DNA from: Paludibacteraceae bacterium
GTDB taxonomy: Bacteria; Bacteroidota; Bacteroidia; Bacteroidales; Paludibacteraceae
Assembly: GCA_017962085.1 (NCBI GenBank)
Contig: JAGCWA010000013.1
Coordinates: 39,535 to 103,534, forward strand
DNA: 64,000 bases
Direction of reading: 5' to 3'
The stretch's first letter is position 1. Every line of letters begins with the position of its first letter. The notes below the pieces were generated by a model. That model had not been told where the DNA came from. It saw only the letters and a program-made list of their open reading frames with translations, and did no database searches. Of this stretch, positions 1-64,000 are shown in pieces. The translations under genes and the position numbers were made by a program.

Positions 1-906
1 AACCAGAAACCGCTGATGAAACAAGAGAACGCCGATGCGGTATCCCTCATTCAACAACCCCCATTGGACGGTAGCAAAATAGCGGTATGGCTCTACCTCG
101 CCAAGGAGATGGAGGTCGTCGCCAAGGAGGGTTGCATGACCGCATCGCACAATGGGTACACGCACATCTACAAGATGGGCATGCACGAGCACAACGGGGA
201 CAGCGCCGCACAAACGGAGAGCCTGCTGTTGGACTACGAGGAGACGTTGGCGAAGTTCCACGCCACCCTTGCGGACAACTGCATACGCACCTGGTTCTTT
301 GTGCGAGACGTCGACACGCAGTACGCCGGAATGGTGAAGGCCCGCCGGGAGAACTTCACGGAGCAAGGGCTCACAGAGAAAACACACTATATCGCTTCGA
401 CCGGCATCGGCGGATTGCCTGCCGACACCCGCTCGCTCGTCCAGCTCGGCACCTATGCCCTCACAGGGCATGAGCAGACACAAGTCAAGTATCTCTACGC
501 ACCAGCCTACCTCAACCCAACGTACGAATACGGCGTGACCTTCGAGCGTGGCACCTGCGTGGAGTACGGGGATAGGGCGGAAATCTACATCTCAGGCACG
601 GCCAGCATCGACAACAAGGGCAATGTGCTCCACCTCGGAGACATACAAAAACAGACCTTCAGGATGATGGAGAACGTCAACGCATTGCTGGCGGAGGCAG
701 AGAGCGGATTCCAGGACATCGCGCAGATCATCGTATACCTACGGGACGTGAGCGACTATGCAACAGTGAAAGCGATATTCGAAGAGAAATTCCCGGACAT
801 TCCATGCGTCATCACCCTCGCACCCGTCTGCAGACCCACATGGCTCATCGAGATGGAATGCATCGCCATCACCGAGAGGAGGAACAATAAGTTCAGAGAA
901 TATTAA
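1..906 (+). CDS. RidA/YjgF-like protein, 5' truncated by window edge
   Basis: The reading frame is open from base 1, so the start is probably outside the window; the first ATG inside it is at 16. The last ~110 residues form a recognisable YjgF/YER057c/RidA domain (ISGTASIDNKGNV, then a Q-T-F-R-M-M-E-N helix, DIAQIIVYLRD and the closing CVITLAPVCRPTWLIEME). The preceding ~180 residues resemble the N-terminal half of two-domain Rid/chorismatase-like proteins. RidA proper deaminates reactive enamines/imines; whether this longer homologue does is not shown by the sequence. It is convergent with the membrane protein gene at 933-1292, with 26 bases between. Family call is firm, function uncertain. 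Confidence 0.75.
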   Translation, partial: NQKPLMKQENADAVSLIQQPPLDGSKIAVWLYLAKEMEVVAKEGCMTASHNGYTHIYKMGMHEHNGDSAAQTESLLLDYEETLAKFHATLADNCIRTWFFVRDVDTQYAGMVKARRENFTEQGLTEKTHYIASTGIGGLPADTRSLVQLGTYALTGHEQTQVKYLYAPAYLNPTYEYGVTFERGTCVEYGDRAEIYISGTASIDNKGNVLHLGDIQKQTFRMMENVNALLAEAESGFQDIAQIIVYLRDVSDYATVKAIFEEKFPDIPCVITLAPVCRPTWLIEMECIAITERRNNKFREY

Positions 907-932
907 ACGATGAATTGAATTAGGGAGGGTTA

Positions 933-1292
933 TCAGCAACGGACGCCCTCCCAACGGAGGTAGTAACGCCATGCGGAGAAGAGCTTACGATGTTTCAGGT
1001 AAGTAAAATCCTGGTCATTGGAGAACGCCTCCCGCTCGAAAGAGATGCTACGGTAGGGATTAATGCCACGGTCGAAGAGGCTACGGATAAGCCAGAAGAA
1101 CCACTCCAACAGGTAAAGGATATAGAAAAACACGAAGAGCGTCTCCACCATCTGCGCCGTATGGATCCGTTCGTGAAAAATCACACGTTCGTTCACTCGG
1201 GAAACATACGCCTTACGGACGAACAAAACGCCAAAGAGATTGATAGCGATAAAACCCTTGGGCGGCAATATACGACTGATGAAGATCTTCAT
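933..1292 (-). CDS. Small membrane protein with HExxH motif (putative minimal metalloprotease)
   Basis: A 119-residue protein if started at the ATG at 1292; a GTG nine bases upstream is possible but less likely. Residues 40-44 read HERIH, a perfect HExxH zinc-protease motif, followed by a strongly hydrophobic stretch (about residues 50-70, rich in F, L, W) that should cross the membrane, and then FEREAF, which supplies an ExxA third-ligand motif about 42 residues after HExxH. This is the minimal gluzincin-like arrangement seen in M48/M56-type membrane proteases, without the rest of such enzymes. It follows the DUF4294 gene by 12 bases, so the two are probably cotranscribed. Protease activity is inference from the motif only. 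Confidence 0.7.
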   Translation of the reverse strand: MKIFISRILPPKGFIAINLFGVLFVRKAYVSRVNERVIFHERIHTAQMVETLFVFFYILYLLEWFFWLIRSLFDRGINPYRSISFEREAFSNDQDFTYLKHRKLFSAWRYYLRWEGVRC

Positions 1293-1304
1293 GTCCGGCA
1301 CCCT

Positions 1305-1916
1305 CTATAGTTGTCCCGCCTCAACCAAGTTGATGACACGTTCAACAATCCTATCATCCTCATTGCTAAGGTCATAGGTCGTCTTCAGGTTTGCACCCAT
1401 CATCTTGGCGAATCCCTGCCAGAAGACAGCGCGGAAACCACCACGGAACTGCTTAATCAATTGGTAAGAGGTCTTGTCACATTCACGGTCCACTAGACGA
1501 ATCAGCATCTTTCCTTGGGACAACGTGAACTTTCTCATAACAGGCTTATATGTTTCAAGCAACTCATCCTCCTTCGCCTCCATATACTTCTTCCGCTCAC
1601 GATCGTTAGGCAATGCGGCCAAATCCTTGTCGATATCTTTCAACATCTTACCAATCATCTTCGCATACGGCAAGGTCTTCTTCACGTCACGTACGGTCTT
1701 CCAGTAGAACTTCTCCTGCTTCTTATCCTTGAACACCAATACGGGATAGACATACACCTGAGGGAGAAGCAGATTTGGAACCGTATCCCCGTTCTCATCC
1801 ACAATGGCAGGGACAAGATAGCCCCCTTCCTCAGACTCACCCTGTGCGAACGCTTCCCCGAAAAAAGAGAAGAGGCAAGCGAACATTATAAGATATTTTA
1901 TTATCTTTGTCATCAT
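1305..1916 (-). CDS. DUF4294 family secreted protein
   Basis: The 203-residue product begins with a signal peptide (MMTKIIKYLIMFACLFSF, cleaved after AFAQ) and carries the features of the Bacteroidota family DUF4294: VYVYPVLVFKDKKQ, a charged FYWKTVRDVKKTLPYAK helix, and FRGGFRAVFWQGFAK near the C terminus. The family is widespread in the phylum and has no proven function. A -7 box (TACATTTG) lies 25 bases upstream of the ATG at 1916. The HExxH membrane protein follows on the same strand after 12 bases. Likely periplasmic. Identification is confident, function unknown. Confidence 0.85.
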   Translation of the reverse strand: MMTKIIKYLIMFACLFSFFGEAFAQGESEEGGYLVPAIVDENGDTVPNLLLPQVYVYPVLVFKDKKQEKFYWKTVRDVKKTLPYAKMIGKMLKDIDKDLAALPNDRERKKYMEAKEDELLETYKPVMRKFTLSQGKMLIRLVDRECDKTSYQLIKQFRGGFRAVFWQGFAKMMGANLKTTYDLSNEDDRIVERVINLVEAGQL

Positions 1917-1940
1917 CTACACTGTTATATATGCCATATG

Positions 1941-1948
1941 CAAATGTA
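1941..1948 (-). promoter_or_regulatory. -7 promoter box (TACATTTG) for the DUF4294 operon
   Basis: Exact match to the Bacteroidota -7 consensus TAnnTTTG, 25 bases upstream of the DUF4294 start codon and pointing at it. No convincing -33 TTTG was seen. Confidence 0.55.
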
Positions 1949-1987
1949 GCATAATAAACATGCAAAACAATTTGTAAAATAAAAAAA

Positions 1988-2815
1988 ATGAAGATTATTC
2001 CTGTTTTTATTGCATTTTTTAGCATTTCGGTTTTTAATGGTTCGGCAGAGGCAAACCACAACTGTGTGCGTGCCTCCGCAGGAGAGTGCCTCGCCTACGA
2101 CGTCGGATCGGAGGACTTACGCCTATGCGACGCCCAAACGTGCCGCCTCTACGCCACCCTCGGCAACCACTACCTCGCCTCCGAACTCAGTCACAGCAAA
2201 CTGGAGGCCATCATCCCTGCCCGCTCGCTCGTCCTCGCCACCGACATGGAGTGGTTCGGCTATGCGCTCTACAACCGCCTGCGCACCCACTTCGCTCTCT
2301 CCAAACGGTTGGGCGAACATTGCGTCCTCGGGGTAGGCTTCCGGCTCGCCTCCCTCCACTACGAAGGGAATGAGAGAAGGCGCCTTTCACTTGCGGAGGA
2401 CGTCACCTTCCTCTTCCAAGGCAGAACGACCGACCTCTACGCGAAGGGTGAAAACCTCTTCGACACGGGTTGGCGAGGCATCCTCGGAGAACGTTTCAAA
2501 GAGCCGATGCGCACCACCTTAGGCGTCCTATTCCACTTCTCCGAAAGCGTCAGCTGCGCCCTCGAATCCTACTGGGAAGGAGAGAGGAACCTCTTCGGAC
2601 GGTTCGGCACTCGCTACGACATCGGCAAGTTCCAGCTGAGATGCGGCGCCATGGGTCCACCCATCACCCCCACATTCGGGTGCGGATTCCTCGGAAAGAA
2701 TTTTCGGCTGGACCTCTCCGCCCGCTGGATCCGTAACCTCGGATATGCACTTGACTGCGGCATCGGTTACACTTTTAACAAAAAAGAATCGGAAGTCCTA
2801 CCTATCAGCGAATAA
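1988..2815 (+). CDS. Putative outer-membrane beta-barrel protein
   Basis: A 275-residue protein with an N-terminal signal peptide (hydrophobic IPVFIAFFSISVFNGSAEA). The rest alternates polar and hydrophobic residues with aromatic girdles typical of beta strands (FGYALYNRLRTHFAL, FHFSESVSCALESYWEG) and ends in a strand-like segment LGYALDCGIGYTF. No named domain was recognised. It lies 3 bases before the HhH/beta-barrel gene at 2819 on the same strand, so the two are almost certainly one transcript and their products may work together at the outer membrane. Unusually many cysteines (about nine) for a barrel. Function unknown. Confidence 0.7.
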   Translation: MKIIPVFIAFFSISVFNGSAEANHNCVRASAGECLAYDVGSEDLRLCDAQTCRLYATLGNHYLASELSHSKLEAIIPARSLVLATDMEWFGYALYNRLRTHFALSKRLGEHCVLGVGFRLASLHYEGNERRRLSLAEDVTFLFQGRTTDLYAKGENLFDTGWRGILGERFKEPMRTTLGVLFHFSESVSCALESYWEGERNLFGRFGTRYDIGKFQLRCGAMGPPITPTFGCGFLGKNFRLDLSARWIRNLGYALDCGIGYTFNKKESEVLPISE

Positions 2816-2818
2816 AAC

Positions 2819-4810
2819 ATGAAAAGACCTGTTTTCACTGCCCTGCTACTGCTACATACGCTCCCGTGCCTATCGCAGGAGGAGTTCTTCTCCGAACAAT
2901 TCATCGACGCGATGGAATCCTTCCAGGAGGAGGATGGGGAGCAATTGGACGTCGAGAACCTCTACGATATCCTCAACGAACTAAAGACCAGCAAATTGGA
3001 CCTCAACAAGGCGACGGAGGAAGAGTTCGAGCAATTGCCCTTCCTCTCCCCCACAGACGCCCGTAACCTCGTGCGCCACAGGGAACTCTACGGCAACTAC
3101 CAAACACTCTACGAACTGAAGCACATCCCTGATTTCACGAAGGAGAAGATCGACCAACTGCTTCCCTTCGTGGTCATCCGAGGCAACGAGAAGCAGCTCA
3201 CCCTCCTAGAACGCCTGCGAAAGAGCCAGTCGCAGTTCTACGTCGCAGCGGACCGCTTCCTGCAACAGAAGAAGGGATACCTGCCCGACAGCACTGGGAC
3301 GAGCCGATACGCTGGTTCCCCCTACCATTACTACGGCAAATACCTCTTCAACGCGGAGCGCCTGAAAGCCTCACTCGTGGGCGAGAAAGATGCAGGAGAG
3401 GCGGAATGGAGCCGCACCGGACATGGGTTCGACTTCGCCAGCGCCTCCCTGGAAGTGGAAGGGACAAAATGGATGAAGCAACTCTGCTTGGGAGACTACA
3501 AGGCGAACTTCGGACAGGGATTGGTCGTCGGCACAGGCTCCATCCTCGGCAAGAACGCCAGCGTCACCAACGCCTACAAGAACACGCAGGGAATCAAGCG
3601 ATACGCATCCACCGGCGAGAGCGGTTTCTTCAGAGGCGCCGCATCCACCTTGGGCTGGGGCAACCTCCGCACCACCCTCTTCGGCTCCTGGCGCCAAGCG
3701 GACGCTACCCTCAAAGGGGAGAAGATCACCTCGCTCAAGACCGACGGGTTGCACCGCACCACCCAAGAGATCGAAAAGAAAAAGAACTACACGGAGAAGC
3801 TTTGGGGCCTCAACCTCAGCTACAAGCACAAGGGTCTGACACTCGGCGCCACCCTGCTCCATTACCACTACTCCAGAACGTTGCACCCCACGGAGAAGGC
3901 CTACACGCTCTTCCGCCTTTCGGAGACCCGCTCGCACTGGAACGCCGGACTGGACTACAAGGCGAGGCTACGCCACATCACCTTCTACGGAGAGAGCGCC
4001 CTCGACGCCAACGGACACTTCGCCACACTGAACGGCGCCGCCATCTACCCTCTCTCCCGATTGGAAATTGCCCTAGCGCAACGCTACTACCAACCCGCCT
4101 ACCAGTCCAACTACGGGGGCGGATTCGCAGAGAACTCCAGGGTGGAGAACGAGCAAGGCATCTACCTCAGCACCCGCTTCACACCCTTCAAACGGCTCAT
4201 CCTATCGGCCTATGCGGACGCCTACAGGTTTCCGTGGGCGCTCTACGCCTCCCCCACCCCCTCGTCGGGGCAGGAGCTCTGCCTCCAAGCCAACGTGAAG
4301 ATGACGAAACGGACGGACCTAACCCTCAAATACAAGTACAAGGAGAAGAGCGAAGAGGAGAACCATAAGAGAACGCTCCGAAGCACCCTCAACACGCAAA
4401 TAGGCAAGTGGAGGATACAAACCATCGCAGAAGGGAACTGCGCCGACAAGGGTGGACAATCACCCACTTACGGATGGATCCTCTCGCAGACCCACACGGG
4501 CAACCTGCCAAAGCTCCACCTCTCCGCCGCCTTCCGCTACGCCTACTTCCAGGCGGAGAACTACGACAACCGTATCTACATCTACGAGAAGGACCTGCCC
4601 TACACGCTCTCCTTCCCGATGCACTACGGCAAAGGGCATAGATTAGCCATCAGCCTCTCATGGAAGAAGACTGAACGTCTACAATTGATCGCAAAGGCGG
4701 GATGTTTCGTCTACACGGACAGACGCACCAGCATCGGCACAGGACAGGAAATGATGGAGGGGAATGTCTCCACGCAGGTGAAATTCATGGTCAAGGCGGT
4801 TATTCCATAG
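2819..4810 (+). CDS. Helix-hairpin-helix plus outer-membrane beta-barrel protein
   Basis: A 663-residue secreted protein. After a signal peptide (residues 1-20) and an acidic stretch, residues ~58-125 contain two ComEA-like helix-hairpin-helix repeats (LDLNKATEEEFEQLPFLS and ELKHIPDFTKEKIDQLLPF). From ~130 to the end the sequence is a long series of amphipathic strands with many Y/W/F residues, as in an outer-membrane barrel. HhH motifs in ComEA bind double-stranded DNA; this combined architecture recurs in Bacteroidota but its role is not established, and DNA binding or uptake is only a possibility. It is translationally coupled to the barrel gene at 1988 and converges on the DMP19 gene with 5 bases between. 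Confidence 0.8.
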   Translation: MKRPVFTALLLLHTLPCLSQEEFFSEQFIDAMESFQEEDGEQLDVENLYDILNELKTSKLDLNKATEEEFEQLPFLSPTDARNLVRHRELYGNYQTLYELKHIPDFTKEKIDQLLPFVVIRGNEKQLTLLERLRKSQSQFYVAADRFLQQKKGYLPDSTGTSRYAGSPYHYYGKYLFNAERLKASLVGEKDAGEAEWSRTGHGFDFASASLEVEGTKWMKQLCLGDYKANFGQGLVVGTGSILGKNASVTNAYKNTQGIKRYASTGESGFFRGAASTLGWGNLRTTLFGSWRQADATLKGEKITSLKTDGLHRTTQEIEKKKNYTEKLWGLNLSYKHKGLTLGATLLHYHYSRTLHPTEKAYTLFRLSETRSHWNAGLDYKARLRHITFYGESALDANGHFATLNGAAIYPLSRLEIALAQRYYQPAYQSNYGGGFAENSRVENEQGIYLSTRFTPFKRLILSAYADAYRFPWALYASPTPSSGQELCLQANVKMTKRTDLTLKYKYKEKSEEENHKRTLRSTLNTQIGKWRIQTIAEGNCADKGGQSPTYGWILSQTHTGNLPKLHLSAAFRYAYFQAENYDNRIYIYEKDLPYTLSFPMHYGKGHRLAISLSWKKTERLQLIAKAGCFVYTDRRTSIGTGQEMMEGNVSTQVKFMVKAVIP

Positions 4811-4815
4811 AGAGG

Positions 4816-5313
4816 TCAGACAACCTCCGCAAACAGTTCCAAGTTCTCATCCACGTAATGGGCGATCGCCTCAGTGGTCTCCTCCTCGATCAGGAAGAAC
4901 TTCTCCTCCAGTTCGTCGAAGACCTCAAAGTCCACGTACATGGCGAGAAACTCCTCCTCGGTAGTCTCCCGCTCCAGCTCCTTCTGGTTGGCCATGTAGA
5001 TCGTCTTCGCGTCGTAGACCAACTTGGCGAGTTGGCGCGCTCCGAAGAGACGCATCGACTTGGCGAAAGGGTTCTGGAAAAAGTAGCCGCCATAGCCGTT
5101 TTGTATCAGTTGCACGAAGCCTCCGTCGTTCATTTCGTTGCGGAAGATGGAGTACGCCAGCAGGGTGTTCTGGTAAGCGTTCAGCTTGGCCATGCCTTCA
5201 GCGGTGAGCTCGCCGCCCATTTCAGCCCAATACTTATCCACGAAGAGGGCGATGAATTCGTCCATGCCCTTTCCCGCTGCCTCGCGTAATTCCGCGTCAG
5301 AGACCTGTATCAT
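4816..5313 (-). CDS. DMP19 family (DUF4375) protein
   Basis: A 165-residue acidic, soluble protein. The core NEMNDGGFVQLIQNGYGGYF with a preceding LNAYQNTLLAYSIFR helix is the signature of the DMP19/DUF4375 family, named from DNA-mimic proteins of Neisseria; the C terminus is very rich in D and E. Its ATG overlaps the stop codon of the HU-SPOR gene (4 bases shared), indicating translational coupling. DNA mimicry is known for one family member only and is not claimed here, although coupling to a gene for an HU-like DNA-binding protein makes the idea worth testing. A second family member lies at 32629. Confidence 0.8.
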   Translation of the reverse strand: MIQVSDAELREAAGKGMDEFIALFVDKYWAEMGGELTAEGMAKLNAYQNTLLAYSIFRNEMNDGGFVQLIQNGYGGYFFQNPFAKSMRLFGARQLAKLVYDAKTIYMANQKELERETTEEEFLAMYVDFEVFDELEEKFFLIEEETTEAIAHYVDENLELFAEVV

Positions 5314-6209
5314 TTCAATTCGTCGTTTTGTATATTCTTAAACTTAGAGACAGAAAGCACATAGGAGCTTTCCGCAAGATCCTCGGATTGGTCACGGAAG
5401 GCGACCACCTCCTCTTTGGTCTTCGCAGAGAAAGCGGAGACGTAGAAATGTTGGTCGATGCCAAGCAATGTCAGGGAGTTGTTCCTTGCGCTGTGGAGGT
5501 AAGAGGCGGCGGACTCCTCATCCGGGAAGTCGGCCACAATCAGGTAATAGCCATCCACCGCGTCACGGTATGCGTCCAGTTCAGACTGCACCTGATTCAG
5601 CTCCATATTCTTCACGTCCAATTCCTTCTGCAGAGAACTTTTGGAAGCTATTTGAGGCATCATAGAGGCCATGTCGGTCTGTGGAGCGTCGTTGATAGGC
5701 TGCACGGCGAAGAGAAGCGCGATGACCGCCACCGCAGCCACCGTAAGCGACTTGAGGGACTTCGAAGCGGAGAAGCCAGTCGTGGAGTTCCCCTTCCGTT
5801 GCGACTTATCCAGCGCCGGGAAATAAAACTCGTTCAGTCCGAAAGAGTCGCCGCAAGCGATCTTCAGGTTCTTTTGGAGGAAAGCCACCTTGCCGGACTT
5901 CATCGTGAAGACACCGAAGTTAGGGACGACGAATATACCGTCCTCGCGCAACGCCTTCCACATGGAAGCCACCTCCTCGGAGATCATCCGGTTAGCCTCC
6001 TCGAAGGAACAGGACTTCGCCTTGGACAGCGCCGAGGCCAGGTCTCCGTCGTTATGGACAAGCTTCGAGTTATACACCAACTCCTTGCGGGGCGGGAAGA
6101 ATTTGCCGTCGACGACTTTAGCCGCACAATCATTCACCACGAATCCTCCGAATTCAGGGACGATCACGCACTCGCGACGGGACAACAGATCTATAATGGT
6201 TTCGAACAT
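5310..6209 (-). CDS. HU-like (CCDC81-type) DNA-binding, membrane, SPOR domain protein
   Basis: A 299-residue protein if started at the ATG at 6209 (MFETIIDLLSRRE); a longer frame up to 6299 is rejected because the -7 box at 6230-6237 would lie inside it. Residues ~1-130 look like the Bacteroidota HU-CCDC81 pair (CVIVPEFGGFVVND, ALREDGIFVVPNFGVF). A single transmembrane helix follows (about 152-170, SLTVAAVAVIALLFAV), then a coiled coil and a C-terminal SPOR-like domain (YYLIVADFPDEESAASYL). The protein therefore seems to place a DNA-binding-like module in the cytoplasm and a peptidoglycan-binding module in the periplasm. It is coupled to the downstream DMP19 gene. Confidence 0.85.
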   Translation of the reverse strand: MFETIIDLLSRRECVIVPEFGGFVVNDCAAKVVDGKFFPPRKELVYNSKLVHNDGDLASALSKAKSCSFEEANRMISEEVASMWKALREDGIFVVPNFGVFTMKSGKVAFLQKNLKIACGDSFGLNEFYFPALDKSQRKGNSTTGFSASKSLKSLTVAAVAVIALLFAVQPINDAPQTDMASMMPQIASKSSLQKELDVKNMELNQVQSELDAYRDAVDGYYLIVADFPDEESAASYLHSARNNSLTLLGIDQHFYVSAFSAKTKEEVVAFRDQSEDLAESSYVLSVSKFKNIQNDELK

Positions 6210-6229
6210 ATCACGATTTTTTAGGAAGA

Positions 6230-6237
6230 CAAAGATA
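6230..6237 (-). promoter_or_regulatory. -7 promoter box (TATCTTTG) for HU-SPOR/DMP19
   Basis: Exact TAnnTTTG match 21-28 bases upstream of the ATG at 6209. It decides the start of the HU-SPOR gene, since the only longer alternative begins upstream of the box. Confidence 0.6.
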
Positions 6238-6278
6238 ATAGATTCCACGAGAATCGAAGCACAATCGCCCGAAATCAA

Positions 6279-6332
6279 TGTTAACAGACGGTTCAACACG
6301 TTATTGATAGGTTATTAACAGGTTGTTAACAG
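6279..6332. repeat. Cluster of TTAACA-type nonamers
   Basis: Within 54 bases there are TGTTAACAG (6279-6287), GTTCAACA (6291-6298), GTTATTGATAG (6300-6310), GTTATTAACAG (6311-6321) and TTGTTAACAG (6323-6332). They share the frame TTnTTAACAG and are loosely similar to DnaA boxes (TTATnCACA), with two mismatches at best. The cluster sits just upstream of the HU-SPOR promoter. It may be an operator array or a replication-related site; neither is shown. Confidence 0.4.
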
Positions 6333-6408
6333 GGGAAGGGGTTCGTCGGGGAGCAAGGTGTTGATTTACTATTTAACTATTCACTATTTACGATTTCAGG
6401 GATTCGGG

Positions 6409-6440
6409 GATGTGAATCTATCCTGATGTGAACCTATCCT
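6409..6440. repeat. Tandem 16-base direct repeat
   Basis: GATGTGAATCTATCCT (6409-6424) is followed directly by GATGTGAACCTATCCT (6425-6440), one mismatch. It is preceded by low-complexity TACTATTTAACTATTCAC sequence at about 6367. No function apparent; the rest of the 6333-6451 gap shows nothing else. Confidence 0.55.
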
Positions 6441-6451
6441 ATGGCATGGGC

Positions 6452-6488
6452 AAAAAAAGAGCCGTTCGTTGGTCGAACGGCTCTTTTT
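6452..6488 (-). terminator. Rho-independent terminator
   Basis: Perfect 9-base stem AGCCGTTCG (6460-6468) and CGAACGGCT (6474-6482) flanked by A7 and T5 runs, so it can work in both directions. It closes the rsmI-lipoprotein transcript 22 bases after the stop at 6511. Confidence 0.85.
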
Positions 6489-6510
6489 CTATTCGTCTTG
6501 TAACTACGAA

Positions 6511-7353
6511 TTACTTAACTTGGATGACCAATTTCTTAGAAACTGACCAGAAAGTCTTGTAGTTAGTGATCTTCAAGATCAAGTTCTTGTCGTCACCTGG
6601 AGACTTAACCAAAGAGTATGAGTTAGTTGGGTGGTTAGTCAAGATGACAGCCTTCTTAGCGCCGAGAGGCAACTCCTTGAACTCACGGATATCAACTTTC
6701 GTGCAAAGGCTCTCGTTGATAGTAGCGCCTTGCAAGTTCTTCAAACCTTTCTCCTTCAAAGTCTTCTTGTTAGCCAAGAAGTAGTAAGCAGTGTTCAACT
6801 CCTCATCTTGCTGTTGGATAGCGGCCATGTTAGCGTTGTTAACCTCGTTGATAGAGTCTCTGATGGCAGCGATGCTGGCAACAGTGCTGTCCAAAGAAGC
6901 GATCTTGATGTTCTTCTCGTCCAACTGAGCCTTCAAGTCCTTGATGGTCTGCTCGCTGGCCTTCAAATCCTTCTGCAAGCCGGCAACCAAGCCACGCAAG
7001 TAAGGGAGCTTGCCCTCAGCCTTCTTCAAAGCGTTCTCCATAGAGTCGAGCTTAGAACGGCTGTCTTGGAAAGCGCGGTGGATAGACTCGAAATCCTGTT
7101 GGATTTTTTGCTTGCTGTCAGCGTTAACACCCTCGGATTGAGCCTCGTCCAAGATACCCAACTCAGTTTGCTTAATGCTTCTCAAGTTAGATTGAACCTC
7201 AGTGATCAGAGCAAAATAGCTGTTCATCTTTTGCTCGTTCATGTCATTCACTTGTTGAAGTGAATCAACTTGTTGCGTCAAAGCGTCAATTTTGTCTTGG
7301 TTACAAGACACTGCGAATAATGCAACGAATGCACCTAAAACTACTTTTTTCAT
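6511..7353 (-). CDS. Coiled-coil lipoprotein
   Basis: A 280-residue lipoprotein: the signal MKKVVLGAFVALFAVSCNQD has a lipobox ending at Cys17. Residues ~20-190 are a long heptad-patterned coiled coil (repeated LKKAEG, IKDLKAQLDEKN, NSIN-type helices), followed by a small globular C-terminal domain of about 80 residues with AYYFLANKKTLKEKGL and a strand-rich end. This architecture is common in Bacteroidota periplasmic lipoproteins of unknown role. Codon use is skewed toward preferred codons, suggesting high expression. It lies 34 bases after rsmI on the same strand and ends at a strong terminator. Confidence 0.8.
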   Translation of the reverse strand: MKKVVLGAFVALFAVSCNQDKIDALTQQVDSLQQVNDMNEQKMNSYFALITEVQSNLRSIKQTELGILDEAQSEGVNADSKQKIQQDFESIHRAFQDSRSKLDSMENALKKAEGKLPYLRGLVAGLQKDLKASEQTIKDLKAQLDEKNIKIASLDSTVASIAAIRDSINEVNNANMAAIQQQDEELNTAYYFLANKKTLKEKGLKNLQGATINESLCTKVDIREFKELPLGAKKAVILTNHPTNSYSLVKSPGDDKNLILKITNYKTFWSVSKKLVIQVK

Positions 7354-7387
7354 TTTGTCTTAAATTTAAATTTATAATAAAAAATAA

Positions 7388-8104
7388 TTACTCTTCAACA
7401 TTCACTTTTTTGTCACTCTTATCGTTAGGCTTACCAGCCAGTACAATCACAATCTCTCCCTTGGGGTCGTGTTCCTTGAAATAGTCCCGTACCTCCTCGA
7501 CCGTGCCTCGGACTGTCTGTTCGTGCACCTTGGATATCTCTCGGGAGACCGACACTCGGCGGTGCGGCCCCATCACTTCCACTAATTGTTCCAACGTCTT
7601 TACCAGACGAAAAGGAGACTCATATACAATCATTGTCCGATGCTCCTCCGCCAACTCCTTTAATTTGGTCTGCCTACCCTTCTTCTGAGGCAAAAAGCCC
7701 TCAAAACAGAAACGATCGTTCGGCAAACCTGAATTGACCAAGGCCGGCACAAAGGCCGTCGGACCTGGCAAGCATTCCACCTCAATGTCCGCCTCCACGC
7801 ATGCGCGCACCAGCAGAAACCCAGGATCGGAAATCGCGGGCGTACCCGCATCAGAGACTAATGCTATCGTCTCGCCACCCTTCAATCGTTCAACCACCGA
7901 ATCTGTCGTCTGGTGCTCGTTGAACTTATGGTGGGAAAGCATCTTCTTCTCTATTTCAAAATGCTTGAGCAACACGCTTGTTGTCCTAGTATCTTCCGCG
8001 AGGATCAGGTCCACTTCCTTCAATATTCTGACCGCCCTCAACGTCATGTCCTCCAAGTTACCCACAGGAGTAGGCACCACATAAAGTTTACCCACACTCT
8101 TCAT
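7388..8104 (-). CDS. rsmI: 16S rRNA (cytidine(1402)-2'-O)-methyltransferase
   Basis: The 238-residue product has the hallmarks of RsmI in the SAM-dependent tetrapyrrole methylase fold: VVPTPVGNLEDMTLRA at the N terminus, LAEDTRTTSVLLKHF, and ALVSDAGTPAISDPG. RsmI 2'-O-methylates C1402 in the decoding centre of 16S rRNA. Length matches the family (about 230-290; this is the short form). The ATG at 8104 overlaps the stop of the upstream gene by 4 bases, so the two are coupled. Confidence 0.93.
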   Translation of the reverse strand: MKSVGKLYVVPTPVGNLEDMTLRAVRILKEVDLILAEDTRTTSVLLKHFEIEKKMLSHHKFNEHQTTDSVVERLKGGETIALVSDAGTPAISDPGFLLVRACVEADIEVECLPGPTAFVPALVNSGLPNDRFCFEGFLPQKKGRQTKLKELAEEHRTMIVYESPFRLVKTLEQLVEVMGPHRRVSVSREISKVHEQTVRGTVEEVRDYFKEHDPKGEIVIVLAGKPNDKSDKKVNVEE

Positions 8105-8889
8105 GAAAATCTGTCCTCCAACAATCTCATGAAATCCGATACGGCCTCATCCGCCTCGTCCCACGAGAAATTCCACTTCACGTAATCCTTCGCCTCCTGT
8201 AATGTGTCCATGGCATCCAACGCCGCTATGGTCGTCGACATCAACTCGGAATCCCCACCGAACAACTCGTTCTGATAACGAATGCGGTCGTTCAATGTGA
8301 TCGCTTTCTTGATCGACTGGACAAAACGGCTCTCTACTCGCTTCGAAGACCGATTGGCATCCAAAACCGTACGGACACTGCCCCCCTCCGGGACATGGGT
8401 CCTCACCTCCGGACGAACGACCACATTGCGCTTCCCCTTTGGTGATTCTGTGTTATTTTTTTCAGGCACCGCCTCCTCTTTCGGAGAAGATGATTTCGCT
8501 GATTGATATTCAATTTTCACCACATCTTCCAGAGGTTTTCTCTCCTCGACCTTCGCCTTCGGAACTTCGTGAACTGGCTCCTCCTCTTTCTCGACAACTC
8601 TTACCTCCTCTTTCGGAACCTCCACCTTCGGATTAACCGCAGGCTGACTGACGACTGGCTCAACCACGCGAGCCTCAGACTGAACCGGCGCATCCACCAC
8701 CCGGGAAGATGCTTCCTCTTTCTGACATGACTCCAGCATCTCAATCCTCTGTAATAACGAAGTTGCCTTCCCCTTCGCCAAGCTTAACACGGACGCCGGG
8801 ACGTTAACCATCTCCGACATTCCGCTGCATAATAGCGAAAGTTCCTTCACATCTTCTGATATTAGACTCATCAAATCCTTACTGTCCAT
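8101..8889 (-). CDS. Conserved hypothetical protein with variable linker
   Basis: A 262-residue soluble protein with three parts. The N terminus (1-55) is helical. The middle (~60-175) is low-complexity, rich in E, K, P and V, and likely disordered. The C-terminal ~85 residues are conserved-looking (VQSIKKAITLNDRIRYQNEL, then LQEAKDYVKWNFSWDEADEA). No known domain was recognised, but this C-terminal segment is familiar from Bacteroidota hypothetical proteins. It is the first gene of the transcript with rsmI (4-base overlap) and the coiled-coil lipoprotein; no clear -7 box was seen. Confidence 0.7.
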   Translation of the reverse strand: MDSKDLMSLISEDVKELSLLCSGMSEMVNVPASVLSLAKGKATSLLQRIEMLESCQKEEASSRVVDAPVQSEARVVEPVVSQPAVNPKVEVPKEEVRVVEKEEEPVHEVPKAKVEERKPLEDVVKIEYQSAKSSSPKEEAVPEKNNTESPKGKRNVVVRPEVRTHVPEGGSVRTVLDANRSSKRVESRFVQSIKKAITLNDRIRYQNELFGGDSELMSTTIAALDAMDTLQEAKDYVKWNFSWDEADEAVSDFMRLLEDRFS

Positions 8890-8953
8890 ACGCTCTGTCT
8901 AGAAATTTTTCTTTTCAGTCCCCAAAACCTTCACGAATTTATGAGAAACTCTG

Positions 8954-8961
8954 TATATTTG
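8954..8961 (+). promoter_or_regulatory. -7 promoter box (TATATTTG) for the AI-2E/prmC/recX/CPBP run
   Basis: Exact TAnnTTTG match 66-73 bases upstream of the ATG at 9027. It lies in the divergent gap between 8889 and 9027. Confidence 0.5.
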
Positions 8962-9026
8962 CAAATAACCGCGTAAAGGTATAAAAAAACTTTACCAAAC
9001 GTACCAATTTGATTCCATTTTTTGTG

Positions 9027-10160
9027 ATGAACACACCTTTTTCGAAACCATTTACTTTAGATAGAACCGTCAGAACACTGCTGGTTATCGGGTCAATTGT
9101 TGGCATTGTATTGTTAATCAGATATTTAAGTCCAGTACTTATCCCTTTTTGCTTGGCTTGGCTACTGGCTTACCTGATTTACCCTGTCGTCTATTTTGTT
9201 CAAAAAAAACTGAAGGTGGGCAACAAAAGCCTCTCAATTATCCTCGCTTTGGCGGCTATTGGAGGCCTAATCACCGTCCTCGTCTGCATTTTCGCGCCCC
9301 AATTTGTCGAGGAGGCGGTGAAGCTGAAAAACTTTTTGGTCGAATATTCCTCCAATAACAACGAGAACGGCATCATCCCCCACCGCTGGGAGATTTTCCT
9401 GCAAGATCTTATCCGCAACTACAACCTCGCTGAGATTGTGGACCGTGACGACTTCCTAGACATCGTGAAGAGTGTCTCCCCTCATGTCTGGTCGCTCGTC
9501 ACCAGCTCCGTCAACCTCACCGTGAGCATCTTCGCTATGCTCATCACGGGCATATACCTCTTCTTTATCCTAAGGGACTACAGAAAAATCACACAGTACT
9601 TCAGCGCATTGATTCCTCCGAAATATAGGACCTTCGCGCAAACCTTGTATAGGGATATCGAAGAGGGCATGAAGCAATATTATAGGGGCCAGGCGCTGGT
9701 CGCCATATTCGTGGGTATCCTCTACACCACGGGCTTCGTCATCATCGACCTGCCCTTGGCGCTCACCATGGGACTCCTCATCGGTACGCTGAATATGGTC
9801 CCTTACCTTCAGGTGATAGGCATTCCGCCTTGTATCTTGCTGGCGCTTGTGCATGCGGCGGAGACAGGCCACTCGCCTTGGATTCCCCTACTGTCGCTCC
9901 TCGCTGTCTTTGTCATCGTACAAATCATCCAGGACGGTTACCTTGTTCCTAAAATCATGGGCAAAAGGATGGGCCTCAACGCGGCGGTCATCCTGCTCTC
10001 CCTCTCCGTCTTCGGCATGATGTTCGGCATCCTCGGTTTCATCATCGCCCTGCCGGCCACTTCCCTGATAATCTCCTACTACAAAAGATATATCCTTTCC
10101 CGATACTACAGCACCCCAACCAACGAGTCGCAAGAATACATAGAGGAGGAAAATCAATGA
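9027..10160 (+). CDS. AI-2E family transporter
   Basis: A 377-residue integral membrane protein, started at ATG 9027; an in-frame TTG at 9009 is less likely. Hydrophobic segments occur near 17-60, 65-90, 150-175 and four or five more to ~350, as in the AI-2E/TqsA/PerM family (Pfam AI-2E_transport). Characteristic stretches include RYLSPVLIPFCLAWLLAYLI near the start and LTMGLLIGTLNMVPYLQVIG. Members export autoinducer-2 or act as Na+/H+ antiporters; which substrate applies here cannot be read from sequence. The stop overlaps the prmC ATG by 4 bases. Confidence 0.9.
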   Translation: MNTPFSKPFTLDRTVRTLLVIGSIVGIVLLIRYLSPVLIPFCLAWLLAYLIYPVVYFVQKKLKVGNKSLSIILALAAIGGLITVLVCIFAPQFVEEAVKLKNFLVEYSSNNNENGIIPHRWEIFLQDLIRNYNLAEIVDRDDFLDIVKSVSPHVWSLVTSSVNLTVSIFAMLITGIYLFFILRDYRKITQYFSALIPPKYRTFAQTLYRDIEEGMKQYYRGQALVAIFVGILYTTGFVIIDLPLALTMGLLIGTLNMVPYLQVIGIPPCILLALVHAAETGHSPWIPLLSLLAVFVIVQIIQDGYLVPKIMGKRMGLNAAVILLSLSVFGMMFGILGFIIALPATSLIISYYKRYILSRYYSTPTNESQEYIEEENQ

Positions 10161-10999
10161 ACAACGAATGGATCACACGCATCGTGGAGGCGCTGACGGG
10201 AGAGTACCCGGAACGGGAGGCGAAGAACATCGCCTACCTCACCCTGCAACATATCTGCGGATGCGATATGGTGGATTTGCTCATGGGTAAACATGATTAC
10301 CTGACGGAGGAGCAAACCGCACAAATGGAGGATCTCCTCGACAGACTCTCCCAGGGGGAACCTATCCAATACATCCTCGGCGAAGGGGAATTCCACGGAT
10401 TTACTTTCGAAGTGAACAGAGACGTGCTGATTCCCCGCCCGGAAACGGCGGAACTGGTGAACTGGATATGCGACGACTTCGGTGGCAAGAATGCCTCCTT
10501 CCTCGACGTCGGAACGGGTAGCGGATGCATCGCCATCACCCTGAAATACCTGAACGCCCAGTTCGACGCCAATGCGACCGACATCTCCCCGCTCGCCCTG
10601 AACACCGCCATGCGGAACGCCAAAAGGCTCTGCACCGACGTGAGCTTCATCATAGATGATATCCTACATCCCCAGACAGAATTCGAACCGCTGGACTTCA
10701 TCGTGAGCAACCCGCCTTACATCACTAAGGCGGAGAAAGCCCAGATGCGCACGAACGTGCTGGACTATGAGCCGCACTTCGCCCTCTTCGTCGAGGGGGA
10801 CGATCCGCTGCTTTTCTACCGCGCCATCGCGGACTACGGCCTCACACATCTGAAGAACAACGGATTCCTCTACTTCGAGATCAATGAACAGTTCGGCAAG
10901 GAGATCCGACAGATGCTGGAAGAATATGGATACAAGGAGGTCGTCATAAAAGAGGACATGGAAGGCAAAGAAAGGATGGTGAGATGCAAAAAGAGATAA
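10157..10999 (+). CDS. prmC: Release factor glutamine N5-methyltransferase
   Basis: The 280-residue product has an N-terminal helical domain, the SAM-binding motif LDVGTGSGCIAI (116-127) and the catalytic NPPY motif (185-188) followed by ITKAEK. PrmC methylates the glutamine of the GGQ motif in RF1/RF2. EPIQYILGEGEFHGFTF before motif I is typical of the family. The gene overlaps the AI-2E transporter by 4 bases and recX by 16, so it belongs to a tightly packed transcript. Confidence 0.95.
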   Translation: MNNEWITRIVEALTGEYPEREAKNIAYLTLQHICGCDMVDLLMGKHDYLTEEQTAQMEDLLDRLSQGEPIQYILGEGEFHGFTFEVNRDVLIPRPETAELVNWICDDFGGKNASFLDVGTGSGCIAITLKYLNAQFDANATDISPLALNTAMRNAKRLCTDVSFIIDDILHPQTEFEPLDFIVSNPPYITKAEKAQMRTNVLDYEPHFALFVEGDDPLLFYRAIADYGLTHLKNNGFLYFEINEQFGKEIRQMLEEYGYKEVVIKEDMEGKERMVRCKKR

Positions 11000-11496
11000 C
11001 ATACGAACAGGCTAAGTCCAAACTGGAGGCGCTCTGTTCCCAAAGGGAACTCTGCGAAAAGGATGTGCGGGACCGCCTGCAACGATGGGGCATCGCCGAC
11101 GACGAGGGCGATAGGATCGTCAAACACCTCATCCAGGAACGGTACGTGGACGATGCCCGTTTCGCCCGTTTCTTCGCGAAGGATAAGCATAACCTCTCCC
11201 ACTGGGGGAAGACGAAAATTACATTCGAACTACGGAGCCGGAGAATTCCTTCCGCCATTATCGAGGAGGCCATCGCGCAAATACCCGATGAGGGCTACGA
11301 GGAGCAGTTGGAGGAGATGCTCGTGAAGAAAAAGAAGAGCATCAAGGCCGGCAAATCCTACGAAATAGGCGCCAAACTGATTCGCTTCGGTCTATCCAGG
11401 GGGTATGAGAGCAGACTTGTCATCGATACAGTAAAAAAAATCATCAAAACAGATAACGACACATCAGATTATGAATTTGAATTGGATAACATTTAA
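10984..11496 (+). CDS. recX: Regulatory protein RecX
   Basis: A 170-residue protein with the three-helix repeats of RecX: SQRELCEKDVRDRLQRWGI, IQERYVDDARFARFFAKDK and the HWGKTKITFELRSRRI segment. RecX binds RecA filaments and limits their activity. It starts within the last codons of prmC (16-base overlap) and overlaps the following CPBP gene by 26 bases. No recA in the window. Length and motif order fit the family. Confidence 0.9.
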   Translation: MQKEITYEQAKSKLEALCSQRELCEKDVRDRLQRWGIADDEGDRIVKHLIQERYVDDARFARFFAKDKHNLSHWGKTKITFELRSRRIPSAIIEEAIAQIPDEGYEEQLEEMLVKKKKSIKAGKSYEIGAKLIRFGLSRGYESRLVIDTVKKIIKTDNDTSDYEFELDNI

Positions 11497-12379
11497 GGGA
11501 ATGTTCGCGGACGGTCCGCTGTGGAAGAAAATCATTTTATTCATCTTTCTCCTCGTATTTTGCACGGTCACCATGGTTTCACTATCCAAGCTCATCTGCT
11601 TTGTGGTTGGTTGGAATCCAGACAGTTTGGAAGTGGAAGTGCTAAAGACTAAACAACTAATGAGTTCGTCAGGAATGTTCATCCTGGCTCCTGTTCTCTT
11701 CGTATACCTGACAAAGAATGAAGCCGTAAATTATTTTAAGCTGAAATTGGTCGACCCAAGGATCATTTTCCTAAGCATACTGGCAGTCTGCACGGTCTAT
11801 CCATTCATCTCGGTCACCGCCGCTTGGAACGAAGGGATGCATCTGCCGGAGGCCTTGCAAGGTGTGGAGGATTGGATGAAGCATTACGAAGAACTGCTGA
11901 AGAGCGCCACATTGCGCATGTTAGATTCAAGCAGCATTCCCCAACTCATTTTCAACTTGATCATCATCGCTTTGATACCCGCCATTGGGGAGGAACTGAC
12001 ATTCCGTGGTGTGATCCAACAGAGCTTCGCCAAATATCTCAAGAACGAACATGTGGCCGTATGGCTCGCCGCCATAATCTTCAGTGCCATCCACCTGCAG
12101 TTCTTCGGATTTTTCCCTAGGATGCTCCTCGGTGTGGTGCTTGGTTATATATTCCTCTACGGGAAGAGCCTGATCGCCTCGATTTTCTGCCACTTCATGA
12201 ACAATGCGTTTATCATCATCTATGCCTACGTGAGCGATCCTGAGACAGCATTGGCCTCCGAATCATCCCACAACATGACGCATGGGACCATCGCCGCAAG
12301 CATTCTACTGCTTTGCGTAACGATCTTCATCCTGATGAGGATCAAGTATATCAGTGATAAAAAAAAGGAAGCGGTTTAA
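11471..12379 (+). CDS. CPBP-family intramembrane metalloprotease
   Basis: A 302-residue membrane protein with about seven hydrophobic segments. The CPBP/Abi motifs are present in order: EELTFRG (E174, E175, R179), a second motif histidine at H208 (SAIHLQFFGFFPRML) and HFMNNA (H241, N245). The family includes Rce1 CAAX prenyl proteases; bacterial members serve varied and mostly unknown roles. It is the last gene of the run starting at 9027 and converges on folE with 8 bases between, with no obvious terminator. Confidence 0.9.
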   Translation: MNLNWITFKGMFADGPLWKKIILFIFLLVFCTVTMVSLSKLICFVVGWNPDSLEVEVLKTKQLMSSSGMFILAPVLFVYLTKNEAVNYFKLKLVDPRIIFLSILAVCTVYPFISVTAAWNEGMHLPEALQGVEDWMKHYEELLKSATLRMLDSSSIPQLIFNLIIIALIPAIGEELTFRGVIQQSFAKYLKNEHVAVWLAAIIFSAIHLQFFGFFPRMLLGVVLGYIFLYGKSLIASIFCHFMNNAFIIIYAYVSDPETALASESSHNMTHGTIAASILLLCVTIFILMRIKYISDKKKEAV

Positions 12380-12387
12380 CGCAGTGA

Positions 12388-12996
12388 TCACTTGCCCAAA
12401 AGGTTCATAAACTCCTCGCGGGTCTTGGCGGTGTTGAACGCGCCTGTGAAGTCGGACGTGGTGGTGATGGAATGCATCTTCTCCACACCACGCATCTGCA
12501 TGCACATGTGCTGCGCCTCGATGACGACCATAACACCCATTGGATTCAACGTCTCCTGGATACAATCCTTGATTTGAGTGGTGAGACGCTCTTGGATCTG
12601 CAAACGGCGGGAGAGAATCTCCACGACACGGGCGATCTTGCTCAGTCCGGTTATCTTCCTGTCAGGTATATATGCCACATGCGCCTTGCCGAAGAAAGGC
12701 AACAGGTGATGTTCGCACAAGGAATAGAAGTCGATATCCTTCACGATGACCATCTGTTGGTAATCCTCCTCGAACACAGCGGATTCCAAAACCTCACGAG
12801 GGTCTATCTTATAACCATAGGTCATGAACTGCATAGCTTTAGCGACACGTTCAGGGGTCTTCTTCAAACCTTCGCGGTTCACATCCTCTCCGAGCAGAGT
12901 GATTGCTTCCGCATACAGGGGAGCCAATTTCTCCGTAAGGCTCTTACTTGGGTACTTGGCGATATCCCAAGGCTTCATTTGCAAATCGTCGTTCAT
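12388..12996 (-). CDS. folE: GTP cyclohydrolase I
   Basis: The 202-residue enzyme converts GTP to 7,8-dihydroneopterin triphosphate, the first step of folate/pterin synthesis. Visible features are [17 protein letters not shown], the zinc site [10 protein letters not shown] with a second cysteine in [14 protein letters not shown], and the pocket segment [18 protein letters not shown] 12996 ([11 protein letters not shown]) is chosen because it lies 7 bases after the upstream SPOR gene; a longer frame would overlap that gene by 35 bases and adds a basic, non-conserved leader. Confidence 0.95.
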
Positions 12997-13003
12997 TTTC
13001 TTT

Positions 13004-13507
13004 TTACTTTTCGAGACGGACATCACGGGCCTCATCATCGACCACGAATACCTCTCCTGTCATTTCCGGGAATTCGGACAATATATTTTGGGCAAACACC
13101 ATCGCCTCCGTCTGCACGCGGAAATCGCCTAAACGTAGCTTCCAAAATGGGGAAGAAAAGGTGAGGTAGGATGTGACATTTGGATATTTCGCCTTTATCT
13201 TCTTTTCGCGCTCTAATGCCTCCACCTTAGACTTCTTGGGAAGGTTACCCATATAGACCTGGACACGATAACCAGAAAAAGTCACATAGGTTTTTTCATC
13301 ATTGACGGAGAGCTTCTTCCGCATCAAAGACTTCATCTTAGGGTCTTGCTTTATCACCACCTTCCCACTCCCCGCAGGGGTCTTGGACAATGTCTCGAAC
13401 ACATCCGTATAAGGCTTCTTATTCGAGGATTTGGTCGTCTGGGCGCAAAGAGATAAGCTCAAACCACAAGCGGCTGTCAAAAGAAGAATTTTATGCCACA
13501 TATACAT
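13004..13507 (-). CDS. Secreted SPOR-domain protein
   Basis: A 167-residue protein with a signal peptide ([20 protein letters not shown], cleavage near CAQ) and a C-terminal SPOR domain: [57 protein letters not shown] domains bind denuded glycan strands at division sites. The C in SLCAQ could be a lipid attachment site but the lipobox is imperfect. It is the first gene before folE, with a -7 box 18 bases upstream. Gene order SPOR-folE recurs in Bacteroidota to my knowledge. Confidence 0.88.
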
Positions 13508-13524
13508 TCAATTTAAATCCAGCA

Positions 13525-13532
13525 CAAAAATA
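13525..13532 (-). promoter_or_regulatory. -7 promoter box (TATTTTTG) for SPOR-folE
   Basis: Exact TAnnTTTG match, 18-25 bases upstream of the ATG at 13507. Confidence 0.5.
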
Positions 13533-13591
13533 CATAATCTTATTCAAAAACGCAAAAACAATAAAAGCATACTCCCTCTTCCACCCCCTCC

Positions 13592-13625
13592 ATTCCGTCT
13601 CTTCCCCGGGGATTCCATCCCCGCC
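13592..13625 (+). repeat. REP-like hairpin, copy 1
   Basis: ATTCCGTC leader, pyrimidine-rich spacer, then stem GGGGAT (13608-13613), loop TCC, stem ATCCCC, ending CGCC. The surrounding 13560-13855 stretch is C/T-rich, low-complexity and holds no gene. Confidence 0.75.
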
Positions 13626-13655
13626 CCTCCCTTTCTCATTTCCTCATTTCCCTAC

Positions 13656-13688
13656 GTTCCGTCCTTTCCGCGGGGATTCCATCCCCCC
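13656..13688 (+). repeat. REP-like hairpin, copy 2
   Basis: GTTCCGTCC leader, spacer CTTTCCGC variant, then GGGGAT-TCC-ATCCCC. Same orientation as the other copies. Confidence 0.75.
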
Positions 13689-13751
13689 GTCCCTTCCCCC
13701 GCCCTCCTTATCTCTCCACTCCTTCTCGTCTCTTCCTCATTCCCTCCCCCC

Positions 13752-13785
13752 GTTCCGTCCTTTCATCGGGGATTCCATCCCCGCC
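13752..13785 (+). repeat. REP-like hairpin, copy 3
   Basis: GTTCCGTCC leader, TTTCATC spacer, then GGGGAT-TCC-ATCCCC and CGCC. Same orientation. Confidence 0.75.
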
Positions 13786-13855
13786 TCCTTATCTCTCCCC
13801 CCCCTCCCTCCCCAAAAAGTTCCATCTCCTCCCCCCCCGCCTGAAAAAAAATCAC

Positions 13856-13863
13856 TATCTTTG
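13856..13863 (+). promoter_or_regulatory. -7 promoter box (TATCTTTG) for the RAYT gene
   Basis: Exact TAnnTTTG match 49 bases before the ATG at 13912. Its last base is the first base of REP copy 4, so a transcript starting about 7 bases later would carry the hairpin in its leader. Confidence 0.55.
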
Positions 13864-13896
13864 TTCCGTTAATTCAGCGGGAATTCCATTCCCGCC
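13863..13896 (+). repeat. REP-like hairpin, copy 4, in the RAYT leader
   Basis: GTTCCGTT leader, then CGGGAAT-TCC-ATTCCCG. Compared with copies 1-3 and 5 the stem base pair G-C is replaced by A-T on both arms (GGGGAT to GGGAAT and ATCCCC to ATTCCC), so pairing is preserved. It ends 15 bases before the RAYT start codon. Confidence 0.75.
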
Positions 13897-13911
13897 CAAA
13901 CCACAATAACA

Positions 13912-14919
13912 ATGGAAAAAGAAACCTTCTCCTGGCTACAACCAGGTGCCTGGCGCAAGCCATGCATAGTACACATAACAATGGCCGCCAAAGACAGACA
14001 ACCCCTCTTTGGCACCCTCTCCCACAACGGATCCAATGCCTACGTAGAGAAGACTCCTCTCGGCTGGATACTAGTCAACCAACAAAAGAAAATGCTTACA
14101 CTATGTCCCGAAATCAAAATCCTAGCGGACAAGGTCATGCCCGACCATCACCACATGGTGCTTCAAGTGATGCGGAGCATGCGACGCAGCGTCAAAGAAG
14201 TGGTGCGCGGATACATGCAGGGTTGCAAAGCGGAAGCCCGAAAACTCGGATTCCAAGGAAACATTTACGACGATGTCCCTTTTTACCGTGTTCTCACACA
14301 CAAAGGGCAATTACGTTCAATGATTAATTACGTGTACGCCAACGCAGAACGTGCCTGGCAACGAAAACAAAACCCATTCCTCTTCCAAATGCACCGTCAA
14401 ACCAATGTCTGCGGATTAACCTTCACATCGCTAGGCAACCATTTCCTACTCGACTGGGTGGACCGCCAAAGAATCGAGGTGTCACGAAATGCAAACGCAG
14501 AATACATAGAACAGCTATTACAACATGCGCTGACAGCCGCACAAAACGGTGCGATCACATACACTGCCGCCATTAGCAAAGGCGAACAAACCATCGCCCG
14601 CAACCTGCGGGAACAGGGTTTCCCTCTAGTTATACTTCTCAACGATGGATTCCCAGAGGCAGGATCGCCTCACGAAAAATACTACAAACCAGGCGGTGTA
14701 TATTTCGAGGCGTGCGCCAAAGGTCATCTTTTACTCCTAGAACCAACCGAGCAAACCTTCACCATACCCTCAGTTGCTACAAGCACATTAGCAACACTTC
14801 AACGCAAAGCAAAAGAGAAACACCTAACATATTCCCCCATTTCCACATCATCCCAACGCTACCGCTTCGTAGCCCTCAACGAAATCGCCCGAATACTATG
14901 CAACCAACCAACAGATTAA
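13912..14919 (+). CDS. REP-associated tyrosine transposase (RAYT), Y1/HUH-like
   Basis: A 335-residue protein. The N-terminal ~150 residues match the TnpA-REP pattern: a strand-rich start (CIVHITMAAKDRQPLFGTL), the HUH-type motif KVMPDHHHMVLQ (H79-H81, equivalent to MPNHVHLL), and SMINYVYANAERAW (Y140/Y142), where the nucleophilic tyrosine of Y1 enzymes is expected. The C-terminal ~185 residues (from about 150) are not part of the minimal enzyme and look like a separate alpha/beta domain. Such proteins cleave and join REP hairpin ends in single-stranded form and are domesticated rather than ordinary insertion sequences. Five REP-like hairpins flank the gene, four upstream and one downstream, all in one orientation. 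Confidence 0.8.
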   Translation: MEKETFSWLQPGAWRKPCIVHITMAAKDRQPLFGTLSHNGSNAYVEKTPLGWILVNQQKKMLTLCPEIKILADKVMPDHHHMVLQVMRSMRRSVKEVVRGYMQGCKAEARKLGFQGNIYDDVPFYRVLTHKGQLRSMINYVYANAERAWQRKQNPFLFQMHRQTNVCGLTFTSLGNHFLLDWVDRQRIEVSRNANAEYIEQLLQHALTAAQNGAITYTAAISKGEQTIARNLREQGFPLVILLNDGFPEAGSPHEKYYKPGGVYFEACAKGHLLLLEPTEQTFTIPSVATSTLATLQRKAKEKHLTYSPISTSSQRYRFVALNEIARILCNQPTD

Positions 14920-14994
14920 AACACCCCATTCTCCGCACCTTCCCCTCTCTTCCTCATTCTCCAACCCGTTCCGTCCCTTCCTTATCCCCCACAT

Positions 14995-15028
14995 GTTCCG
15001 TCCCTTCCCCGGGGATTCCATCCCCGCC
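14995..15028 (+). repeat. REP-like hairpin, copy 5
   Basis: GTTCCGTCCCTTCCCC leader and GGGGAT-TCC-ATCCCC hairpin, 75 bases after the RAYT stop. A bare leader without hairpin (GTTCCGTCCC) lies just before it at 14968. The copy sits 28 bases from the 3' end of menE on the opposite strand. Confidence 0.75.
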
Positions 15029-15055
15029 TCTCATCCTCGTTCCTATCTCCGTCCC

Positions 15056-16078
15056 TCATCTCCTCACCTTCCCCGACTCCGTCCTTTCAAACCGCGCCAC
15101 AAACTCCACCCTCTTAGGCATCTCATACGTAGAAAGGCATTCCGACATCCGTCTCAGCAACCCGTCTGTAGCAAAGGGCTCCGACTCAATCCGCAACACC
15201 ACACGCTGCCCGAACTTCTCATCCGCCTCGGAGGTGAAGTAGAACGGCACCTCCAGCAAATCTTCGACCTTCTTCTCCATCTTTTCAGGGAAGACCTTCA
15301 CTCCGCCGGTGTTGATCACGTTGTCCCACCGTCCTAACCAAGAAAAGGAGCGGTCGGAATGGAGGCGCACCACATCATTGGTGACAAATGGAGAGCCTGC
15401 GAGGTAATCGGCATGAATGACGAGGCATTCCCGCTCATCGACGGAAAAGCGTACATCCGGCAAGGCTTGGTACAAGGGTTCCTTGCCCGCCTTCAAAGGG
15501 GAAAGGGCCACGTGGGATACCGTCTCTGTCATACCATAGGAGACGTAAGACTTCACCGACAACGTATCTAACCACTCGACCTCGGATTGTTGGATCGGAC
15601 CGCCTCCGACAAGGAGATGACGGACCCCCGCCATGCGTTCCTCCCCCTCCCCGCTCACGCGCAGGGCATGCACCTGCATCGGAACCATGGAGACGAGGTC
15701 GAATCGTCCTGCCACACGAGGCATCGAGGTAGCTGGCTCCACATAGAGGTTCAATCCACCCACCAAGGCTCGTACCACCATCATCTTCCCTGCGATATAA
15801 TTGGCAGACAGGCATAGCAGAATGGAATCCCCTCGCTTCAGTCCAAAGAAGGCATTGGTACGACGGGCGGACTCGAACATGGATCGCTTGGAGAGCTCTA
15901 TCCGCTTCGGTTCGCCCGTGGAGCCGGAGGTGTGTCCCACAACGAAATCACGGTCGTCCCACCAAGCCGACAGGAAATCAGCCAGCGCCTCATCGCAGCC
16001 GGGGATGGCGAGCACCTTGCCCCTATCCCGCATGTCGTCCTCCGTCAAGAGAGTATCGTTTATGTTCAACGTCATCAT
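15056..16078 (-). CDS. menE: o-Succinylbenzoate-CoA ligase-like AMP-binding enzyme
   Basis: A 340-residue acyl-adenylate-forming enzyme. It has the P-loop VGHTSGSTGEPKRIEL, the aromatic-rich A5-like motif SYVSYGMTETVSH, the A7-like WLGRWDNVINTGGVKV and the C-terminal lysine motif ESGKV near the end. The short length and GG-V-K-V-F-P-E hinge fit the Bacteroidota MenE family, which activates o-succinylbenzoate for menaquinone synthesis. No other men genes are in the window, so the substrate rests on similarity. ATG 16078 is preferred to the TTG at 16084. It lies downstream of gapA past a terminator. Confidence 0.8.
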   Translation of the reverse strand: MMTLNINDTLLTEDDMRDRGKVLAIPGCDEALADFLSAWWDDRDFVVGHTSGSTGEPKRIELSKRSMFESARRTNAFFGLKRGDSILLCLSANYIAGKMMVVRALVGGLNLYVEPATSMPRVAGRFDLVSMVPMQVHALRVSGEGEERMAGVRHLLVGGGPIQQSEVEWLDTLSVKSYVSYGMTETVSHVALSPLKAGKEPLYQALPDVRFSVDERECLVIHADYLAGSPFVTNDVVRLHSDRSFSWLGRWDNVINTGGVKVFPEKMEKKVEDLLEVPFYFTSEADEKFGQRVVLRIESEPFATDGLLRRMSECLSTYEMPKRVEFVARFERTESGKVRR

Positions 16079-16096
16079 ATTCAAGAGATCAAAGAA

Positions 16097-16128
16097 AGAA
16101 AAAGCCCGGACAACAAGCCCGGGCTTTG
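16097..16128 (-). terminator. Terminator of gapA
   Basis: Stem AAAGCCCGG / CCGGGCTTT with an ACAACAAG-type loop, followed on the minus strand by a T-rich tract. It lies 20 bases after the gapA stop and about 20 bases before menE. Confidence 0.75.
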
Positions 16129-16147
16129 AAGGTATAATTACTAAGAA

Positions 16148-17176
16148 TTAGCAGTTCTCTGCGAAATACTTAATAGTTCTAACCATTTGAGAAGTGTAAG
16201 AGTTCTCGTTGTCATACCAAGAAACGACTTGTACTTGATAAGTGTTGTCGTCGATCTTAGAAACCATTGTTTGAGTAGCGTCGAACAATGAACCGAACTT
16301 CATACCGATGATATCAGAAGAAACGATCTCATCCTCAGTATAACCGTAAGACTCAGTTTGAGCTGCCTTCATAGCTGCGTTGATACCCTCCTTAGTGATA
16401 TCCTTACCCTTAACAACAGCGATCAAGATAGTAGTAGATCCAGTTGGAGTAGGGATACGTTGTGCAGAACCGATCAACTTACCGTTCAACTCAGGGATAA
16501 CCAAACCGATAGCCTTAGCAGCACCAGTTGAGTTAGGAACGATGTTCTGAGCACCTGCACGAGAACGACGGAGATCGCCCTTACGTTGAGGACCGTCCAA
16601 GATCATTTGGTCGCCAGTGTAAGCGTGGATCGTAGACATGATACCTGATTGGATTGGAGCGAACTTGTTCAATGCTGCTGCCATAGGAGCCAAGCAGTTA
16701 GTAGTACAAGAAGCTGCAGAGATGATGTTATCGTTCTTAGTCAAAGTCTTGTGGTTAACGTTGTAAACGATAGTAGGAAGGTCGTTTCCTGCAGGAGCAG
16801 AGATAACAACTTTCTTAGCACCAGCGTTGATGTGAGCTTGTGCCTTATCTTTTGAAGTATAGAAACCAGTGCACTCCAATACTACGTCTACATTGTATTT
16901 CTTCCAAGGGCAGTTGTTTGCGTCAGCCTCCTTAGAGATCTTGATTTCTTTTCCGTCAACGATGATAGAATCCTCTGTAGAATCTACAGTGTGCTTTCCC
17001 TCACCGAACTTGCCAGCGAAACCACCTTGTGCAGTGTCATACTTCAAAAGGTGAGCCAACATCTTAGGGCTAGTCAAGTCGTTGATTGCAACTACCTCAT
17101 AACCATCTGCCTCAAACATCTGACGGAATGCAAGACGTCCAATACGTCCGAAACCATTAATAGCAACTTTTACCAT
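16148..17176 (-). CDS. gapA: Glyceraldehyde-3-phosphate dehydrogenase, type I
   Basis: A 342-residue glycolytic enzyme that oxidises glyceraldehyde-3-phosphate to 1,3-bisphosphoglycerate. Seen are the NAD-binding [14 protein letters not shown], the catalytic [12 protein letters not shown] with Cys157, and [13 protein letters not shown] near the end. [17 protein letters not shown] after the Rossmann start is usual for NAD-dependent forms. Codon use is strongly biased toward a few codons, as expected for an abundant protein. Monocistronic, ending at a strong hairpin; no clean -7 box was found in front of it. Confidence 0.97.
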
Positions 17177-17290
17177 TTTTAATTTATATTAATGTTAAAC
17201 AAAAATTAGTCTCTAACTAAAACTACTCTCTTTTTTACTTACTTCAATACAACAAACAACCAGTCTACACAAAAACAACGTGACGCACGA

Positions 17291-17392
17291 CTAGAAACAG
17301 CCGCACGACGACGATTTGCATGCCACAGCGATCACCGCCACAACGATGAGCGCAACGACTAATTTGATATATTTTACGAGAGAATCACGCAT
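17291..17392 (-). CDS. Predicted 33-residue mini-lipoprotein (second of pair)
   Basis: Translating the minus strand from ATG 17392 gives a 33-residue peptide: a short charged start (MRDSLVKYIK), a hydrophobic stretch (LVVALIVVAVIAVA) and a lipobox-like AVAC with Cys25, then KSSSCGCF and a TAG stop. A mature lipoprotein would be only about nine residues. Its start codon overlaps the 3' end of the preceding mini-lipoprotein by 8 bases, suggesting coupling. No family recognised; real expression is inferred from the promoter, signal and overlap. Confidence 0.5.
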   Translation of the reverse strand: MRDSLVKYIKLVVALIVVAVIAVACKSSSCGCF

Positions 17393-17513
17393 TCTGTTGA
17401 AGCTCAATCACCTCAGTATGCATATTCCCGTAACCTGGACAAAGTTGTTGCTTGCAAGCACTCATTGCCAATAGCAATAATGCAGCTGCGATAACCATCT
17501 TAATTGTTCTCAT
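17385..17513 (-). CDS. Predicted 42-residue mini-lipoprotein (first of pair)
   Basis: From ATG 17513 the minus strand encodes 42 residues: MRTIKMVIAAALLLLAMSAC with Cys20 at the end of a lipoprotein signal, then KQQLCPGYGNMHTEVIELQQ. The signal peptide is textbook; the mature part is 23 residues with one further cysteine. A -7 box (TAAATTTG) lies 35-42 bases upstream. The gene sits between gapA and the DUF4105 gene and overlaps the second mini-lipoprotein. Too short for most annotation pipelines. Small Bacteroidota lipoproteins with a CP-Y element are known to occur, but I cannot assign a family. Confidence 0.6.
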   Translation of the reverse strand: MRTIKMVIAAALLLLAMSACKQQLCPGYGNMHTEVIELQQNA

Positions 17514-17547
17514 AACGTATCAAATTATTAATTACCATTCAATAGTG

Positions 17548-17555
17548 CAAATTTA
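17548..17555 (-). promoter_or_regulatory. -7 promoter box (TAAATTTG) for the mini-lipoproteins
   Basis: Exact TAnnTTTG match, 35 bases upstream of ATG 17513 and 6 bases after the DUF4105 stop. Confidence 0.5.
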
Positions 17556-17560
17556 CTTTT

Positions 17561-18769
17561 TTATTTTATTCGTTGTTTATCCGAAAGCGTTTTTTTGTCG
17601 AATTTTGCAAAAAAAGATTTTTTATACACCATAGCATACGACAAACCGCTAATTATCAACGACATCGCAAATAAAATGAATTCCATGCACGTCGATTGGG
17701 GCAACATTGCAATGAGCAACACATAGCCCACACAAAACAACAAATCCAACCCGACCACCACCTGGGCTAAACGGTTCCGCACCCCTACGGCGACTATGCC
17801 CGCAACAACCAAATGCAACGGATTCACCCACATCAAATTGAAGTTCGGGAAGGTGCATTCATGCGTGGAGAAGAATGTCAGAAAAAAGATCAGCACACCC
17901 GCCAGTCCCATCGCCAAGAAAAGGACAGTCCCATAGACACGCACATAGGCCTTGCAAATCGCACGCCATGCGAAGAAAAGGGAAACCAGCGAGAGGAGAA
18001 GCAACAGCAAACCAACCGCCATAGGGGTAGTGAAGAACGACTCTTCCTTAAACGCCTTCGGCTGTGGCCTCCACACCTGCGCCTTCTTCCGCACCAACGG
18101 ACGACGGTCGCCCGACTGGTCCACGATGGTGGCACTGTCCAACTGCGTCATCAGCTCCACCGGCAAGAACGACACCATAGAGTCCGGTATCACCGCATCG
18201 GCACCGCTTCCCAAACTGAGGTCGATGCCCAAACGCAACCAAGGCGTGGAGGTGCAAAGCGCATGAACCTTGTCTCGGTAGCTCTCCGTGTTTCCCTTCG
18301 GCACATAGGTTATTCCGCCCATGCAACGTTCCAATAGGCGCCGTGGACGTGTGGCGCAATTGTCCGAGAAAAACTTATACCGGTAATATTTGTTCTCTGG
18401 CTTCGTGTTCTCCACCAAGGCGATCCGCACCCTCTCCGCCTCTTCGTCCGTCAAATTCAACTCCTGCAGGTAGGCATAGCAGTTCTTCCAGATGATTTCG
18501 TCCGTGGTGTTCTGCGGACGGTCCGTCTCCAAACAATAATCGGTCTCGCCCGCAAGGAACTTGTACACGAAATCGTCGGAGAAATCAAACACACCGTAAT
18601 TGTACACCAAACTGGTGGAGTCGGTCGACACCAACAACGCCGTATGCCCCCACACCGTATAGACCGCCCTTTCACTCGGATAGGTGGTGATCACATAGAC
18701 AGACGTCTTAGCGTTCGACACGAACGAAAGAGAAATAAGAAACAAAAGCAATAGGAACCTATGCCTCAC
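17561..18769 (-). CDS. DUF4105 / Lnb-type membrane protein
   Basis: A 402-residue protein with a signal peptide (FLLLLFLISLSFVSNA), a periplasmic domain to ~255 and four or five C-terminal transmembrane helices (~255-395). The periplasmic part is the DUF4105 (Lnb N-terminal) type: TVWGHTALLV with His42, YNYGVFDF, and FFSDNCATRPR with Cys138, the pair expected to be catalytic. Family members include Lnb, which N-acylates lipoproteins in Bacteroides; shared function here is plausible but not proven. Start is a GTG at 18769; no in-frame ATG exists near the signal. It lies directly upstream of two mini-lipoprotein genes. Confidence 0.85.
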   Translation of the reverse strand: MRHRFLLLLFLISLSFVSNAKTSVYVITTYPSERAVYTVWGHTALLVSTDSTSLVYNYGVFDFSDDFVYKFLAGETDYCLETDRPQNTTDEIIWKNCYAYLQELNLTDEEAERVRIALVENTKPENKYYRYKFFSDNCATRPRRLLERCMGGITYVPKGNTESYRDKVHALCTSTPWLRLGIDLSLGSGADAVIPDSMVSFLPVELMTQLDSATIVDQSGDRRPLVRKKAQVWRPQPKAFKEESFFTTPMAVGLLLLLLSLVSLFFAWRAICKAYVRVYGTVLFLAMGLAGVLIFFLTFFSTHECTFPNFNLMWVNPLHLVVAGIVAVGVRNRLAQVVVGLDLLFCVGYVLLIAMLPQSTCMEFILFAMSLIISGLSYAMVYKKSFFAKFDKKTLSDKQRIK

Positions 18770-18792
18770 AACAATAGAATTTAAATGCTGAA

Positions 18793-19119
18793 TTATTTGA
18801 TTACAATGCGTTGAACGATATTCTCAACGCGCACCACATAAAAGCCTTTCTTCAGGTCCAGAGATATCTTCTCGTCGTCGTTGGTCGTCTCGACTGAAAG
18901 CACGGGCACACCCAACATATTCATCACCTCCACCTTCGTGCCTTCCTTGACACCGGAGAGATATAAATAGTTGCCGGAGAAAGATATCGAAATCGCATTC
19001 GCCTTCCCCGCCTGCTGTTGTTCCTCACGCACCTCGTTCCCACCCTTCACGGACTGGGAGAAGGCAACCGTAGGAGCCATCAACATGAGCAAAAATAATA
19101 TGTGAGCGAATCTCTTCAT
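18793..19119 (-). CDS. Signal peptide plus stand-alone T9SS-type sorting domain
   Basis: A 108-residue protein from ATG 19119; the -7 box at 19138-19145 excludes the TTG start at 19140. After a signal peptide (HILFLLMLMAPTVAFSQ) and a ~25-residue linker, the remainder resembles a type A T9SS C-terminal domain: LSGVKEGTKVEVMNMLGVPV, DLKKGFYVVRVEN and a terminal basic IVQRIVIK. T9SS CTDs normally sit behind a cargo domain; here almost nothing else is present. It lies 23 bases upstream of the DUF4105 gene. It could be cargo-less or a decoy, or a structural protein. Confidence 0.7.
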   Translation of the reverse strand: MKRFAHILFLLMLMAPTVAFSQSVKGGNEVREEQQQAGKANAISISFSGNYLYLSGVKEGTKVEVMNMLGVPVLSVETTNDDEKISLDLKKGFYVVRVENIVQRIVIK

Positions 19120-19137
19120 AAACCTTTTTCTTTTTCG

Positions 19138-19145
19138 CAAAAATA
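19138..19145 (-). promoter_or_regulatory. -7 promoter box (TATTTTTG)
   Basis: Exact TAnnTTTG match, 19-26 bases before ATG 19119, and overlapping the alternative TTG start, which it therefore rules out. Confidence 0.55.
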
Positions 19146-19213
19146 ATGTCTACAATCGTGAATTCAAAATTATTTCACAATTTTTAATCCGATTACACAA
19201 TAAAATGATGTGT

Positions 19214-19666
19214 TTAGTGTTGTAGAACATCCTTTTCGTATGCGCGGATCACCTTACGCCACTCTTCGGAGATAGGCAAAGAGAGATTTGTCTTAGGGTC
19301 GAAGCCGCACATGATGGTTCGGCAGACGCTCTTCACCCGCTGGGTTTTCTCGTCATACAACTCCTGAACGAGCTTCACGCTCTTGTTGCCTATTTCGTAG
19401 ATCTTTGTCTTCACCACGATATTATCGCCCATGAAAATAGGCGCCTGGAAGTCCACGTTCACATTCACGATCACCAGCGCCATGTCGCCGTGACCGATCC
19501 CTTGCTTGTCCAACGCCTCGAAATAGGAGACTTTCCCCAAATCGAAGTAGGAAAGGATGACCGCATTGTTCACATGTCCGTAGATATCCACGTCGTTAAA
19601 ACGGATCTGAACACTCATTTGGTGGTTGAACTTCACCGCCTCGGCATCGAAAACAGAATTATCCAT
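19214..19666 (-). CDS. Acyl-CoA thioesterase, hotdog fold (YbgC/4HBT-like)
   Basis: A 150-residue single hotdog-domain protein. The signature VQIRFNDVDIYGHVNNAVIL contains the Asp and the GHVNN motif of the 4-hydroxybenzoyl-CoA thioesterase family, followed by the long helix YFDLGKVSYFEAL. It should hydrolyse acyl-CoA thioesters; chain preference is not readable. Gene order recF-DUF721-thioesterase is compact (22 bases from DUF721), so it probably shares their transcript. Confidence 0.88.
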   Translation of the reverse strand: MDNSVFDAEAVKFNHQMSVQIRFNDVDIYGHVNNAVILSYFDLGKVSYFEALDKQGIGHGDMALVIVNVNVDFQAPIFMGDNIVVKTKIYEIGNKSVKLVQELYDEKTQRVKSVCRTIMCGFDPKTNLSLPISEEWRKVIRAYEKDVLQH

Positions 19667-19688
19667 CTATATGTCAGTTAACAGATTA

Positions 19689-19979
19689 TCATAAAAAAAC
19701 TATATCATCGATCACTGATGTCCCCACCTTCCCGTTCAGGCGTTCCACCAAGGTGCTTCGGCTCATCATCAGGTCGTTTTTCAGCAATGGGGAGGTGAGC
19801 TTCACGAAGAGCTTGCGTCCGCTCAGATAGACGTTGTTGGTATACCGCCCGATGTTGCCGCCACCCAACTTGCGCCACTCTTCCAGCACCTGCTGTTCGG
19901 CGATGCGCTTGCCCAGTTCCCCCTGATGGAGGAAGTCCTCTATGTAGCCGCCCAACAATTCAGGATCCTTCGCCTTCAT
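19689..19979 (-). CDS. DUF721 (DciA-like) protein
   Basis: A 96-residue protein from ATG 19979, which overlaps the recF stop by 4 bases (ATGA). Features of DUF721: helical start ELLGGYIEDFLHQGELGKRI, the EQQVLEEWRKLGG helix, and the strand NNVYLSGRKLFVKLTSPLLK. DUF721 includes DciA, which loads the replicative helicase in bacteria that lack DnaC; position next to recF fits a replication/repair role. A longer frame with 21 extra residues overlaps recF and is rejected. Confidence 0.85.
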   Translation of the reverse strand: MKAKDPELLGGYIEDFLHQGELGKRIAEQQVLEEWRKLGGGNIGRYTNNVYLSGRKLFVKLTSPLLKNDLMMSRSTLVERLNGKVGTSVIDDIVFL

Positions 19980-21085
19980 CGCTTCACCTCCATGAGTTGT
20001 TCCACCACACCATCCTCCACCTTGAAGAGGAGGTAGTCGCACCCCGAATGTTCCAGGATCGAGGAGAGGTGCTCCCGGTCGGTGTCGGAGATGAAGACCT
20101 GCCCGAAACGGTCGTCCCGCAACAATTGCAGGATGCGGCTCACACGCTGGGCGTCAAGCTTGTCGAATATATCGTCCAAAAGCAATATAGGGCGCACCCC
20201 ACTCTGCTCCTTCAGGAAGTTGAACTGCGCCAGTTTCAGGGCGATCAGGTATGTCTTGTTCTGTCCCTGCGAGCCGATGCGTTTGATGGGAAGTCCGCCC
20301 ATCTCCATGTCGAGGTCGTCCTTATGGATGCCCTTCGTGGAGTAGCCGATGACGAAGTCGCGGTCGCGGGTCATCCGCAGCTGTTCCTCGAACGGAAGGG
20401 AATCCTGCAAGTGTGAGCGATACGTGAGCCCCACCTGCTCCTTCCCGTCGGAGACGATTTGGTGGAATTCTGAGAAATGGGGCAAGAAATGTTCGATGAA
20501 ATCGCTCCTTTTCGCGAAGATATAGGATCCATACTCCACCATCTGCGCCTCCAGCACATCGAGCAACAGGTCTTCCCTATTCTCCGCCTTGATCATCGCG
20601 TTACGTTGCGACAAGGCATTGTTGTAGGCCAAAAGGCAGGAGAGGTATTTCTTGTCATACTGCGAGATGAAGCCGTCCATGAACTTGCGGCGCTCGTCGC
20701 TTCCCTCCTGAATCAGGACACCGTCCGCAGGCGAGATGAGCACCAGCGGCAAGAGACCGATATGGTCGGAGAGCTTCTCGTACTCCTTCTTGTCGCACTT
20801 GAAATGCTTCTTCTGGCGGCGCTTCAGGTCGCAATGGATATCCACGTTCCGATCGCCCCGCTCATACTTGCCCTCCAGCATCATGAACTCCTCGTCGTGC
20901 GTGACGTTCTGGCTGTCGATCGCATTGCAGTGACTCTTGCAGAAAGAGAGGTAGTAGACCGCATCCAACAGGTTCGTTTTGCCCATGCCGTTATTGCCCA
21001 CGAAGCAGTTGATCTTAGGGGAAAACATAAGATCCGCTTCCCGGATATTCTTGTAATTCAATATGCGAAGGCGGGACAAAAACAT
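19976..21085 (-). CDS. recF: DNA replication and repair protein RecF
   Basis: A 369-residue SMC-like ATPase. Walker A is FVGNNGMGKTNLLDAVYYL, the signature region is KRIGSQGQNKTYLIALKLAQ and Walker B is RPILLLDDIFDKLD. RecF acts with RecO/RecR to load RecA at gaps. Length fits. Followed with ATGA coupling by DUF721 and then the thioesterase. A long hairpin separates it from purC. Confidence 0.95.
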   Translation of the reverse strand: MFLSRLRILNYKNIREADLMFSPKINCFVGNNGMGKTNLLDAVYYLSFCKSHCNAIDSQNVTHDEEFMMLEGKYERGDRNVDIHCDLKRRQKKHFKCDKKEYEKLSDHIGLLPLVLISPADGVLIQEGSDERRKFMDGFISQYDKKYLSCLLAYNNALSQRNAMIKAENREDLLLDVLEAQMVEYGSYIFAKRSDFIEHFLPHFSEFHQIVSDGKEQVGLTYRSHLQDSLPFEEQLRMTRDRDFVIGYSTKGIHKDDLDMEMGGLPIKRIGSQGQNKTYLIALKLAQFNFLKEQSGVRPILLLDDIFDKLDAQRVSRILQLLRDDRFGQVFISDTDREHLSSILEHSGCDYLLFKVEDGVVEQLMEVKR

Positions 21086-21098
21086 AGCGTATCACAAA

Positions 21099-21147
21099 GC
21101 AACAGGTCTCCGCCGACGGTTCGAAAACCCCTGCGGAGACCTGTTCG
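21099..21147 (-). terminator. Long hairpin after purC
   Basis: A perfect 13-base inverted repeat, AACAGGTCTCCGC (21101-21113) and GCGGAGACCTGTT (21133-21145), only 4 bases after the purC stop and 15 bases before the recF start. The trailing sequence on the minus strand is only moderately T-rich. Confidence 0.7.
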
Positions 21148-21150
21148 TTC

Positions 21151-22101
21151 TTACTTATTCAGATAAGCCAGCACATTCTTCTCGATGCGGTTCCCGAGAG
21201 CGGACATGTCCGTCTCCTTCTGGAACTTCTCGCCGACGATGTTCTCGTACAACTCGATGTAACGCTCCGAGATGGACTTCACGATGGCGCTGGTCATCTC
21301 AGGCACCTTCTGACCGGCCTTTCCCTGGAATCCGTTGTCCATCAGCCACTCGCGGACGAACTCCTTGGAGAGTTGCTTCTGAGGCTCACCCTTAGCGAAA
21401 CGCTCTTGATAGCCATCGGCGTAGAAGTAGCGGGAAGAGTCTGGCGTGTGGATCTCATCCATCAAGTAGATGGTTCCGTTGGCCTTACCGAACTCATATT
21501 TCGTGTCCACGAGGATTAAACCTCGCTTAGCGGCGATCTCGGTGCCACGTTGGAAGAGAGCCAAGGTATACTTCTCCAGCACCTCGTAGTCCTCCTTAGA
21601 GACCAAACCTCTCGCCAAGATCTCCTCCTTGGAGATATCCTCGTCGTGCTGACCGATCTCAGCCTTCGTGGTAGGGGTGATGATCGGGGTTGGGAACTTC
21701 TGGTTCTCCTTCATGCCCTCAGGGATCTTCACGCCGCAGATCTCACGCACACCGCTCTTGTAGGCGCGCCATGCGCTACCGCAGAGGTAACCGCGGACGA
21801 TCATCTCGACTGGATAACCCTCGCAACGGATGCCGACCGTCACCATAGGGTCCGGAGTCGCCAATTTCCAGTTAGGGCAAATATCCTTGGTGTCGTCCAA
21901 GAACTTAGCGGCGATTTGGTTCAGCACCTGTCCCTTGAAAGGAATACCCTTAGGGAGGATGACGTCGAAGGCGGATATCCTATCCGTAGCCACCATCACC
22001 AACTTATCGTCACCGATACTATACACATCTCTGACCTTCCCGTTGTAGACAGACTTCTGTCCAGGGAATTCAAAACTCGTTTTTACCAATGCGCTTTCCA
22101 T
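21151..22101 (-). CDS. purC: Phosphoribosylaminoimidazole-succinocarboxamide synthase
   Basis: A 316-residue SAICAR synthetase from ATG 22101 ([14 protein letters not shown]). Motifs: [49 protein letters not shown] and [11 protein letters not shown], then the [12 protein letters not shown] segment. It joins aspartate to CAIR in purine synthesis. This is the long (about 300-residue) form. A frame extending to 22281 is a shadow of phoH. The start overlaps the 3' end of phoH by 32 bases. Confidence 0.95.
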
Positions 22102-23119
22102 ATCCAATATTTTTGTTTGATTGTTTCTGTTCCGAATCGGCCGCCTCAGCGTTCCGCAGCTCCTCCTGCCTCTTCTTACGTTCCTCCGTGGCCTTGTCGT
22201 AGGCCTCCACGATGCGTTGCACCAGCGGGTGGCGGACGATATCCTTGACGTCGAACTGCACCTTCGCCACACCGTCCACATCCTGGAGGGTCTGGAGGGC
22301 GTCGATCAAGCCCGACTTCTGGTTAGGCGGCAGGTCGATCTGGGAGATGTCGCCGGTGACCACGATCTTACTGTTCACACCCATACGGGTGAGCAGCATC
22401 TTGATCTGCTGGGTGGTCGTGTTCTGGGCCTCATCCAGGATGATGAAAGAGTCGCCAAGCGTACGTCCACGCATGAAGGCGAGCGGAGCGATCTGTATGG
22501 TGCCGTTCTCCATGAACTCGCGGAGCTTCGTGCCCGGCACCATGTCCTGCAAAGCGTCATAGAGCGGTTGCAGATAAGGGTCGATCTTCTCCTTCATATC
22601 GCCCGGCAGGAATCCCAGCTTCTCGCCAGCCTCAACAGCGGGACGGCTCAGGACGATGCGGCGCACCTCCTTGTTCTTCAAGGCGCGCACGGCCAAGGCG
22701 ATCGCCGTGTAGGTCTTACCGGAACCCGCCGGACCCGTAGCGAAGAGGAGGTCGTTCTTCTCATATTCCGCCACGAGGCGTTTCTGGTTCGGTGTGCGGG
22801 CCACGATCGGTTTCCCGCTCACGCCGTAGATGATCAGGTTCTTATCCGCCACGTTCTCAGGCTGTGTTTTTCCTTTGATGAGGTCGATCACCACCTCCTC
22901 CGACAGGGCATTGTATCGGGCGCAATACTGCTCCATGAGGGCGAAAGCCTCCTCGAAGCGGGCAATCTCCTCCTCGTCGCCGATGCACTTCACAGCGTTT
23001 CCGCGCGCCACAATTTTCAGCTTGGGCAACAAGTTCTTGATCGCATGGATATTGCAATTGTTCACGCCGTAGAAGATTACGGGATCAGCATTCTCTATAA
23101 GGAAAATCTTCTCTATCAT
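22070..23119 (-). CDS. phoH: PhoH-like P-loop ATPase
   Basis: A 349-residue protein from ATG 23119 (one codon after a TTG). An N-terminal KH-like region (to ~90) precedes the PhoH ATPase: Walker [40 protein letters not shown], and Walker [16 protein letters not shown] with the sensor [12 protein letters not shown]. PhoH-like proteins are thought to act as RNA-associated ATPases or helicases. The last ~40 residues are a charged tail. It overlaps purC by 32 bases; a -7 box lies 33-40 bases upstream. Confidence 0.92.
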
Positions 23120-23151
23120 CAACCCAAAAAAGTCTTTTCGATTTTATGGTG

Positions 23152-23159
23152 CAAAGATA
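23152..23159 (-). promoter_or_regulatory. -7 promoter box (TATCTTTG) for phoH-purC
   Basis: Exact TAnnTTTG match, 33 bases upstream of the phoH ATG. Confidence 0.55.
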
Positions 23160-23160
23160 A

Positions 23161-23200
23161 TTAAAAATTAGGAGTTGAGAGTTATGAATAAAGAATTATG
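23161..23200. repeat. AT-rich dispersed repeat (AATTAGGAGTT type)
   Basis: The stretch contains AAAAATTAGGAGTTGAGAG and AAGAATTATGG. A similar sequence in the opposite orientation lies at 59134-59165, and related runs of AATTAAAAATT or GAATTTTGAATT at 32602-32627 and 33056-33085. They are short, degenerate and intergenic. Confidence 0.45.
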
Positions 23201-23261
23201 GGGACGAGGTATTATATTATTATAAAATATTAATATACAATATGTTATATTACATCAAAAC

Positions 23262-23295
23262 AACAAAACGGTGGAAGGCATGCACCCTCCACCGT
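23262..23295 (-). terminator. Terminator of the C10/lipoprotein operon
   Basis: Stem ACGGTGGA (23268-23275) and TCCACCGT (23288-23295), extended by GG/CC, followed on the minus strand by TTTGTTGTTTTG. It lies 22 bases after the stop of the last lipoprotein gene. No comparable hairpin was seen between the five upstream genes. Confidence 0.8.
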
Positions 23296-23317
23296 AGATT
23301 TCACAAGACGATATTTC

Positions 23318-24016
23318 TCACAACTCCACATGCACCGTCGACGACACCGACTTCCATCCATCGAAGGAGAAAGTGACGGTGAAGTTATGTATGCGGGAGA
23401 GGGTGGGAAGAGGAAGATAGATGCCAACTGGGCCTTCATCCCAAAGAGATTTCTCCTGCTGTTCATACTCGCTAAAAGGTTTTAAAACTTCGCAAAAAGG
23501 TTTTAAAATATGCTCTTGGGAATATATACCATTGTATCCATTCTGAATAAACAATGCGTACGATTCAGAATAGATCTTCGCAACGTCAATCAGTTCACTA
23601 CCGGCAAGATGTGTATCATCGAAATCAGCGTCCGAAACGACAGAAATAGCACTGACAGGGTATGCGATAGCAGGATACATATAGTTGGTTTTCCCATACC
23701 ATGCCGTGTCATGATACATCCTGACAAGGGAATCGTACAACGGATGGGGAGTTTGAGGATGGGTAGGACATTCTCCCGAATATACATATTCGCCCTTGAA
23801 GCAAAAGCCCATCACAATAGAATCCCCTTTCTTAGCAACTATATTCCAGGACAGATTCTCCATAGAATCCGGCAAAATATAACTTTGAAGATAATGCTTC
23901 GAAGGCCAAGTATATTCCGGGGTCTTTTTCCCTTCATCCTCTTCCTGACATGAAGCAAAGGCAATGACGGTTACCGTCGTCAACGCACCAACAATGATTT
24001 GAAAAAATTTATTCAT
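23318..24016 (-). CDS. C10-linked lipoprotein paralog 1
   Basis: A 232-residue lipoprotein: MNKFFQIIVGALTTVTVIAF then a lipobox ending ASC (Cys23). After an acidic linker it shares with paralogs 3 and 4 the blocks EYTWPSKHYLQSYILPDS, YSGECP, LYDSLVRMYHDTAW, YPVSAISVVSDADFDD, HLAGSELID and the end TFSFDGWKSVSSTVHVEL. No known domain recognised. It is the fifth and last gene after the C10 protease and is followed by a terminator. Placement behind a secreted protease suggests an inhibitor, propeptide-like partner or substrate; none is shown. Confidence 0.75.
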   Translation of the reverse strand: MNKFFQIIVGALTTVTVIAFASCQEEDEGKKTPEYTWPSKHYLQSYILPDSMENLSWNIVAKKGDSIVMGFCFKGEYVYSGECPTHPQTPHPLYDSLVRMYHDTAWYGKTNYMYPAIAYPVSAISVVSDADFDDTHLAGSELIDVAKIYSESYALFIQNGYNGIYSQEHILKPFCEVLKPFSEYEQQEKSLWDEGPVGIYLPLPTLSRIHNFTVTFSFDGWKSVSSTVHVEL

Positions 24017-24162
24017 AATTCATATCTTTCGTCAGCCAAACTACACGAATCTTTGCGTCATGTTGCATACTCCACGTCTGTCGCATAGCATCGCAACAGA
24101 TCCTTCAGCCAATCCGCGACATTAGACAGCCGCCCCTTGCCATAGAAAATCTCCAAACAATC
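24017..24162 (-). repeat. Duplicated spacer, copy A, with in-frame tail after paralog 2
   Basis: A 146-base spacer that is clearly homologous to 25525-25669. Directly after the TAG of paralog 2 the same frame continues for 34 codons (EIFYGKGRLSNVADWLKDLL) before a TGA, and the matching spacer keeps YGKGRLSTVADWLSDL in the same frame. This may be a decayed C-terminal module. Confidence 0.6.
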
Positions 24163-24810
24163 CTACAGTTCCACATGCACCGTCGACGACACCGACTTCC
24201 ACCCCTCGAAGGAGAAGGTGACGGTGAGGTTGTGTGTGCGGGAGAGGGTGGGAAGAGGAAGGTAGATGCCAATACCACCACACCAAAGATAACGTTCATA
24301 ATCAGAAAATAAAGAGAAAGGCTTCAACAACAGATCTTCTACATTCTCTCCTCGATAGCCAGACAACACGAAATTCCCCATCGAACAAACGCGAATATCC
24401 GCCAAATCGCAAAGTTCAGCTCCCGCAGGATGTTGCTCATCAAAATCAGCATCCGAGACCACTGACAAACATTTTACCGGATAAGGGCAGGCAGAAGGCA
24501 TCTCCCATGTGGCATAAAAATCATAACCCTCATCATGATTTAACGAGGCGAAGTAATCAAACCTACTATTCCCTTCTTTTTCCCATGAAACATGTTCTCC
24601 GTCAAACTCAGAAACAATGACAAATCCAGACGGGCGATCCGTCCATGTGGTAATATCCAATACCAACGTGTCAGGCACCACATATTTCACAACCGCATGT
24701 CCTGCCATTACATCCGCAGTGTCCGACTCTTTTTTTGAGTCACACCCCATTGTTGACAAGCATAAAGTCATCAACAAAAGGCATTTTATCAAGCATTTTA
24801 ATGATTTCAT
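24163..24810 (-). CDS. C10-linked lipoprotein paralog 2 (divergent)
   Basis: A 215-residue lipoprotein from ATG 24810, with signal MKSLKCLIKCLLLMTLCLS and a lipobox at TMGC (Cys23); an ATG at 24831 is also possible. The first two thirds differ strongly from the other three paralogs, yet YPVKCLSVVSDADFDEQHPAG is recognisable and the last ~35 residues (PLPTLSRTHNLTVTFSFEG onward) are almost identical to the others, also at DNA level. The pattern suggests gene conversion or exchange of the 3' end. Lies 36 bases after paralog 3. Confidence 0.75.
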   Translation of the reverse strand: MKSLKCLIKCLLLMTLCLSTMGCDSKKESDTADVMAGHAVVKYVVPDTLVLDITTWTDRPSGFVIVSEFDGEHVSWEKEGNSRFDYFASLNHDEGYDFYATWEMPSACPYPVKCLSVVSDADFDEQHPAGAELCDLADIRVCSMGNFVLSGYRGENVEDLLLKPFSLFSDYERYLWCGGIGIYLPLPTLSRTHNLTVTFSFEGWKSVSSTVHVEL

Positions 24811-24846
24811 AATCTCATCTGCACTAAACATCTAAAAAATTCCGAC

Positions 24847-25524
24847 TCACAACTCCACATGCACCGTCGACGACACCGACTTCCACCCCTCGAAGGAGAA
24901 GGTGACGGTGAAGTTGTGCGTGCGGGAAAGAGTGGGAAGAGGAAGATGGATACCAACCGCACCACACCAAAGGCAACGCTCATTCTGCGTGAATTTTGAA
25001 AAGGGTTGTCTTATACTCTTAAAATGCTCATCATCATACGGGTATCCATTCAGCACAAAATCGCCACGCGAAAGAGCATCAACACACGCAATATCAATCA
25101 GTTCACTACCAGCAAGATGTGCATCATCAAAATCGGCGTCCGAAACGACAGAAATAGCACTGACAGGATATGCGACAGGAGGATACCTGTAATTGGTCGT
25201 TCCACGCCACGCCGTATCATGATACATTCTGACCAGGGAATCATACAATGGGTGAGGAGAATGAGGATTGGTAGGACACTCTCCCGAGTATACGGATTCA
25301 CCCTCGAAACAAAAGCCCATCGCAATAGAATCTCTTTCCTTAGTGACTATATCCCAGGATAGATTCGACAAAGAATCCGGCAAAATATAACTTTGGTTAA
25401 AATGTTTCGAAGGCCATTCGTATTCCGGAGTCTGTTTTCCTTCATCCTCATCCCGACATGAAGCAAAGGCAATGACGGCTACCGTCGTCATCGCACCAAC
25501 AATGATTTGAAAAATTTTATTCAT
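24847..25524 (-). CDS. C10-linked lipoprotein paralog 3
   Basis: A 225-residue lipoprotein very close to paralogs 1 and 4: signal MNKIFQIIVGAMTTVAVIAF, lipobox ASC (Cys23), then EYEWPSKHFNQSYILPDS, YSGECPTNPHSPHPLYDSL, VSDADFDDAHLAGSELID and the common end WKSVSSTVHVEL. The segment between (about residues 160-190) differs most, including loss of the NGYNG-Y-Q block seen in 1 and 4. It is separated from paralog 4 by a 145-base duplicated spacer and from paralog 2 by a short gap. Confidence 0.75.
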   Translation of the reverse strand: MNKIFQIIVGAMTTVAVIAFASCRDEDEGKQTPEYEWPSKHFNQSYILPDSLSNLSWDIVTKERDSIAMGFCFEGESVYSGECPTNPHSPHPLYDSLVRMYHDTAWRGTTNYRYPPVAYPVSAISVVSDADFDDAHLAGSELIDIACVDALSRGDFVLNGYPYDDEHFKSIRQPFSKFTQNERCLWCGAVGIHLPLPTLSRTHNFTVTFSFEGWKSVSSTVHVEL

Positions 25525-25669
25525 AATACATTTTTTTCGTCAACCAAACTACACGAATCCTTGCGTCATATCGCAAGCGCCACGTCTGTCGATAACGCCA
25601 CTACAAATCACTCAGCCAATCCGCGACAGTAGAGAGCCGCCCCTTGCCATAGAAAATCTCCAAACAATC
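25525..25669 (-). repeat. Duplicated spacer, copy B
   Basis: Homologous to 24017-24162 over its whole length. Spacing between equivalent points of the two copies is about 1508 bases, equal to the distance between paralogs 1 and 3, which defines a two-gene tandem duplication unit. The frame of paralog 4 continues past its TAG for about 23 codons here. Confidence 0.65.
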
Positions 25670-26347
25670 CTACAATTCCACATGCACCGTCGACGACACC
25701 GACTTCCACCCCTCAAAGGAGAAGGTGACAGTGAAGTTGTGCGTGCGGGAGAGGGTTGGAAGAGGGAAGTAGATGCCAACACTAGCGCCATTCCAAAGAG
25801 ACCTCTCCTGTTGCGTATATTCACAAAAGGGTTTTAAAAAATCTTCTTGAGGATATCTACCATTGTATCCATTTAGCACAAACAATGCATACGATCCAGA
25901 ATAGATATTCGCAATGTCAATCAGTTCACTACCGGCAAGATGTGCATCATCGAAATCAGCGTCCGAAACGACAGAAATAGCACTGACAGGGTATGCGATA
26001 GCAGGATACATATAGTTAGTTTTTCCACGCCACGCCGTGTCATGATACATCTTAACAAGGGAGTCGTACAACGGATGGGGAGGTTGAGGATCGGCAGGAC
26101 ATTCTCCCGAGCATATGGATTCGCCCCCCAACCCGAATCCCAACAAGAAAGAATCTTTCTTAATCTTAGAAAGATAATCCCAAGAAGGATCTATCAAAGA
26201 ATCCGGCAAAATATATCTTTGAAGATAATGCTTCGAAGGCCAAGTATATTCCGGAGTTCCTCCCCCATCCTCTTCCTGACATGAAGCAAAGGCAATGACG
26301 GCTACCGTCGTCAACGCACCAATAATGATTTGAAAAATTTTATTCAT
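25670..26347 (-). CDS. C10-linked lipoprotein paralog 4
   Basis: A 225-residue lipoprotein, first of the four in transcription order and 18 bases after the C10 protease gene. Signal MNKIFQIIIGALTTVAVIAF and lipobox ASC (Cys23). It shares WPSKHYLQRYILPDSL, SGECPADPQPPHPLYDSL, TNYMYPAIAYPVSAISVVSD and the common C terminus with paralogs 1 and 3. Residues ~50-70 (DYLSKIKKDSFLLGFGLGGE) are its most distinct part. No domain recognised. Function unknown; context suggests partnership with the protease. Confidence 0.75.
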   Translation of the reverse strand: MNKIFQIIIGALTTVAVIAFASCQEEDGGGTPEYTWPSKHYLQRYILPDSLIDPSWDYLSKIKKDSFLLGFGLGGESICSGECPADPQPPHPLYDSLVKMYHDTAWRGKTNYMYPAIAYPVSAISVVSDADFDDAHLAGSELIDIANIYSGSYALFVLNGYNGRYPQEDFLKPFCEYTQQERSLWNGASVGIYFPLPTLSRTHNFTVTFSFEGWKSVSSTVHVEL

Positions 26348-26365
26348 AATTCATCTTTTTTAAGA

Positions 26366-27817
26366 TTAACGATAACATGGAAGCATGGTTACTTTATATT
26401 GATAATTGCTTTCAGCCCAATTAATACCCCAGTTGTCAAAATCACCTTCCCTAGTATCAAAACATCCTTCAGCGAAATATCCGTTGTTAGATCCGCCCCA
26501 TCCCCAATTGATGTGGAGATACGAATCCCTCAAAACTGTTTTCACATAGCTCTCACTGTAATAGCCCGTACTAGTGTCAACAACATAGGTGTAATAGTCC
26601 GCCATCATGGCTTTGTATCCATCCACCACCCATGTGTGTCCTCCCGAATAACTGTACTTCCAAAAGCCACCTTTTCTAACCGAATATCCTCCCATTATCA
26701 CAGGCTTTCGATTGTTCAAATACATCCTTATCCTCGCATAATTATAATCAGACACCACACAATTGAGATAGCCTGCCGTCTTCAGATAATCTACGGCATA
26801 CTCGTCACTAGTGCCGCTACTACCACACTGCCAGTTCATACCTATGCGTAAACCAATCTCATACAAAAGTTTACTCACTTGATCCTTATACGATTGTTGT
26901 CTTAAGCTATCAGCATCTTTTTCCTTTGTGATTTCATCCCAATCAGGACGCACCCCTTCATATCCCCTACTTGTTCTCCTCATAAGACTTGTAGGGTATT
27001 TGTAATAGGCCATCAATTGACCTATCGCCACCGCCCAACATCCAGCAGGAGCATGTTCACTCGGATTATCGGGACATTCCTTCATCAAATTATTGTATGG
27101 ATTACCACTCTGTGCCCATTCCGTCAAAAGCAATGGGTCAACCTTAACCTCCTCCCGCCAATAGTAATAACTTCCTGACATTCTCTTCCTAAGGGTTGTT
27201 TCTTCACAAACGTCTTCCTTCATTTTTTGTTTCGCCACCTCCAGCAACGAATCCTTCTCCGCTTCGAACTTCATAATGGAGTTTCGCATGAAGACCTGCG
27301 CATTATCCAGGAAAATAGCAAGGCCGGGGTTATCCGTATCCTCCCCCAGAGTCCCATTATCCACGCAAGCTAAAATCGGACATCCCACACGATCGTCCGC
27401 ACAAATAATAGCGAATCCCGCACTGTCCGCAAAGTTGCAGACGTAAGCCAATGTGTCAGGGATGGCGACCACCTCGCCAGAGCCAGAGCGCAAGGTCGTC
27501 TCATCGGAGCGCAACACACGCACCTCCTCGATTTGACGCACCCTCCCCGATTTGAGTCCTTTACCTTCTCCAGCGAATAGGGAGGCCGCATCGAGCGCCA
27601 ACTCCCTCGCCTCGTCCATACCCATCGTGTGGTTGGAGGAAAACAAAGCCTTGTAGTTCAAGGAAGGCTCCTCTTTCTGTTCCTGCTGAGGACTGGAGGA
27701 GTCATCCCGGACCTCCTCCACATCATCCGTCTCACACGACATAAACTGAGCCACTGCGACTATCCCAATAGCACACAGCAACTTACGCAAACATAGATCT
27801 TTTTCATTGAATAACAT
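26366..27817 (-). CDS. C10 (streptopain-like) cysteine protease, lipoprotein
   Basis: A 483-residue lipoprotein from ATG 27817 (MLFNEKDLCLRKLLCAIGIV; lipobox FMSC, Cys28). Residues ~50-190 form a propeptide with the Spi/I69-like block YVCNFADSAGFAIICADDRV. The mature protease shows the catalytic cysteine in HAPAGCWAVAIGQLMAYY (C260), the histidine in YSGGHTWVVDGYKA (H394) and NWGWGGSNNGYF, the order expected for peptidase family C10 (SpeB, PrtT, Bacteroides Bfp). No T9SS tail, so it should be anchored by lipid. Bacteroides C10 genes can be linked to inhibitor genes; here four lipoprotein genes follow on the same strand. Confidence 0.9.
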   Translation of the reverse strand: MLFNEKDLCLRKLLCAIGIVAVAQFMSCETDDVEEVRDDSSSPQQEQKEEPSLNYKALFSSNHTMGMDEARELALDAASLFAGEGKGLKSGRVRQIEEVRVLRSDETTLRSGSGEVVAIPDTLAYVCNFADSAGFAIICADDRVGCPILACVDNGTLGEDTDNPGLAIFLDNAQVFMRNSIMKFEAEKDSLLEVAKQKMKEDVCEETTLRKRMSGSYYYWREEVKVDPLLLTEWAQSGNPYNNLMKECPDNPSEHAPAGCWAVAIGQLMAYYKYPTSLMRRTSRGYEGVRPDWDEITKEKDADSLRQQSYKDQVSKLLYEIGLRIGMNWQCGSSGTSDEYAVDYLKTAGYLNCVVSDYNYARIRMYLNNRKPVIMGGYSVRKGGFWKYSYSGGHTWVVDGYKAMMADYYTYVVDTSTGYYSESYVKTVLRDSYLHINWGWGGSNNGYFAEGCFDTREGDFDNWGINWAESNYQYKVTMLPCYR

Positions 27818-27933
27818 AATAAAAATTTTTAAGTGTTTAAAAATAGAAAATTCAAAATCCATGGCAGCCTTTTTCCCTCAACCACAAATATTTAAATCTT
27901 CAGAAAATACTCACATTATCGAACTCGACACGG

Positions 27934-27941
27934 CAAATATA
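27934..27941 (-). promoter_or_regulatory. -7 promoter box (TATATTTG) for the C10 operon
   Basis: Exact TAnnTTTG match 117 bases upstream of ATG 27817, giving a long leader. The remainder of the 27818-28101 gap is AT-rich and shows no gene. Confidence 0.5.
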
Positions 27942-28101
27942 TGGATTATTTTTAATTACAACAAAATATTTAACATAAATCGCACGTAAAACTAACGCAA
28001 TATTATTCGCCAACCTTACAAGGGGATGCATGTTGAACAAAACTTCCCAAATTTCATCATTAAAGCATCATGGGGAATCCTAATTCAGAGTTGTTTAGCC
28101 C

Positions 28102-28142
28102 AAGAAGGCGGGCATTTCTCTTCATGAAACACCCGCCTTCTT
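28102..28142 (-). terminator. Terminator-like hairpin
   Basis: Perfect 11-base stem AAGAAGGCGGG (28102-28112) and CCCGCCTTCTT (28132-28142), 24 bases after the stop of the gene at 28167. The T tract is short. Confidence 0.7.
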
Positions 28143-28166
28143 CCATTTCACAGAGAGGTAGCAGCA

Positions 28167-28712
28167 TTAAAAATCATCCTCTATTTTTTTCTCAAAATCA
28201 CTCTTGATATTCTTTAATGTTTGTTTTTGTCTCTCCAATTTCTTACTTCTGATTTCAACATCTCTCTGTTGATTGTTCACATACTGTATCCTAACTTTCG
28301 TAATGCCGTTCTCCACAACTTTCTCCAGCATACCTGGTTCAAAATTATACAAACATACGCTATGATATGTTGGATCTCCTCCTGACTTACTGTAAATCGT
28401 CTTTTTCAACTGGGCCACAGGAGCACGAAACAACTTAAGGGTCTCCTCATTACCAAGTTTCAGCATCAAAACCCCATCCTCCGGATAAGAGACATAATCA
28501 CGCATACGGTCCTCAACCAAAGAGAAAGAATAGATGGTGTCGAAATCCACGACGGAACGTTGGATGGCAAATTTAGCCAACAAATCCAGGCTGATCATCC
28601 TTGAAACCGCAGTTTGTTCAGCTGCCTTATCCCTTCCATCAACCGTATACTCAGCAAAAGCACTTGTCGCACACAAAAAAAGCGACATCATTCCTAAAAA
28701 TAAATTCTTCAT
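28167..28712 (-). CDS. Secreted protein of unknown function
   Basis: A 181-residue protein with a signal peptide (MKNLFLGMMSLFLCATSAFA). The mature part starts with YTVDGRDKAAEQ, has a central strand-rich region (SYPEDGVLMLKLGNEE, PTYHSVCLYNFEPGML) and a basic, helical C terminus with SKKLERQKQTLKNIKSDFEK. I do not recognise a family. It lies 26 bases after the LRR gene on the same strand and ends at a hairpin, so the two form a small operon. Confidence 0.65.
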   Translation of the reverse strand: MKNLFLGMMSLFLCATSAFAEYTVDGRDKAAEQTAVSRMISLDLLAKFAIQRSVVDFDTIYSFSLVEDRMRDYVSYPEDGVLMLKLGNEETLKLFRAPVAQLKKTIYSKSGGDPTYHSVCLYNFEPGMLEKVVENGITKVRIQYVNNQQRDVEIRSKKLERQKQTLKNIKSDFEKKIEDDF

Positions 28713-28738
28713 GTTTTTATTCGAATTATTTGTTATAA

Positions 28739-30004
28739 CTATTTCATTTCAACATTCAAATCGGGACAATCGGAAAATGAGTTTTCCGAAAAAGCCGAAA
28801 AGCCCTTTGGAAGGACCAATTTCTTCAAACCTTTACATCCGGAGAAAGCATAATCGGCAATCTGCTTCACAGAGGCAGGCAAGACAAATTCATCAGACTC
28901 CTTTCCTGGAGGGAAACGCAACAACTTCGTCTTGTCCTTATTGTAAAGCACACCATCAACGGAAGTATACTTGTTGTTTGCTGGATCAACAGATATTTTT
29001 TTCAGGCATTTCCAACCGACATAGTTTTCTGCGTATTCTATCCCCTCCACAACAGTTTTAGGCACAACCAATTCCTCTATCGATGTTCCCACAAAAGCAT
29101 TCGGGTTAACGAAGGATACTGCAGGCCCCCAAGAAATGGATTTCAACTTGCCACAATTCTTAAACATCTTGGCAGGAACGCTTTTCAAATTGAAATTATC
29201 CACGGACTCCAAGTTCTCACACAATTCAAACATACTTTCTCCTCCACCAAACGAGCAACCCTTCAAATCCACTTTCTTTAATCCACTGCACTTTGAAAAC
29301 GCACCATTCCACACATAATCAACAGAACCAGGAATGGCAATTTCCTTGATGGAACTACATCCAGAAAATGACTCCGCTCCGATTTTCTTCACTACGGAAG
29401 GCAGTATCACATCAGACCATGAGGAACAATCCTTGAAGGCCTCATCATCAATATCCACCACATAAGAAGGAATTTTAAAATCCGTCAAGTTTGCGCACCC
29501 AGAAAAAGAACCATTACCAATCTCTTTCACAGTAAACGGCAAAGATACGCTTTTCAATGTTTTACAATTTTTGAAGGTGCTTAATTCAATCATCGAGATG
29601 CCCTGCGGCACCACTATGGCATCCAAGCTCTCACATCCTTCAAAAGCAGAAAAACCAATTTTTTTCACAGACGAAGGAAGATTGATCTTCTTCAACCTAA
29701 CACAACCTCTAAACGATTCACTTTCAATCTTTGTAACGCTGGACGGCAACACAACCTCAGTAACGCCTCGACAATCCTTGAACGGATGGTACAGCAAACA
29801 ACCTACCCCCGTCACAGGATATTCTTGGCCTCCCAAACGTGTCTTTTCCGGCACTTCCACTTTCCCACTCATTTGCTGCGGACACTTGGAAACACAAGCC
29901 TCCGCCCCTTCGAGCAAATATTGCAACTTATAAAAACCCGATTGAGCTTGCACCAATAAGACCGCACCTAAAAGGAACGACAAAAACAATAATAATTTTT
30001 TCAT
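28739..30004 (-). CDS. BspA-type leucine-rich repeat secreted protein
   Basis: A 421-residue protein from ATG 30004 (MKKLLLFLSFLLGAVLLVQA signal). Residues ~65-415 contain about a dozen LRR_5 repeats of ~23 residues with the pattern LPSSVTKIESESFRGCVRLK. An island near 330-365 (NNKYTSVDGVLYNKDKTKLL) is the usual BspA-family insertion before the last repeats. Such proteins are surface or secreted binding proteins in Bacteroidota and in Treponema. No T9SS tail and no lipobox are visible, so localisation is unclear. Cotranscribed with the secreted protein at 28167. Confidence 0.85.
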   Translation of the reverse strand: MKKLLLFLSFLLGAVLLVQAQSGFYKLQYLLEGAEACVSKCPQQMSGKVEVPEKTRLGGQEYPVTGVGCLLYHPFKDCRGVTEVVLPSSVTKIESESFRGCVRLKKINLPSSVKKIGFSAFEGCESLDAIVVPQGISMIELSTFKNCKTLKSVSLPFTVKEIGNGSFSGCANLTDFKIPSYVVDIDDEAFKDCSSWSDVILPSVVKKIGAESFSGCSSIKEIAIPGSVDYVWNGAFSKCSGLKKVDLKGCSFGGGESMFELCENLESVDNFNLKSVPAKMFKNCGKLKSISWGPAVSFVNPNAFVGTSIEELVVPKTVVEGIEYAENYVGWKCLKKISVDPANNKYTSVDGVLYNKDKTKLLRFPPGKESDEFVLPASVKQIADYAFSGCKGLKKLVLPKGFSAFSENSFSDCPDLNVEMK

Positions 30005-30066
30005 CTTCTCACCACTCAAAAACATAGTTGTTTATTTAAAATTAACACATATTCATTTCCCGAACA

Positions 30067-30074
30067 CAAAATTA
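30067..30074 (-). promoter_or_regulatory. -7 promoter box (TAATTTTG) for the LRR gene
   Basis: Exact TAnnTTTG match 63 bases upstream of ATG 30004. A near match TACCTTCG for hisS lies about 30 bases before 30252 on the other strand. Confidence 0.45.
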
Positions 30075-30251
30075 CAAAAAAACGAATAAATAATACACAA
30101 AAACGAAGGAAAAGTGAAAAAATAATGCTAATTATATAAATATCAACAAATTATCAAACGAATCATCATCCATTCCATATAAAATCATCCACACAATCCC
30201 GATTCAATATAAAAGTATTACCTTCGCGGTCAGAAACAAAACATAAACATC

Positions 30252-31619
30252 ATGGCACAGAAACCGTCCATACCAAAAGGAACGAGAGACTTCGCACCCA
30301 TCGAAATGGCGCGTCGTAATTACATCTTCAACACCATCAAAGAGGTGTTTCGTCTATACGGATTCCAACAAATAGAGACCCCGGCGATGGAGAACCTCTC
30401 CACCCTGATGGGCAAATACGGCGACGAGGGCGACAAGCTCCTCTTCAAAGTGCTCAACTCGGGCGACTTCCTGGCGGACGTGGAACAAGCGGAACTGGAA
30501 AGCCGCAACTCCGTGAAACTGATCAAGAAGATCTCGGAGAAGGGTCTGCGCTACGACCTCACGGTGCCTTTCGCACGCTTCGTCGTCATGAACCGTGACA
30601 AGCTCAGCTTCCCTTTCAAACGCTACCAGATACAGCCCGTATGGCGCGCCGACAAGCCGCAGAAGGGCCGCTACCGCGAGTTCTACCAGTGCGACGTGGA
30701 CGTGGTCGGAAGCGACTCGCTCATGAACGAAGTGGAGCTGATGCAAATCGTGGACGAAGTGTACCGACGCCTCGGTGTGAACGTCTGCATCAAGATCAAC
30801 AACCGTAAGATCCTCACGGGCATCGCGGAGGTGATCGGACAAGCGGACAAAATCGTGGACATCACCGTGGCCATCGATAAGCTGGACAAAATAGGCTTGG
30901 AGAACGTCAACGCCGAACTGGCGGAGAAGGGTATCCCTGCCGAATCCATCGAGAAACTACAACCTATCATCCTGCTTCAAGGCTCGAACGAGGAGAAACT
31001 GAAGACCATCCGTGAAGTGCTCGCCACCTCAGAAATCGGTCTGAAGGGCGTGGAGGAGATCTCCACCATCCTCGAACACATACAACTCCTTGGCATACAG
31101 ACCAAGGTGGAACTGGACTTGACCCTCGCCAGAGGTCTGAACTACTACACGGGCGCCATCTTCGAGGTGAAGGCGCTCGACGTGCAGATCGGCAGCATCA
31201 CAGGCGGCGGACGTTACGACAACCTCACCGGCGTCTTCGGCATGGAGGGCGTCTCCGGCGTGGGCATCTCCTTCGGTGCGGACCGTATCTACGACGTCCT
31301 GAACCAATTGGACCTCTACCCTGCCGAAATGCTCCAATCGACCAAACTGATCTTCGTGACCTTCGGAAACGAGGAGCTCAAATACGCTATGCAATGCCTG
31401 AAGCAAGTGCGCGCGGCAGGCATCGCAGCTGAAGTATACCCTGAACCTGCCAAGATGAAGAAGCAGATGGGCTACGCCGACAGCAAGGGCATTCCTTTCG
31501 TGGCCATCATCGGCGACACGGAGATGAAGGAGCAGAAGATCATGCTCAAGAACATGACGACGGGCGAGCAAAACCTCGTCAGCGTGGAAGAGGCGATCCA
31601 AACATTGACGGGCAAATAA
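30252..31619 (+). CDS. hisS: Histidyl-tRNA synthetase
   Basis: A 455-residue class II synthetase. Motif-1 region [17 protein letters not shown], motif 2 [27 protein letters not shown], histidine-binding [19 protein letters not shown] and [13 protein letters not shown] are all present, with an anticodon-binding domain at the C terminus ([16 protein letters not shown]). It charges tRNA-His. Codon use is biased toward preferred codons. Followed after 24 bases by a membrane transporter on the same strand. Confidence 0.96.
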
Positions 31620-31643
31620 GCCTAGCGGACAAAGGCGTCGACG

Positions 31644-32609
31644 ATGATCAACTTCCTAAAGACATATGCGCTGTTCATCTCCATGATGATTGGTATCGTG
31701 TTCCATTTCATCTTCGTGGACGTCTCCTTCGTCACGAAATACTTCATGGACGAGCCACTGAAGGACATCACCTTCATCACGAAATACATGCTTTTCCTGA
31801 TGCTGCTGATTGTCTACTGCAAGGTGGACTTCCGCCAGTTCAAGTGGAAACGCTGGCATGTCATCCTGCTGACCATCCAATTCACGGTGTGCATTCTCTT
31901 CTACCTGCTCGTCTACAAATTCGACCAACGCACAGCGGAAGGCGGACTCATCTGTCTACTGGCGCCCACCGCCACCTCCGCCCCTGTCATCACGGGGCTA
32001 TTGGGAGGAACCGTGGCGGGTCTCATCACCTATAGCGTCTCCAGCAACCTGCTGGCGGCCTTCTTCGCTCCCCTCTACTTCTCGCTGATCGGTGCGCACG
32101 GCACGGGAGCGGAGGACCTCAGCTTCTTCGAGGCGTTCCTCATCATCTGCCAAAAAGCCTTCCCGCTCATCTTCGGACCATTCGTCTGCGCATTGTTCCT
32201 GAAACGATTCATCCGCCCCGCCTATGATTTCCTGAGGAGGAAACAGGGCATATCCTTCTGGCTGTGGACCATCGCCCTCGTGCTACTGATGTCCCGCACG
32301 ACGGCAGACCTACTGGCCATGGACCCCGCCGAGCGTCCGGCCGCCTTCAACATGGCGCTGATCGCTCTGTTCTGCTGCCTCGCACAATTCACCGCAGGAA
32401 GGAAACTCGGCAAGCTATACCACAACAAAGTGGCCAGCGGACAAGCCTACGGACAGAAAAACACAATCCTCGCCATCTGGATGGCGCAGACCTTCTTCAA
32501 CCCTGTGGTCGCCATCGCACCCGCCACCTACGTGCTCTGGCAGAACCTCGTCAACTCCTACCAGTTGAGCAAGCATAGACGGGGCTTGAAAAAAGACCAG
32601 GAGAATTAA
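31644..32609 (+). CDS. BASS/SBF-like membrane transporter
   Basis: A 321-residue protein with eight to ten hydrophobic segments. The motif GGLICLLAPTATSAPVITGL and the late NTILAIWMAQTFFNP with VAIAPATYVLWQNLVNS resemble the two crossover regions of bile-acid:sodium symporter (BASS/SBF) proteins, in the form common in Bacteroidota. Substrate unknown. AEC-type carriers are an alternative but fit the motifs less well. Cotranscription with hisS is likely from the 24-base gap. Confidence 0.7.
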   Translation: MINFLKTYALFISMMIGIVFHFIFVDVSFVTKYFMDEPLKDITFITKYMLFLMLLIVYCKVDFRQFKWKRWHVILLTIQFTVCILFYLLVYKFDQRTAEGGLICLLAPTATSAPVITGLLGGTVAGLITYSVSSNLLAAFFAPLYFSLIGAHGTGAEDLSFFEAFLIICQKAFPLIFGPFVCALFLKRFIRPAYDFLRRKQGISFWLWTIALVLLMSRTTADLLAMDPAERPAAFNMALIALFCCLAQFTAGRKLGKLYHNKVASGQAYGQKNTILAIWMAQTFFNPVVAIAPATYVLWQNLVNSYQLSKHRRGLKKDQEN

Positions 32610-32628
32610 GAATTTTGAATTTTGAATT

Positions 32629-33063
32629 ATGGGGATGCATTTGTTCGATTTTTTCAGAAGCAAAAAAGCAAGGAAGGAAAGCGAGGAGCAGAAATCCCTA
32701 AGCGAGAAAGATCTTCGATGGAACCGATTCGTCGAGGAGATATGCGTCAATGGTGAGTTATCCTCGCTCTCCAAGAAACAGAGGATGGCCGCGCTATGCT
32801 TCTGGTACGATTCCGAAATGCTAAACGGAGGATTCTGCCAATACCAAGAGAACTATCCCGATACCGACCCCGACGAACTAAAAGAAGCGCTCGCCACCAT
32901 CGGGAACGAGACGATTGTCCGGAACTACTGCAAGGCCTTAGAAGAGGGTGAGCAAGACGATTGGGTGGAGACCGATGCGGAATACGGCAGTTTCTCCCCT
33001 TCCCTTGGCGACCTATTGCAGGAATACGTTGAGAAGAACAAAGACGAATTACTAGAGAATTAA
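32629..33063 (+). CDS. DMP19/DUF4375-like protein
   Basis: A 144-residue acidic soluble protein. The core SEMLNGGFCQYQENYPDTD followed by ELKEALATIGNETIVRNYCK is DMP19-like, and differs enough from the gene at 4816 to be a separate subgroup. A basic N terminus (FDFFRSKKARKESEEQ) precedes the domain. It is bracketed by AT-rich repeats: GAATTTTGAATTTTGAATT just before the ATG and AATTAAAAATTAAAAATT after the stop, which may mark a mobile or recently inserted gene. Function unknown. Confidence 0.7.
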   Translation: MGMHLFDFFRSKKARKESEEQKSLSEKDLRWNRFVEEICVNGELSSLSKKQRMAALCFWYDSEMLNGGFCQYQENYPDTDPDELKEALATIGNETIVRNYCKALEEGEQDDWVETDAEYGSFSPSLGDLLQEYVEKNKDELLEN

Positions 33064-33240
33064 AAATTAAAAATTAAAAATTAAACAGGACGACAGACCC
33101 GCAAACCCCGAAGGGGTGCTATATTACAGGCAGGGGCGTTAACCCCTGTACAATAGAACCGCGGATAGCCCGAACCCGAAGGGGTGACACCCTAACGAAT
33201 TAAGTAGCAAAAAACTTTTTTGACATCCACATTTCAGGAA
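33064..33240. repeat. REP-like mosaic with three hairpins
   Basis: No gene. After AT-rich repeats (to 33085) come ACCCC-GAA-GGGGT (33105-33117), CAGGGG-CGTTAA-CCCCTG (33131-33148) and ACCC-GAA-GGGGT (33174-33186). The outer two are direct repeats of CCCGAAGGGGTG about 68 bases apart. This type of element is scattered in Bacteroidota genomes and differs from the GGGGAT-TCC-ATCCCC family at 13.6 kb. Confidence 0.6.
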
Positions 33241-33246
33241 AAATAT

Positions 33247-33254
33247 TATCTTTG
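33247..33254 (+). promoter_or_regulatory. -7 promoter box (TATCTTTG) for the DUF4197 gene
   Basis: Exact TAnnTTTG match; a TTTG at 33219-33222 could serve as -33 with a slightly long spacer of 24. It gives a leader of about 95 bases before 33356. Confidence 0.55.
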
Positions 33255-33355
33255 CGTTTGTGTGTAACCAATAAAGTAAAGGCGACGCCCAAAAACAGCG
33301 TCACACAATCTGTATCAGGAAAACGCAAACAATTAACTTTTAACATATTCGGTAT

Positions 33356-34240
33356 ATGGGATTATTAAACGACGTATTTTCCACGATCTCCAAAGCGGCA
33401 CAAAGCGATGCGGCCAAGGACATCATCAATTCAATCGGTAACGGAAAGGCCAAGGATGTCATCAACGCCATCAACGGAGGCGGACAGCTTGACATCGCGG
33501 CAGGACTTAAGGCGGCCTTGAAAGTCGGCATCGAAACAGCCGCGGCCAACTTGGGAAAGAAAGACGGATTCCTTGCGGACGCGGCCGTGCGCATCGGAAT
33601 ACCTGAGGAGGCACTCTCCGTGTTCAACGCGGTGCAGTCCCTCGCACAGAACCCAGCCTTCAACTCCCTGCTGAACTCCGCAGGCGCATCCATCCCTTCC
33701 TCCGACACCGTGATCACCCTGTTCAACCGTGCGGCGGAAGACGCAGCCCCTAAGTCAGTGGACATCTTCGCCAACGCCATCACCGGCATGGGTATCGCCG
33801 ACGCCAAGAACATCCTCTTCGGTGCGGACAACGCCGCCACCACCTACCTGAAGGAGAACACCTTCACGCAGTTGCAGGATGCCTTCATGCCAGCCATCAA
33901 CAACTCGCTCGGCTCCGTACAGATAGCCAACACCACCCCACTCGCGGCTTGGAACACATTCGCCACCTACAACAATAAGTTGGTGGAGATGATGGACAGC
34001 AAGACCGTGAAGGCAGGACTTGAGATGGCCAGGATGACCGGTCTGTTGAAGGACGAGTATTTCGAAAAGCTCTCCTCCATCAAGATCGTCAACACAGACT
34101 TGTCCGACTACATCACAGGCAAGGCACTTTCAGGACTCTTCATGAAGGTCTCCGAGAAGGAGTTCGACATCCGTCACAATGCCAGTGCGCGTGTCAGCGA
34201 CGTGCTGAAGAGCGTCTTCGGGCAATTGGACAACCGATAA
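33356..34240 (+). CDS. DUF4197 domain protein
   Basis: A 294-residue, mostly helical, alanine-rich protein. The DUF4197 features are GGGQLDIAAGLKAALKVGIE, LFNRAAEDAAPKSVDIFANA, and KALSGLFMKVSEKEFDIR near the C terminus. Members are usually exported lipoproteins; this one starts MGLLNDVFSTISKAAQSD with no signal peptide, so it may be cytoplasmic or exported otherwise. Function of the family is unknown. Monocistronic with its own promoter and terminator. Confidence 0.85.
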   Translation: MGLLNDVFSTISKAAQSDAAKDIINSIGNGKAKDVINAINGGGQLDIAAGLKAALKVGIETAAANLGKKDGFLADAAVRIGIPEEALSVFNAVQSLAQNPAFNSLLNSAGASIPSSDTVITLFNRAAEDAAPKSVDIFANAITGMGIADAKNILFGADNAATTYLKENTFTQLQDAFMPAINNSLGSVQIANTTPLAAWNTFATYNNKLVEMMDSKTVKAGLEMARMTGLLKDEYFEKLSSIKIVNTDLSDYITGKALSGLFMKVSEKEFDIRHNASARVSDVLKSVFGQLDNR

Positions 34241-34263
34241 GGAAAGAGAAGAGACAAAAAACG

Positions 34264-34294
34264 AAGAGGAGGCTGAAAAGTCTCCTCTTTTTTA
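34264..34294 (+). terminator. Terminator of the DUF4197 gene
   Basis: Stem AAGAGGAG (34264-34271) and CTCCTCTT (34282-34289) followed by a run of T; the A-rich 5' side also allows function on the other strand for the glycosyltransferase gene. Confidence 0.85.
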
Positions 34295-34341
34295 TTTTAA
34301 AATTTGAAACGGCAGTTCGTCGTGGTCAATTACGAAACAAA

Positions 34342-35763
34342 TCAATAAGCTTTTTCCTCGCCTTTGATCATATTGGCCACCGTCTTGAAAATAATCTTAA
34401 GATCCAGCCAGAACGTCCAGTTCTCGATGTACCACACATCCTGTTTGATACGGCCCTCCATCTCGGAGAGGTCCTTTGTCTCGCCCCTGAAGCCAGTCAC
34501 CTGAGCCCAGCCTGTGATACCCGGTTTCGCGAAGTGGCGGACCATGTACTTATCGATCAAGTGGGAATATATCTCCGTGTGCTTAAGCATGTGCGGGCGA
34601 GGACCGACGATGGACATATCACCGACCAACACGTTAAGGAATTGGGGCATCTCGTCCAGATTCGTCTTACGCATGAAAGCGCCGATTTTAGTGATGCGCG
34701 CATCCCCCTTCGTAGCCTGCTTCTCGTCGGCATCCTTATTGACCGTCATTGTTCTGAACTTGATGCAAGTGAACTCCTTGCCCTCCTTACCCGTACGTTT
34801 CTGCAGGAAGAAAATCGGTCCTTTAGACGTTGCCTTGATGATGGTACCCAATACGATGAACAATATCGGGAAGACAAAGACGGTGAAAGCCAGAGAGAAC
34901 ACAATGTCGAAGGAACGCTTCAGGAACCTATTCATACCAGCCTTCAGAGGCTCCTCCCTAAGGGAGATGATAGGAATCGAATCGGCCAAGGTGGTCAACG
35001 ACACCGACTTACGGATGAATCGCATGAAGTCCGGCACGATATAGAAGCGTATCAAGTTATTCTCCGCGAACCGAAGGATAGGCAGCGCCTTACGGTCATC
35101 ACCCGCCGGCAACGCACAGATGATCTCATCCGCGCCATACTCCTCGGCGAACTTCTCCACGTCAGCCAAGGAACCCTTCACGAGGCTCGGGTCCACCTTA
35201 TAATCCTCCTTCGCCCTATCGTCGAAGAAACCGATGAACCTATATCCGTACTCCAGATTTTTCACGGTAGCGTTGTAGACCTTTTGGGCGACACTACCCG
35301 CACCGAGGATAATCAGCTGACGATGGTTTCCGCCATGGATACGGTAGCTCTTCAGCATAGACCGCGAAAGGATACGCCAACACGATATGCAGATGAAGAC
35401 CGCCACGACATAAAGTATCCAATACCAGTTCGTGAAGATGAAAGTACTGCTGAGGATGCTGGATGCCGCGAACAATATACCCGCGAATATGATGGTCGTA
35501 CGGAACACCAGGGCGACGATATTCTCCGAGAAGACGATACGTCTATCGAGGATGATACCCGTGCTGAAAAGGCTGATGGCATACGACATGTTCACCAGGA
35601 CTATGCGATACTTCAGTTCCGCATAATTAAGAAGCCCGAAATAATGGGTTCGGAATATGTATATGACAGCGAAGAAGGCGAGATTGAGTAAAAAGAAATC
35701 GCCTATCGCAACAAGGATCCTAATGGCACTTGCGTGCTGCTGTTGTAGTTTCTTGCTCTTCAT
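34342..35763 (-). CDS. Undecaprenyl-phosphate glucose/hexose phosphotransferase (WcaJ-type)
   Basis: A 473-residue membrane enzyme. Four or five N-terminal helices and a CoA-binding-like domain (LIILGAGSVAQKVYNA) precede a helix FDIVFSLAFTVFVFPIL and the bacterial sugar transferase domain: GPIFFLQKRTGKEGKEF, CIKFRTMTVNKDADE, TNLDEMPQFLNVLVGDMSIV-GPRP, and PGITGWAQVTGFRGET. It should transfer a sugar-1-phosphate to undecaprenyl phosphate to begin exopolysaccharide or capsule units. No glycan cluster is nearby, so the product is unknown. A near -7 match (TACTTTCG) lies ~60 bases upstream. Confidence 0.9.
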   Translation of the reverse strand: MKSKKLQQQHASAIRILVAIGDFFLLNLAFFAVIYIFRTHYFGLLNYAELKYRIVLVNMSYAISLFSTGIILDRRIVFSENIVALVFRTTIIFAGILFAASSILSSTFIFTNWYWILYVVAVFICISCWRILSRSMLKSYRIHGGNHRQLIILGAGSVAQKVYNATVKNLEYGYRFIGFFDDRAKEDYKVDPSLVKGSLADVEKFAEEYGADEIICALPAGDDRKALPILRFAENNLIRFYIVPDFMRFIRKSVSLTTLADSIPIISLREEPLKAGMNRFLKRSFDIVFSLAFTVFVFPILFIVLGTIIKATSKGPIFFLQKRTGKEGKEFTCIKFRTMTVNKDADEKQATKGDARITKIGAFMRKTNLDEMPQFLNVLVGDMSIVGPRPHMLKHTEIYSHLIDKYMVRHFAKPGITGWAQVTGFRGETKDLSEMEGRIKQDVWYIENWTFWLDLKIIFKTVANMIKGEEKAY

Positions 35764-35888
35764 TTTTATTCACATATTGTGAAACCGATGAATAATGTGG
35801 AACTCTTCGTTACTATTCCATACGCGAAAGTACAACAAAAGTTTAAAAACTTTATCATCAAAAAGTGATTGTAGACTCTTTTTTTTTC

Positions 35889-35896
35889 TATTTTTG
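35889..35896 (+). promoter_or_regulatory. -7 promoter box (TATTTTTG) for secA
   Basis: Exact TAnnTTTG match, 28 bases before the chosen secA ATG at 35924 and downstream of the longest alternative start. Confidence 0.55.
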
Positions 35897-35923
35897 TGCT
35901 TTGATATACAAAATGATTTTTTT

Positions 35924-38900
35924 ATGGGATTCGGTGATCTTTTATCTAAAATTTTTGGCAATAAGGCACAGCGTGATGAGCGGGAAATCAAGCCTTATGT
36001 AAATAAAATAAATGAGGTTTATTCCTCTTTGGTGAATTTGACAAATGATGAGTTGCGTGCGCGTACGCAGACAATTCGCGAAAAAATCAAACAATATGTA
36101 GCAAGCGAGGAGTCACAAATAGCCGACCTGCGCGCGATGGTTGAGGGGCAAGAGATTGAGCAGAGGGAGATCACCTATGCGAAGATCGATGAATTAGAGA
36201 AACAGATCGTCGAGAAATACAGCCAAGTGTTGGACGAGGTTCTTCCTGAGGTTTTCGCCATCGTAAAGGATACGGCCCGTCGTTTTTCCGAGAGTGAGAG
36301 CATTGTTGTGACGGCCAACGACATGGACCGTGAGCTTGCCGCCACGAAGGATTTCGTCGAAATAGACGGAGACAATGCCATCTACCATAACCATTGGATC
36401 GCAGGTGGAAACGAAATCACATGGAACATGGTGCACTACGACGTGCAATTGTTCGGTGGTGTGGTACTGCACAAGGGTAAGATCGCCGAAATGGCGACCG
36501 GTGAAGGTAAAACCTTGGTGGCCACCCTGCCTGTATTCCTGAACGCATTGACAGGTTGCGGTGTGCACGTCATCACCGTGAACGACTACCTTTCCAAACG
36601 TGACTCCGAGTGGATGGGTCCTTTGTACCAATTCCACGGTTTGACAGTGGATTGTATCGACAAACACCGTCCTAACTCCGAAGAGCGTCGCAAAGCCTAT
36701 GCGGCGGACATCACCTTCGGAACGAACAACGAGTTCGGTTTCGACTACCTCCGCGACAACATGGCGAACAACCCTGCCGAATTGGTGCAGCGCAAACACA
36801 ACTACGCAATTGTCGATGAGGTCGACTCCGTCCTGATCGATGACGCCCGTACACCTTTGATCATCTCTGGTCCTGTACCGAAGGGAGATGACCAACAATT
36901 CGAGCAGCTCTGCCCTCGCGTCGAGCAATTGGTCGCTAAGCAAAAAGTGTTGGCCACGAACTATCTGACGGAGGCTAAGCGCCTACTGAAGTCAGAAGAC
37001 AAGAAAGACCAGGAAGACGGAGCATTGGCGCTCTTCCGTTCCTTCAAGGCATTGCCTAAGAACCAACCGCTCATCAAGTTCCTGAGTGAGCAGGGTAACA
37101 GAACCATCTTGCAGAAAACAGAGGAGTTCTACATCGCTGAGCAGAACAAAAACATGCACATCGCGACGGACCCGCTCTATTTTGTGATCGACGAGAAAAA
37201 CCGCACCATCGACCTGACAGACAAGGGTATCGACGTGTTGACAGGCGCATCGGAGGACACACAGTTCTTCGTATTGCCGGACGTCGGCGCGGAATTGGCG
37301 GAGTTGGAGAAACAAGGACTTCCGTCCGAGGAGTTCCAAGCGAAGAAAGACGAGATCTTGAGCAACTACTCCATCAAGACGGAGCGCGTACATACGGTGA
37401 ACCAATTGCTGAAGGCATACACATTGTTCGACAAAGACCAAGAATATGTCGTAATCGACGGACAAGTGAAGATCGTCGACGAGCAAACGGGTCGTATCAT
37501 GGAGGGCCGTCGTTATTCGGACGGTTTGCACCAAGCCATCGAGGCGAAGGAGAAGGTGAAAGTGGAAGCCGCCACGCAAACCTTCGCCACCATCACCCTG
37601 CAGAACTACTTCAGGATGTACAACAAGCTGGCCGGTATGACCGGTACCGCCGAAACGGAGGCAGGCGAGTTCTGGAACATCTATAAGCTGGACGTCGTCA
37701 TCATCCCGACGAACCGTCCGATCGCCAGAATAGACATGGAAGACCGCGTATACCGCACCAAGAGGGAAAAGTACAACGCAGTCATCGAAGAGATTGTGAA
37801 ATTGGTTGAGTCGGGTCGTCCTGTTCTTGTGGGTACGACATCCGTCGAGATTTCCGAGTTGTTAAGCAAGATGCTGACGATGAGGAAGATAGAGCACAAC
37901 GTATTGAACGCCAAGTTGCACCAGAAGGAGGCTGAGATTGTCGCCAAGGCTGGTCAACGCAGTATCGTGACCATCGCCACGAACATGGCCGGTCGTGGTA
38001 CCGATATCAAGCTTTCCGACGATGTGAAGGCCGCCGGAGGTTTGGCCATCATCGGTACGGAGCGTCACGAGTCCCGTCGTGTGGACCGCCAGTTGCGTGG
38101 TCGTTCAGGACGTCAAGGAGACCCAGGTTCATCCGTATTTTTCGTATCCCTCGAAGACAACCTGATGCGTCTGTTCGGTTCAGAGAGGATCTCTGGCGTC
38201 ATGGACAAGTTGGGATTCAAGGAGGGTGAGATGATCGAGCACAACATGATTTCGAAGTCCATCGAGCGCGCGCAGAAGAAGGTGGAGGAGAACCACTTCG
38301 GTATCCGTAAGCGCTTGTTGGAGTACGATGACGTGATGAACAAGCAACGTGAGGTGGTTTACCGCAGAAGGCGACAGACCCTAATGGGCGAGCGCTTGGG
38401 CGTGAACACCATGGATATGATATACGGTGCGGCAAGGTCAATCGTGAACAGTTCGAAGCCTAAATACGCATACGATTATTTCTTGGGCGAGGCACTCCGC
38501 ATATTCGCTATCGAGGCACCTATTTCGGAGGAAGAGTTCAGGAACATGAAGACGGAAGATGTGGTGGAGCGTCTCTTCGTAGCCGCCATGGAGTCGTTCA
38601 AACGTAAGATGGACAACATCGCCAACGTGGCGAACCCGGTTATCAAGCGAGTATATGAGGAGCAGGGAGAGCGTTTCCAAAACATCATCATCCCTATCAC
38701 GGATGGCAAAATGATGTACAACATCCCTGTCAACCTGAAAGAAGCATACGAGAGCGAAGGTAAGGCGATCATCAAATCGCTCGAGCGAGGCGTTTTGTTG
38801 CACAACATCGACGAGCATTGGAAACGTCACCTGCGCGAGATGGACGAGTTGCGCAACTCCGTACAGAACGCAAGCTATGAGCAGAAAGATCCGCTCTTGA

Positions 38901-39211
38901 TCTACAAACTCGAGTCATACCAACTCTACGAGAGCATGCAGACCGAGACGAACTTCAGCGCGGTATCCATCCTGATGCGCGCGCAAATCCCTGTTCAGCA
39001 GCGGGCTCCTGAGAATGTGAGGGAAGCGGCTCCTGAGGAGAGGGAGGACAAGTCGAAATATGTGGAGAATCGCTCCGAGACACCGTCCCGCGCGCCTCAA
39101 CAGCCAAGACGCATAGACCCAGTACGCGCAGAACCTCGTGTGGGAAGAAACGATCCATGTCCATGCGGATCAGGCAAGAAGTTCAAGAACTGTCACGGTA
39201 AAGATCTTTAA
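35924..39211 (+). CDS. secA: Preprotein translocase ATPase SecA
   Basis: A 1095-residue SecA, longer than the E. coli protein because of a Bacteroidota insertion in the N-terminal nucleotide-binding domain. Seen are [19 protein letters not shown] (Walker A), the Walker B-adjacent [32 protein letters not shown] and the C-terminal zinc-binding [19 protein letters not shown]. It drives Sec export. Start at 35924 ([19 protein letters not shown]) is chosen because of the -7 box at 35889 and family N-termini; upstream codons are AT-rich and unlike SecA. Followed by lgt after 11 bases. Confidence 0.97.
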
Positions 39212-39222
39212 TCGTTTAGAAT

Positions 39223-40071
39223 ATGCTTTCATATATAACTTGGACGGTTGATCCCTGCCTATTCTCCATTGGCCCCCTCACGGTACGTTGGTACGGACTG
39301 ATGTGGGCCATGGCCTTCTTCGTCGGATATTGGGTCGAATCGAAGATCTACAATCGGGAAGAGATGACGCAAGACCAGTTGGACAAACTGTTCCTTTATA
39401 TGCTGGTCGGCACAGTGGTGGGCGCACGCATAGGGCATTGCTTTTTCTACAACCCATCCCACTATCTCTCGCACCTTTCCGAAGTGCTGTTCGTATGGGA
39501 AGGCGGACTATCCAGCCATGGAGGCGCCTGCGGAATTGTAATTTCCTTGTGGTTGTTTAACAAGAATGTCGCGAAAAAGACTTATATTTGGGTAATGGAT
39601 CGTGTCGTCATCGCGGTCGCCATAGGCGGAGCGTTTATCCGTTTGGGCAACCTGATGAACCATGAGATCTACGGTCACGCGACGGATGTGCCATGGGCTT
39701 TCGAGTTCATCAAGAACATCCACCACTGGCAGGCGGGAGCAGACCCGGTATTCTCGGCGCCTAGCCATCCGACCCAGATCTATGAGGCACTCTATTGCAT
39801 AGTGACTTTCAGCATCCTGATGTTCCTCTACTGGAGGACCAATGCCCGCAAGTTCGAAGGCTTCATATTCGGCATCTTCCTGATAGGCGTCTTCCTGACC
39901 CGCTTCATACTGGAGTTCATCAAGAACAACCAGGAGGACTTCGAAGAGGATATGTCGCTCAATATGGGACAACTGCTGAGCATCCCGTTGATTCTGTGGG
40001 GCGTATATATGCTTTACAAGTCTATCGGGCAGATGAAGAAAGAGGGAGGGTTGAAAATCACCCATGAATAA
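39223..40071 (+). CDS. lgt: Prolipoprotein diacylglyceryl transferase
   Basis: A 282-residue membrane enzyme with about seven helices. The family signature GGAFIRLGNLMNHEIYG, the HG segment WEGGLSSHGGACGIVISL, and HPTQIYEALYCIVTF are visible, as is VRWYGLMWAMAFFVG near the start. It attaches diacylglycerol to the lipobox cysteine, the first step in making lipoproteins, of which this window has at least eight. Gap to secA is 11 bases, so export and lipidation genes are probably cotranscribed; nagB follows 30 bases later. Confidence 0.95.
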   Translation: MLSYITWTVDPCLFSIGPLTVRWYGLMWAMAFFVGYWVESKIYNREEMTQDQLDKLFLYMLVGTVVGARIGHCFFYNPSHYLSHLSEVLFVWEGGLSSHGGACGIVISLWLFNKNVAKKTYIWVMDRVVIAVAIGGAFIRLGNLMNHEIYGHATDVPWAFEFIKNIHHWQAGADPVFSAPSHPTQIYEALYCIVTFSILMFLYWRTNARKFEGFIFGIFLIGVFLTRFILEFIKNNQEDFEEDMSLNMGQLLSIPLILWGVYMLYKSIGQMKKEGGLKITHE

Positions 40072-40101
40072 ACACGCTTCTTAACTTTATAAAATTTATA
40101 T

Positions 40102-40896
40102 ATGAGAGTTCTTATTCAATCGGATTATGATTCCGTTTCAAAGTGGGCCGCACAACACGTAGCGGACACTATCAACGCTTTTAAGCCAACTGCAGACCGC
40201 AAGTTCGTTTTGGGTTTGCCTACGGGTTCTTCCCCTCTCGGCATGTACCGCGAACTCATCAAATTGAACAAGGCGGGCGTTGTTTCTTTCAAGAATGTGA
40301 TCACATTCAACATGGACGAGTATGTCAACTTGCCTAAGGAGCATCCTGAGAGCTACTATTCTTTCATGTGGAATAACTTCTTCAAGCATATAGATATTCC
40401 TGAGAACCAGGTAAATATATTGAACGGAAACGCTCCGGACCTTGCAAAGGAGTGTGCGGACTATGAGGCCCGCATCCAGAAGGCTGGTGGTATCCAACTC
40501 TTCGTCGGCGGTATCGGTCCTGACGGACACATCGCCTTCAACGAGCCAGGATCTTCCTTGACTTCCCGCACTCGTCTGAAACACTTGACGACTGACACCA
40601 TCATCGCCAACTCACGTTTCTTCGACAACGACATGAGCAAGGTTCCTACCTCAGCATTGACCGTAGGTGTGGGCACCATCATGGACGCTAAGGAGGTGAT
40701 GATTCTCGTGAGCGGCTACAACAAGGCACGCGCTTTGCAACAGGCCATCGAGGGCGGTGTATGCCAAATGTGCACATTGAGCGCATTGCAGTTGCACCAA
40801 AAGGGTATCATCGTATGTGACGAGTTGGCCACCTTCGAGTTGAAGGTTTCCACTTACCGTTACTTCAAGGATATCGAGAAGGAAAACTTATTGTAA
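40102..40896 (+). CDS. nagB: Glucosamine-6-phosphate deaminase
   Basis: A 264-residue enzyme of the NagB family, converting glucosamine-6-phosphate to fructose-6-phosphate and ammonia. Catalytic residues match E. coli numbering: D72 in [10 protein letters not shown], and D141, H143, E148 in [32 protein letters not shown] forms the phosphate-binding start. Full length. It follows lgt after 30 bases and ends 8 bases before a hairpin. Allosteric residues were not examined. Confidence 0.96.
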
Positions 40897-40903
40897 ATAT
40901 AGT

Positions 40904-40939
40904 CGAGGCGGGTTCTCCTCTCAGAGGAGAGCCACCTCG
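40904..40939 (+). terminator. Hairpin after nagB
   Basis: CGAGG-GGG-TTCTCCTCT/AGAGGAGA-CC-CCTCG-type long stem-loop directly after nagB. No strong T run follows, so it may be a processing or Rho-assisted site. Confidence 0.55.
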
Positions 40940-41008
40940 TCTTCAACTGACATGGAGGGGCGCATCGACGACCCTGCCTATTTTTCGTATAACCTAATAT
41001 AAAACAGA

Positions 41009-42751
41009 ATGGATAACGCATTATTGCAGGAGGTTACCGCCAGAGCTAACGCCTGGTTGAAGGGTGATTTCGACGCAGAGACGAAGAGTGAGGTTCAACG
41101 CTTATTGGACAATCCTGACAAGACGGATTTGATTGACGCTTTTTACCAAAACCTCGAATTCGGTACAGGAGGTCTTCGTGGCATCATGGGTGTCGGCACC
41201 AACCGCATGAACAAATACGTGGTGGGTATGGCTACCCAGGGTCTCGCCAACTACTTGAAGAAGGCATTCGCCGGCAAGAAGGAGATCAGCGTGGTGGTAG
41301 GACATGACTGCCGCAACAATTCCCGCCTTTTCGCGGAGATCGTGGCTGACATCTTCTCAGCCAATGGTATTCACGCCTACTTGTTCGAGAGTCTCCGTCC
41401 GACTCCTGAAATCTCTTTCGCTATCCGTCAGCTGGGTTGCCAGAGCGGTGTGAACATCACTGCCTCCCATAACCCGAAGGAGTACAATGGCTACAAGGCT
41501 TATTGGGACGATGGCGCACAGGTGCTTGCCCCTCACGACAAGGGCATCATCGACGAGGTGAACAAGGTGCAGATCTCCGACGTGAAATTCACGCCTAACA
41601 AGGACCTTATCACGATCATAGGCGGAGAGATGGATTATGATTACATGATGGCTGTGAAAGAGGCTATGGTGGATCAGGACGTCATCAACCGTCAAAAGAA
41701 TTTGAATATCGTTTATTCCCCATTGCATGGTACGGGACGTGTGATCATCCCATTGTGCCTGCGTTCTTGGGGATTCCAGAATATCAACGTCGTGCCTGAA
41801 CAGATGGTGATCGACGGCAACTTCCCTACGGTGAAGTCTCCGAACCCGGAGAACGCCGAGGCGATGACGATGGGTATGAACTTGGGTACGAAATTGGGAG
41901 CCGACCTCGTGATCGCTTCCGACCCAGACGCAGACCGCTTGGCTATCGTTTGCCGCGATGACAAGGGCGAGTGGGTGATCATCAACGGTAACCAGACTTG
42001 CATGATGTTCTGCTACTACATCATCACCAACATGAAGAAGTTGGGCAAGTTGAAGGGCAACGAGTTCTTGGTGAAGACCATCGTGACTTCCGAGCTGATC
42101 CGTGAGATCGCCGACAAGAACAACGTGAAGCTCTACGACGAATACACCGGATTCAAATGGATCGCCTACAGAATCCGCATGAACGAAGGAAAGGAGAAGT
42201 ACATCGGAGGTGGAGAGGAGTCATTCGGCTTCTTGCCTTACGACAAGGTACGCGACAAGGATTCACCGGCTTCCATCTGCCTCATCTGCGAGATCGCGGC
42301 TTGGGCGAAGGATAACGGCATGACGCTCTACGAGTTGCTCATGAACATCTACAAGGAGTACGGATTCCAAAGAGAGAGCGCCATCAGCGTGGTGAAGCCA
42401 GGCAAGAGCGGTGCGGACGAAATCAAGGCGATGATGGAGAACTTCCGCCAAAACCCTCCAAAGGAGTTGGCTGGTTCACCAGTGAAGAAGATAAAGGACT
42501 TCAAGTCACTGAAGCAGACTTGCGTGAAGTGTGGCGAAGTGAAGGACATCAACATGCCGGAGACGGCCAACGTGATCCAATGGTTCACCGAGGACGGTAC
42601 GAAGGTGAGCGTGCGCCCTTCAGGTACGGAGCCTAAGATCAAGTTCTACATCGAGGTGAAAGGTGACATGAAGGATGCTTCTGAATACAAGAAGGCATGC
42701 GACGTGGCCAACACGAAGGTGGAGGCTATCAAGAAGTCTTTGAACCTCTAG
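41009..42751 (+). CDS. Phospho-sugar mutase (phosphoglucomutase/phosphomannomutase)
   Basis: A 580-residue alpha-D-phosphohexomutase. Motifs in order: FGTGGLRGIMGVGTNRMN, the phosphoserine loop NITASHNPKEYNGYKAY, the metal-binding ASDPDADRLAI, the sugar-binding GGGEESFGFL and the phosphate-binding RPSGTEPKIKFYIEV. The length and EYTGFKWIAYRIR segment fit the PgcA/PGM2-like branch, which interconverts glucose-1- and -6-phosphate. Strong terminator downstream. A cysteine pair (QTCVKCGEVKDI) near 511 is unusual but of unknown meaning. Confidence 0.93.
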   Translation: MDNALLQEVTARANAWLKGDFDAETKSEVQRLLDNPDKTDLIDAFYQNLEFGTGGLRGIMGVGTNRMNKYVVGMATQGLANYLKKAFAGKKEISVVVGHDCRNNSRLFAEIVADIFSANGIHAYLFESLRPTPEISFAIRQLGCQSGVNITASHNPKEYNGYKAYWDDGAQVLAPHDKGIIDEVNKVQISDVKFTPNKDLITIIGGEMDYDYMMAVKEAMVDQDVINRQKNLNIVYSPLHGTGRVIIPLCLRSWGFQNINVVPEQMVIDGNFPTVKSPNPENAEAMTMGMNLGTKLGADLVIASDPDADRLAIVCRDDKGEWVIINGNQTCMMFCYYIITNMKKLGKLKGNEFLVKTIVTSELIREIADKNNVKLYDEYTGFKWIAYRIRMNEGKEKYIGGGEESFGFLPYDKVRDKDSPASICLICEIAAWAKDNGMTLYELLMNIYKEYGFQRESAISVVKPGKSGADEIKAMMENFRQNPPKELAGSPVKKIKDFKSLKQTCVKCGEVKDINMPETANVIQWFTEDGTKVSVRPSGTEPKIKFYIEVKGDMKDASEYKKACDVANTKVEAIKKSLNL

Positions 42752-42780
42752 TAGGTATTTAACCTTCTAATAACGGAAAG

Positions 42781-42816
42781 AAAAGGTCTCGGGTTGTTTG
42801 GCTCGAGACCTTTTTA
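42781..42816 (+). terminator. Terminator of the phosphosugar mutase gene
   Basis: Perfect 11-base stem AAAAGGTCTCG (42781-42791) and CGAGACCTTTT (42804-42814) with a T run. Confidence 0.9.
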
Positions 42817-42842
42817 TTTTCAAACCATAAATAATTGGAATT

Positions 42843-43196
42843 ATGAGAGAAAAAGAACCTATTGTTTCACCCCGAGTGTTGGTCATAGCCACCATTGTGG
42901 TTCTCTCCGCCATCGTTTTTGGAGGATTGTACCATTTCCTGACGATGCCGGTCCCCGAGCCTCATGAGGAATTAGGAGTGATCGTGCGGATCTATAACAA
43001 ACATACCACATGCTTGTCGAAACGTGGATTGGAAACTAACCCCCATGATGTTCCATTCATCGACTGTGAGTTGGTAGGATCGAAGGAGATTGTCAGTAGC
43101 GAGGTGAACCCCTATTATTGCGGCAACTACTCGTTAGGAGACACCTGCGTGCTATGGTACAATTTCGGGGAATATACCTATAAACGCCACAAGTAA
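42843..43196 (+). CDS. Small single-pass membrane protein, unknown
   Basis: A 117-residue protein with one N-terminal transmembrane helix (residues ~11-33, VLVIATIVVLSAIVFGGLYH) and an extracytoplasmic domain of about 80 residues. That domain has four cysteines (TTCLSKRGLE, FIDCELVG, PYYCGNYSLGDTC), which could form two disulfides, and a closing LWYNFGEYTYKRHK. No family recognised. It lies alone between two terminator-bounded neighbours, 90 bases after the mutase gene. Likely real by codon pattern and membrane architecture; function unknown. Confidence 0.55.
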   Translation: MREKEPIVSPRVLVIATIVVLSAIVFGGLYHFLTMPVPEPHEELGVIVRIYNKHTTCLSKRGLETNPHDVPFIDCELVGSKEIVSSEVNPYYCGNYSLGDTCVLWYNFGEYTYKRHK

Positions 43197-43312
43197 AACC
43201 AATGAAGAAAACGGTGAAGAAGATAATAATGAAAAACGAATCCCGGACGCTTTTTAGTGCCCAGGATTTTTTGCTTCACTCATTAGACCTTTCCCGTCTA
43301 TGGATGGGGGAA

Positions 43313-43939
43313 TTAATGAGAAGAGTCTTCCTTGTGTTCCTTTAGGTATTTCTTGAATTTTTTATGACCTTTTTTGTTCAATGTGATTTCAATCACACCA
43401 TAAGTGCTTCTTTCACAATCGGGATACCGTGAGAGTGCGGTGGAGTCTTTTACAACTTCCATATTGACGATGTCGTTAGGATTTATTAACGCCAAATATT
43501 TCACGTTGGGAGAATTTTTGTCGCAGTTCATGGGCGTGCCGTCAATTACATATAGCGGATTGCGTGTACCAGTTAAACTACTCACTGCCCCCGCCGTACC
43601 CCCTCTTGAACGACTATATGTTTCTGCATTTTGTGCCATCACATCAACAGACTGTGCGGAGAGAGTCATTACTGCAGTGATGGTTGCGGCTGCTACTTTT
43701 TGAGAAAGGGCAGTGGCGGCTGATAGCTTATCCTTCGCAACACCAACAATGTTGACGGACTGTTTGGCTTTCTGACGTTTCTCCAGCTCGGCCTCAATGT
43801 ATCTAGCCTCAGCCTCGCATAACGGACAAGATCCCGAACACGGACCCTCATACGTACAGACATGCGGCTTATAAGGGATACCATTGGCGTCGGCAACCTG
43901 TTTCCTGATGTTTCTTAGAGTATCACATGTGGCATTCAT
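43313..43939 (-). CDS. Cys-rich head, membrane helix and TonB-plug-like domain protein
   Basis: A 208-residue protein with three parts. The N terminus (1-55) has no signal and carries a four-cysteine cluster with CTYEGPCSGSCPLCEAEARY, probably a zinc ribbon. Residues ~78-100 (ATALSQKVAAATITAVMTLS) could cross the membrane. The C-terminal ~95 residues resemble the plug domain of SusC/RagA receptors: NPLYVIDGTPMNC, ALINPNDIVNMEVVKDSTAL, YGVIEITLNKKGHK. There is no barrel. The Cys-rich head is familiar from Bacteroidota TonB-like or plug proteins; the role is unknown. A -7 box lies ~50 bases upstream. Confidence 0.75.
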   Translation of the reverse strand: MNATCDTLRNIRKQVADANGIPYKPHVCTYEGPCSGSCPLCEAEARYIEAELEKRQKAKQSVNIVGVAKDKLSAATALSQKVAAATITAVMTLSAQSVDVMAQNAETYSRSRGGTAGAVSSLTGTRNPLYVIDGTPMNCDKNSPNVKYLALINPNDIVNMEVVKDSTALSRYPDCERSTYGVIEITLNKKGHKKFKKYLKEHKEDSSH

Positions 43940-43985
43940 ATATGTTGTTTAGTTGTTAATCATCTAAATTAATAATCTGTTTTCA

Positions 43986-43993
43986 CAAATATA
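43986..43993 (-). promoter_or_regulatory. -7 promoter box (TATATTTG) for the plug-like gene
   Basis: Exact TAnnTTTG match 47 bases upstream of ATG 43939. Confidence 0.5.
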
Positions 43994-44099
43994 TCACATA
44001 GACATAAATATAACAAGACCTTCCATTCGCATTGACTTCAAGTTAGCGTCATAAAAACCTCTATTCGACGAATCAATTAGAAGATAACGCTTTTATGTG

Positions 44100-44107
44100 T
44101 ATCTTTG
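44100..44107 (+). promoter_or_regulatory. -7 promoter box (TATCTTTG) for the ACT-MBL gene
   Basis: Exact TAnnTTTG match 41 bases upstream of ATG 44148; a purine-rich AGGGGAGGA lies between as a possible ribosome-binding site. Confidence 0.6.
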
Positions 44108-44147
44108 TCATCAAAAACGTTAGGGGAGGAACCCCACAGTTGATTTT

Positions 44148-45545
44148 ATGAAGAAAACATTCATAACGAATATTCCTGACCGCCCCGGCTCCTTCCTGAA
44201 AATGGTAAGGATCATATCGGAACTGGGCCTTAACATCACCCGCGTCAGCTACAACAACGCGATCGACACCCATACCCTCTTCGTGGAGGTCTCCGGCGAG
44301 GAGAAGCTGGTGGCGAAGGCTTACGACGAGCTGAAGACGGACGGGTTCCTCTTCAAGGACGATAACGCGAACGTGATCCTGATGGAGTTCAAGATGCAGG
44401 ACCGCCCTGGAGTGCTGTTGCCGGTCTTGGAGCTCATCAACCGTTATAACTTCAACATCTCCTACATCAGTTCGCAGGAGAACAGCACGCCTTACCAGTA
44501 TTTCCGCATGGCGCTCTACATCGACGATCCGTTCAAGGTCGACGAGTTCCTGAAGAGCGTGACGGACCTGTGCGAGGTGCGCATCATCACGTACGACAAG
44601 ACGGAGAAGAACCTGGACAACACGGTGTTCTACATCTCCTTCGCCAACGGAGCCGCCAAGAAACTGGACTTGGAACGGAAGGACATCAACGAGCTGATCG
44701 CCAACTCCAACCTGGTGATGCAGCTTCTGGACGACAAGAACCAGAGCCCGCACAAGACCTTCGAATACATCGCCAAGTTCGCCGACCTGCTGAGCAAATA
44801 CCGTGGATTGAACTTCAACCCGCGCGTCTCCTGCAAAACCTACAAGGACTACACCATCCACTGCATCGAGCCTGAGTGCGGGTCGAACGTCTACGTGATC
44901 ACGAACAAGAAGGGGTATGTCTGTGTGGATAGCGGGTTCGCCATCTACAAGGAGGAGATGGTCAAGCTCCTCAGCGTCATGTTCGAGGATTTCTGTTCCA
45001 AGCCTAAGAGCCTGATCGTCACACATCCGGACATCGATCATTTGGGCATGGTCTCCCTCTTCGACACGATCTACGTGAACCGCTCCATGTATGAGAATTT
45101 CCAGCTGGAGAACGCTTCACAGCCTAACTTTAGGGAGCAATACAAACAGCATGAACCTTACGTGAAAATCAGCAAGATATTGTCCCACTACACACCTCCG
45201 GAGATGTCCCGGTTAGCGGTCGTGGAGGAGGAAGAGCATGCGGCAGGCATATTGGCCGGTAGCCAGACCATCCACGGCATGGATTTTAAGTTCTACAATG
45301 GCAACGGAGGTCATAGCAAAGGGGAGATGGTGATTCTTTTGGACAATATCCTTTTCACAGGCGATATCCTTGTGAATCCCGCAGGCTACACGGCGGAGCA
45401 GAAGGAGTTCAACCATCTGGCGCCTTACCTGATGACGAGCGTGAACATGGATTCCGAGCTGGCGAAAAAGGAACGCCTGCAGTTGGAGGCTATGCTGAAC
45501 AAGGAGATGGATGTCTGCTACGGGCACGGTGCCCCTTCTTGGTAA
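44148..45545 (+). CDS. ACT-ACT-metallo-beta-lactamase fold fusion protein
   Basis: A 465-residue cytoplasmic protein. Residues 1-70 and ~75-150 are two ACT domains (NIPDRPGSFLKMVRIISELG; FKMQDRPGVLLPVLELINRY), the type that binds amino acids. A helical linker leads to an MBL-fold hydrolase from ~225: the metal motif THPDIDHLG (H293, D295, D297, H298; an HxDxDH variant), NGGHSKGEMVILL, FTGDILVNPAG and the closing CYGHGAPSW. This suggests a ligand-regulated hydrolase; neither ligand nor substrate can be named. It ends one base before the convergent barrel gene. Confidence 0.85.
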   Translation: MKKTFITNIPDRPGSFLKMVRIISELGLNITRVSYNNAIDTHTLFVEVSGEEKLVAKAYDELKTDGFLFKDDNANVILMEFKMQDRPGVLLPVLELINRYNFNISYISSQENSTPYQYFRMALYIDDPFKVDEFLKSVTDLCEVRIITYDKTEKNLDNTVFYISFANGAAKKLDLERKDINELIANSNLVMQLLDDKNQSPHKTFEYIAKFADLLSKYRGLNFNPRVSCKTYKDYTIHCIEPECGSNVYVITNKKGYVCVDSGFAIYKEEMVKLLSVMFEDFCSKPKSLIVTHPDIDHLGMVSLFDTIYVNRSMYENFQLENASQPNFREQYKQHEPYVKISKILSHYTPPEMSRLAVVEEEEHAAGILAGSQTIHGMDFKFYNGNGGHSKGEMVILLDNILFTGDILVNPAGYTAEQKEFNHLAPYLMTSVNMDSELAKKERLQLEAMLNKEMDVCYGHGAPSW

Positions 45546-45546
45546 A

Positions 45547-46398
45547 TTACCATTTGCCGGAAGTGCCTCTGTCGGAGCCTTTTGACGGGAAGACGGAGAC
45601 TCCAAATTTCGCGCCCACGTTCATCGGCACGCATTTGTCCGTCAAATCGCTATTGAGGATACCATGGTAGTTATTCCCCTCCATGGATTCGTGGTGCTCC
45701 GCAATGTCCGTCACACCCTTCGAGAAGTAGAATCCGCAATGGAGCCAAGTAGTTTCATTGATTTTAAAACAGAACATCATATCCGCGAAGATGGAGGTAC
45801 AAATCGTATTGGTGGCGATATCCCCTTTCCTTTTTTGCTTATCCACATATAATCCGTGGTGAGGCAGGTCACGCACCTCCGTGTCCATATTCCCGCCGAA
45901 ATAGGCCCTGGTCTCAATCGTACCGTCCGTCATCTGGTAGCTCTTGATGACCGGCACGCCCAACTTCGCACCCGCACCGAGCACGAGGCACACCGTCCTG
46001 CCCATCTTCACCTTGCCATAGACTCCCACAGGCAATTCCGCCATCAGCAGGGTCTGTTTCTCCTTCCAATCGTTGAAGATGGTGCGGAGCGTGTAAGGAC
46101 CGCCCACGACAGGGTCGTTGATCTCCGACTCGAATGTCTCGTTGATCTCCGTCGAAGCATTATGGTAATCAATGCCCACTCCTGCGCCAAGGCCTACAAC
46201 TCCCTTGAAGAAATATTGGTATTGGCACTGGAACAGCACGCCTCCGCCAGGATGGGAGGTTCCGACCTTGGTCTCGTATTGGATAGGGTGAAAGCCTCCC
46301 CCCAAGGAGACGTTGATCTGCGTGTTCTCTGCGTACAAACCGCCCGTCCAACCGAGTAGTGCGGCTACCAACACGATGGTTGCTATTGTCTTGTTCAT
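45547..46398 (-). CDS. Putative outer-membrane beta-barrel partner of the giant adhesin
   Basis: A 283-residue protein with signal peptide (MNKTIATIVLVAALLGWTGG, cleaved near YAE) and alternating strand pattern with glycine-rich turns: INVSLGGGFHPIQYETKVG, GLGAGVGIDYHNAS, CLVLGAGAKLGVPV and WLHCGFYFSKGVTDI. It ends in a basic tail rather than the usual aromatic residue. Resembles the small OmpA-like barrel families of Bacteroidota. It is 12 bases downstream of the adhesin gene on the same strand, echoing the adhesin/PorP-SprF pairs of gliding bacteria, but PorP/SprF hallmarks were not seen. Confidence 0.7.
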   Translation of the reverse strand: MNKTIATIVLVAALLGWTGGLYAENTQINVSLGGGFHPIQYETKVGTSHPGGGVLFQCQYQYFFKGVVGLGAGVGIDYHNASTEINETFESEINDPVVGGPYTLRTIFNDWKEKQTLLMAELPVGVYGKVKMGRTVCLVLGAGAKLGVPVIKSYQMTDGTIETRAYFGGNMDTEVRDLPHHGLYVDKQKRKGDIATNTICTSIFADMMFCFKINETTWLHCGFYFSKGVTDIAEHHESMEGNNYHGILNSDLTDKCVPMNVGAKFGVSVFPSKGSDRGTSGKW

Positions 46399-46410
46399 TT
46401 TCTTCTTTTG

Positions 46411-49400
46411 TTATTTAACCAATATCTTACAATTGATGTTCTTTCCGTCATTCACGGTGAGCACCACCACATATTCCCCTGCAGGGAGCGTCAGCATAGT
46501 CTCTTTGTTCACCGACTTCTTCATCCATTCCACCGTACCGTTCGTATGGTATACCACCAATCGGGCATTCTCCAACTGCGAGTTGTCGAGACCGTTGATG
46601 GTGATGGTGACCCTTTCGTACCTCCGGGCAGGGTTTGGCGTGGCGGTGACGGAGACTTCCATGATCTCTTTGCTGAAGAATTTCGGCTCGATGAAATATT
46701 TAGCGCCTTGCTTTTCGGTGACCTGAACCATGTATTCACCGCCCAATCCATTGAGGTCGCAGTAATACTGGAGGGTGGCTCCCTCTATCACCTTTCTGTT
46801 CTTATACCATTGATAGGTGGCGAATTGTTTCCCTTCGTTCAGACAGATGAGCAGGTCGTTCCACCGTTTCTGGTAGAAGCTCTCCGCCCCATTGTCTTCC
46901 CTTACCACATGGAAGGTGAAGGTTCCTTCGGACGATGCCCCGAACCTATCGTGGACGTTCAACGAAGCGGTATATTCCCCTGGAGAGAGATTGCCTGGGA
47001 TGGTAAGGTATGCCACACCCTCCTCTTTGAGCGTGTCGGCACAGATACGGGCACCTCCCCTGGTGAAGTCGTAACGGGAGACCTCACCTTGCGACAAACT
47101 GTATAATATCTCTATCGTCTCGTTCGGTTTTCCTAATAACAGGGAATCCACGATGGTAAGATCTCCTAATCGAGGCGAATACTGCATGGTGAGTTGGTAA
47201 CGAATGATGCTGTCGCAACCCTGCACCGTCTGTAACGTGTCATTCCACTGCGCATCCTCCGTAATGGCTTTGCCCTGCCAGAAGAAGGTGTCGAGAGCGG
47301 TGACGGACGAGTCACGAACCGCTCCACGAAGAATCGTAAGGTGGTAACGAACAATACTGTCGCAACCTTGCGCGGCTTGCAATGTTTCGCTCCAAACCGT
47401 ATCCTCGAAGAAGGTCACGTCCCGGTAAGTAAACGACCCGCAGACAGACAGGAACGAGTCTGTGGCAACCGTTCTTCCGATGGTGATGGCATAGCGGATG
47501 ATACTGTCGCATCCATGGGCGGCGGAGAACGTGTCGCTCCTCAGGCAACTCTCCCTCAACATCTCCCCATGCCAAGGCAATGAGTCGCAGGCGAAGATGG
47601 AGGAATCCTTCACGACGCTATGGTGGATAGTGAAGTGATGGTAGAACAAGCTCGTACAACCTTTATCCAGATACGTGGTGTCGCACAAGAGAGTGTCTTG
47701 GGTGATCCGTATTCCTTCCCATACGATGGAGTCACAGGCGACGTTCTCGTCCTCAATGACAGCACCATCAAAGAAATATATTATACAACGGGTAATACTG
47801 TCACATCCATGGACGGTCTGCAGGGTGTCGTACAAAATGGTGTCTTTGTAGATGGTTGTGCCGCGCCACGTAAATGGATCGCAGGAATGGACTAACGTGT
47901 CCCTTATCGCCACACTTTGGATGGTATAATGATAGCGGATAATACTGTCGCAGCCGTGGAGGGTCGGATAAACTTCTTCATCCTCAAAATACATAATTGA
48001 TTCCTCTCCTTGCTTGGCCAATTCACAGGTGGTGATGAAGGTGTCCCTGACCATTTCATGTCCGATGATAACAGTGTAATGGATAATGCTGTCGCAGCCT
48101 TGCGCATTGACCAACGTGTCATAGAGTTCCGCATTTTCTCCAATAGTGATGTTCTTCCAAGGGAAAAACTCACAAGCGTAGACAGTGGAATTCTTCCATG
48201 TCCGATGGTGGATGTTAAGATGATAGCGGACGATGCTGTCACACCCTTGTCCGGCAAGCAGTGTGTCGCTCCACTCCATGCTCTCCCTGACGACCTTACC
48301 GTTCAGCAAGAAGGAGTCGCAGGCGGATATGACGCTGTCCCGCACCATCTTATCACCTATGGTGAGATGGTAATGGATGATGCTGTCGCAACCATGGACG
48401 GATTGCAGACTATCGTCCCAGTCGGTGCTCTCCTTGAAGGTGATGTTTTTCCACACGATGGAGTCGCAGGCGAATAGCTGGCTATCCCGCTCCGTCCGCT
48501 GATGGAGGGTGAGGTGGTAACGGACGATGCTATCGCACCCTGCGGCGGATACGGAAGTGTCGTTCCACACACTACTCTCCTTGAAAAGCAATCCTCTCCA
48601 CGGGAAGGAGTCGCAAGCCTCCACCGCGCTATCCCGCAGGATGGTATGGCTGAGGGTAAGGTGGTATTGAATGATGCTATCACATCCGAAGATGGTTTGG
48701 AGCGTGTCGTTCCATGATGAATTTTCCTTGATGGACCTGCCCCGCCATAGGAAAGAGTCGCAAGCGGTGACAGTGGAATCGATAAGCTTTTTGTTGTGGA
48801 TCCTAACCTTGTAGCGGAGAATCGTTCCGCAGCCCTCCCCGGAAGCTATGGTATCGTTCCAAGTAGTGTCCCGCAGATAAGCGACATCCCCTACCATCAC
48901 TTTTTCACAGCCTTCCAGCAGGGTATCCTTCAGCTCCTTTTCACCGATGGTGAACTTATAACGCGCGATGCTGTCGCACCCGTAGATGGTTTGGAGCGTG
49001 TCCGTCCACACAGTGCTTTCCGTGATGGTTTTTCCCCGCCATGTGTAAGGCACGCAAGAGAACACGGAAGAGTCGCTGGAGGCGCCATAGTGGATGAATA
49101 CTTTATAGTGGATGATGGAGTCGTTACCCGCCTCATGATGGGTGGTGTCGGTCCATTCCGTACTTTTCATGATGTTACGCCCGTTTATCGAGTAGGAGTA
49201 GCAGGAATGTATGGTCGTGTCACATAGCGCGATAGAATCGTATGTGGCAATATAGGTGTAAATACCGCTAGAGGTCAGCTCCTTCGGGGTTGGATACCAT
49301 CCCTTGAATTTGTAAATGAAACGGTCGTTGTCCGCTTTTTTAGGCGTAACCCCCTTAAACTGTGGGAGAGTGCCACACGGAATAGTGTCCTGCATGAGCA

Positions 49401-50790
49401 CTAAGCTATCGGCACTCATGAAGATGACGACAGGACTATAAACAAGGTTGAAGTTAGGAGGCACGGCTGAGGGGCCCTTCTTATCATAAGTGGAGCCGCA
49501 AGGGAAGATGAACGTTCCATTTTGGTTCATGTTCCTCACCCAGTTGTATGTAGGACTAATGCCTGTTTTTTCCAATGATTCGCATCCCACCTTGATGTAG
49601 GTGATGTTCTCACATCCCGAGAACATGTTCGCGTAACACGACGCTATCAGTTCGGAGGCAGGAAGGTAAGGCGCCTCCTGCAATGATTTACAATCTCGGA
49701 ACATGCCAAAGTAGCAATAGTCATCCAATGTGGTGGCGGGGAGCTCTGGTGCCTTGCGGAGATTAGTGCAACCATTGAACATCTCTCTGTAGCAGCCACT
49801 GTCCATCACTTGTGCCTTGAGGACAGGCGCCTCTATAAGGTTGGTACACTTGGAAAACATGGAGAAGTAACACTCCTCGGCCACCTCCGTCGCCGGCAGT
49901 TCCGGAGCATACGTGAGGCTGGAACATCCTTGAAACATTCCACAGTAACATCTGCGCACCACCTCAGTGGCAGGCAGTTCCGGAGGTGTCGTCAGGGAGG
50001 TACATTCATGGAACATGTAATTGTAGCAGAGATCCGCCAACGTCGTACATGAGAGCTCAGGCGAACGGACGATGGCGCACCGTTCGAACATCATCAGGTA
50101 ACACTCTTTCGCCAACGTAGTGGCAGGGAGTTCCGGTGCTTGAACAAGGCTTGTGCAACCAGAGAACATGATCGCGTAGCATCGATACGCCATCGTTTTA
50201 GCCGACAGTACCGGAGCTTTCGTGAGGTTGGCACATTCGGCGAACATGGATTCGTAGCAATACTCCTCCAGTTCAGTGGCGGGCAGCTCGGGTGCCTCCT
50301 TGATGCCAGATCCGTAGAACATGTTCTTGTAGCAGGACGGCGCCAACGTGGTGGCTGGCAGTTCCGGCGCTTGAACGAGGCCCTCGCATTCGTCGAATAG
50401 TCCGTAGAAACACTTTTCGCAAGGAATCTCCAAGGAAGTGCCCTCCCCGTCGATTAGGCTCATGACGCTTCCGCTGGCGGCTACCTGTCCAGTTATCGTG
50501 AAATTCGTGTAGTTCTCTATCGTGTTGAAAATACCCGATGGATTATTTCCTCGGAAATATACCTTGTCTCCTGTTAGTGGCAACTCAACAGAACCGGAAG
50601 TGATCGCTTTCCAAGAGGCCTCTTCGTCAGGGGTGTAAGAATATTCTATGTTTGGCACAAATTCCTCTTTTTCCCTTAGTCCAACAGACGAATTGTCTGT
50701 CAAGGCAGTGAAACATAGGTAATTCTGGGCATTAGCCGCACCCACGGCAGAGAACAAAATAGCCCATAATAGGAGAATCTTAAATCGCAT
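46411..50790 (-). CDS. Giant BspA-like repeat adhesin with T9SS sorting domain
   Basis: A 1459-residue secreted protein. After a signal peptide (to AQ, residue 22) comes a head domain (23-140, NYLCFTALTDNSS ... GSVMSLIDGEG). Residues 141-396 hold ten ~26-residue repeats (APELPATELEEYCYESMF type). After a short bridging region with GTFIFPCGS and a WYP motif, residues ~524-1205 hold about fourteen ~49-residue repeats of the ACDSFPWRG ... GCDSIVRYHLTL type. The end (from ~1378) is a type A T9SS CTD (TATPNPARRYERVTITING). Probably a surface adhesin. First gene of an operon with the barrel gene at 45547. Confidence 0.9.
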   Translation of the reverse strand: MRFKILLLWAILFSAVGAANAQNYLCFTALTDNSSVGLREKEEFVPNIEYSYTPDEEASWKAITSGSVELPLTGDKVYFRGNNPSGIFNTIENYTNFTITGQVAASGSVMSLIDGEGTSLEIPCEKCFYGLFDECEGLVQAPELPATTLAPSCYKNMFYGSGIKEAPELPATELEEYCYESMFAECANLTKAPVLSAKTMAYRCYAIMFSGCTSLVQAPELPATTLAKECYLMMFERCAIVRSPELSCTTLADLCYNYMFHECTSLTTPPELPATEVVRRCYCGMFQGCSSLTYAPELPATEVAEECYFSMFSKCTNLIEAPVLKAQVMDSGCYREMFNGCTNLRKAPELPATTLDDYCYFGMFRDCKSLQEAPYLPASELIASCYANMFSGCENITYIKVGCESLEKTGISPTYNWVRNMNQNGTFIFPCGSTYDKKGPSAVPPNFNLVYSPVVIFMSADSLVLMQDTIPCGTLPQFKGVTPKKADNDRFIYKFKGWYPTPKELTSSGIYTYIATYDSIALCDTTIHSCYSYSINGRNIMKSTEWTDTTHHEAGNDSIIHYKVFIHYGASSDSSVFSCVPYTWRGKTITESTVWTDTLQTIYGCDSIARYKFTIGEKELKDTLLEGCEKVMVGDVAYLRDTTWNDTIASGEGCGTILRYKVRIHNKKLIDSTVTACDSFLWRGRSIKENSSWNDTLQTIFGCDSIIQYHLTLSHTILRDSAVEACDSFPWRGLLFKESSVWNDTSVSAAGCDSIVRYHLTLHQRTERDSQLFACDSIVWKNITFKESTDWDDSLQSVHGCDSIIHYHLTIGDKMVRDSVISACDSFLLNGKVVRESMEWSDTLLAGQGCDSIVRYHLNIHHRTWKNSTVYACEFFPWKNITIGENAELYDTLVNAQGCDSIIHYTVIIGHEMVRDTFITTCELAKQGEESIMYFEDEEVYPTLHGCDSIIRYHYTIQSVAIRDTLVHSCDPFTWRGTTIYKDTILYDTLQTVHGCDSITRCIIYFFDGAVIEDENVACDSIVWEGIRITQDTLLCDTTYLDKGCTSLFYHHFTIHHSVVKDSSIFACDSLPWHGEMLRESCLRSDTFSAAHGCDSIIRYAITIGRTVATDSFLSVCGSFTYRDVTFFEDTVWSETLQAAQGCDSIVRYHLTILRGAVRDSSVTALDTFFWQGKAITEDAQWNDTLQTVQGCDSIIRYQLTMQYSPRLGDLTIVDSLLLGKPNETIEILYSLSQGEVSRYDFTRGGARICADTLKEEGVAYLTIPGNLSPGEYTASLNVHDRFGASSEGTFTFHVVREDNGAESFYQKRWNDLLICLNEGKQFATYQWYKNRKVIEGATLQYYCDLNGLGGEYMVQVTEKQGAKYFIEPKFFSKEIMEVSVTATPNPARRYERVTITINGLDNSQLENARLVVYHTNGTVEWMKKSVNKETMLTLPAGEYVVVLTVNDGKNINCKILVK
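47176..49221 (-). repeat. Array of ~14 CDSI repeats inside the adhesin
   Basis: Each unit is ~49 residues (about 147 bases) with consensus CDSFxWRGxxIxESxxWxDT, then GCDSIIRYHLTI, then a short link with DSxV. Copies diverge at the edges (the first lacks the Trp and the ninth is irregular) but keep the GCDSI core. The paired cysteines suggest one disulfide per unit. Confidence 0.85.
49603..50421 (-). repeat. Array of ten 26-residue LRR-like repeats inside the adhesin
   Basis: Consensus APELPATxLxxxCYxxMFxGC then a 5-residue link ending in L and T or V. The same repeat builds both arrays of the protein at 52458-54989. The first and last units are degenerate caps. Confidence 0.85.
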
Positions 50791-50891
50791 TGCTTAAATT
50801 ATCGTTTATTTTTTATCAATAAAAAGACACACTACACTGAGGGATAAATTATCATGTGGATTATTTCCCTTCATTCATCCGAAATTCGTTG

Positions 50892-50899
50892 CAAAATTA
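50892..50899 (-). promoter_or_regulatory. -7 promoter box (TAATTTTG) for the adhesin operon
   Basis: Exact TAnnTTTG match 102 bases upstream of ATG 50790. Confidence 0.4.
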
Positions 50900-51198
50900 T
50901 AGATTTTTAACCGAATAAACCGTGTTTTTTGAAAAAAACAACACAATGGACAACGTATTTTTATTGCAACATGCTAAACAAAAGAGGGAAGGGATGCGCC
51001 ATCGTCCATTTCCTCAAGGAAAGAGTGGGACTATCCAGCAAACAAACAGATATGCGTACCAATCCTCACACAAAACATTTTCATAACTCATTATTTTTTA
51101 CGAACTTTGCGATGATGGAATATTTTCCCATGGTCCACACAGGCAAGGGATGCGCCAATCAACATTACCCAAGAAAAAACAATAACGATCCATAAGCA
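50900..51198. other. Intergenic stretch without a convincing gene
   Basis: Contains a 13-base direct repeat AAGGGATGCGCCA at 50989-51001 and 51145-51157, and a variant -7 box GAACTTTG at 51102-51109 for the gene at 51199. A 73-88 codon open frame covers it but has no ribosome-binding site, no signal and mixed composition, so it is not called. Confidence 0.4.
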
Positions 51199-52392
51199 AT
51201 GATGATCCATAAATATTTTATTCACAAAACCGCATTAGCGGTCATGCTGGTTCTTTGTATTTCTCCCCTCACAAGAGCCGAATATAAATTTAACACAATC
51301 ACATCTCCCTTTAAGATCGAACTGAAAAAGGATGTCAAGGACTTTAAACTGAAGGGTCCAGTGAAAACCGTGGAGGACTCTGTCAACAAACTGACTTTCA
51401 ACAGGAAAGGCCAATTGATTCGCCACGAAGTCAACGGATTATTCGAAGAGCTCATCTACGATAACAATGGAAATCTTTTAAACGATTTCCTGTTTGCCTA
51501 CGGACAATATTTCGAGTCGGAGCTCACGAAAAAATATGCGCCTCAGTCTGAATTACTCAAGGAGATAATGGATAAAGAGAAAAAGATCGACAACAAAGAC
51601 GTTTGCGTCACAGTGGAAAAGGATGACAACTCTCTGAACAATAGAATACCACACTGGAACATAGTGCAACTGGTTTCGTACAAGTACACAACGAACCAAA
51701 AGGTCAAGGAGTTGAAAGTGATACCCAAAGACCTTATGGTGAAAAATTCATATGAATTCATCTATGAATACGACAACAATGATAGCCTTGCCCAATATAC
51801 TATACTTGGGAACAAGGATTTTCTCAACGCAAAAAAATACACTTACAAAGACAACCTATTGATCGCGGACACCGTTATCAACATCTATAAAGAGGTGGGG
51901 GTAATTTCAACTTATGAGTACTATGATAATAGAAAGCTAAAACAGAAAAACACTAAACACACGTCCAGCCTCCTGAGCAACGACACAGTCAGCTACCGAT
52001 ACAACCCAAAGGGTGAGTTGATAGAGCAAACGACAAAGATTGGGAATTTTACACGGACCGAAAAGTACACCTATACCGAGCAAGGCAAGGAAACCATTCA
52101 CCTAGAGAATGACACTATTCATGAAAAGGAACTCATAAACAACGACAACGAATTGGTTTACAGATATATATACAATCGCAAGGGCGAAATATGGTTCAGC
52201 TTAACCCAAACATTCGACAAATGGGGCAACGTCATTGAACAGAAGAGTGGATTCAAGGGATCGGATCCTACCATTGACAAATGCGAATACACCTACGACT
52301 CGTATGGGAACATCACGACCATGAAGGTCAATGGAAAAGTAAAGGAGCGTTATCGCTACACCTACTATAAACCGGTCAAGAAGGGGAAATAG
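51199..52392 (+). CDS. Secreted YD/RHS-repeat-like protein
   Basis: A 397-residue protein with a signal peptide (LAVMLVLCISPLTRA) and a run of strand pairs in the style of YD/RHS or toxin-WG repeats: EELIYDNNGNLLNDF, EFIYEYDNNDSLAQYT, YRYNPKGELIEQTTKI, TYDSYGNITTMKVNGK. Repeats are short and irregular. Such modules form beta-solenoid or shell structures; the polymorphic toxin core of true RHS proteins is absent. It is single, converging on the BspA-like gene at 52458. Localisation beyond the inner membrane is likely but not determined. Function unknown. Confidence 0.7.
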   Translation: MMIHKYFIHKTALAVMLVLCISPLTRAEYKFNTITSPFKIELKKDVKDFKLKGPVKTVEDSVNKLTFNRKGQLIRHEVNGLFEELIYDNNGNLLNDFLFAYGQYFESELTKKYAPQSELLKEIMDKEKKIDNKDVCVTVEKDDNSLNNRIPHWNIVQLVSYKYTTNQKVKELKVIPKDLMVKNSYEFIYEYDNNDSLAQYTILGNKDFLNAKKYTYKDNLLIADTVINIYKEVGVISTYEYYDNRKLKQKNTKHTSSLLSNDTVSYRYNPKGELIEQTTKIGNFTRTEKYTYTEQGKETIHLENDTIHEKELINNDNELVYRYIYNRKGEIWFSLTQTFDKWGNVIEQKSGFKGSDPTIDKCEYTYDSYGNITTMKVNGKVKERYRYTYYKPVKKGK

Positions 52393-52457
52393 TCTTCACG
52401 GCAACGTTTCGGAGACCCTATCCGTTCTCTCAAAGCAGAGGAGAGGCAACAGACTCC

Positions 52458-54989
52458 TTAGTTCTTCGCCGTGACTTTCCAACCCTTCGGAATCCTATTC
52501 ACGGAGTATTCCTTGATGGTGCGGACTGGGCAAACGAACGTGCCCTCCTTGGCCACGCCATCGACCCAACCCTCCGAGAAGGTCCTGTTCCCTTTCTTGT
52601 CGCCCCAGCTGGTGGAACTGATCTTTATGTAGTTGAGGCTACTGCAGTGGTAGAACATCTCTTTGTAGCAATTCTCCTTGAGGGTGGTGCCGGACATCGC
52701 CGGGGCTTTGACCAACTTCACGCAGCCTGAGAACATCGCCTCGTAGCAGCTGGTGGAGAGTGCCTGAGCCGGCAGGTCGTCCACTTGGGTAAGGGCGGTG
52801 CAATCCTTGAACATGCTCTTGTAACAGAAGTCGCGCAGGTGCGTGGCGGGCAGTTTAGGTGCGCGCGTCAGTCCTTGGCAACCGAGGAACATCGATTGGT
52901 AACAACCCGTGGCGAGCGAGTCGGCAGGCAATGCAGGGGCTTGCGTCAGTTTCTTGCAACCCTTGAACATGAACTCGTAGCAGGCTTCCGCCAAACGGGT
53001 GGAAGGCAATGTGCCTGCTTGGGTGAGACCCACGCAGTCTTCGAACATGGAGCCGTAGCAACGCTTCTCCATGACGGTGGCAGGAAGTGCAGGTACGCTG
53101 GTGAGGGCCTTGCAGTTGTTGAACATGGAGTAGTAGCACTCCTTCGCCAAGCGTGTGGCAGGCAGTTCAGGGGCTTGCGACAACTTCTCGCAGTTCTGGA
53201 ACATGCCTTCGTAGCAAGCCTTCGCCATGGAATCGGCTATTAGTTTAGGCGCTTGCTTCAGGTTGGTGCAACCGGCGAACATATACTGGTAACACATCGG
53301 TGCGACCTGTTGCGCAGGCAGTTGCGGTGCGGTGAAGGCGGCATTATCGCAGTTGCAGAACATGTATTGGTAGCAACCCTCCTCCAACTTGGTGGCAGGC
53401 AACGCAGGGGCTTGCTTGAGCGCCTTGCAGCCTGAGAACATCTTGTTGTAGCAGTTTCTGGCTAATTGTGTCGAGGCGAGCACTGGTGCCTCCGCCAAGT
53501 TCTTGCAGTTGGCGAACATACCGTCGTAGCAGTCTGGCACCATCTTCTGTGCCGGCAGTTTCGGGGCGCTTGTGAGGCCTCCGCAGCCGTAGAATATCTC
53601 TTGGTAGCAAGCCTCTCCGAGGGAGGTGGCTGGCAGTTCAGGCGCTTTCGTGAGCGCGTCGCAGTTCTTGAAGAGGGAGGCGAAACAACCTACGCCAGGG
53701 ATATGGGAGGCACCTCCGACCCCGTCGACAAGGCTCATGATGTTGCCGCTGGCGACAATGCTTCCCTGCATGAAGAAACGCACGTCTTGTCCCTCCTTCG
53801 TCTGGTTGAATCCTTTCGGGTTGACGCCCTTGAAATATATCTTATCCCCTTTGAAAGGCAACGGTAGCGTATCGCCGAACGCTACCTCCTTCCACGACTC
53901 GCCTCCGTCAGCGGAAAAGAGCACGTTAGGGGTCGTCTCGCCATAGTTGATCAATCCGATGAAGGCATCCGCCTTGGTGGTGGTGAAGCAGAGGTAATCG
54001 TGGGCAGACTTCTTGTTATCCTCATGGATGACCTCCCAGCCCTCAGGGATAGCGCTTGCGCCGAACTGTGCGGCGAGTCTTCCCGGGCTCACGAACGTAC
54101 CCTTCGTCGCCACGTCCTGCAACCATACGGTGGTGCGCCTGCCATCCACGCTATTGTCCCCCCACTCGGTGAAATGCACCTTGATGAGGTTGATCTTTCC
54201 ACACTGGTCGAACATCCTCGAATAGCACTTCGGAGCCAGTTCCTTGGCCGGCAATTCAGGGGCTTGGCTGAGGTTGGCGCAGTTCCTGAACATGAGCGCA
54301 TAGCAACCCTCCTCCAGCTCCGTGGCAGGCAATTCCGGGGCTTTCGTGATGGTGGAGCATCCGTAGAACATGCTCTCGTAGCAGCCTTTCGCTAGCTTCT
54401 TCGCAGGCAATGCAGGGGCTTGAGCGAGATTGACGCAGCCTTGGAACATGCCTTTGTAGCAGTTCTCCGCCAATTCAGTGGCGGGCAGTTGCGGTGCTTG
54501 GGTCAGTTGCTCGCAGCCTTGGAACATCTCCTCGTAGCAACCCTTCGTAAGGCGGGTGGCGGGCAGTTCAGGCGCATGGGTGAGGCTCGTACATTTGGCG
54601 AAGAGTTTTATGAAGCAGTTATCGCTTGGAATGGTCTGCTCGCCCCCCGTCCCATCAATCAAGCTCATGACACTACCACTGGCGGAGATGGAGCCAGTCA
54701 TGACAAACTGGGTGCGGATTCTGCCGTTCTCCTTGGAGAACCCCTCCTTGTTATTACCCCTGAGGTATATCTTCTCATGGGCGTTCTTGAAAGTGTAGCC
54801 CTTCGCCGGGTCCAGCTTCTTCCACTTAGACTTGTCGGTGGAGTATTCGATGTCGGGTTGGTTCCCCTCTTTGTTCTCTATGCCGATGGTTGATTTCGCC
54901 TCGTTGGCGGTGAAACACAAATAGTTCTGCGCCGAAGCCCAAGCCAGGACGTTCAGCGTAAACAATATGGACAATATGGCTTTTCTCAT
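52458..54989 (-). CDS. BspA-like repeat surface protein, double-array
   Basis: An 843-residue protein from ATG 54989 (MRKAILSILFTLNVLAWASA signal); the -7 box at 55027 makes the longer frame to 55016 unlikely. Two head-plus-array units follow one another. Unit one has a head (residues 22-140, YLCFTANEAKSTIGIENKEG), five 26-residue repeats (APQLPATELAENCYKGMFQG type) and a cap with FVSPGRLAAQFGASAIPEG. Unit two repeats the head (DYLCFTTTKADAFIGLINYG) with thirteen repeats and a similar cap. Unlike the adhesin at 46411 it has no T9SS tail and ends right after a cap. It may be released or anchored otherwise. Confidence 0.85.
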   Translation of the reverse strand: MRKAILSILFTLNVLAWASAQNYLCFTANEAKSTIGIENKEGNQPDIEYSTDKSKWKKLDPAKGYTFKNAHEKIYLRGNNKEGFSKENGRIRTQFVMTGSISASGSVMSLIDGTGGEQTIPSDNCFIKLFAKCTSLTHAPELPATRLTKGCYEEMFQGCEQLTQAPQLPATELAENCYKGMFQGCVNLAQAPALPAKKLAKGCYESMFYGCSTITKAPELPATELEEGCYALMFRNCANLSQAPELPAKELAPKCYSRMFDQCGKINLIKVHFTEWGDNSVDGRRTTVWLQDVATKGTFVSPGRLAAQFGASAIPEGWEVIHEDNKKSAHDYLCFTTTKADAFIGLINYGETTPNVLFSADGGESWKEVAFGDTLPLPFKGDKIYFKGVNPKGFNQTKEGQDVRFFMQGSIVASGNIMSLVDGVGGASHIPGVGCFASLFKNCDALTKAPELPATSLGEACYQEIFYGCGGLTSAPKLPAQKMVPDCYDGMFANCKNLAEAPVLASTQLARNCYNKMFSGCKALKQAPALPATKLEEGCYQYMFCNCDNAAFTAPQLPAQQVAPMCYQYMFAGCTNLKQAPKLIADSMAKACYEGMFQNCEKLSQAPELPATRLAKECYYSMFNNCKALTSVPALPATVMEKRCYGSMFEDCVGLTQAGTLPSTRLAEACYEFMFKGCKKLTQAPALPADSLATGCYQSMFLGCQGLTRAPKLPATHLRDFCYKSMFKDCTALTQVDDLPAQALSTSCYEAMFSGCVKLVKAPAMSGTTLKENCYKEMFYHCSSLNYIKISSTSWGDKKGNRTFSEGWVDGVAKEGTFVCPVRTIKEYSVNRIPKGWKVTAKN

Positions 54990-55026
54990 AAATATCTCAG
55001 TGAATGTCTGTGACATGTATTTTTTG

Positions 55027-55034
55027 CAAAAGTA
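55027..55034 (-). promoter_or_regulatory. -7 promoter box (TACTTTTG) for the double-array protein
   Basis: Exact TAnnTTTG match 38 bases upstream of ATG 54989 and only 11 bases upstream of the alternative start at 55016. Confidence 0.5.
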
Positions 55035-55081
55035 TAAAAAATCTTTGCGATTTTGTGTGATGACAAGGATTTTCCCTCATG

Positions 55082-55113
55082 AAAAAAGGTCCGCGGATCA
55101 CTCCGGGGACCTT
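55082..55113 (-). terminator. Terminator of nrdJ
   Basis: Stem AAGGTCC (55086-55092) and GGACCTT (55107-55113) with an inner CGG/CCG, followed on the minus strand by six T. It separates nrdJ from the double-array gene. Confidence 0.8.
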
Positions 55114-55182
55114 CCACTGCAAATCAAAAAAACATATTAATTATGAAACAAAGTATTTTATAAAAAACAAACACTATCTAAA

Positions 55183-57729
55183 TCACCCGCCGCATTTCGA
55201 GTAACCGCAGTTGGTGCATACGAGGCATCCCTCCTGGTATCGGACGGTCTTTTGTCCACACTTCTCGCAGACCACCTCCTTCGCCTCCGCGCCATTCGGG
55301 ATGTATTTCTTCAGCGCGCGCTCCACACCGTTCTTCCAGTTGTTGATGGTCTCGCTGTTCAGTTGCAGTCCCCCCACCAATTTGATGACCTGGTCGATAG
55401 GCATACCGTAGCGCAACACGCCTGAAATCAGTTTGGCGTAGTTCCAATACTCCGGGTTGAACTTGTAGGAAAGGCCCTCGATCGTAGTCTTATAGCCCCT
55501 TCTGTTCGAATATTGGAAATCGTAACGGCTCAGGCCCGTGTCCTCGTCTATGTTACGGATGATCTTTCCCGAATTGACCGTCTTAGGGATCAGCAATCCA
55601 TCCTCATCATCCGCCAGGCCTGTGAATATCTCGTACGGACGGCCCTCGATCAGACCCACGAAGGCGATCCATTTCTCCTTGTTGTTCTGAAAACGAACCA
55701 CGTCCGCCTCCAGCTCCCTCGGACGAGCCTCGCCCGCCTTCAGGAAAGCGTTCTGGAGTCCGTCCTGCTTCTCCATGTCTCTTTTCTTCGAGCTCTGCAT
55801 CCCTGGATGCGCCCCCTCACGATAGACCGTCACGCCCTTGCATCCTAAGCGCCAAGCCTCCTCATAGAGTGTGGCGACAAGCGCTTCGTTGGCCGTCTCC
55901 GGCACATTGATCGTCACGCTGACCGTATGGTCCACCCAACGCTGGATGCGACTCTGCATACGCACCTTATCCAACCAATCCACCTCCTGCGAAGTGGCCT
56001 TGTGATAGGGCGACTCCGCCACCATCCGGTCGATCTCCGCCTGTGTGTAACGTTTGCTCGTATCGTAGCCGTTCACCCGCATCCACACTAAGAACTTCGG
56101 ATGGAAGACCGTGACCTCCTCGTAGGGATCACCCAACTCATCCACATAGTCCACATGTGCGTCACGGTCGTTCGGATCCACCTTGTGGCGCCGCTTGTAG
56201 ACCGGTACGAAGACCGGTTCCATGCCCGATGAGCTCTGCGTCATCAGACTTGTGGTGCCCATAGGGGCGATGGTTAGGCACGCGATGTTGCGCCTGCCAT
56301 ACTTCACCATATCCGCATAGAGGGAAGCGTCCGTATCCTTCAACCTACCGATGAACGGATTGTTAGCCTCCAACTCCGCATTGTACATTTCAAAAGCTCC
56401 ACGTTCCTGCGCCAAAGTGACAGAAGAACGATAAGCCTCCACAGCGAGCGTCTTGTGTACCTGCTCCGAGAAATAGATGGCCTCCGGCGTACCGTACGTG
56501 AGTCCCATGGCCGCCAGCATATCGCCTTCCGCGGTCGTTCCGACACCCGTGCGTCTTCCAAGGGTAGTCTTCCGCTTGATCTTCCGCCAGAGCTCCAACT
56601 CCGTGCGCTTAACCGACTCATCGGACGTCCCGCTCTCCACTTCGGAGAGGATAGCGTCAATCTTCTCCAACTCCAGGTCCACGATGTCGTCCACAACGCG
56701 CTGCGCCTTGCGGACATGCTCCTTGAAGAGGTCGTAATCAAACTGCGCGTCACGCTGGAATGGATTCTTCACGTAAGCGTAAAGATTGAGCGCCAACATT
56801 CTGCAGCCATCGTATGATGCCAGAGGGATATCCCCGCACGGATTCGTCGAAACGGTTCCGAAACCATCCGACACATAACAATCCGCCACCGACTCCCGGA
56901 CGATGGTGTCCCAGAAAAGTATACTCGGCTCGGCTGACCTCCATGTATTGCGCACGATCTTCGTCCACAACTCCTTGGCGGAAACACTCCGCTTCACGGC
57001 AGGGCTCTCCGCACCTACCGGGAAACGTTGCTCATACTGGCCGCCCTCGATGGCCGCCCGCATAAATGCGTCATCCACCCGCACGGAAAGGTTCGTCCCC
57101 TGGGCTTTGCCCTCCACAGACTTAGCCTCAACGAAGGACTCCACCTCCGGATGCCTGACGGAGACGCTCAGCATCAGCGAACCTCGCCTCACGTCACGCT
57201 CCACCTCCCTGGCCGAATTGGAATAACGCTCCACGAAAGGGACAACCCCTGCGGGAACGCCTATGGATTCCCTCGCTTGAGAACCCTTGGGGCGTATTTG
57301 GGACAGATCATGCCCCACGCCTCCTCCTCGTCTCATCAACTGCACCTGCTCCTCATCCACCTTCATGATGGACCCGTACGTCTCCTCGGAATCGTCCGAC
57401 CCAATCACGAAACAATTGGAAAGGGACGCCGCCCGATACTTGTTACCAAGACCAGACATCGCACTTCCCTGAAGCACAATATATTTAAAATGGCGAAACA
57501 AATCAAACAAGGCATCTGCCCCCATCGAGTTCGGATACTTCGACTCAATTCGAGCCACCTCTTCCGCCATTCGACGATGCATATCATCCGGGGTTTTCTC
57601 ATAGATATTCCCTAAACCATCCTTCAACGCATACTTGTCCACCCATACACGCGCTGCCGACTCATCGCCCTCGAAATATGCTAAAGACGATTGATAAGCC
57701 TCTTCGTATGAATAAACTACAGCATCCAT
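55183..57729 (-). CDS. nrdJ: Adenosylcobalamin-dependent ribonucleotide reductase, class II
   Basis: An 848-residue reductase. It has the N-terminal NTP/substrate region with GSAMSGLGNKYRAASLSNCF (first active-site cysteine), LMRRGGGVGHDLSQIRPKG, the radical-cysteine loop STNPCGDIPLASYDGCRML, and the C-terminal zinc-binding CEKCGQKTVRYQEGCLVC. Class II enzymes use B12 and work with or without oxygen. The dimeric Bacteroidota type carries this C-terminal tail. No recognisable cobalamin riboswitch in the 360 bases upstream. Monocistronic, ending at a strong terminator; N-terminal start MDAVVYSYEEAYQSSL is the only good one. Confidence 0.93.
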   Translation of the reverse strand: MDAVVYSYEEAYQSSLAYFEGDESAARVWVDKYALKDGLGNIYEKTPDDMHRRMAEEVARIESKYPNSMGADALFDLFRHFKYIVLQGSAMSGLGNKYRAASLSNCFVIGSDDSEETYGSIMKVDEEQVQLMRRGGGVGHDLSQIRPKGSQARESIGVPAGVVPFVERYSNSAREVERDVRRGSLMLSVSVRHPEVESFVEAKSVEGKAQGTNLSVRVDDAFMRAAIEGGQYEQRFPVGAESPAVKRSVSAKELWTKIVRNTWRSAEPSILFWDTIVRESVADCYVSDGFGTVSTNPCGDIPLASYDGCRMLALNLYAYVKNPFQRDAQFDYDLFKEHVRKAQRVVDDIVDLELEKIDAILSEVESGTSDESVKRTELELWRKIKRKTTLGRRTGVGTTAEGDMLAAMGLTYGTPEAIYFSEQVHKTLAVEAYRSSVTLAQERGAFEMYNAELEANNPFIGRLKDTDASLYADMVKYGRRNIACLTIAPMGTTSLMTQSSSGMEPVFVPVYKRRHKVDPNDRDAHVDYVDELGDPYEEVTVFHPKFLVWMRVNGYDTSKRYTQAEIDRMVAESPYHKATSQEVDWLDKVRMQSRIQRWVDHTVSVTINVPETANEALVATLYEEAWRLGCKGVTVYREGAHPGMQSSKKRDMEKQDGLQNAFLKAGEARPRELEADVVRFQNNKEKWIAFVGLIEGRPYEIFTGLADDEDGLLIPKTVNSGKIIRNIDEDTGLSRYDFQYSNRRGYKTTIEGLSYKFNPEYWNYAKLISGVLRYGMPIDQVIKLVGGLQLNSETINNWKNGVERALKKYIPNGAEAKEVVCEKCGQKTVRYQEGCLVCTNCGYSKCGG

Positions 57730-58089
57730 TTTCTCACATAAAGAATTATCTATTGGCGCTCTTGAACCAACTCACATCTCCATATTCAATCAGCATTGCC
57801 AATCACGCAATAAACCCAATGCAATATTAATGGACTTTATGGAATTAGCAAAAAAGTAACACATATAGTTATCAACAACCCATCAAAGTTTCCCGTTTTT
57901 AGTTTATAATTAATTATATTTCAATAAAATAAAGTTTTCAACAATTCAAAAAGTTGTCCGTTTCGGAAAACTTTCGTCTCTCAAACTTTCCTGGGAATTT
58001 TATTTTTCGGTCAACAATGGAGACAAAAAACATCCTGAAACTTTCCTTTTCGAAAGAATCACGCATGGGGAAAAGCACCAAGGAATTGG
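57730..58089. other. AT-rich gap with AAACTTTC repeats
   Basis: No gene. It holds three AAACTTTC-type elements (57965-57975, 57981-57991 and 58037-58046) and an inverted repeat AAAGTTTTC (57931-57939) with GAAAACTTT (57966-57974). A TTATCAACA at 57869 is one mismatch from a DnaA box. An 84-codon frame here is mostly the antisense of the acyltransferase. Confidence 0.45.
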
Positions 58090-59091
58090 TCAACGGGCTA
58101 ATATCTTCTTCTCCATCAAATGCCAGGAGAGGAACGCGCAAAGCAACACGAGGAACAACGTCACGGCAAACGTCACCGCTCCCCCCTCCCACCCCAGGCA
58201 ACGGGTGAAATTGATGAGGGGGGCATGGAAGATATAGATGCCATAGGAAAGGTCTCCGATCTTCCCGAACCGGTTCAGGAACGGAAGCGTGAATGCCGCG
58301 AAATAGACGATGACCGTCACCGCAAAAGGACGGAAGAAGTCCACAAAATAGCCATCAGCCATCAGCACGAGGATGGCTGGAAGTATCATATACCACTTAT
58401 ACCGACGTAACTCCTCCCGATAGAAATAGGCCACTCCTCCCGCCATGAAATAGGAGCTGAGAGAAGTCCACTTCCACGCCAAATCATAGGATGCGACACC
58501 CGTTTCATCCGCAGTTTTCCCAAACAGGACCGCCGACAAGGAGACGAGAGAGACCAACACCAGCGACCAGCACCGGGAGGAACATGCATAGAGCCATACA
58601 GCGAAAGGGACCGCGAGGTAGAGCAACAGCTCCAATTTAATCGTCCACAGAGAGGGATTCACCGCCTCACCGGACAACACGCCTGGCAAAGAGGGATGCA
58701 GAAAGTTCATCGTCGTAAGGTTCGCAAGCAAATACTTCCCCAGTTCAGAAGAGGTGAAATAGTCCCGCAACGACAAACTGGAGAATGCCGAGAACAGGAC
58801 TGCGGACAATAGCACAATCAAGACGTACGCAGGAAGAATCCTCCTCGCACGCTTCTGGAAATAACTGCGCAACGAGGTACTCCGACAATAGCTTCTATGG
58901 ATCAATATACCACTGATGACAAAGAAAGCGTCCACCGCCTGGGGGGCATAGATGGGAAACTGCACAAACTCTTCCCCCCGCAATATATCGTAATGGGCAC
59001 AGAAGACCGCAAAGGCGAAAAAGAAGCGAAGGAAATCGAAGCAATTGTTCGTTTCTATATCATTGATTATTTGTGGTTTACAAAAATTCAT
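58090..59091 (-). CDS. Acyltransferase 3 family membrane protein (OafA/YrhL-like)
   Basis: A 333-residue protein with about ten transmembrane helices. Near the start it has NNCFDFLRFFFAFAVFCAH with the family histidine, then QAVDAFFVISGILIHRSY and SLWTIKLELLLYLAVPF, then LSYGIYIFHAPLINFTRC near the end, all typical of acyltransferase 3. Members acetylate or acylate surface sugars. ATG 59091 is preferred over GTG 59115, because a perfect -7 box covers 59115-59122. No glycan gene is adjacent, so the target is unknown. Confidence 0.85.
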   Translation of the reverse strand: MNFCKPQIINDIETNNCFDFLRFFFAFAVFCAHYDILRGEEFVQFPIYAPQAVDAFFVISGILIHRSYCRSTSLRSYFQKRARRILPAYVLIVLLSAVLFSAFSSLSLRDYFTSSELGKYLLANLTTMNFLHPSLPGVLSGEAVNPSLWTIKLELLLYLAVPFAVWLYACSSRCWSLVLVSLVSLSAVLFGKTADETGVASYDLAWKWTSLSSYFMAGGVAYFYREELRRYKWYMILPAILVLMADGYFVDFFRPFAVTVIVYFAAFTLPFLNRFGKIGDLSYGIYIFHAPLINFTRCLGWEGGAVTFAVTLFLVLLCAFLSWHLMEKKILAR

Positions 59092-59114
59092 CCTAATCGT
59101 CGATTTCTCATCCA

Positions 59115-59122
59115 CAAAGATA
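59115..59122 (-). promoter_or_regulatory. -7 promoter box (TATCTTTG) for the acyltransferase
   Basis: Exact TAnnTTTG match 24 bases upstream of ATG 59091. It overlaps the alternative GTG start and excludes it. Confidence 0.55.
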
Positions 59123-59133
59123 ACCTTTTTATA

Positions 59134-59165
59134 CTAACTCTTAATTCTTAACTCCTAATTCTTAC
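59134..59165. repeat. AT-rich dispersed repeat, reverse orientation
   Basis: TAACTCTTAATTCTTAACTC and CTAATTCTTAC. Its reverse complement reads AGAATTAGGAGTTAAGAA, close to the element at 23161-23200. Confidence 0.45.
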
Positions 59166-59254
59166 TTCCCAACTTAGCTCTGTTGTTAATATCGTGTGGA
59201 AATCTTGGAGAAAACAATAGACTTGAACTAGCGGGGACTCCCCCCGAAAAATCG

Positions 59255-59262
59255 TACATTTG
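59255..59262 (+). promoter_or_regulatory. -7 promoter box (TACATTTG) for dnaB
   Basis: Exact TAnnTTTG match 22 bases upstream of the dnaB ATG at 59284. Confidence 0.6.
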
Positions 59263-59283
59263 CGAACCTAAAATGAATATGAG

Positions 59284-60840
59284 ATGGCAGAAGCGACAGA
59301 GAACACGAAAAGACGTTACAACAAGCCGAACGAAGGCACAATAAAGATGCCTTCCGAGTATGCGAAACTCCCCCCTCAGGCCATAGAACTGGAGGAGGCC
59401 ATATTGGGAGCCCTCATGATAGAGAAGGACGCGTTCAGCGTGGTTTGCGACGTGCTGAAGGAGAATTGCTTCTATAAGGAGGCGAACAAAACCATCTTCA
59501 AAGCCATCAATACATTGGCGCAGCTCCAACTGCCCATCGATATGCTCACAGTATGCGAGCAACTGAAGAAGGAAAAGAAACTGAAGGAGGTGGGCGGCGA
59601 ATACTACATCGCGCAACTGACCTCGAAGGTCAACTCCTCCGTCCACATCGAATACCACGCGCGTATCCTTGCCCAAAAAGCGTTGGCCAGGGAACTGATC
59701 TCCTTCGCCACGGAGATTGAGAAGGATGCCTACAACGAAAACTCCGACGTGGACGATTTGGTTCAACGGGCGGAGGGTATGCTGTTCGAAATCGCCACAG
59801 GAAGCGCCAAGCGTGACTTCACGGAGATCCAGCCTGTCATCAAAGAGGCGATCAAACGTGTGGAGGATGCCTCCAAACGCTCGGACGGTATGAGCGGTAT
59901 CCCGAGCGGATTCACCGAACTGGACAAGATGACCTCCGGCTGGCAACGCTCCGACCTCGTCATCATAGCGGCCCGCCCTGCCATGGGTAAGACGGCCTTC
60001 GTGCTCTCCATGGCAAGGAACATGGCGGAAGCGGGCAACCCGATCGCGGTGTTCTCCCTTGAAATGGCGAACGTGCAGTTGGTCAACCGTCTGCTCGTGA
60101 ACGTCTGCGAAATACCCGGTGAGAAAATCAAGAACGGTAAACTAAGCTCGGAGGATTGGAACAACCTGATGCAACGCTCCAGAAAGCTGGAGGAGATGCC
60201 TATCTACCTCGACGACTCCGCCGGACTATCCGTCATGGAGCTGAACACGAAGGCGCGCCGCCTCGTCAAGGAGCATGACGTGAAATGTATCATCATCGAC
60301 TACCTCCAGCTGATGAACGCCAGCGGCATGAAGTTCGGTAGCCGTGAGCAGGAGGTGAGCATGATCTCCCGCTCGTTGAAGCAATTGGCTAAGGAGTTGG
60401 ACATCCCTATCATCGCCCTCTCCCAGCTGAACCGTTCCGTGGAGAAGAAAGAGGGCGGAGACAAACGTCCGCAACTCTCCGACCTGCGTGAGTCCGGTGC
60501 CATCGAGCAGGACGCCGATATGGTGCTCTTCATCCACCGACCTGAATATTATAAAATCACACAGGACGAAACGGGTGCTTCACTGAAGGGTATCGCGGAA
60601 ATCATCATAGCCAAGCACCGTAACGGTGCCACGGGCGACGTGCGTCTGCGATTCAGAAACGAATTGGCGAGGTTCCAGAACTTGGAGGACGGATTCGAAG
60701 CCTACACCGAAGAGGCTTTCGCCAATGCGCCAAGGCACACCATGCAATCCAGGATCAACGACGATGGGCCATCCCCTGCCATCGACGCCTCCAACCCTTT
60801 CGGCGCCATGCCTCCCCTCCCGGGAGAAGCCCCATTCTAG
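59284..60840 (+). CDS. dnaB: Replicative DNA helicase DnaB
   Basis: A 518-residue helicase. The N-terminal domain (LPPQAIELEEAILGALMIEK) is followed by the linker and a RecA-like motor with Walker A VIIAARPAMGKTAFVLSMAR, DnaB motif H1a GFTELDKMTSGWQRSDL, Walker B KCIIIDYLQLMNAS and LSQLNRSVEKKEG. It unwinds DNA at the fork. No intein. The C terminus has a ~55-residue disordered tail rich in N, P and A. Own promoter, ending at a shared hairpin. Confidence 0.97.
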   Translation: MAEATENTKRRYNKPNEGTIKMPSEYAKLPPQAIELEEAILGALMIEKDAFSVVCDVLKENCFYKEANKTIFKAINTLAQLQLPIDMLTVCEQLKKEKKLKEVGGEYYIAQLTSKVNSSVHIEYHARILAQKALARELISFATEIEKDAYNENSDVDDLVQRAEGMLFEIATGSAKRDFTEIQPVIKEAIKRVEDASKRSDGMSGIPSGFTELDKMTSGWQRSDLVIIAARPAMGKTAFVLSMARNMAEAGNPIAVFSLEMANVQLVNRLLVNVCEIPGEKIKNGKLSSEDWNNLMQRSRKLEEMPIYLDDSAGLSVMELNTKARRLVKEHDVKCIIIDYLQLMNASGMKFGSREQEVSMISRSLKQLAKELDIPIIALSQLNRSVEKKEGGDKRPQLSDLRESGAIEQDADMVLFIHRPEYYKITQDETGASLKGIAEIIIAKHRNGATGDVRLRFRNELARFQNLEDGFEAYTEEAFANAPRHTMQSRINDDGPSPAIDASNPFGAMPPLPGEAPF

Positions 60841-60868
60841 GCAGAACAGAAATCACATACACACAAAG

Positions 60869-60914
60869 AAAGGACATCACCGAGGAGCTTGCTCCAACGA
60901 TGATGTCCTTTCCA
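60869..60914. terminator. Bidirectional terminator between dnaB and nfnB
   Basis: Perfect 11-base stem AAAGGACATCA (60869-60879) and TGATGTCCTTT (60901-60911), with an inner GGAGC-TT-GCTCC hairpin. It sits between converging genes. Confidence 0.85.
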
Positions 60915-60957
60915 TTTATCTTGTATGCCTATGCATTACGCCATAGGCACCCTGTCA

Positions 60958-62406
60958 TCATTTCTTCAAATACTCGTCCATCGATTTAGCGGCGGCGCGG
61001 CCGTCACCCATCGCAAGGATTACCGTGGCACCGCCACGCACGATATCGCCTCCCGCAAATATCGTCGGAATGGAAGACTGCATACCCTCATTGACCACGA
61101 TAGTACCCTTAGGGCTCACATCCAATCCGCTCACGCTGTGAGGAACGATAGGGTTAGGAGAGACACCGATGCTGACAACCACTACGTCTACATCCACCTC
61201 GATGATCTTACCCTCTACAGGCACTGGACTACGACGACCGGAAGCGTCAGGCTCGCCCAACTCCATGACTTGCAGGCGCATGGTCTTCACCCTGCCCTTC
61301 TCGTCACCTAAATATTCGATAGGATTGTGGAGCGTCATGAACTCAACGCCCTCCTCCTTGGCATGTTTCACCTCCTCCAGACGGGCAGGCATCTCCTCCT
61401 CCGAACGACGATAGACGATCATCGCACGCTCAGCACCCAAACGCAAAGCGGTACGCACTGAGTCCATGGCGGTATTTCCACCACCGACAACAGCCACGTT
61501 CTTGCCCTTCAAGACAGGGGTGTCACTCTCGTCATTGGAAGCGTCCATCAGATTGACACGGGTAAGGTACTCGTTGGATGACATCACACCGATCAGGTTC
61601 TCGCCCGGAATATTCATGAAGCGAGGAAGACCCGCACCACTGGCGACGAACACACCCTTGTAACCATCCTTCTTCAGATCGTCCATGGAGATGGTCTTTC
61701 CGACGATACAATCCTTCACGAACTCAACACCCATGCCACGCAGGCTCTCGATCTCCACGTCCACGATATGGTTCGGCAAACGGAACTCAGGGATACCATA
61801 CTTCAACACGCCACCAATCTCGTGCAACGCCTCGAATACAGTCACCGAATAGCCCTTCTTCGCCATATCACCCGCGAAGGAAAGTCCAGCAGGACCCGAA
61901 CCGACAACCGCCACCTTCACACCGTTCTTCGCGGCGATCTCAGGCACGGATACATGTCCGCTCTCCCGCTCATAGTCAGCCGCGAAACGCTCCAAATAAC
62001 CGATAGCGACTGGCTCTTTCTTCAGTTTCAACTTATAGGTACATTGAGACTCACACTGCTTCTCCTGCGGACATACACGTCCACACACAGCAGGCAATGC
62101 GCTCGTCTGCTTCAGGATCTTAGCAGCCTCGAGGATCTCTCCACGCTCGATGTTCTTAATAAATCCCGGGATATTAATGGAAACAGGGCATCCCGTCATA
62201 CATGTCGGATTAGGGCAGTCCAAACAACGCTTGGACTCCTGTAGGGCCTGCTCCATCGTGAGACCCTGGTTCACCTCGTCACGTGTACGCGCGCGATAAT
62301 GAGCGCTCAACTCGTTCATGTGGATGCGAGGAATCTGCACCCTCTCGCTATTCTTGGTGGCTTTGCGCAAGTCCTCGCGCCAAGCTTCATTTCTATCTTC
62401 AGCCAT
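60958..62406 (-). CDS. NADPH-dependent glutamate synthase small-chain-like flavoprotein (NfnB/GltD-like)
   Basis: A 482-residue flavoprotein. The N-terminal Fe-S region has RCLDCPNPTCMTGCPVSINI and CGRVCPQEKQCESQCTYKL, eight cysteines for two [4Fe-4S] clusters. Two dinucleotide folds follow: VAVVGSGPAGLSFAGDMAK (FAD) and VAVVGGGNTAMDSVRTALRL (NADPH). Single-subunit forms are called homotetrameric GltA, but next to an NfnA-like gene (18 bases) the better guess is the large subunit of an electron-bifurcating ferredoxin-NADP+ reductase. The name cannot be settled by sequence alone. Confidence 0.88.
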   Translation of the reverse strand: MAEDRNEAWREDLRKATKNSERVQIPRIHMNELSAHYRARTRDEVNQGLTMEQALQESKRCLDCPNPTCMTGCPVSINIPGFIKNIERGEILEAAKILKQTSALPAVCGRVCPQEKQCESQCTYKLKLKKEPVAIGYLERFAADYERESGHVSVPEIAAKNGVKVAVVGSGPAGLSFAGDMAKKGYSVTVFEALHEIGGVLKYGIPEFRLPNHIVDVEIESLRGMGVEFVKDCIVGKTISMDDLKKDGYKGVFVASGAGLPRFMNIPGENLIGVMSSNEYLTRVNLMDASNDESDTPVLKGKNVAVVGGGNTAMDSVRTALRLGAERAMIVYRRSEEEMPARLEEVKHAKEEGVEFMTLHNPIEYLGDEKGRVKTMRLQVMELGEPDASGRRSPVPVEGKIIEVDVDVVVVSIGVSPNPIVPHSVSGLDVSPKGTIVVNEGMQSSIPTIFAGGDIVRGGATVILAMGDGRAAAKSMDEYLKK

Positions 62407-62424
62407 AATAATCTATTTATCTTC

Positions 62425-63249
62425 TTACTTCTTTCCAAATTTATTCGCAAGGTCCGCTTGCTCAATCTCCCGATATGCGCCCATACGCATCAACATCTCG
62501 TCGAAATCAACCTGATGGGCATCGAACTCTGGTCCGTCCACACAGACGAACTTGGTCTTCCCGTCGACAGTAAGACGGCAAGCACCACACATACCTGTGC
62601 CATCCACCATGATCGTGTTCAAGGACGCCACGGTAGGCAGATTGTATTTCTTTGTAAGCAAAGAGACAAATTTCATCATGATGGCAGGACCGATGGTGAC
62701 GCACAAGTCCACCTTTTCCCTGTTGATGACCTCCTCGACGCCTTGCGTCACAAGGCCTTTCTTGCCGGCGGAACCATCGTCCGTCATGATAATCACCTCG
62801 TCGGAGAATTCACGCATCTCCTTCTCCAATATGATCAAGTCCTTGTTGCGGGCAGCCAATACGGTGACCACCTTATTGCCCGCAGCCTTCAGGGATTTGA
62901 CAATCGGCAACAACGGTGCGACTCCTACGCCGCCACCCGCGCAAACAACCGTTCCAAACTTCTCGATATGGGTCGCCTTTCCCAACGGACCCACAACATC
63001 CGTAATCTCATCACCAACATTCAGGGCACAAAGCCTCGTCGTCGAGACTCCAATCTTCTGCACCACAAGCGTAATCGTACCCTTCTCCACATCCGCATCC
63101 GCAATGGTTAACGGGATTCTCTCCCCTTTCTCTCCTACACGGACAATCACAAAATGACCTGCTTTACGAGACTTCGCAATCAGAGGCGCCTCCACCTCAA
63201 ACTTGACAACGTTCTCTGAAAAGTGTTCTTTACCGACTATCTTATTCAT
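62425..63249 (-). CDS. Ferredoxin-NADP+ reductase subunit alpha-like protein (NfnA/SudB)
   Basis: A 274-residue protein of the ferredoxin-NADP reductase fold. An FAD-binding barrel (AGHFVIVRVGEKGERIPLTI) is followed by an NAD domain (VVCAGGGVGVAPLLPIVKSL) and a C-terminal [2Fe-2S] site with cysteines in GTGMCGACRLTVDGKTKFVC. It is the usual small partner of the gene at 60958, 18 bases away, in NfnAB or sulfide dehydrogenase pairs. Together they would exchange electrons between NADH, NADPH and ferredoxin. Confidence 0.9.
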   Translation of the reverse strand: MNKIVGKEHFSENVVKFEVEAPLIAKSRKAGHFVIVRVGEKGERIPLTIADADVEKGTITLVVQKIGVSTTRLCALNVGDEITDVVGPLGKATHIEKFGTVVCAGGGVGVAPLLPIVKSLKAAGNKVVTVLAARNKDLIILEKEMREFSDEVIIMTDDGSAGKKGLVTQGVEEVINREKVDLCVTIGPAIMMKFVSLLTKKYNLPTVASLNTIMVDGTGMCGACRLTVDGKTKFVCVDGPEFDAHQVDFDEMLMRMGAYREIEQADLANKFGKK

Positions 63250-63340
63250 TTATCCCAAAAAATTAGTTCTCGCAAATTTACGTTAATTATCCATTAATAA
63301 ACAATTTTATAGCACTTGTTTTTCTTCAAAAAAAGCAACT

Positions 63341-64000
63341 TCACTCCGTAGAGCCTTCCCTGACCGTAAAATCGTAAGCTTTCACCGTGTATTTTTTCTT
63401 GGAGACAAAAACATCGAACGGGGGTATCGAATAGTCTCCCGCCTGCTCCGCGATCAAGCGGAAGGTGTAGGTGTAGCTGCTTCCGCTCTGGTCCATGGTC
63501 ATGCCTACCCTAGGACGAACCATCAAAGCATTGAACTGGTCCAAGTTCACCTCCGGGTTCACATCGAAGCGGAAACGCGACGTGATGACCAACTCAAACG
63601 GCTTACCCGCAACGGGCTTGGCGGGCACCACCTTCACCGAGCAATCCTGCAACTCCTCATAGAGGGGCAAGACATAGATCGTGTCAGCTGGGGAGACGGC
63701 AGACTTGCCATTCACCTTGGCACGGGCGGACGGAATCACACAGAGCCCCGTATCCACCGGCGTGATGAAAAAACTATATCCCTTCAAGTCCAACTCCACC
63801 CGTTTACCGTCCACCCATGGACGGTCCTTGGCGGCATAAGGAAGCGACTCCGCCCCCACCTTGAACTTGGCATTATCGAACGGCGGCGCCTTGAAGTCAC
63901 GCAGACCGGACTCAGACGCATAGAAGATGCGGAACTCCTGCCCGAAACGGACAGTGTCCTTCGCGTACTTCACCAAATAGAAACCATTATCGACAACCGC
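63341..64000 (-). CDS. batD: BatD-like protein, 5' truncated by window edge
   Basis: The frame is open up to base 64000, so the start and signal peptide lie outside. At least 219 residues are visible, ending at 63341. The N-terminal part FGQEFRIFYASESGLRDFKA-PPF, the middle KPVAGKPFELVITSRFRFD and later SSYTYTFRLIAEQAGDYSIPPF match the BatD (aerotolerance, Bat operon) family. The visible C terminus (KKKYTVKAYDFTVREGSTE) would be short for a full BatD, which also has a membrane tail, so it may be a truncated or partial homologue. No other bat genes within view. Confidence 0.7.
   Translation of the reverse strand, partial: AVVDNGFYLVKYAKDTVRFGQEFRIFYASESGLRDFKAPPFDNAKFKVGAESLPYAAKDRPWVDGKRVELDLKGYSFFITPVDTGLCVIPSARAKVNGKSAVSPADTIYVLPLYEELQDCSVKVVPAKPVAGKPFELVITSRFRFDVNPEVNLDQFNALMVRPRVGMTMDQSGSSYTYTFRLIAEQAGDYSIPPFDVFVSKKKYTVKAYDFTVREGSTE

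Follow-up and report, generated by a model that had tools for sequence, protein, structure and literature searches.

A C10 cysteine protease gene followed by four paralogous lipoprotein genes (LIPs) raises the question of what the lipoproteins do beside the enzyme. The locus lies in a 64,000-nucleotide stretch of a contig from a Paludibacteraceae gut bacterium (the window), with all five genes on the minus strand and the LIPs 3' of the protease. Its features are as follows; types A, C and D are the catalytic types of the related proteases compared below.

27934..27964 (-): Bacteroidetes-type promoter-like site upstream of the protease
26366..27862 (-): C10 cysteine protease, predicted lipoprotein zymogen of catalytic type A, with Pfam Peptidase_C10 and Inhibitor_I69 matches, lipid Cys and catalytic Cys, His and Asn
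27223..27862 (-): constant 5' part of the protease gene, coding for signal peptide, lipid anchor and propeptide; from between-type nucleotide identity and dS 0.17-0.31
26366..27127 (-): variable part of the protease (catalytic domain), from between-type protein identity of 35-43%, saturated silent sites and G+C
25670..26347 (-): LIP1, lipoprotein of type A like the protease that it adjoins
25525..25669 (-): LIP1-LIP2 spacer, a copy of the LIP3-LIP4 spacer (86% identity)
24847..25524 (-): LIP2, lipoprotein of 'type B' (a label of this analysis), 84% identical to the second LIP of G315
24163..24831, or from an ATG at 24810 (-): LIP3, lipoprotein of type C, 83-95% identical to LIPs of G313, G315 and G323
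24017..24162 (-): LIP3-LIP4 spacer, the other copy
23318..24016 (-): LIP4, lipoprotein of type A, which matches the first LIP of G316 over 715 bases with 98.9% nucleotide identity
23268..23295 (-): intrinsic terminator, 12-pair stem with 7 G-C pairs and a T-rich tail

A preliminary description had read the first gene as a lipid-anchored C10 protease with a propeptide and intact Cys and His, and the profile searches bear this out. The product matched Peptidase_C10 with 108.4 bits (Pfam cut-off 26) and Inhibitor_I69, an I69-type propeptide, with 39.4 bits (cut-off 25). Translation starts at an ATG at 27862 or 27817, and the codons of the lipobox Cys (27734-27736), catalytic Cys (27038-27040), His (26636-26638) and Asn (26507-26509) are intact. 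Streptopain chains aligned with the stretches holding Cys and Asn, not with the His stretch. The three catalytic residues and the NWGWGG region occur in the window protease and in all 10 such proteases from genus g1; among proteases paired with a LIP, Cys and His were kept in 23/23 and Asn in 22/23. The G+C content is 0.42 in the variable catalytic part versus 0.50 in the 5' part. Pfam detected no toxin-delivery domain. A second such protease is represented by its 5' part at the start of the same contig, where it is cut off before its catalytic domain.

The Bacteroidetes-type promoter pattern is TTG-N17-25-TAnnTTTG, and the site at 27964-27934 was its only full match on the minus strand in 23200-28200, with about 0.6 expected per 5 kb. 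A sigma-70-type match was found at 25543-25514, at the start of LIP2. Gaps are 18 bp between protease and LIP1, 145 bp between LIP1 and LIP2, 15 (or 36) bp between LIP2 and LIP3 and 146 bp between LIP3 and LIP4. Four lipoproteins of one family followed by a single strong terminator had been proposed, and both parts hold: paralogue identities are about 40-79%, and the hairpin at 23295-23268 is the one strong intergenic terminator on this strand. Weaker terminator-like sites carry no meaning since 19 were found against 10.6 expected by shuffling. The five genes are predicted to be co-transcribed, likely as an operon.

The array is of mixed type. LIP1, LIP2 and LIP4 share 71-79% identity with each other and LIP3 about 40-44% with those three. 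In its variable part LIP1 shares 75-77% identity with its counterparts directly behind the protease at the two remaining type-A loci. The G315 relative of LIP2 sits behind a type-D protease. For LIP3 the identity is 83-89% with the LIPs that directly follow the type-C proteases in G313 and G323, and 95% with two LIPs farther along their arrays, the second in G313 and the third (cut) in G315. Spacers related to the two copies in the window also occur in G315 and G316, and a fifth LIP of the window's genome, of type D, lies at the start of contig C18. At least two acidic residues within six positions after the lipid Cys were counted in 40 of 65 LIPs, a rough guide only because the automatic choice of lipid Cys was wrong in some of the 65; such residues resemble a surface-export signal as described in the available part of a published report.

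The link between protease and lipoprotein, suspected from one locus, proved real in a gene-neighbourhood survey. Counting whole matches, 3' remnants and matches truncated at the edge of a contig, C10 adjoined a LIP in 34 of 57 examined stretches and in 29 of the 38 from three core genera, the weak LIP hits G009:C19 and G335:C24 (stretches L095 and L097) being left out since the profile did not recover them. The preliminary description had named homologues spread widely without C10 neighbours as evidence against the link, and this was found in part: 23 of the 57 stretches had no C10 match, but C10 adjoined LIPs in the other 34. Among the 23, 14 belonged to the 19 stretches outside the core genera, four had their upstream side off the contig and four more had 0.3-1.1 kb upstream. 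With a wider profile, applied to the order outside the window's own genome, C10 was present regardless of strand or distance at 9 of 24 places in four genomes, all nine among the 16 places with E below 1e-6. The linkage recurs in several genera and families, with the genes in either order. Solitary LIPs adjoin other genes.

LIPs and proteases also occur apart. Three genomes (G314, G317 and G325) retain only a 3' remnant of a protease of this kind, together with 2, 2 and 3 LIPs whose dN/dS of 0.17-0.39 indicates purifying selection; other C10 proteases exist in these genomes. At some loci an intact LIP lies beside a bare protease 3' end. Conversely, no LIP lies beside two proteases of this kind (L109 and L112), though their genomes hold LIPs elsewhere. 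Diversifying selection was without support since whole-gene dN/dS was below 1 throughout.

A single chromosomal site, between phoH/purC and hisS, holds the protease locus in six species of genus g1. Over their first ~540 bp the protease genes of all six share 84-100% identity, and in 30-codon steps the between-type nucleotide identity is 84-100% in the first six and 60-88% in the seventh. Beyond this the catalytic domains fall into three types, A, C and D, with 35-43% protein identity between types. Silent sites follow the same division: between types, dS is 0.17-0.31 in the propeptide and 1.9 or more, or not calculable (saturated), in the catalytic domain. The LIP directly 3' of the protease switches type together with the catalytic domain (p = 0.013, which is near the best possible value of 1/60 for six loci in which A and C are the only types present more than once). 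In a tree built from the flanking genes, G311 groups with G313 and G315 with G323, and each pair holds two different types. Because the types contradict this tree, catalytic domain and LIP have been exchanged by recombination. This allelic exchange, the main finding of the analysis, is invisible in one sequence alone.

Distances pointed the same way. For the eight genus-g1 pairs, catalytic and LIP distances correlated with r = 0.93 (p = 0.0007; partial correlation 0.93), while propeptide and LIP distances gave r = 0.45. Genus g27 showed co-variation of all three parts, propeptide, catalytic domain and LIP (catalytic-propeptide r = 0.94), and no mosaic protease among its pairs; a constant N-terminal part with an exchanged C-terminal enzyme domain was found at the six loci of the one g1 site and not in g27. 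The correlation set comprised 23 protease-LIP pairs, after omission of proteases broken up over several frames (one unit of L064, L066, L071, L090), truncated at a contig edge (the other unit of L064, L074, L076) or present as remnants (L048, L049, L050, L052, L058, L061, L072, one unit of L086). Co-variation of LIP and catalytic type could arise from tight linkage alone.

C10-inhibitor pairs, potempins of KLIKK proteases (to our knowledge not C10 enzymes) and poly-immunity loci are each known, but separately, and our literature search found no polymorphic C10-lipoprotein locus. In Bacteroides, Bfp/Bfi and Btp/Bti combine a lipid-anchored C10 zymogen with an adjoining gene for an exported, partly lipidated, mainly beta inhibitor, upstream or downstream of the protease (PMC2873492, PMC3462683). 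That these inhibitors are much shorter than the LIPs, as had been noted at first, agrees with the available text of those papers: Bfi and Bti are staphostatin-like proteins of 116-138 residues, whereas those of the window are 215-232 residues long and form an array whose members are of exchanged types. The matches listed for the LIPs included no Bfi, Bti or staphostatin, which excludes nothing. SpeB of Streptococcus pyogenes, also C10, has an adjoining inhibitor gene (PMC3462683), whose product Spi is described as a propeptide analogue (PMC2873492). Unlike Spi, the LIPs have no profile similarity to the protease propeptide (hhalign probability 0.0 and 0.1 for two LIP profiles), which leaves the earlier suggestion of a propeptide relative without support. 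Potempins of Tannerella forsythia are lipoprotein inhibitors encoded beside KLIKK proteases, and coverage of the paired genes correlates at 0.80 across genomes (PMC7296668). The accessible portion of that work calls them "small lipoproteins" and mentions neither tandem arrays nor domain exchange. Polymorphic toxins, in the sections available, include toxin domains of papain-like type and, as a possible immunity family of protease inhibitors, Imm35, and offer the likeness of a constant N-terminus, a swapped C-terminal enzyme, a cognate neighbour and, in homogeneous poly-immunity loci, tandem paralogues (PMC3482391). The neighbour gene tracks the enzyme domain in the eight g1 pairs, and the window array holds tandem paralogues of differing type, whose specificities may differ. 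In contrast to polymorphic toxins, all variants here belong to one enzyme family with propeptide and lipid anchor and are not known to be toxic.

We read the locus as a polymorphic protease-immunity system of the cell envelope, with LIPs as cognate inhibitors and the array as a poly-immunity bank, and give this reading a probability of roughly 0.55; among the roles first listed, inhibitor or immunity protein fits best. It builds on the linkage, one-site type switch, co-variation, exchange, LIPs without an intact protease of this kind and purifying selection seen in the comparisons, and adds surface location, release, inhibition and protection from neighbours, which we infer. The protease would be made as a lipid-anchored zymogen with anchor and propeptide on the constant N-terminal part, and since the lipid sits on the removed part, a cut behind the propeptide would release the catalytic domain. 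Each catalytic type would have a cognate lipoprotein, encoded directly 3' in genus g1, that stays membrane-bound and blocks its protease. The pair would be swapped as a cassette through recombination in two constant stretches, the 5' part of the protease gene and the LIP 3' end that types A and C have in common and the type-D LIP lacks. Downstream, LIPs of other types would pile up and guard against protease types released by neighbours, and would therefore be kept even where the own protease is lost.

Self-restraint alone is a rather doubtful account, though the best of the alternatives: as with potempins, Bfi/Bti and Spi, LIPs would inhibit their own protease until it is outside, extra copies would provide dosage, and substrates or host inhibitors, not neighbours, would drive catalytic variety. 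The available texts give it as the explanation for C10-inhibitor and KLIKK-potempin pairs, and both the shared type of each protease and its first LIP and the presence of two type-A LIPs, LIP1 and LIP4, agree with it. LIPs whose type differs from that of the protease beside them, found in the window and in G315, and the purifying selection in the three genomes fit it less well, but such LIPs could be transient leftovers or act on other C10 proteases. We consider it improbable that LIPs are surface proteins with an unrelated task (binding, antigenic variation), co-exchanged through linkage only. Their predicted model is a generic beta-sandwich, the solitary copies have other neighbours, and DUF5034 (PF16437) appears to be distant kin, with weak matches in 4 of 19 LIP relatives (E up to 0.1, best 1.9e-5), none for the window LIPs by Pfam and no C10 match in 7/7 loci found with the DUF5034 model; the linkage to one protease family, repeated across genera, families and both gene orders, argues against it. 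Least probable is a chaperone or export partner that folds or carries its own catalytic domain, comparable to the foldase of certain lipases: co-variation and close coupling in either order would suit it, but the LIPs conserved in three genomes without an intact protease of this kind, the proteases at L109 and L112 without an adjoining LIP and the foreign-type LIPs in arrays all disfavor a dedicated chaperone.

Returning to the protease-immunity reading, we tentatively consider a fuller version in which the locus may be an interbacterial weapon built from one enzyme family: an anchored zymogen would shed polymorphic C10 proteases, type-specific surface lipoproteins would neutralize them, the pair would be exchanged between species as a fixed-site cassette, and a bank of foreign-type immunity would be kept by balancing selection. 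Inhibitor specificity could be studied on the natural pairs, cognate and non-cognate, that the locus provides, and a lipoprotein family distantly like DUF5034 gains a testable function. Protease-LIP pairs can be read as if each version came with its own guard and strains stockpiled inhibitors against versions that they do not make. If true, this would join bacterial protease-inhibitor pairs with polymorphic toxins and would mean that envelope proteases of Bacteroidales can be objects of between-strain conflict.

The preliminary description of a C10 protease gene followed by four lipoprotein genes and a terminator was borne out in the window, with lipid Cys, propeptide and catalytic Cys/His intact. 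The paralogous lipoproteins are called LIPs here, numbered LIP1 to LIP4 from the protease. The features are:

26366-27862, minus strand, C10 protease gene (Pfam match)
25670-26347, minus strand, lipoprotein gene LIP1
24847-25524, minus strand, lipoprotein gene LIP2
24163-24831, minus strand, lipoprotein gene LIP3
23318-24016, minus strand, lipoprotein gene LIP4
23295-23268, minus strand, terminator 3' of the array

The protease matched the Pfam models Peptidase_C10 (108.4 bits) and I69 (propeptide, 39.4 bits) and, weakly, streptopain chains; the catalytic Asn is also intact. The LIPs gave no match above cut-off in Pfam or NCBIfam, nor did a sequence search of the PDB with LIP1 give a match. 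The protease and LIPs likely form one predicted operon; the only promoter-like site of the Bacteroidetes type lies upstream of the protease. The spacers 25525-25669 and 24017-24162 are duplicated 146-bp copies (86% identical), too long for plain gaps, and related spacers separate LIPs in genomes G315 and G316.

The site between phoH/purC and hisS is common to the window and genomes G316, G311, G315, G313 and G323, with only the hisS side on the contig for G315; nucleotide identity across five flanking genes is 90-99%. The catalytic domains at this site are of type A (window, G316 and G311), C (G313 and G323) or D (G315), the letters for proteases and LIPs being labels coined in this analysis. 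In five between-type comparisons in 30-codon steps, protease identity was 84-100% in the first six steps, 60-88% in the seventh and 36-66% in the remainder; within types the catalytic part was 67-100% identical (three comparisons). Between types dS was 0.17-0.31 in the propeptide and 1.9 or more, or not calculable, in the catalytic domain. Amino-acid selection by itself would leave silent sites short of saturation, and hence the catalytic domain at this site was replaced. In the tree of the flanking genes G311 groups with G313 (support 0.93) and G315, placed by two genes only, with G323 (0.99), and each pair contains two types. The G+C content is 0.42 in the catalytic part and 0.43-0.46 in the LIPs, against 0.50 in the constant 5' part and 0.55-0.56 in phoH/hisS. 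Upstream of the protease, a stretch of about 2.15 kb with two genes (window 28043-30195), one judged by eye to encode a leucine-rich-repeat-like protein, is shared with G311 and absent at the site in G316, G315, G313 and G323.

Distances between LIPs followed those between catalytic domains. For eight protease/first-LIP pairs of g1, the genus of the window, the catalytic-LIP correlation was r=0.93 (p=0.0007) and that of propeptide with LIP r=0.45 (p=0.035); the partial catalytic-LIP correlation given the propeptide was 0.93 (p=0.0008). The six shared-site loci gave r=0.97 (p=0.013), with a chance of 1/60 for such a match with the types as they fall. The r of 0.91 over all 23 pairs stems partly from genus structure. 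In genus g27 no mosaic was seen because propeptide, catalytic domain and LIP all co-vary there (catalytic-propeptide r=0.94). At the LIP C-terminus, identity over the final 27 residues is 85-100% among types A and C and a fourth locus, G311b, but drops to 26-33% in type D and 48-60% in G322. From these sequences we infer co-specificity of LIP and protease type; linkage alone could also carry matching types.

Some arrays also contain LIPs of other types. The order is A, B, C, A behind the type-A protease of the window and C, C behind type C in G313; the type-D protease of G315 is followed by D, B and a truncated C. LIP3 shares 83-89% identity with the LIPs directly following type-C proteases and 95% with the second LIP of G313, and the nucleotide identity of LIP4 to the leading LIP of G316 is 98.9%. 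The 59 contigs of the window's genome yielded no type-C protease, but a second protease of this kind is truncated there by a contig edge ahead of its catalytic domain: only its 5' part (C48:1-582, L154) is present, at the very start of the contig that bears the window, and its propeptide is nearest to type D (67%). Contig C18 begins with a LIP (51-785, L011) whose nearest relative is the type-D LIP (56% identity); the two may belong to one locus on separate contigs. G314 (88% complete), G317 and G325 have 2, 2 and 3 LIPs and only a 3' remnant of such a protease, although other C10 proteases are present; pairwise dN/dS within two LIP groups of these genomes was 0.17-0.39. Against this pattern, G323 (L109) and G316 (L112) have proteases of this kind without an adjoining LIP, with LIPs elsewhere in the genome.

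Searching the named collection with LIP1 gave five loci, in Paludibacteraceae and Bacteroidales metagenome assemblies, one from sheep rumen. Among 358 genomes of the family, 34 matched a four-LIP profile and 254 the C10 model. The census covered 57 stretches (57 fetched around LIP matches, minus two unrecovered, plus the window and C18), in which C10 genes beside LIPs were sought by tblastn with 30 proteases. The proposed C10-lipoprotein neighbourhood held for 34 of them (25 whole matches, including four split into frames, 2 matches cut by a contig edge and 7 only 3' remnants) and not for the other 23, which had no C10 match; in four of the 23 the upstream side lies beyond the contig end, and in four the contig covers only 0.3-1.1 kb of that side. 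One more is a 62-residue LIP fragment (L045, G313:C7 about 110331-110541) with stops beside it, on a contig that also bears an intact C10-LIP locus. The linked stretches number 29/38 in the core genera g1, g22 and g27 and 5/19 elsewhere. The protease precedes the LIP in g1 and g22, whereas most g27 loci have the opposite order. At L071 (G324) and L090 (G329) protease and LIP are both split into frames. A wider profile of 19 LIPs, searched over 295 genomes of the order, gave 24 places outside the window's genome; a C10 match was present in the fetched locus at 9 of them (4 genomes), and all 9 belong to the 16 whose E value was under 1e-6. Loci L108, L110 and L111, in the same genus, show another protease-plus-tandem-paralogue arrangement, in which a different C10 protease (630-695-residue frames) precedes a paralogue of about 330 residues, present in one to three copies, whose C-terminus looks T9SS-like. 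A C10 match was absent from all seven loci found by the model for DUF5034, a family mentioned in an expression table of one paper (PMC10434189).

Our open-licence PMC literature search did not find a polymorphic C10-lipoprotein locus. According to the literature, C10 proteases of B. fragilis and B. thetaiotaomicron are co-transcribed with staphostatin-like inhibitors of 116-138 residues (PMC2873492, PMC3462683), KLIKK proteases of Tannerella forsythia are paired with potempin lipoproteins that vary with them (PMC7296668), and polymorphic toxins have poly-immunity loci, C-terminal domain exchange, papain-like toxin domains and an immunity family that may consist of protease inhibitors (PMC3482391). 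The protease-LIP locus would work like these systems, a likeness not put forward as membership where a feature did not match.

Since the lipid anchor sits on the propeptide, maturation should free the catalytic domain. By a rough count, acidic residues directly follow the lipid Cys in 40 of 65 LIPs, resembling the Bacteroidetes surface-export signal (PMC5080379). The predicted LIP1 model (11 sequences; mean pLDDT 68, pTM 0.65) is mostly beta, with generic structural matches, and a kinship of LIPs with propeptides was not upheld by profile comparison. The main rival reading is self-restraint with no role for neighbours. The reading that fits best is that the LIP would be a cognate envelope inhibitor with an immunity function, accompanied by a reserve of further inhibitors that act on other protease types.
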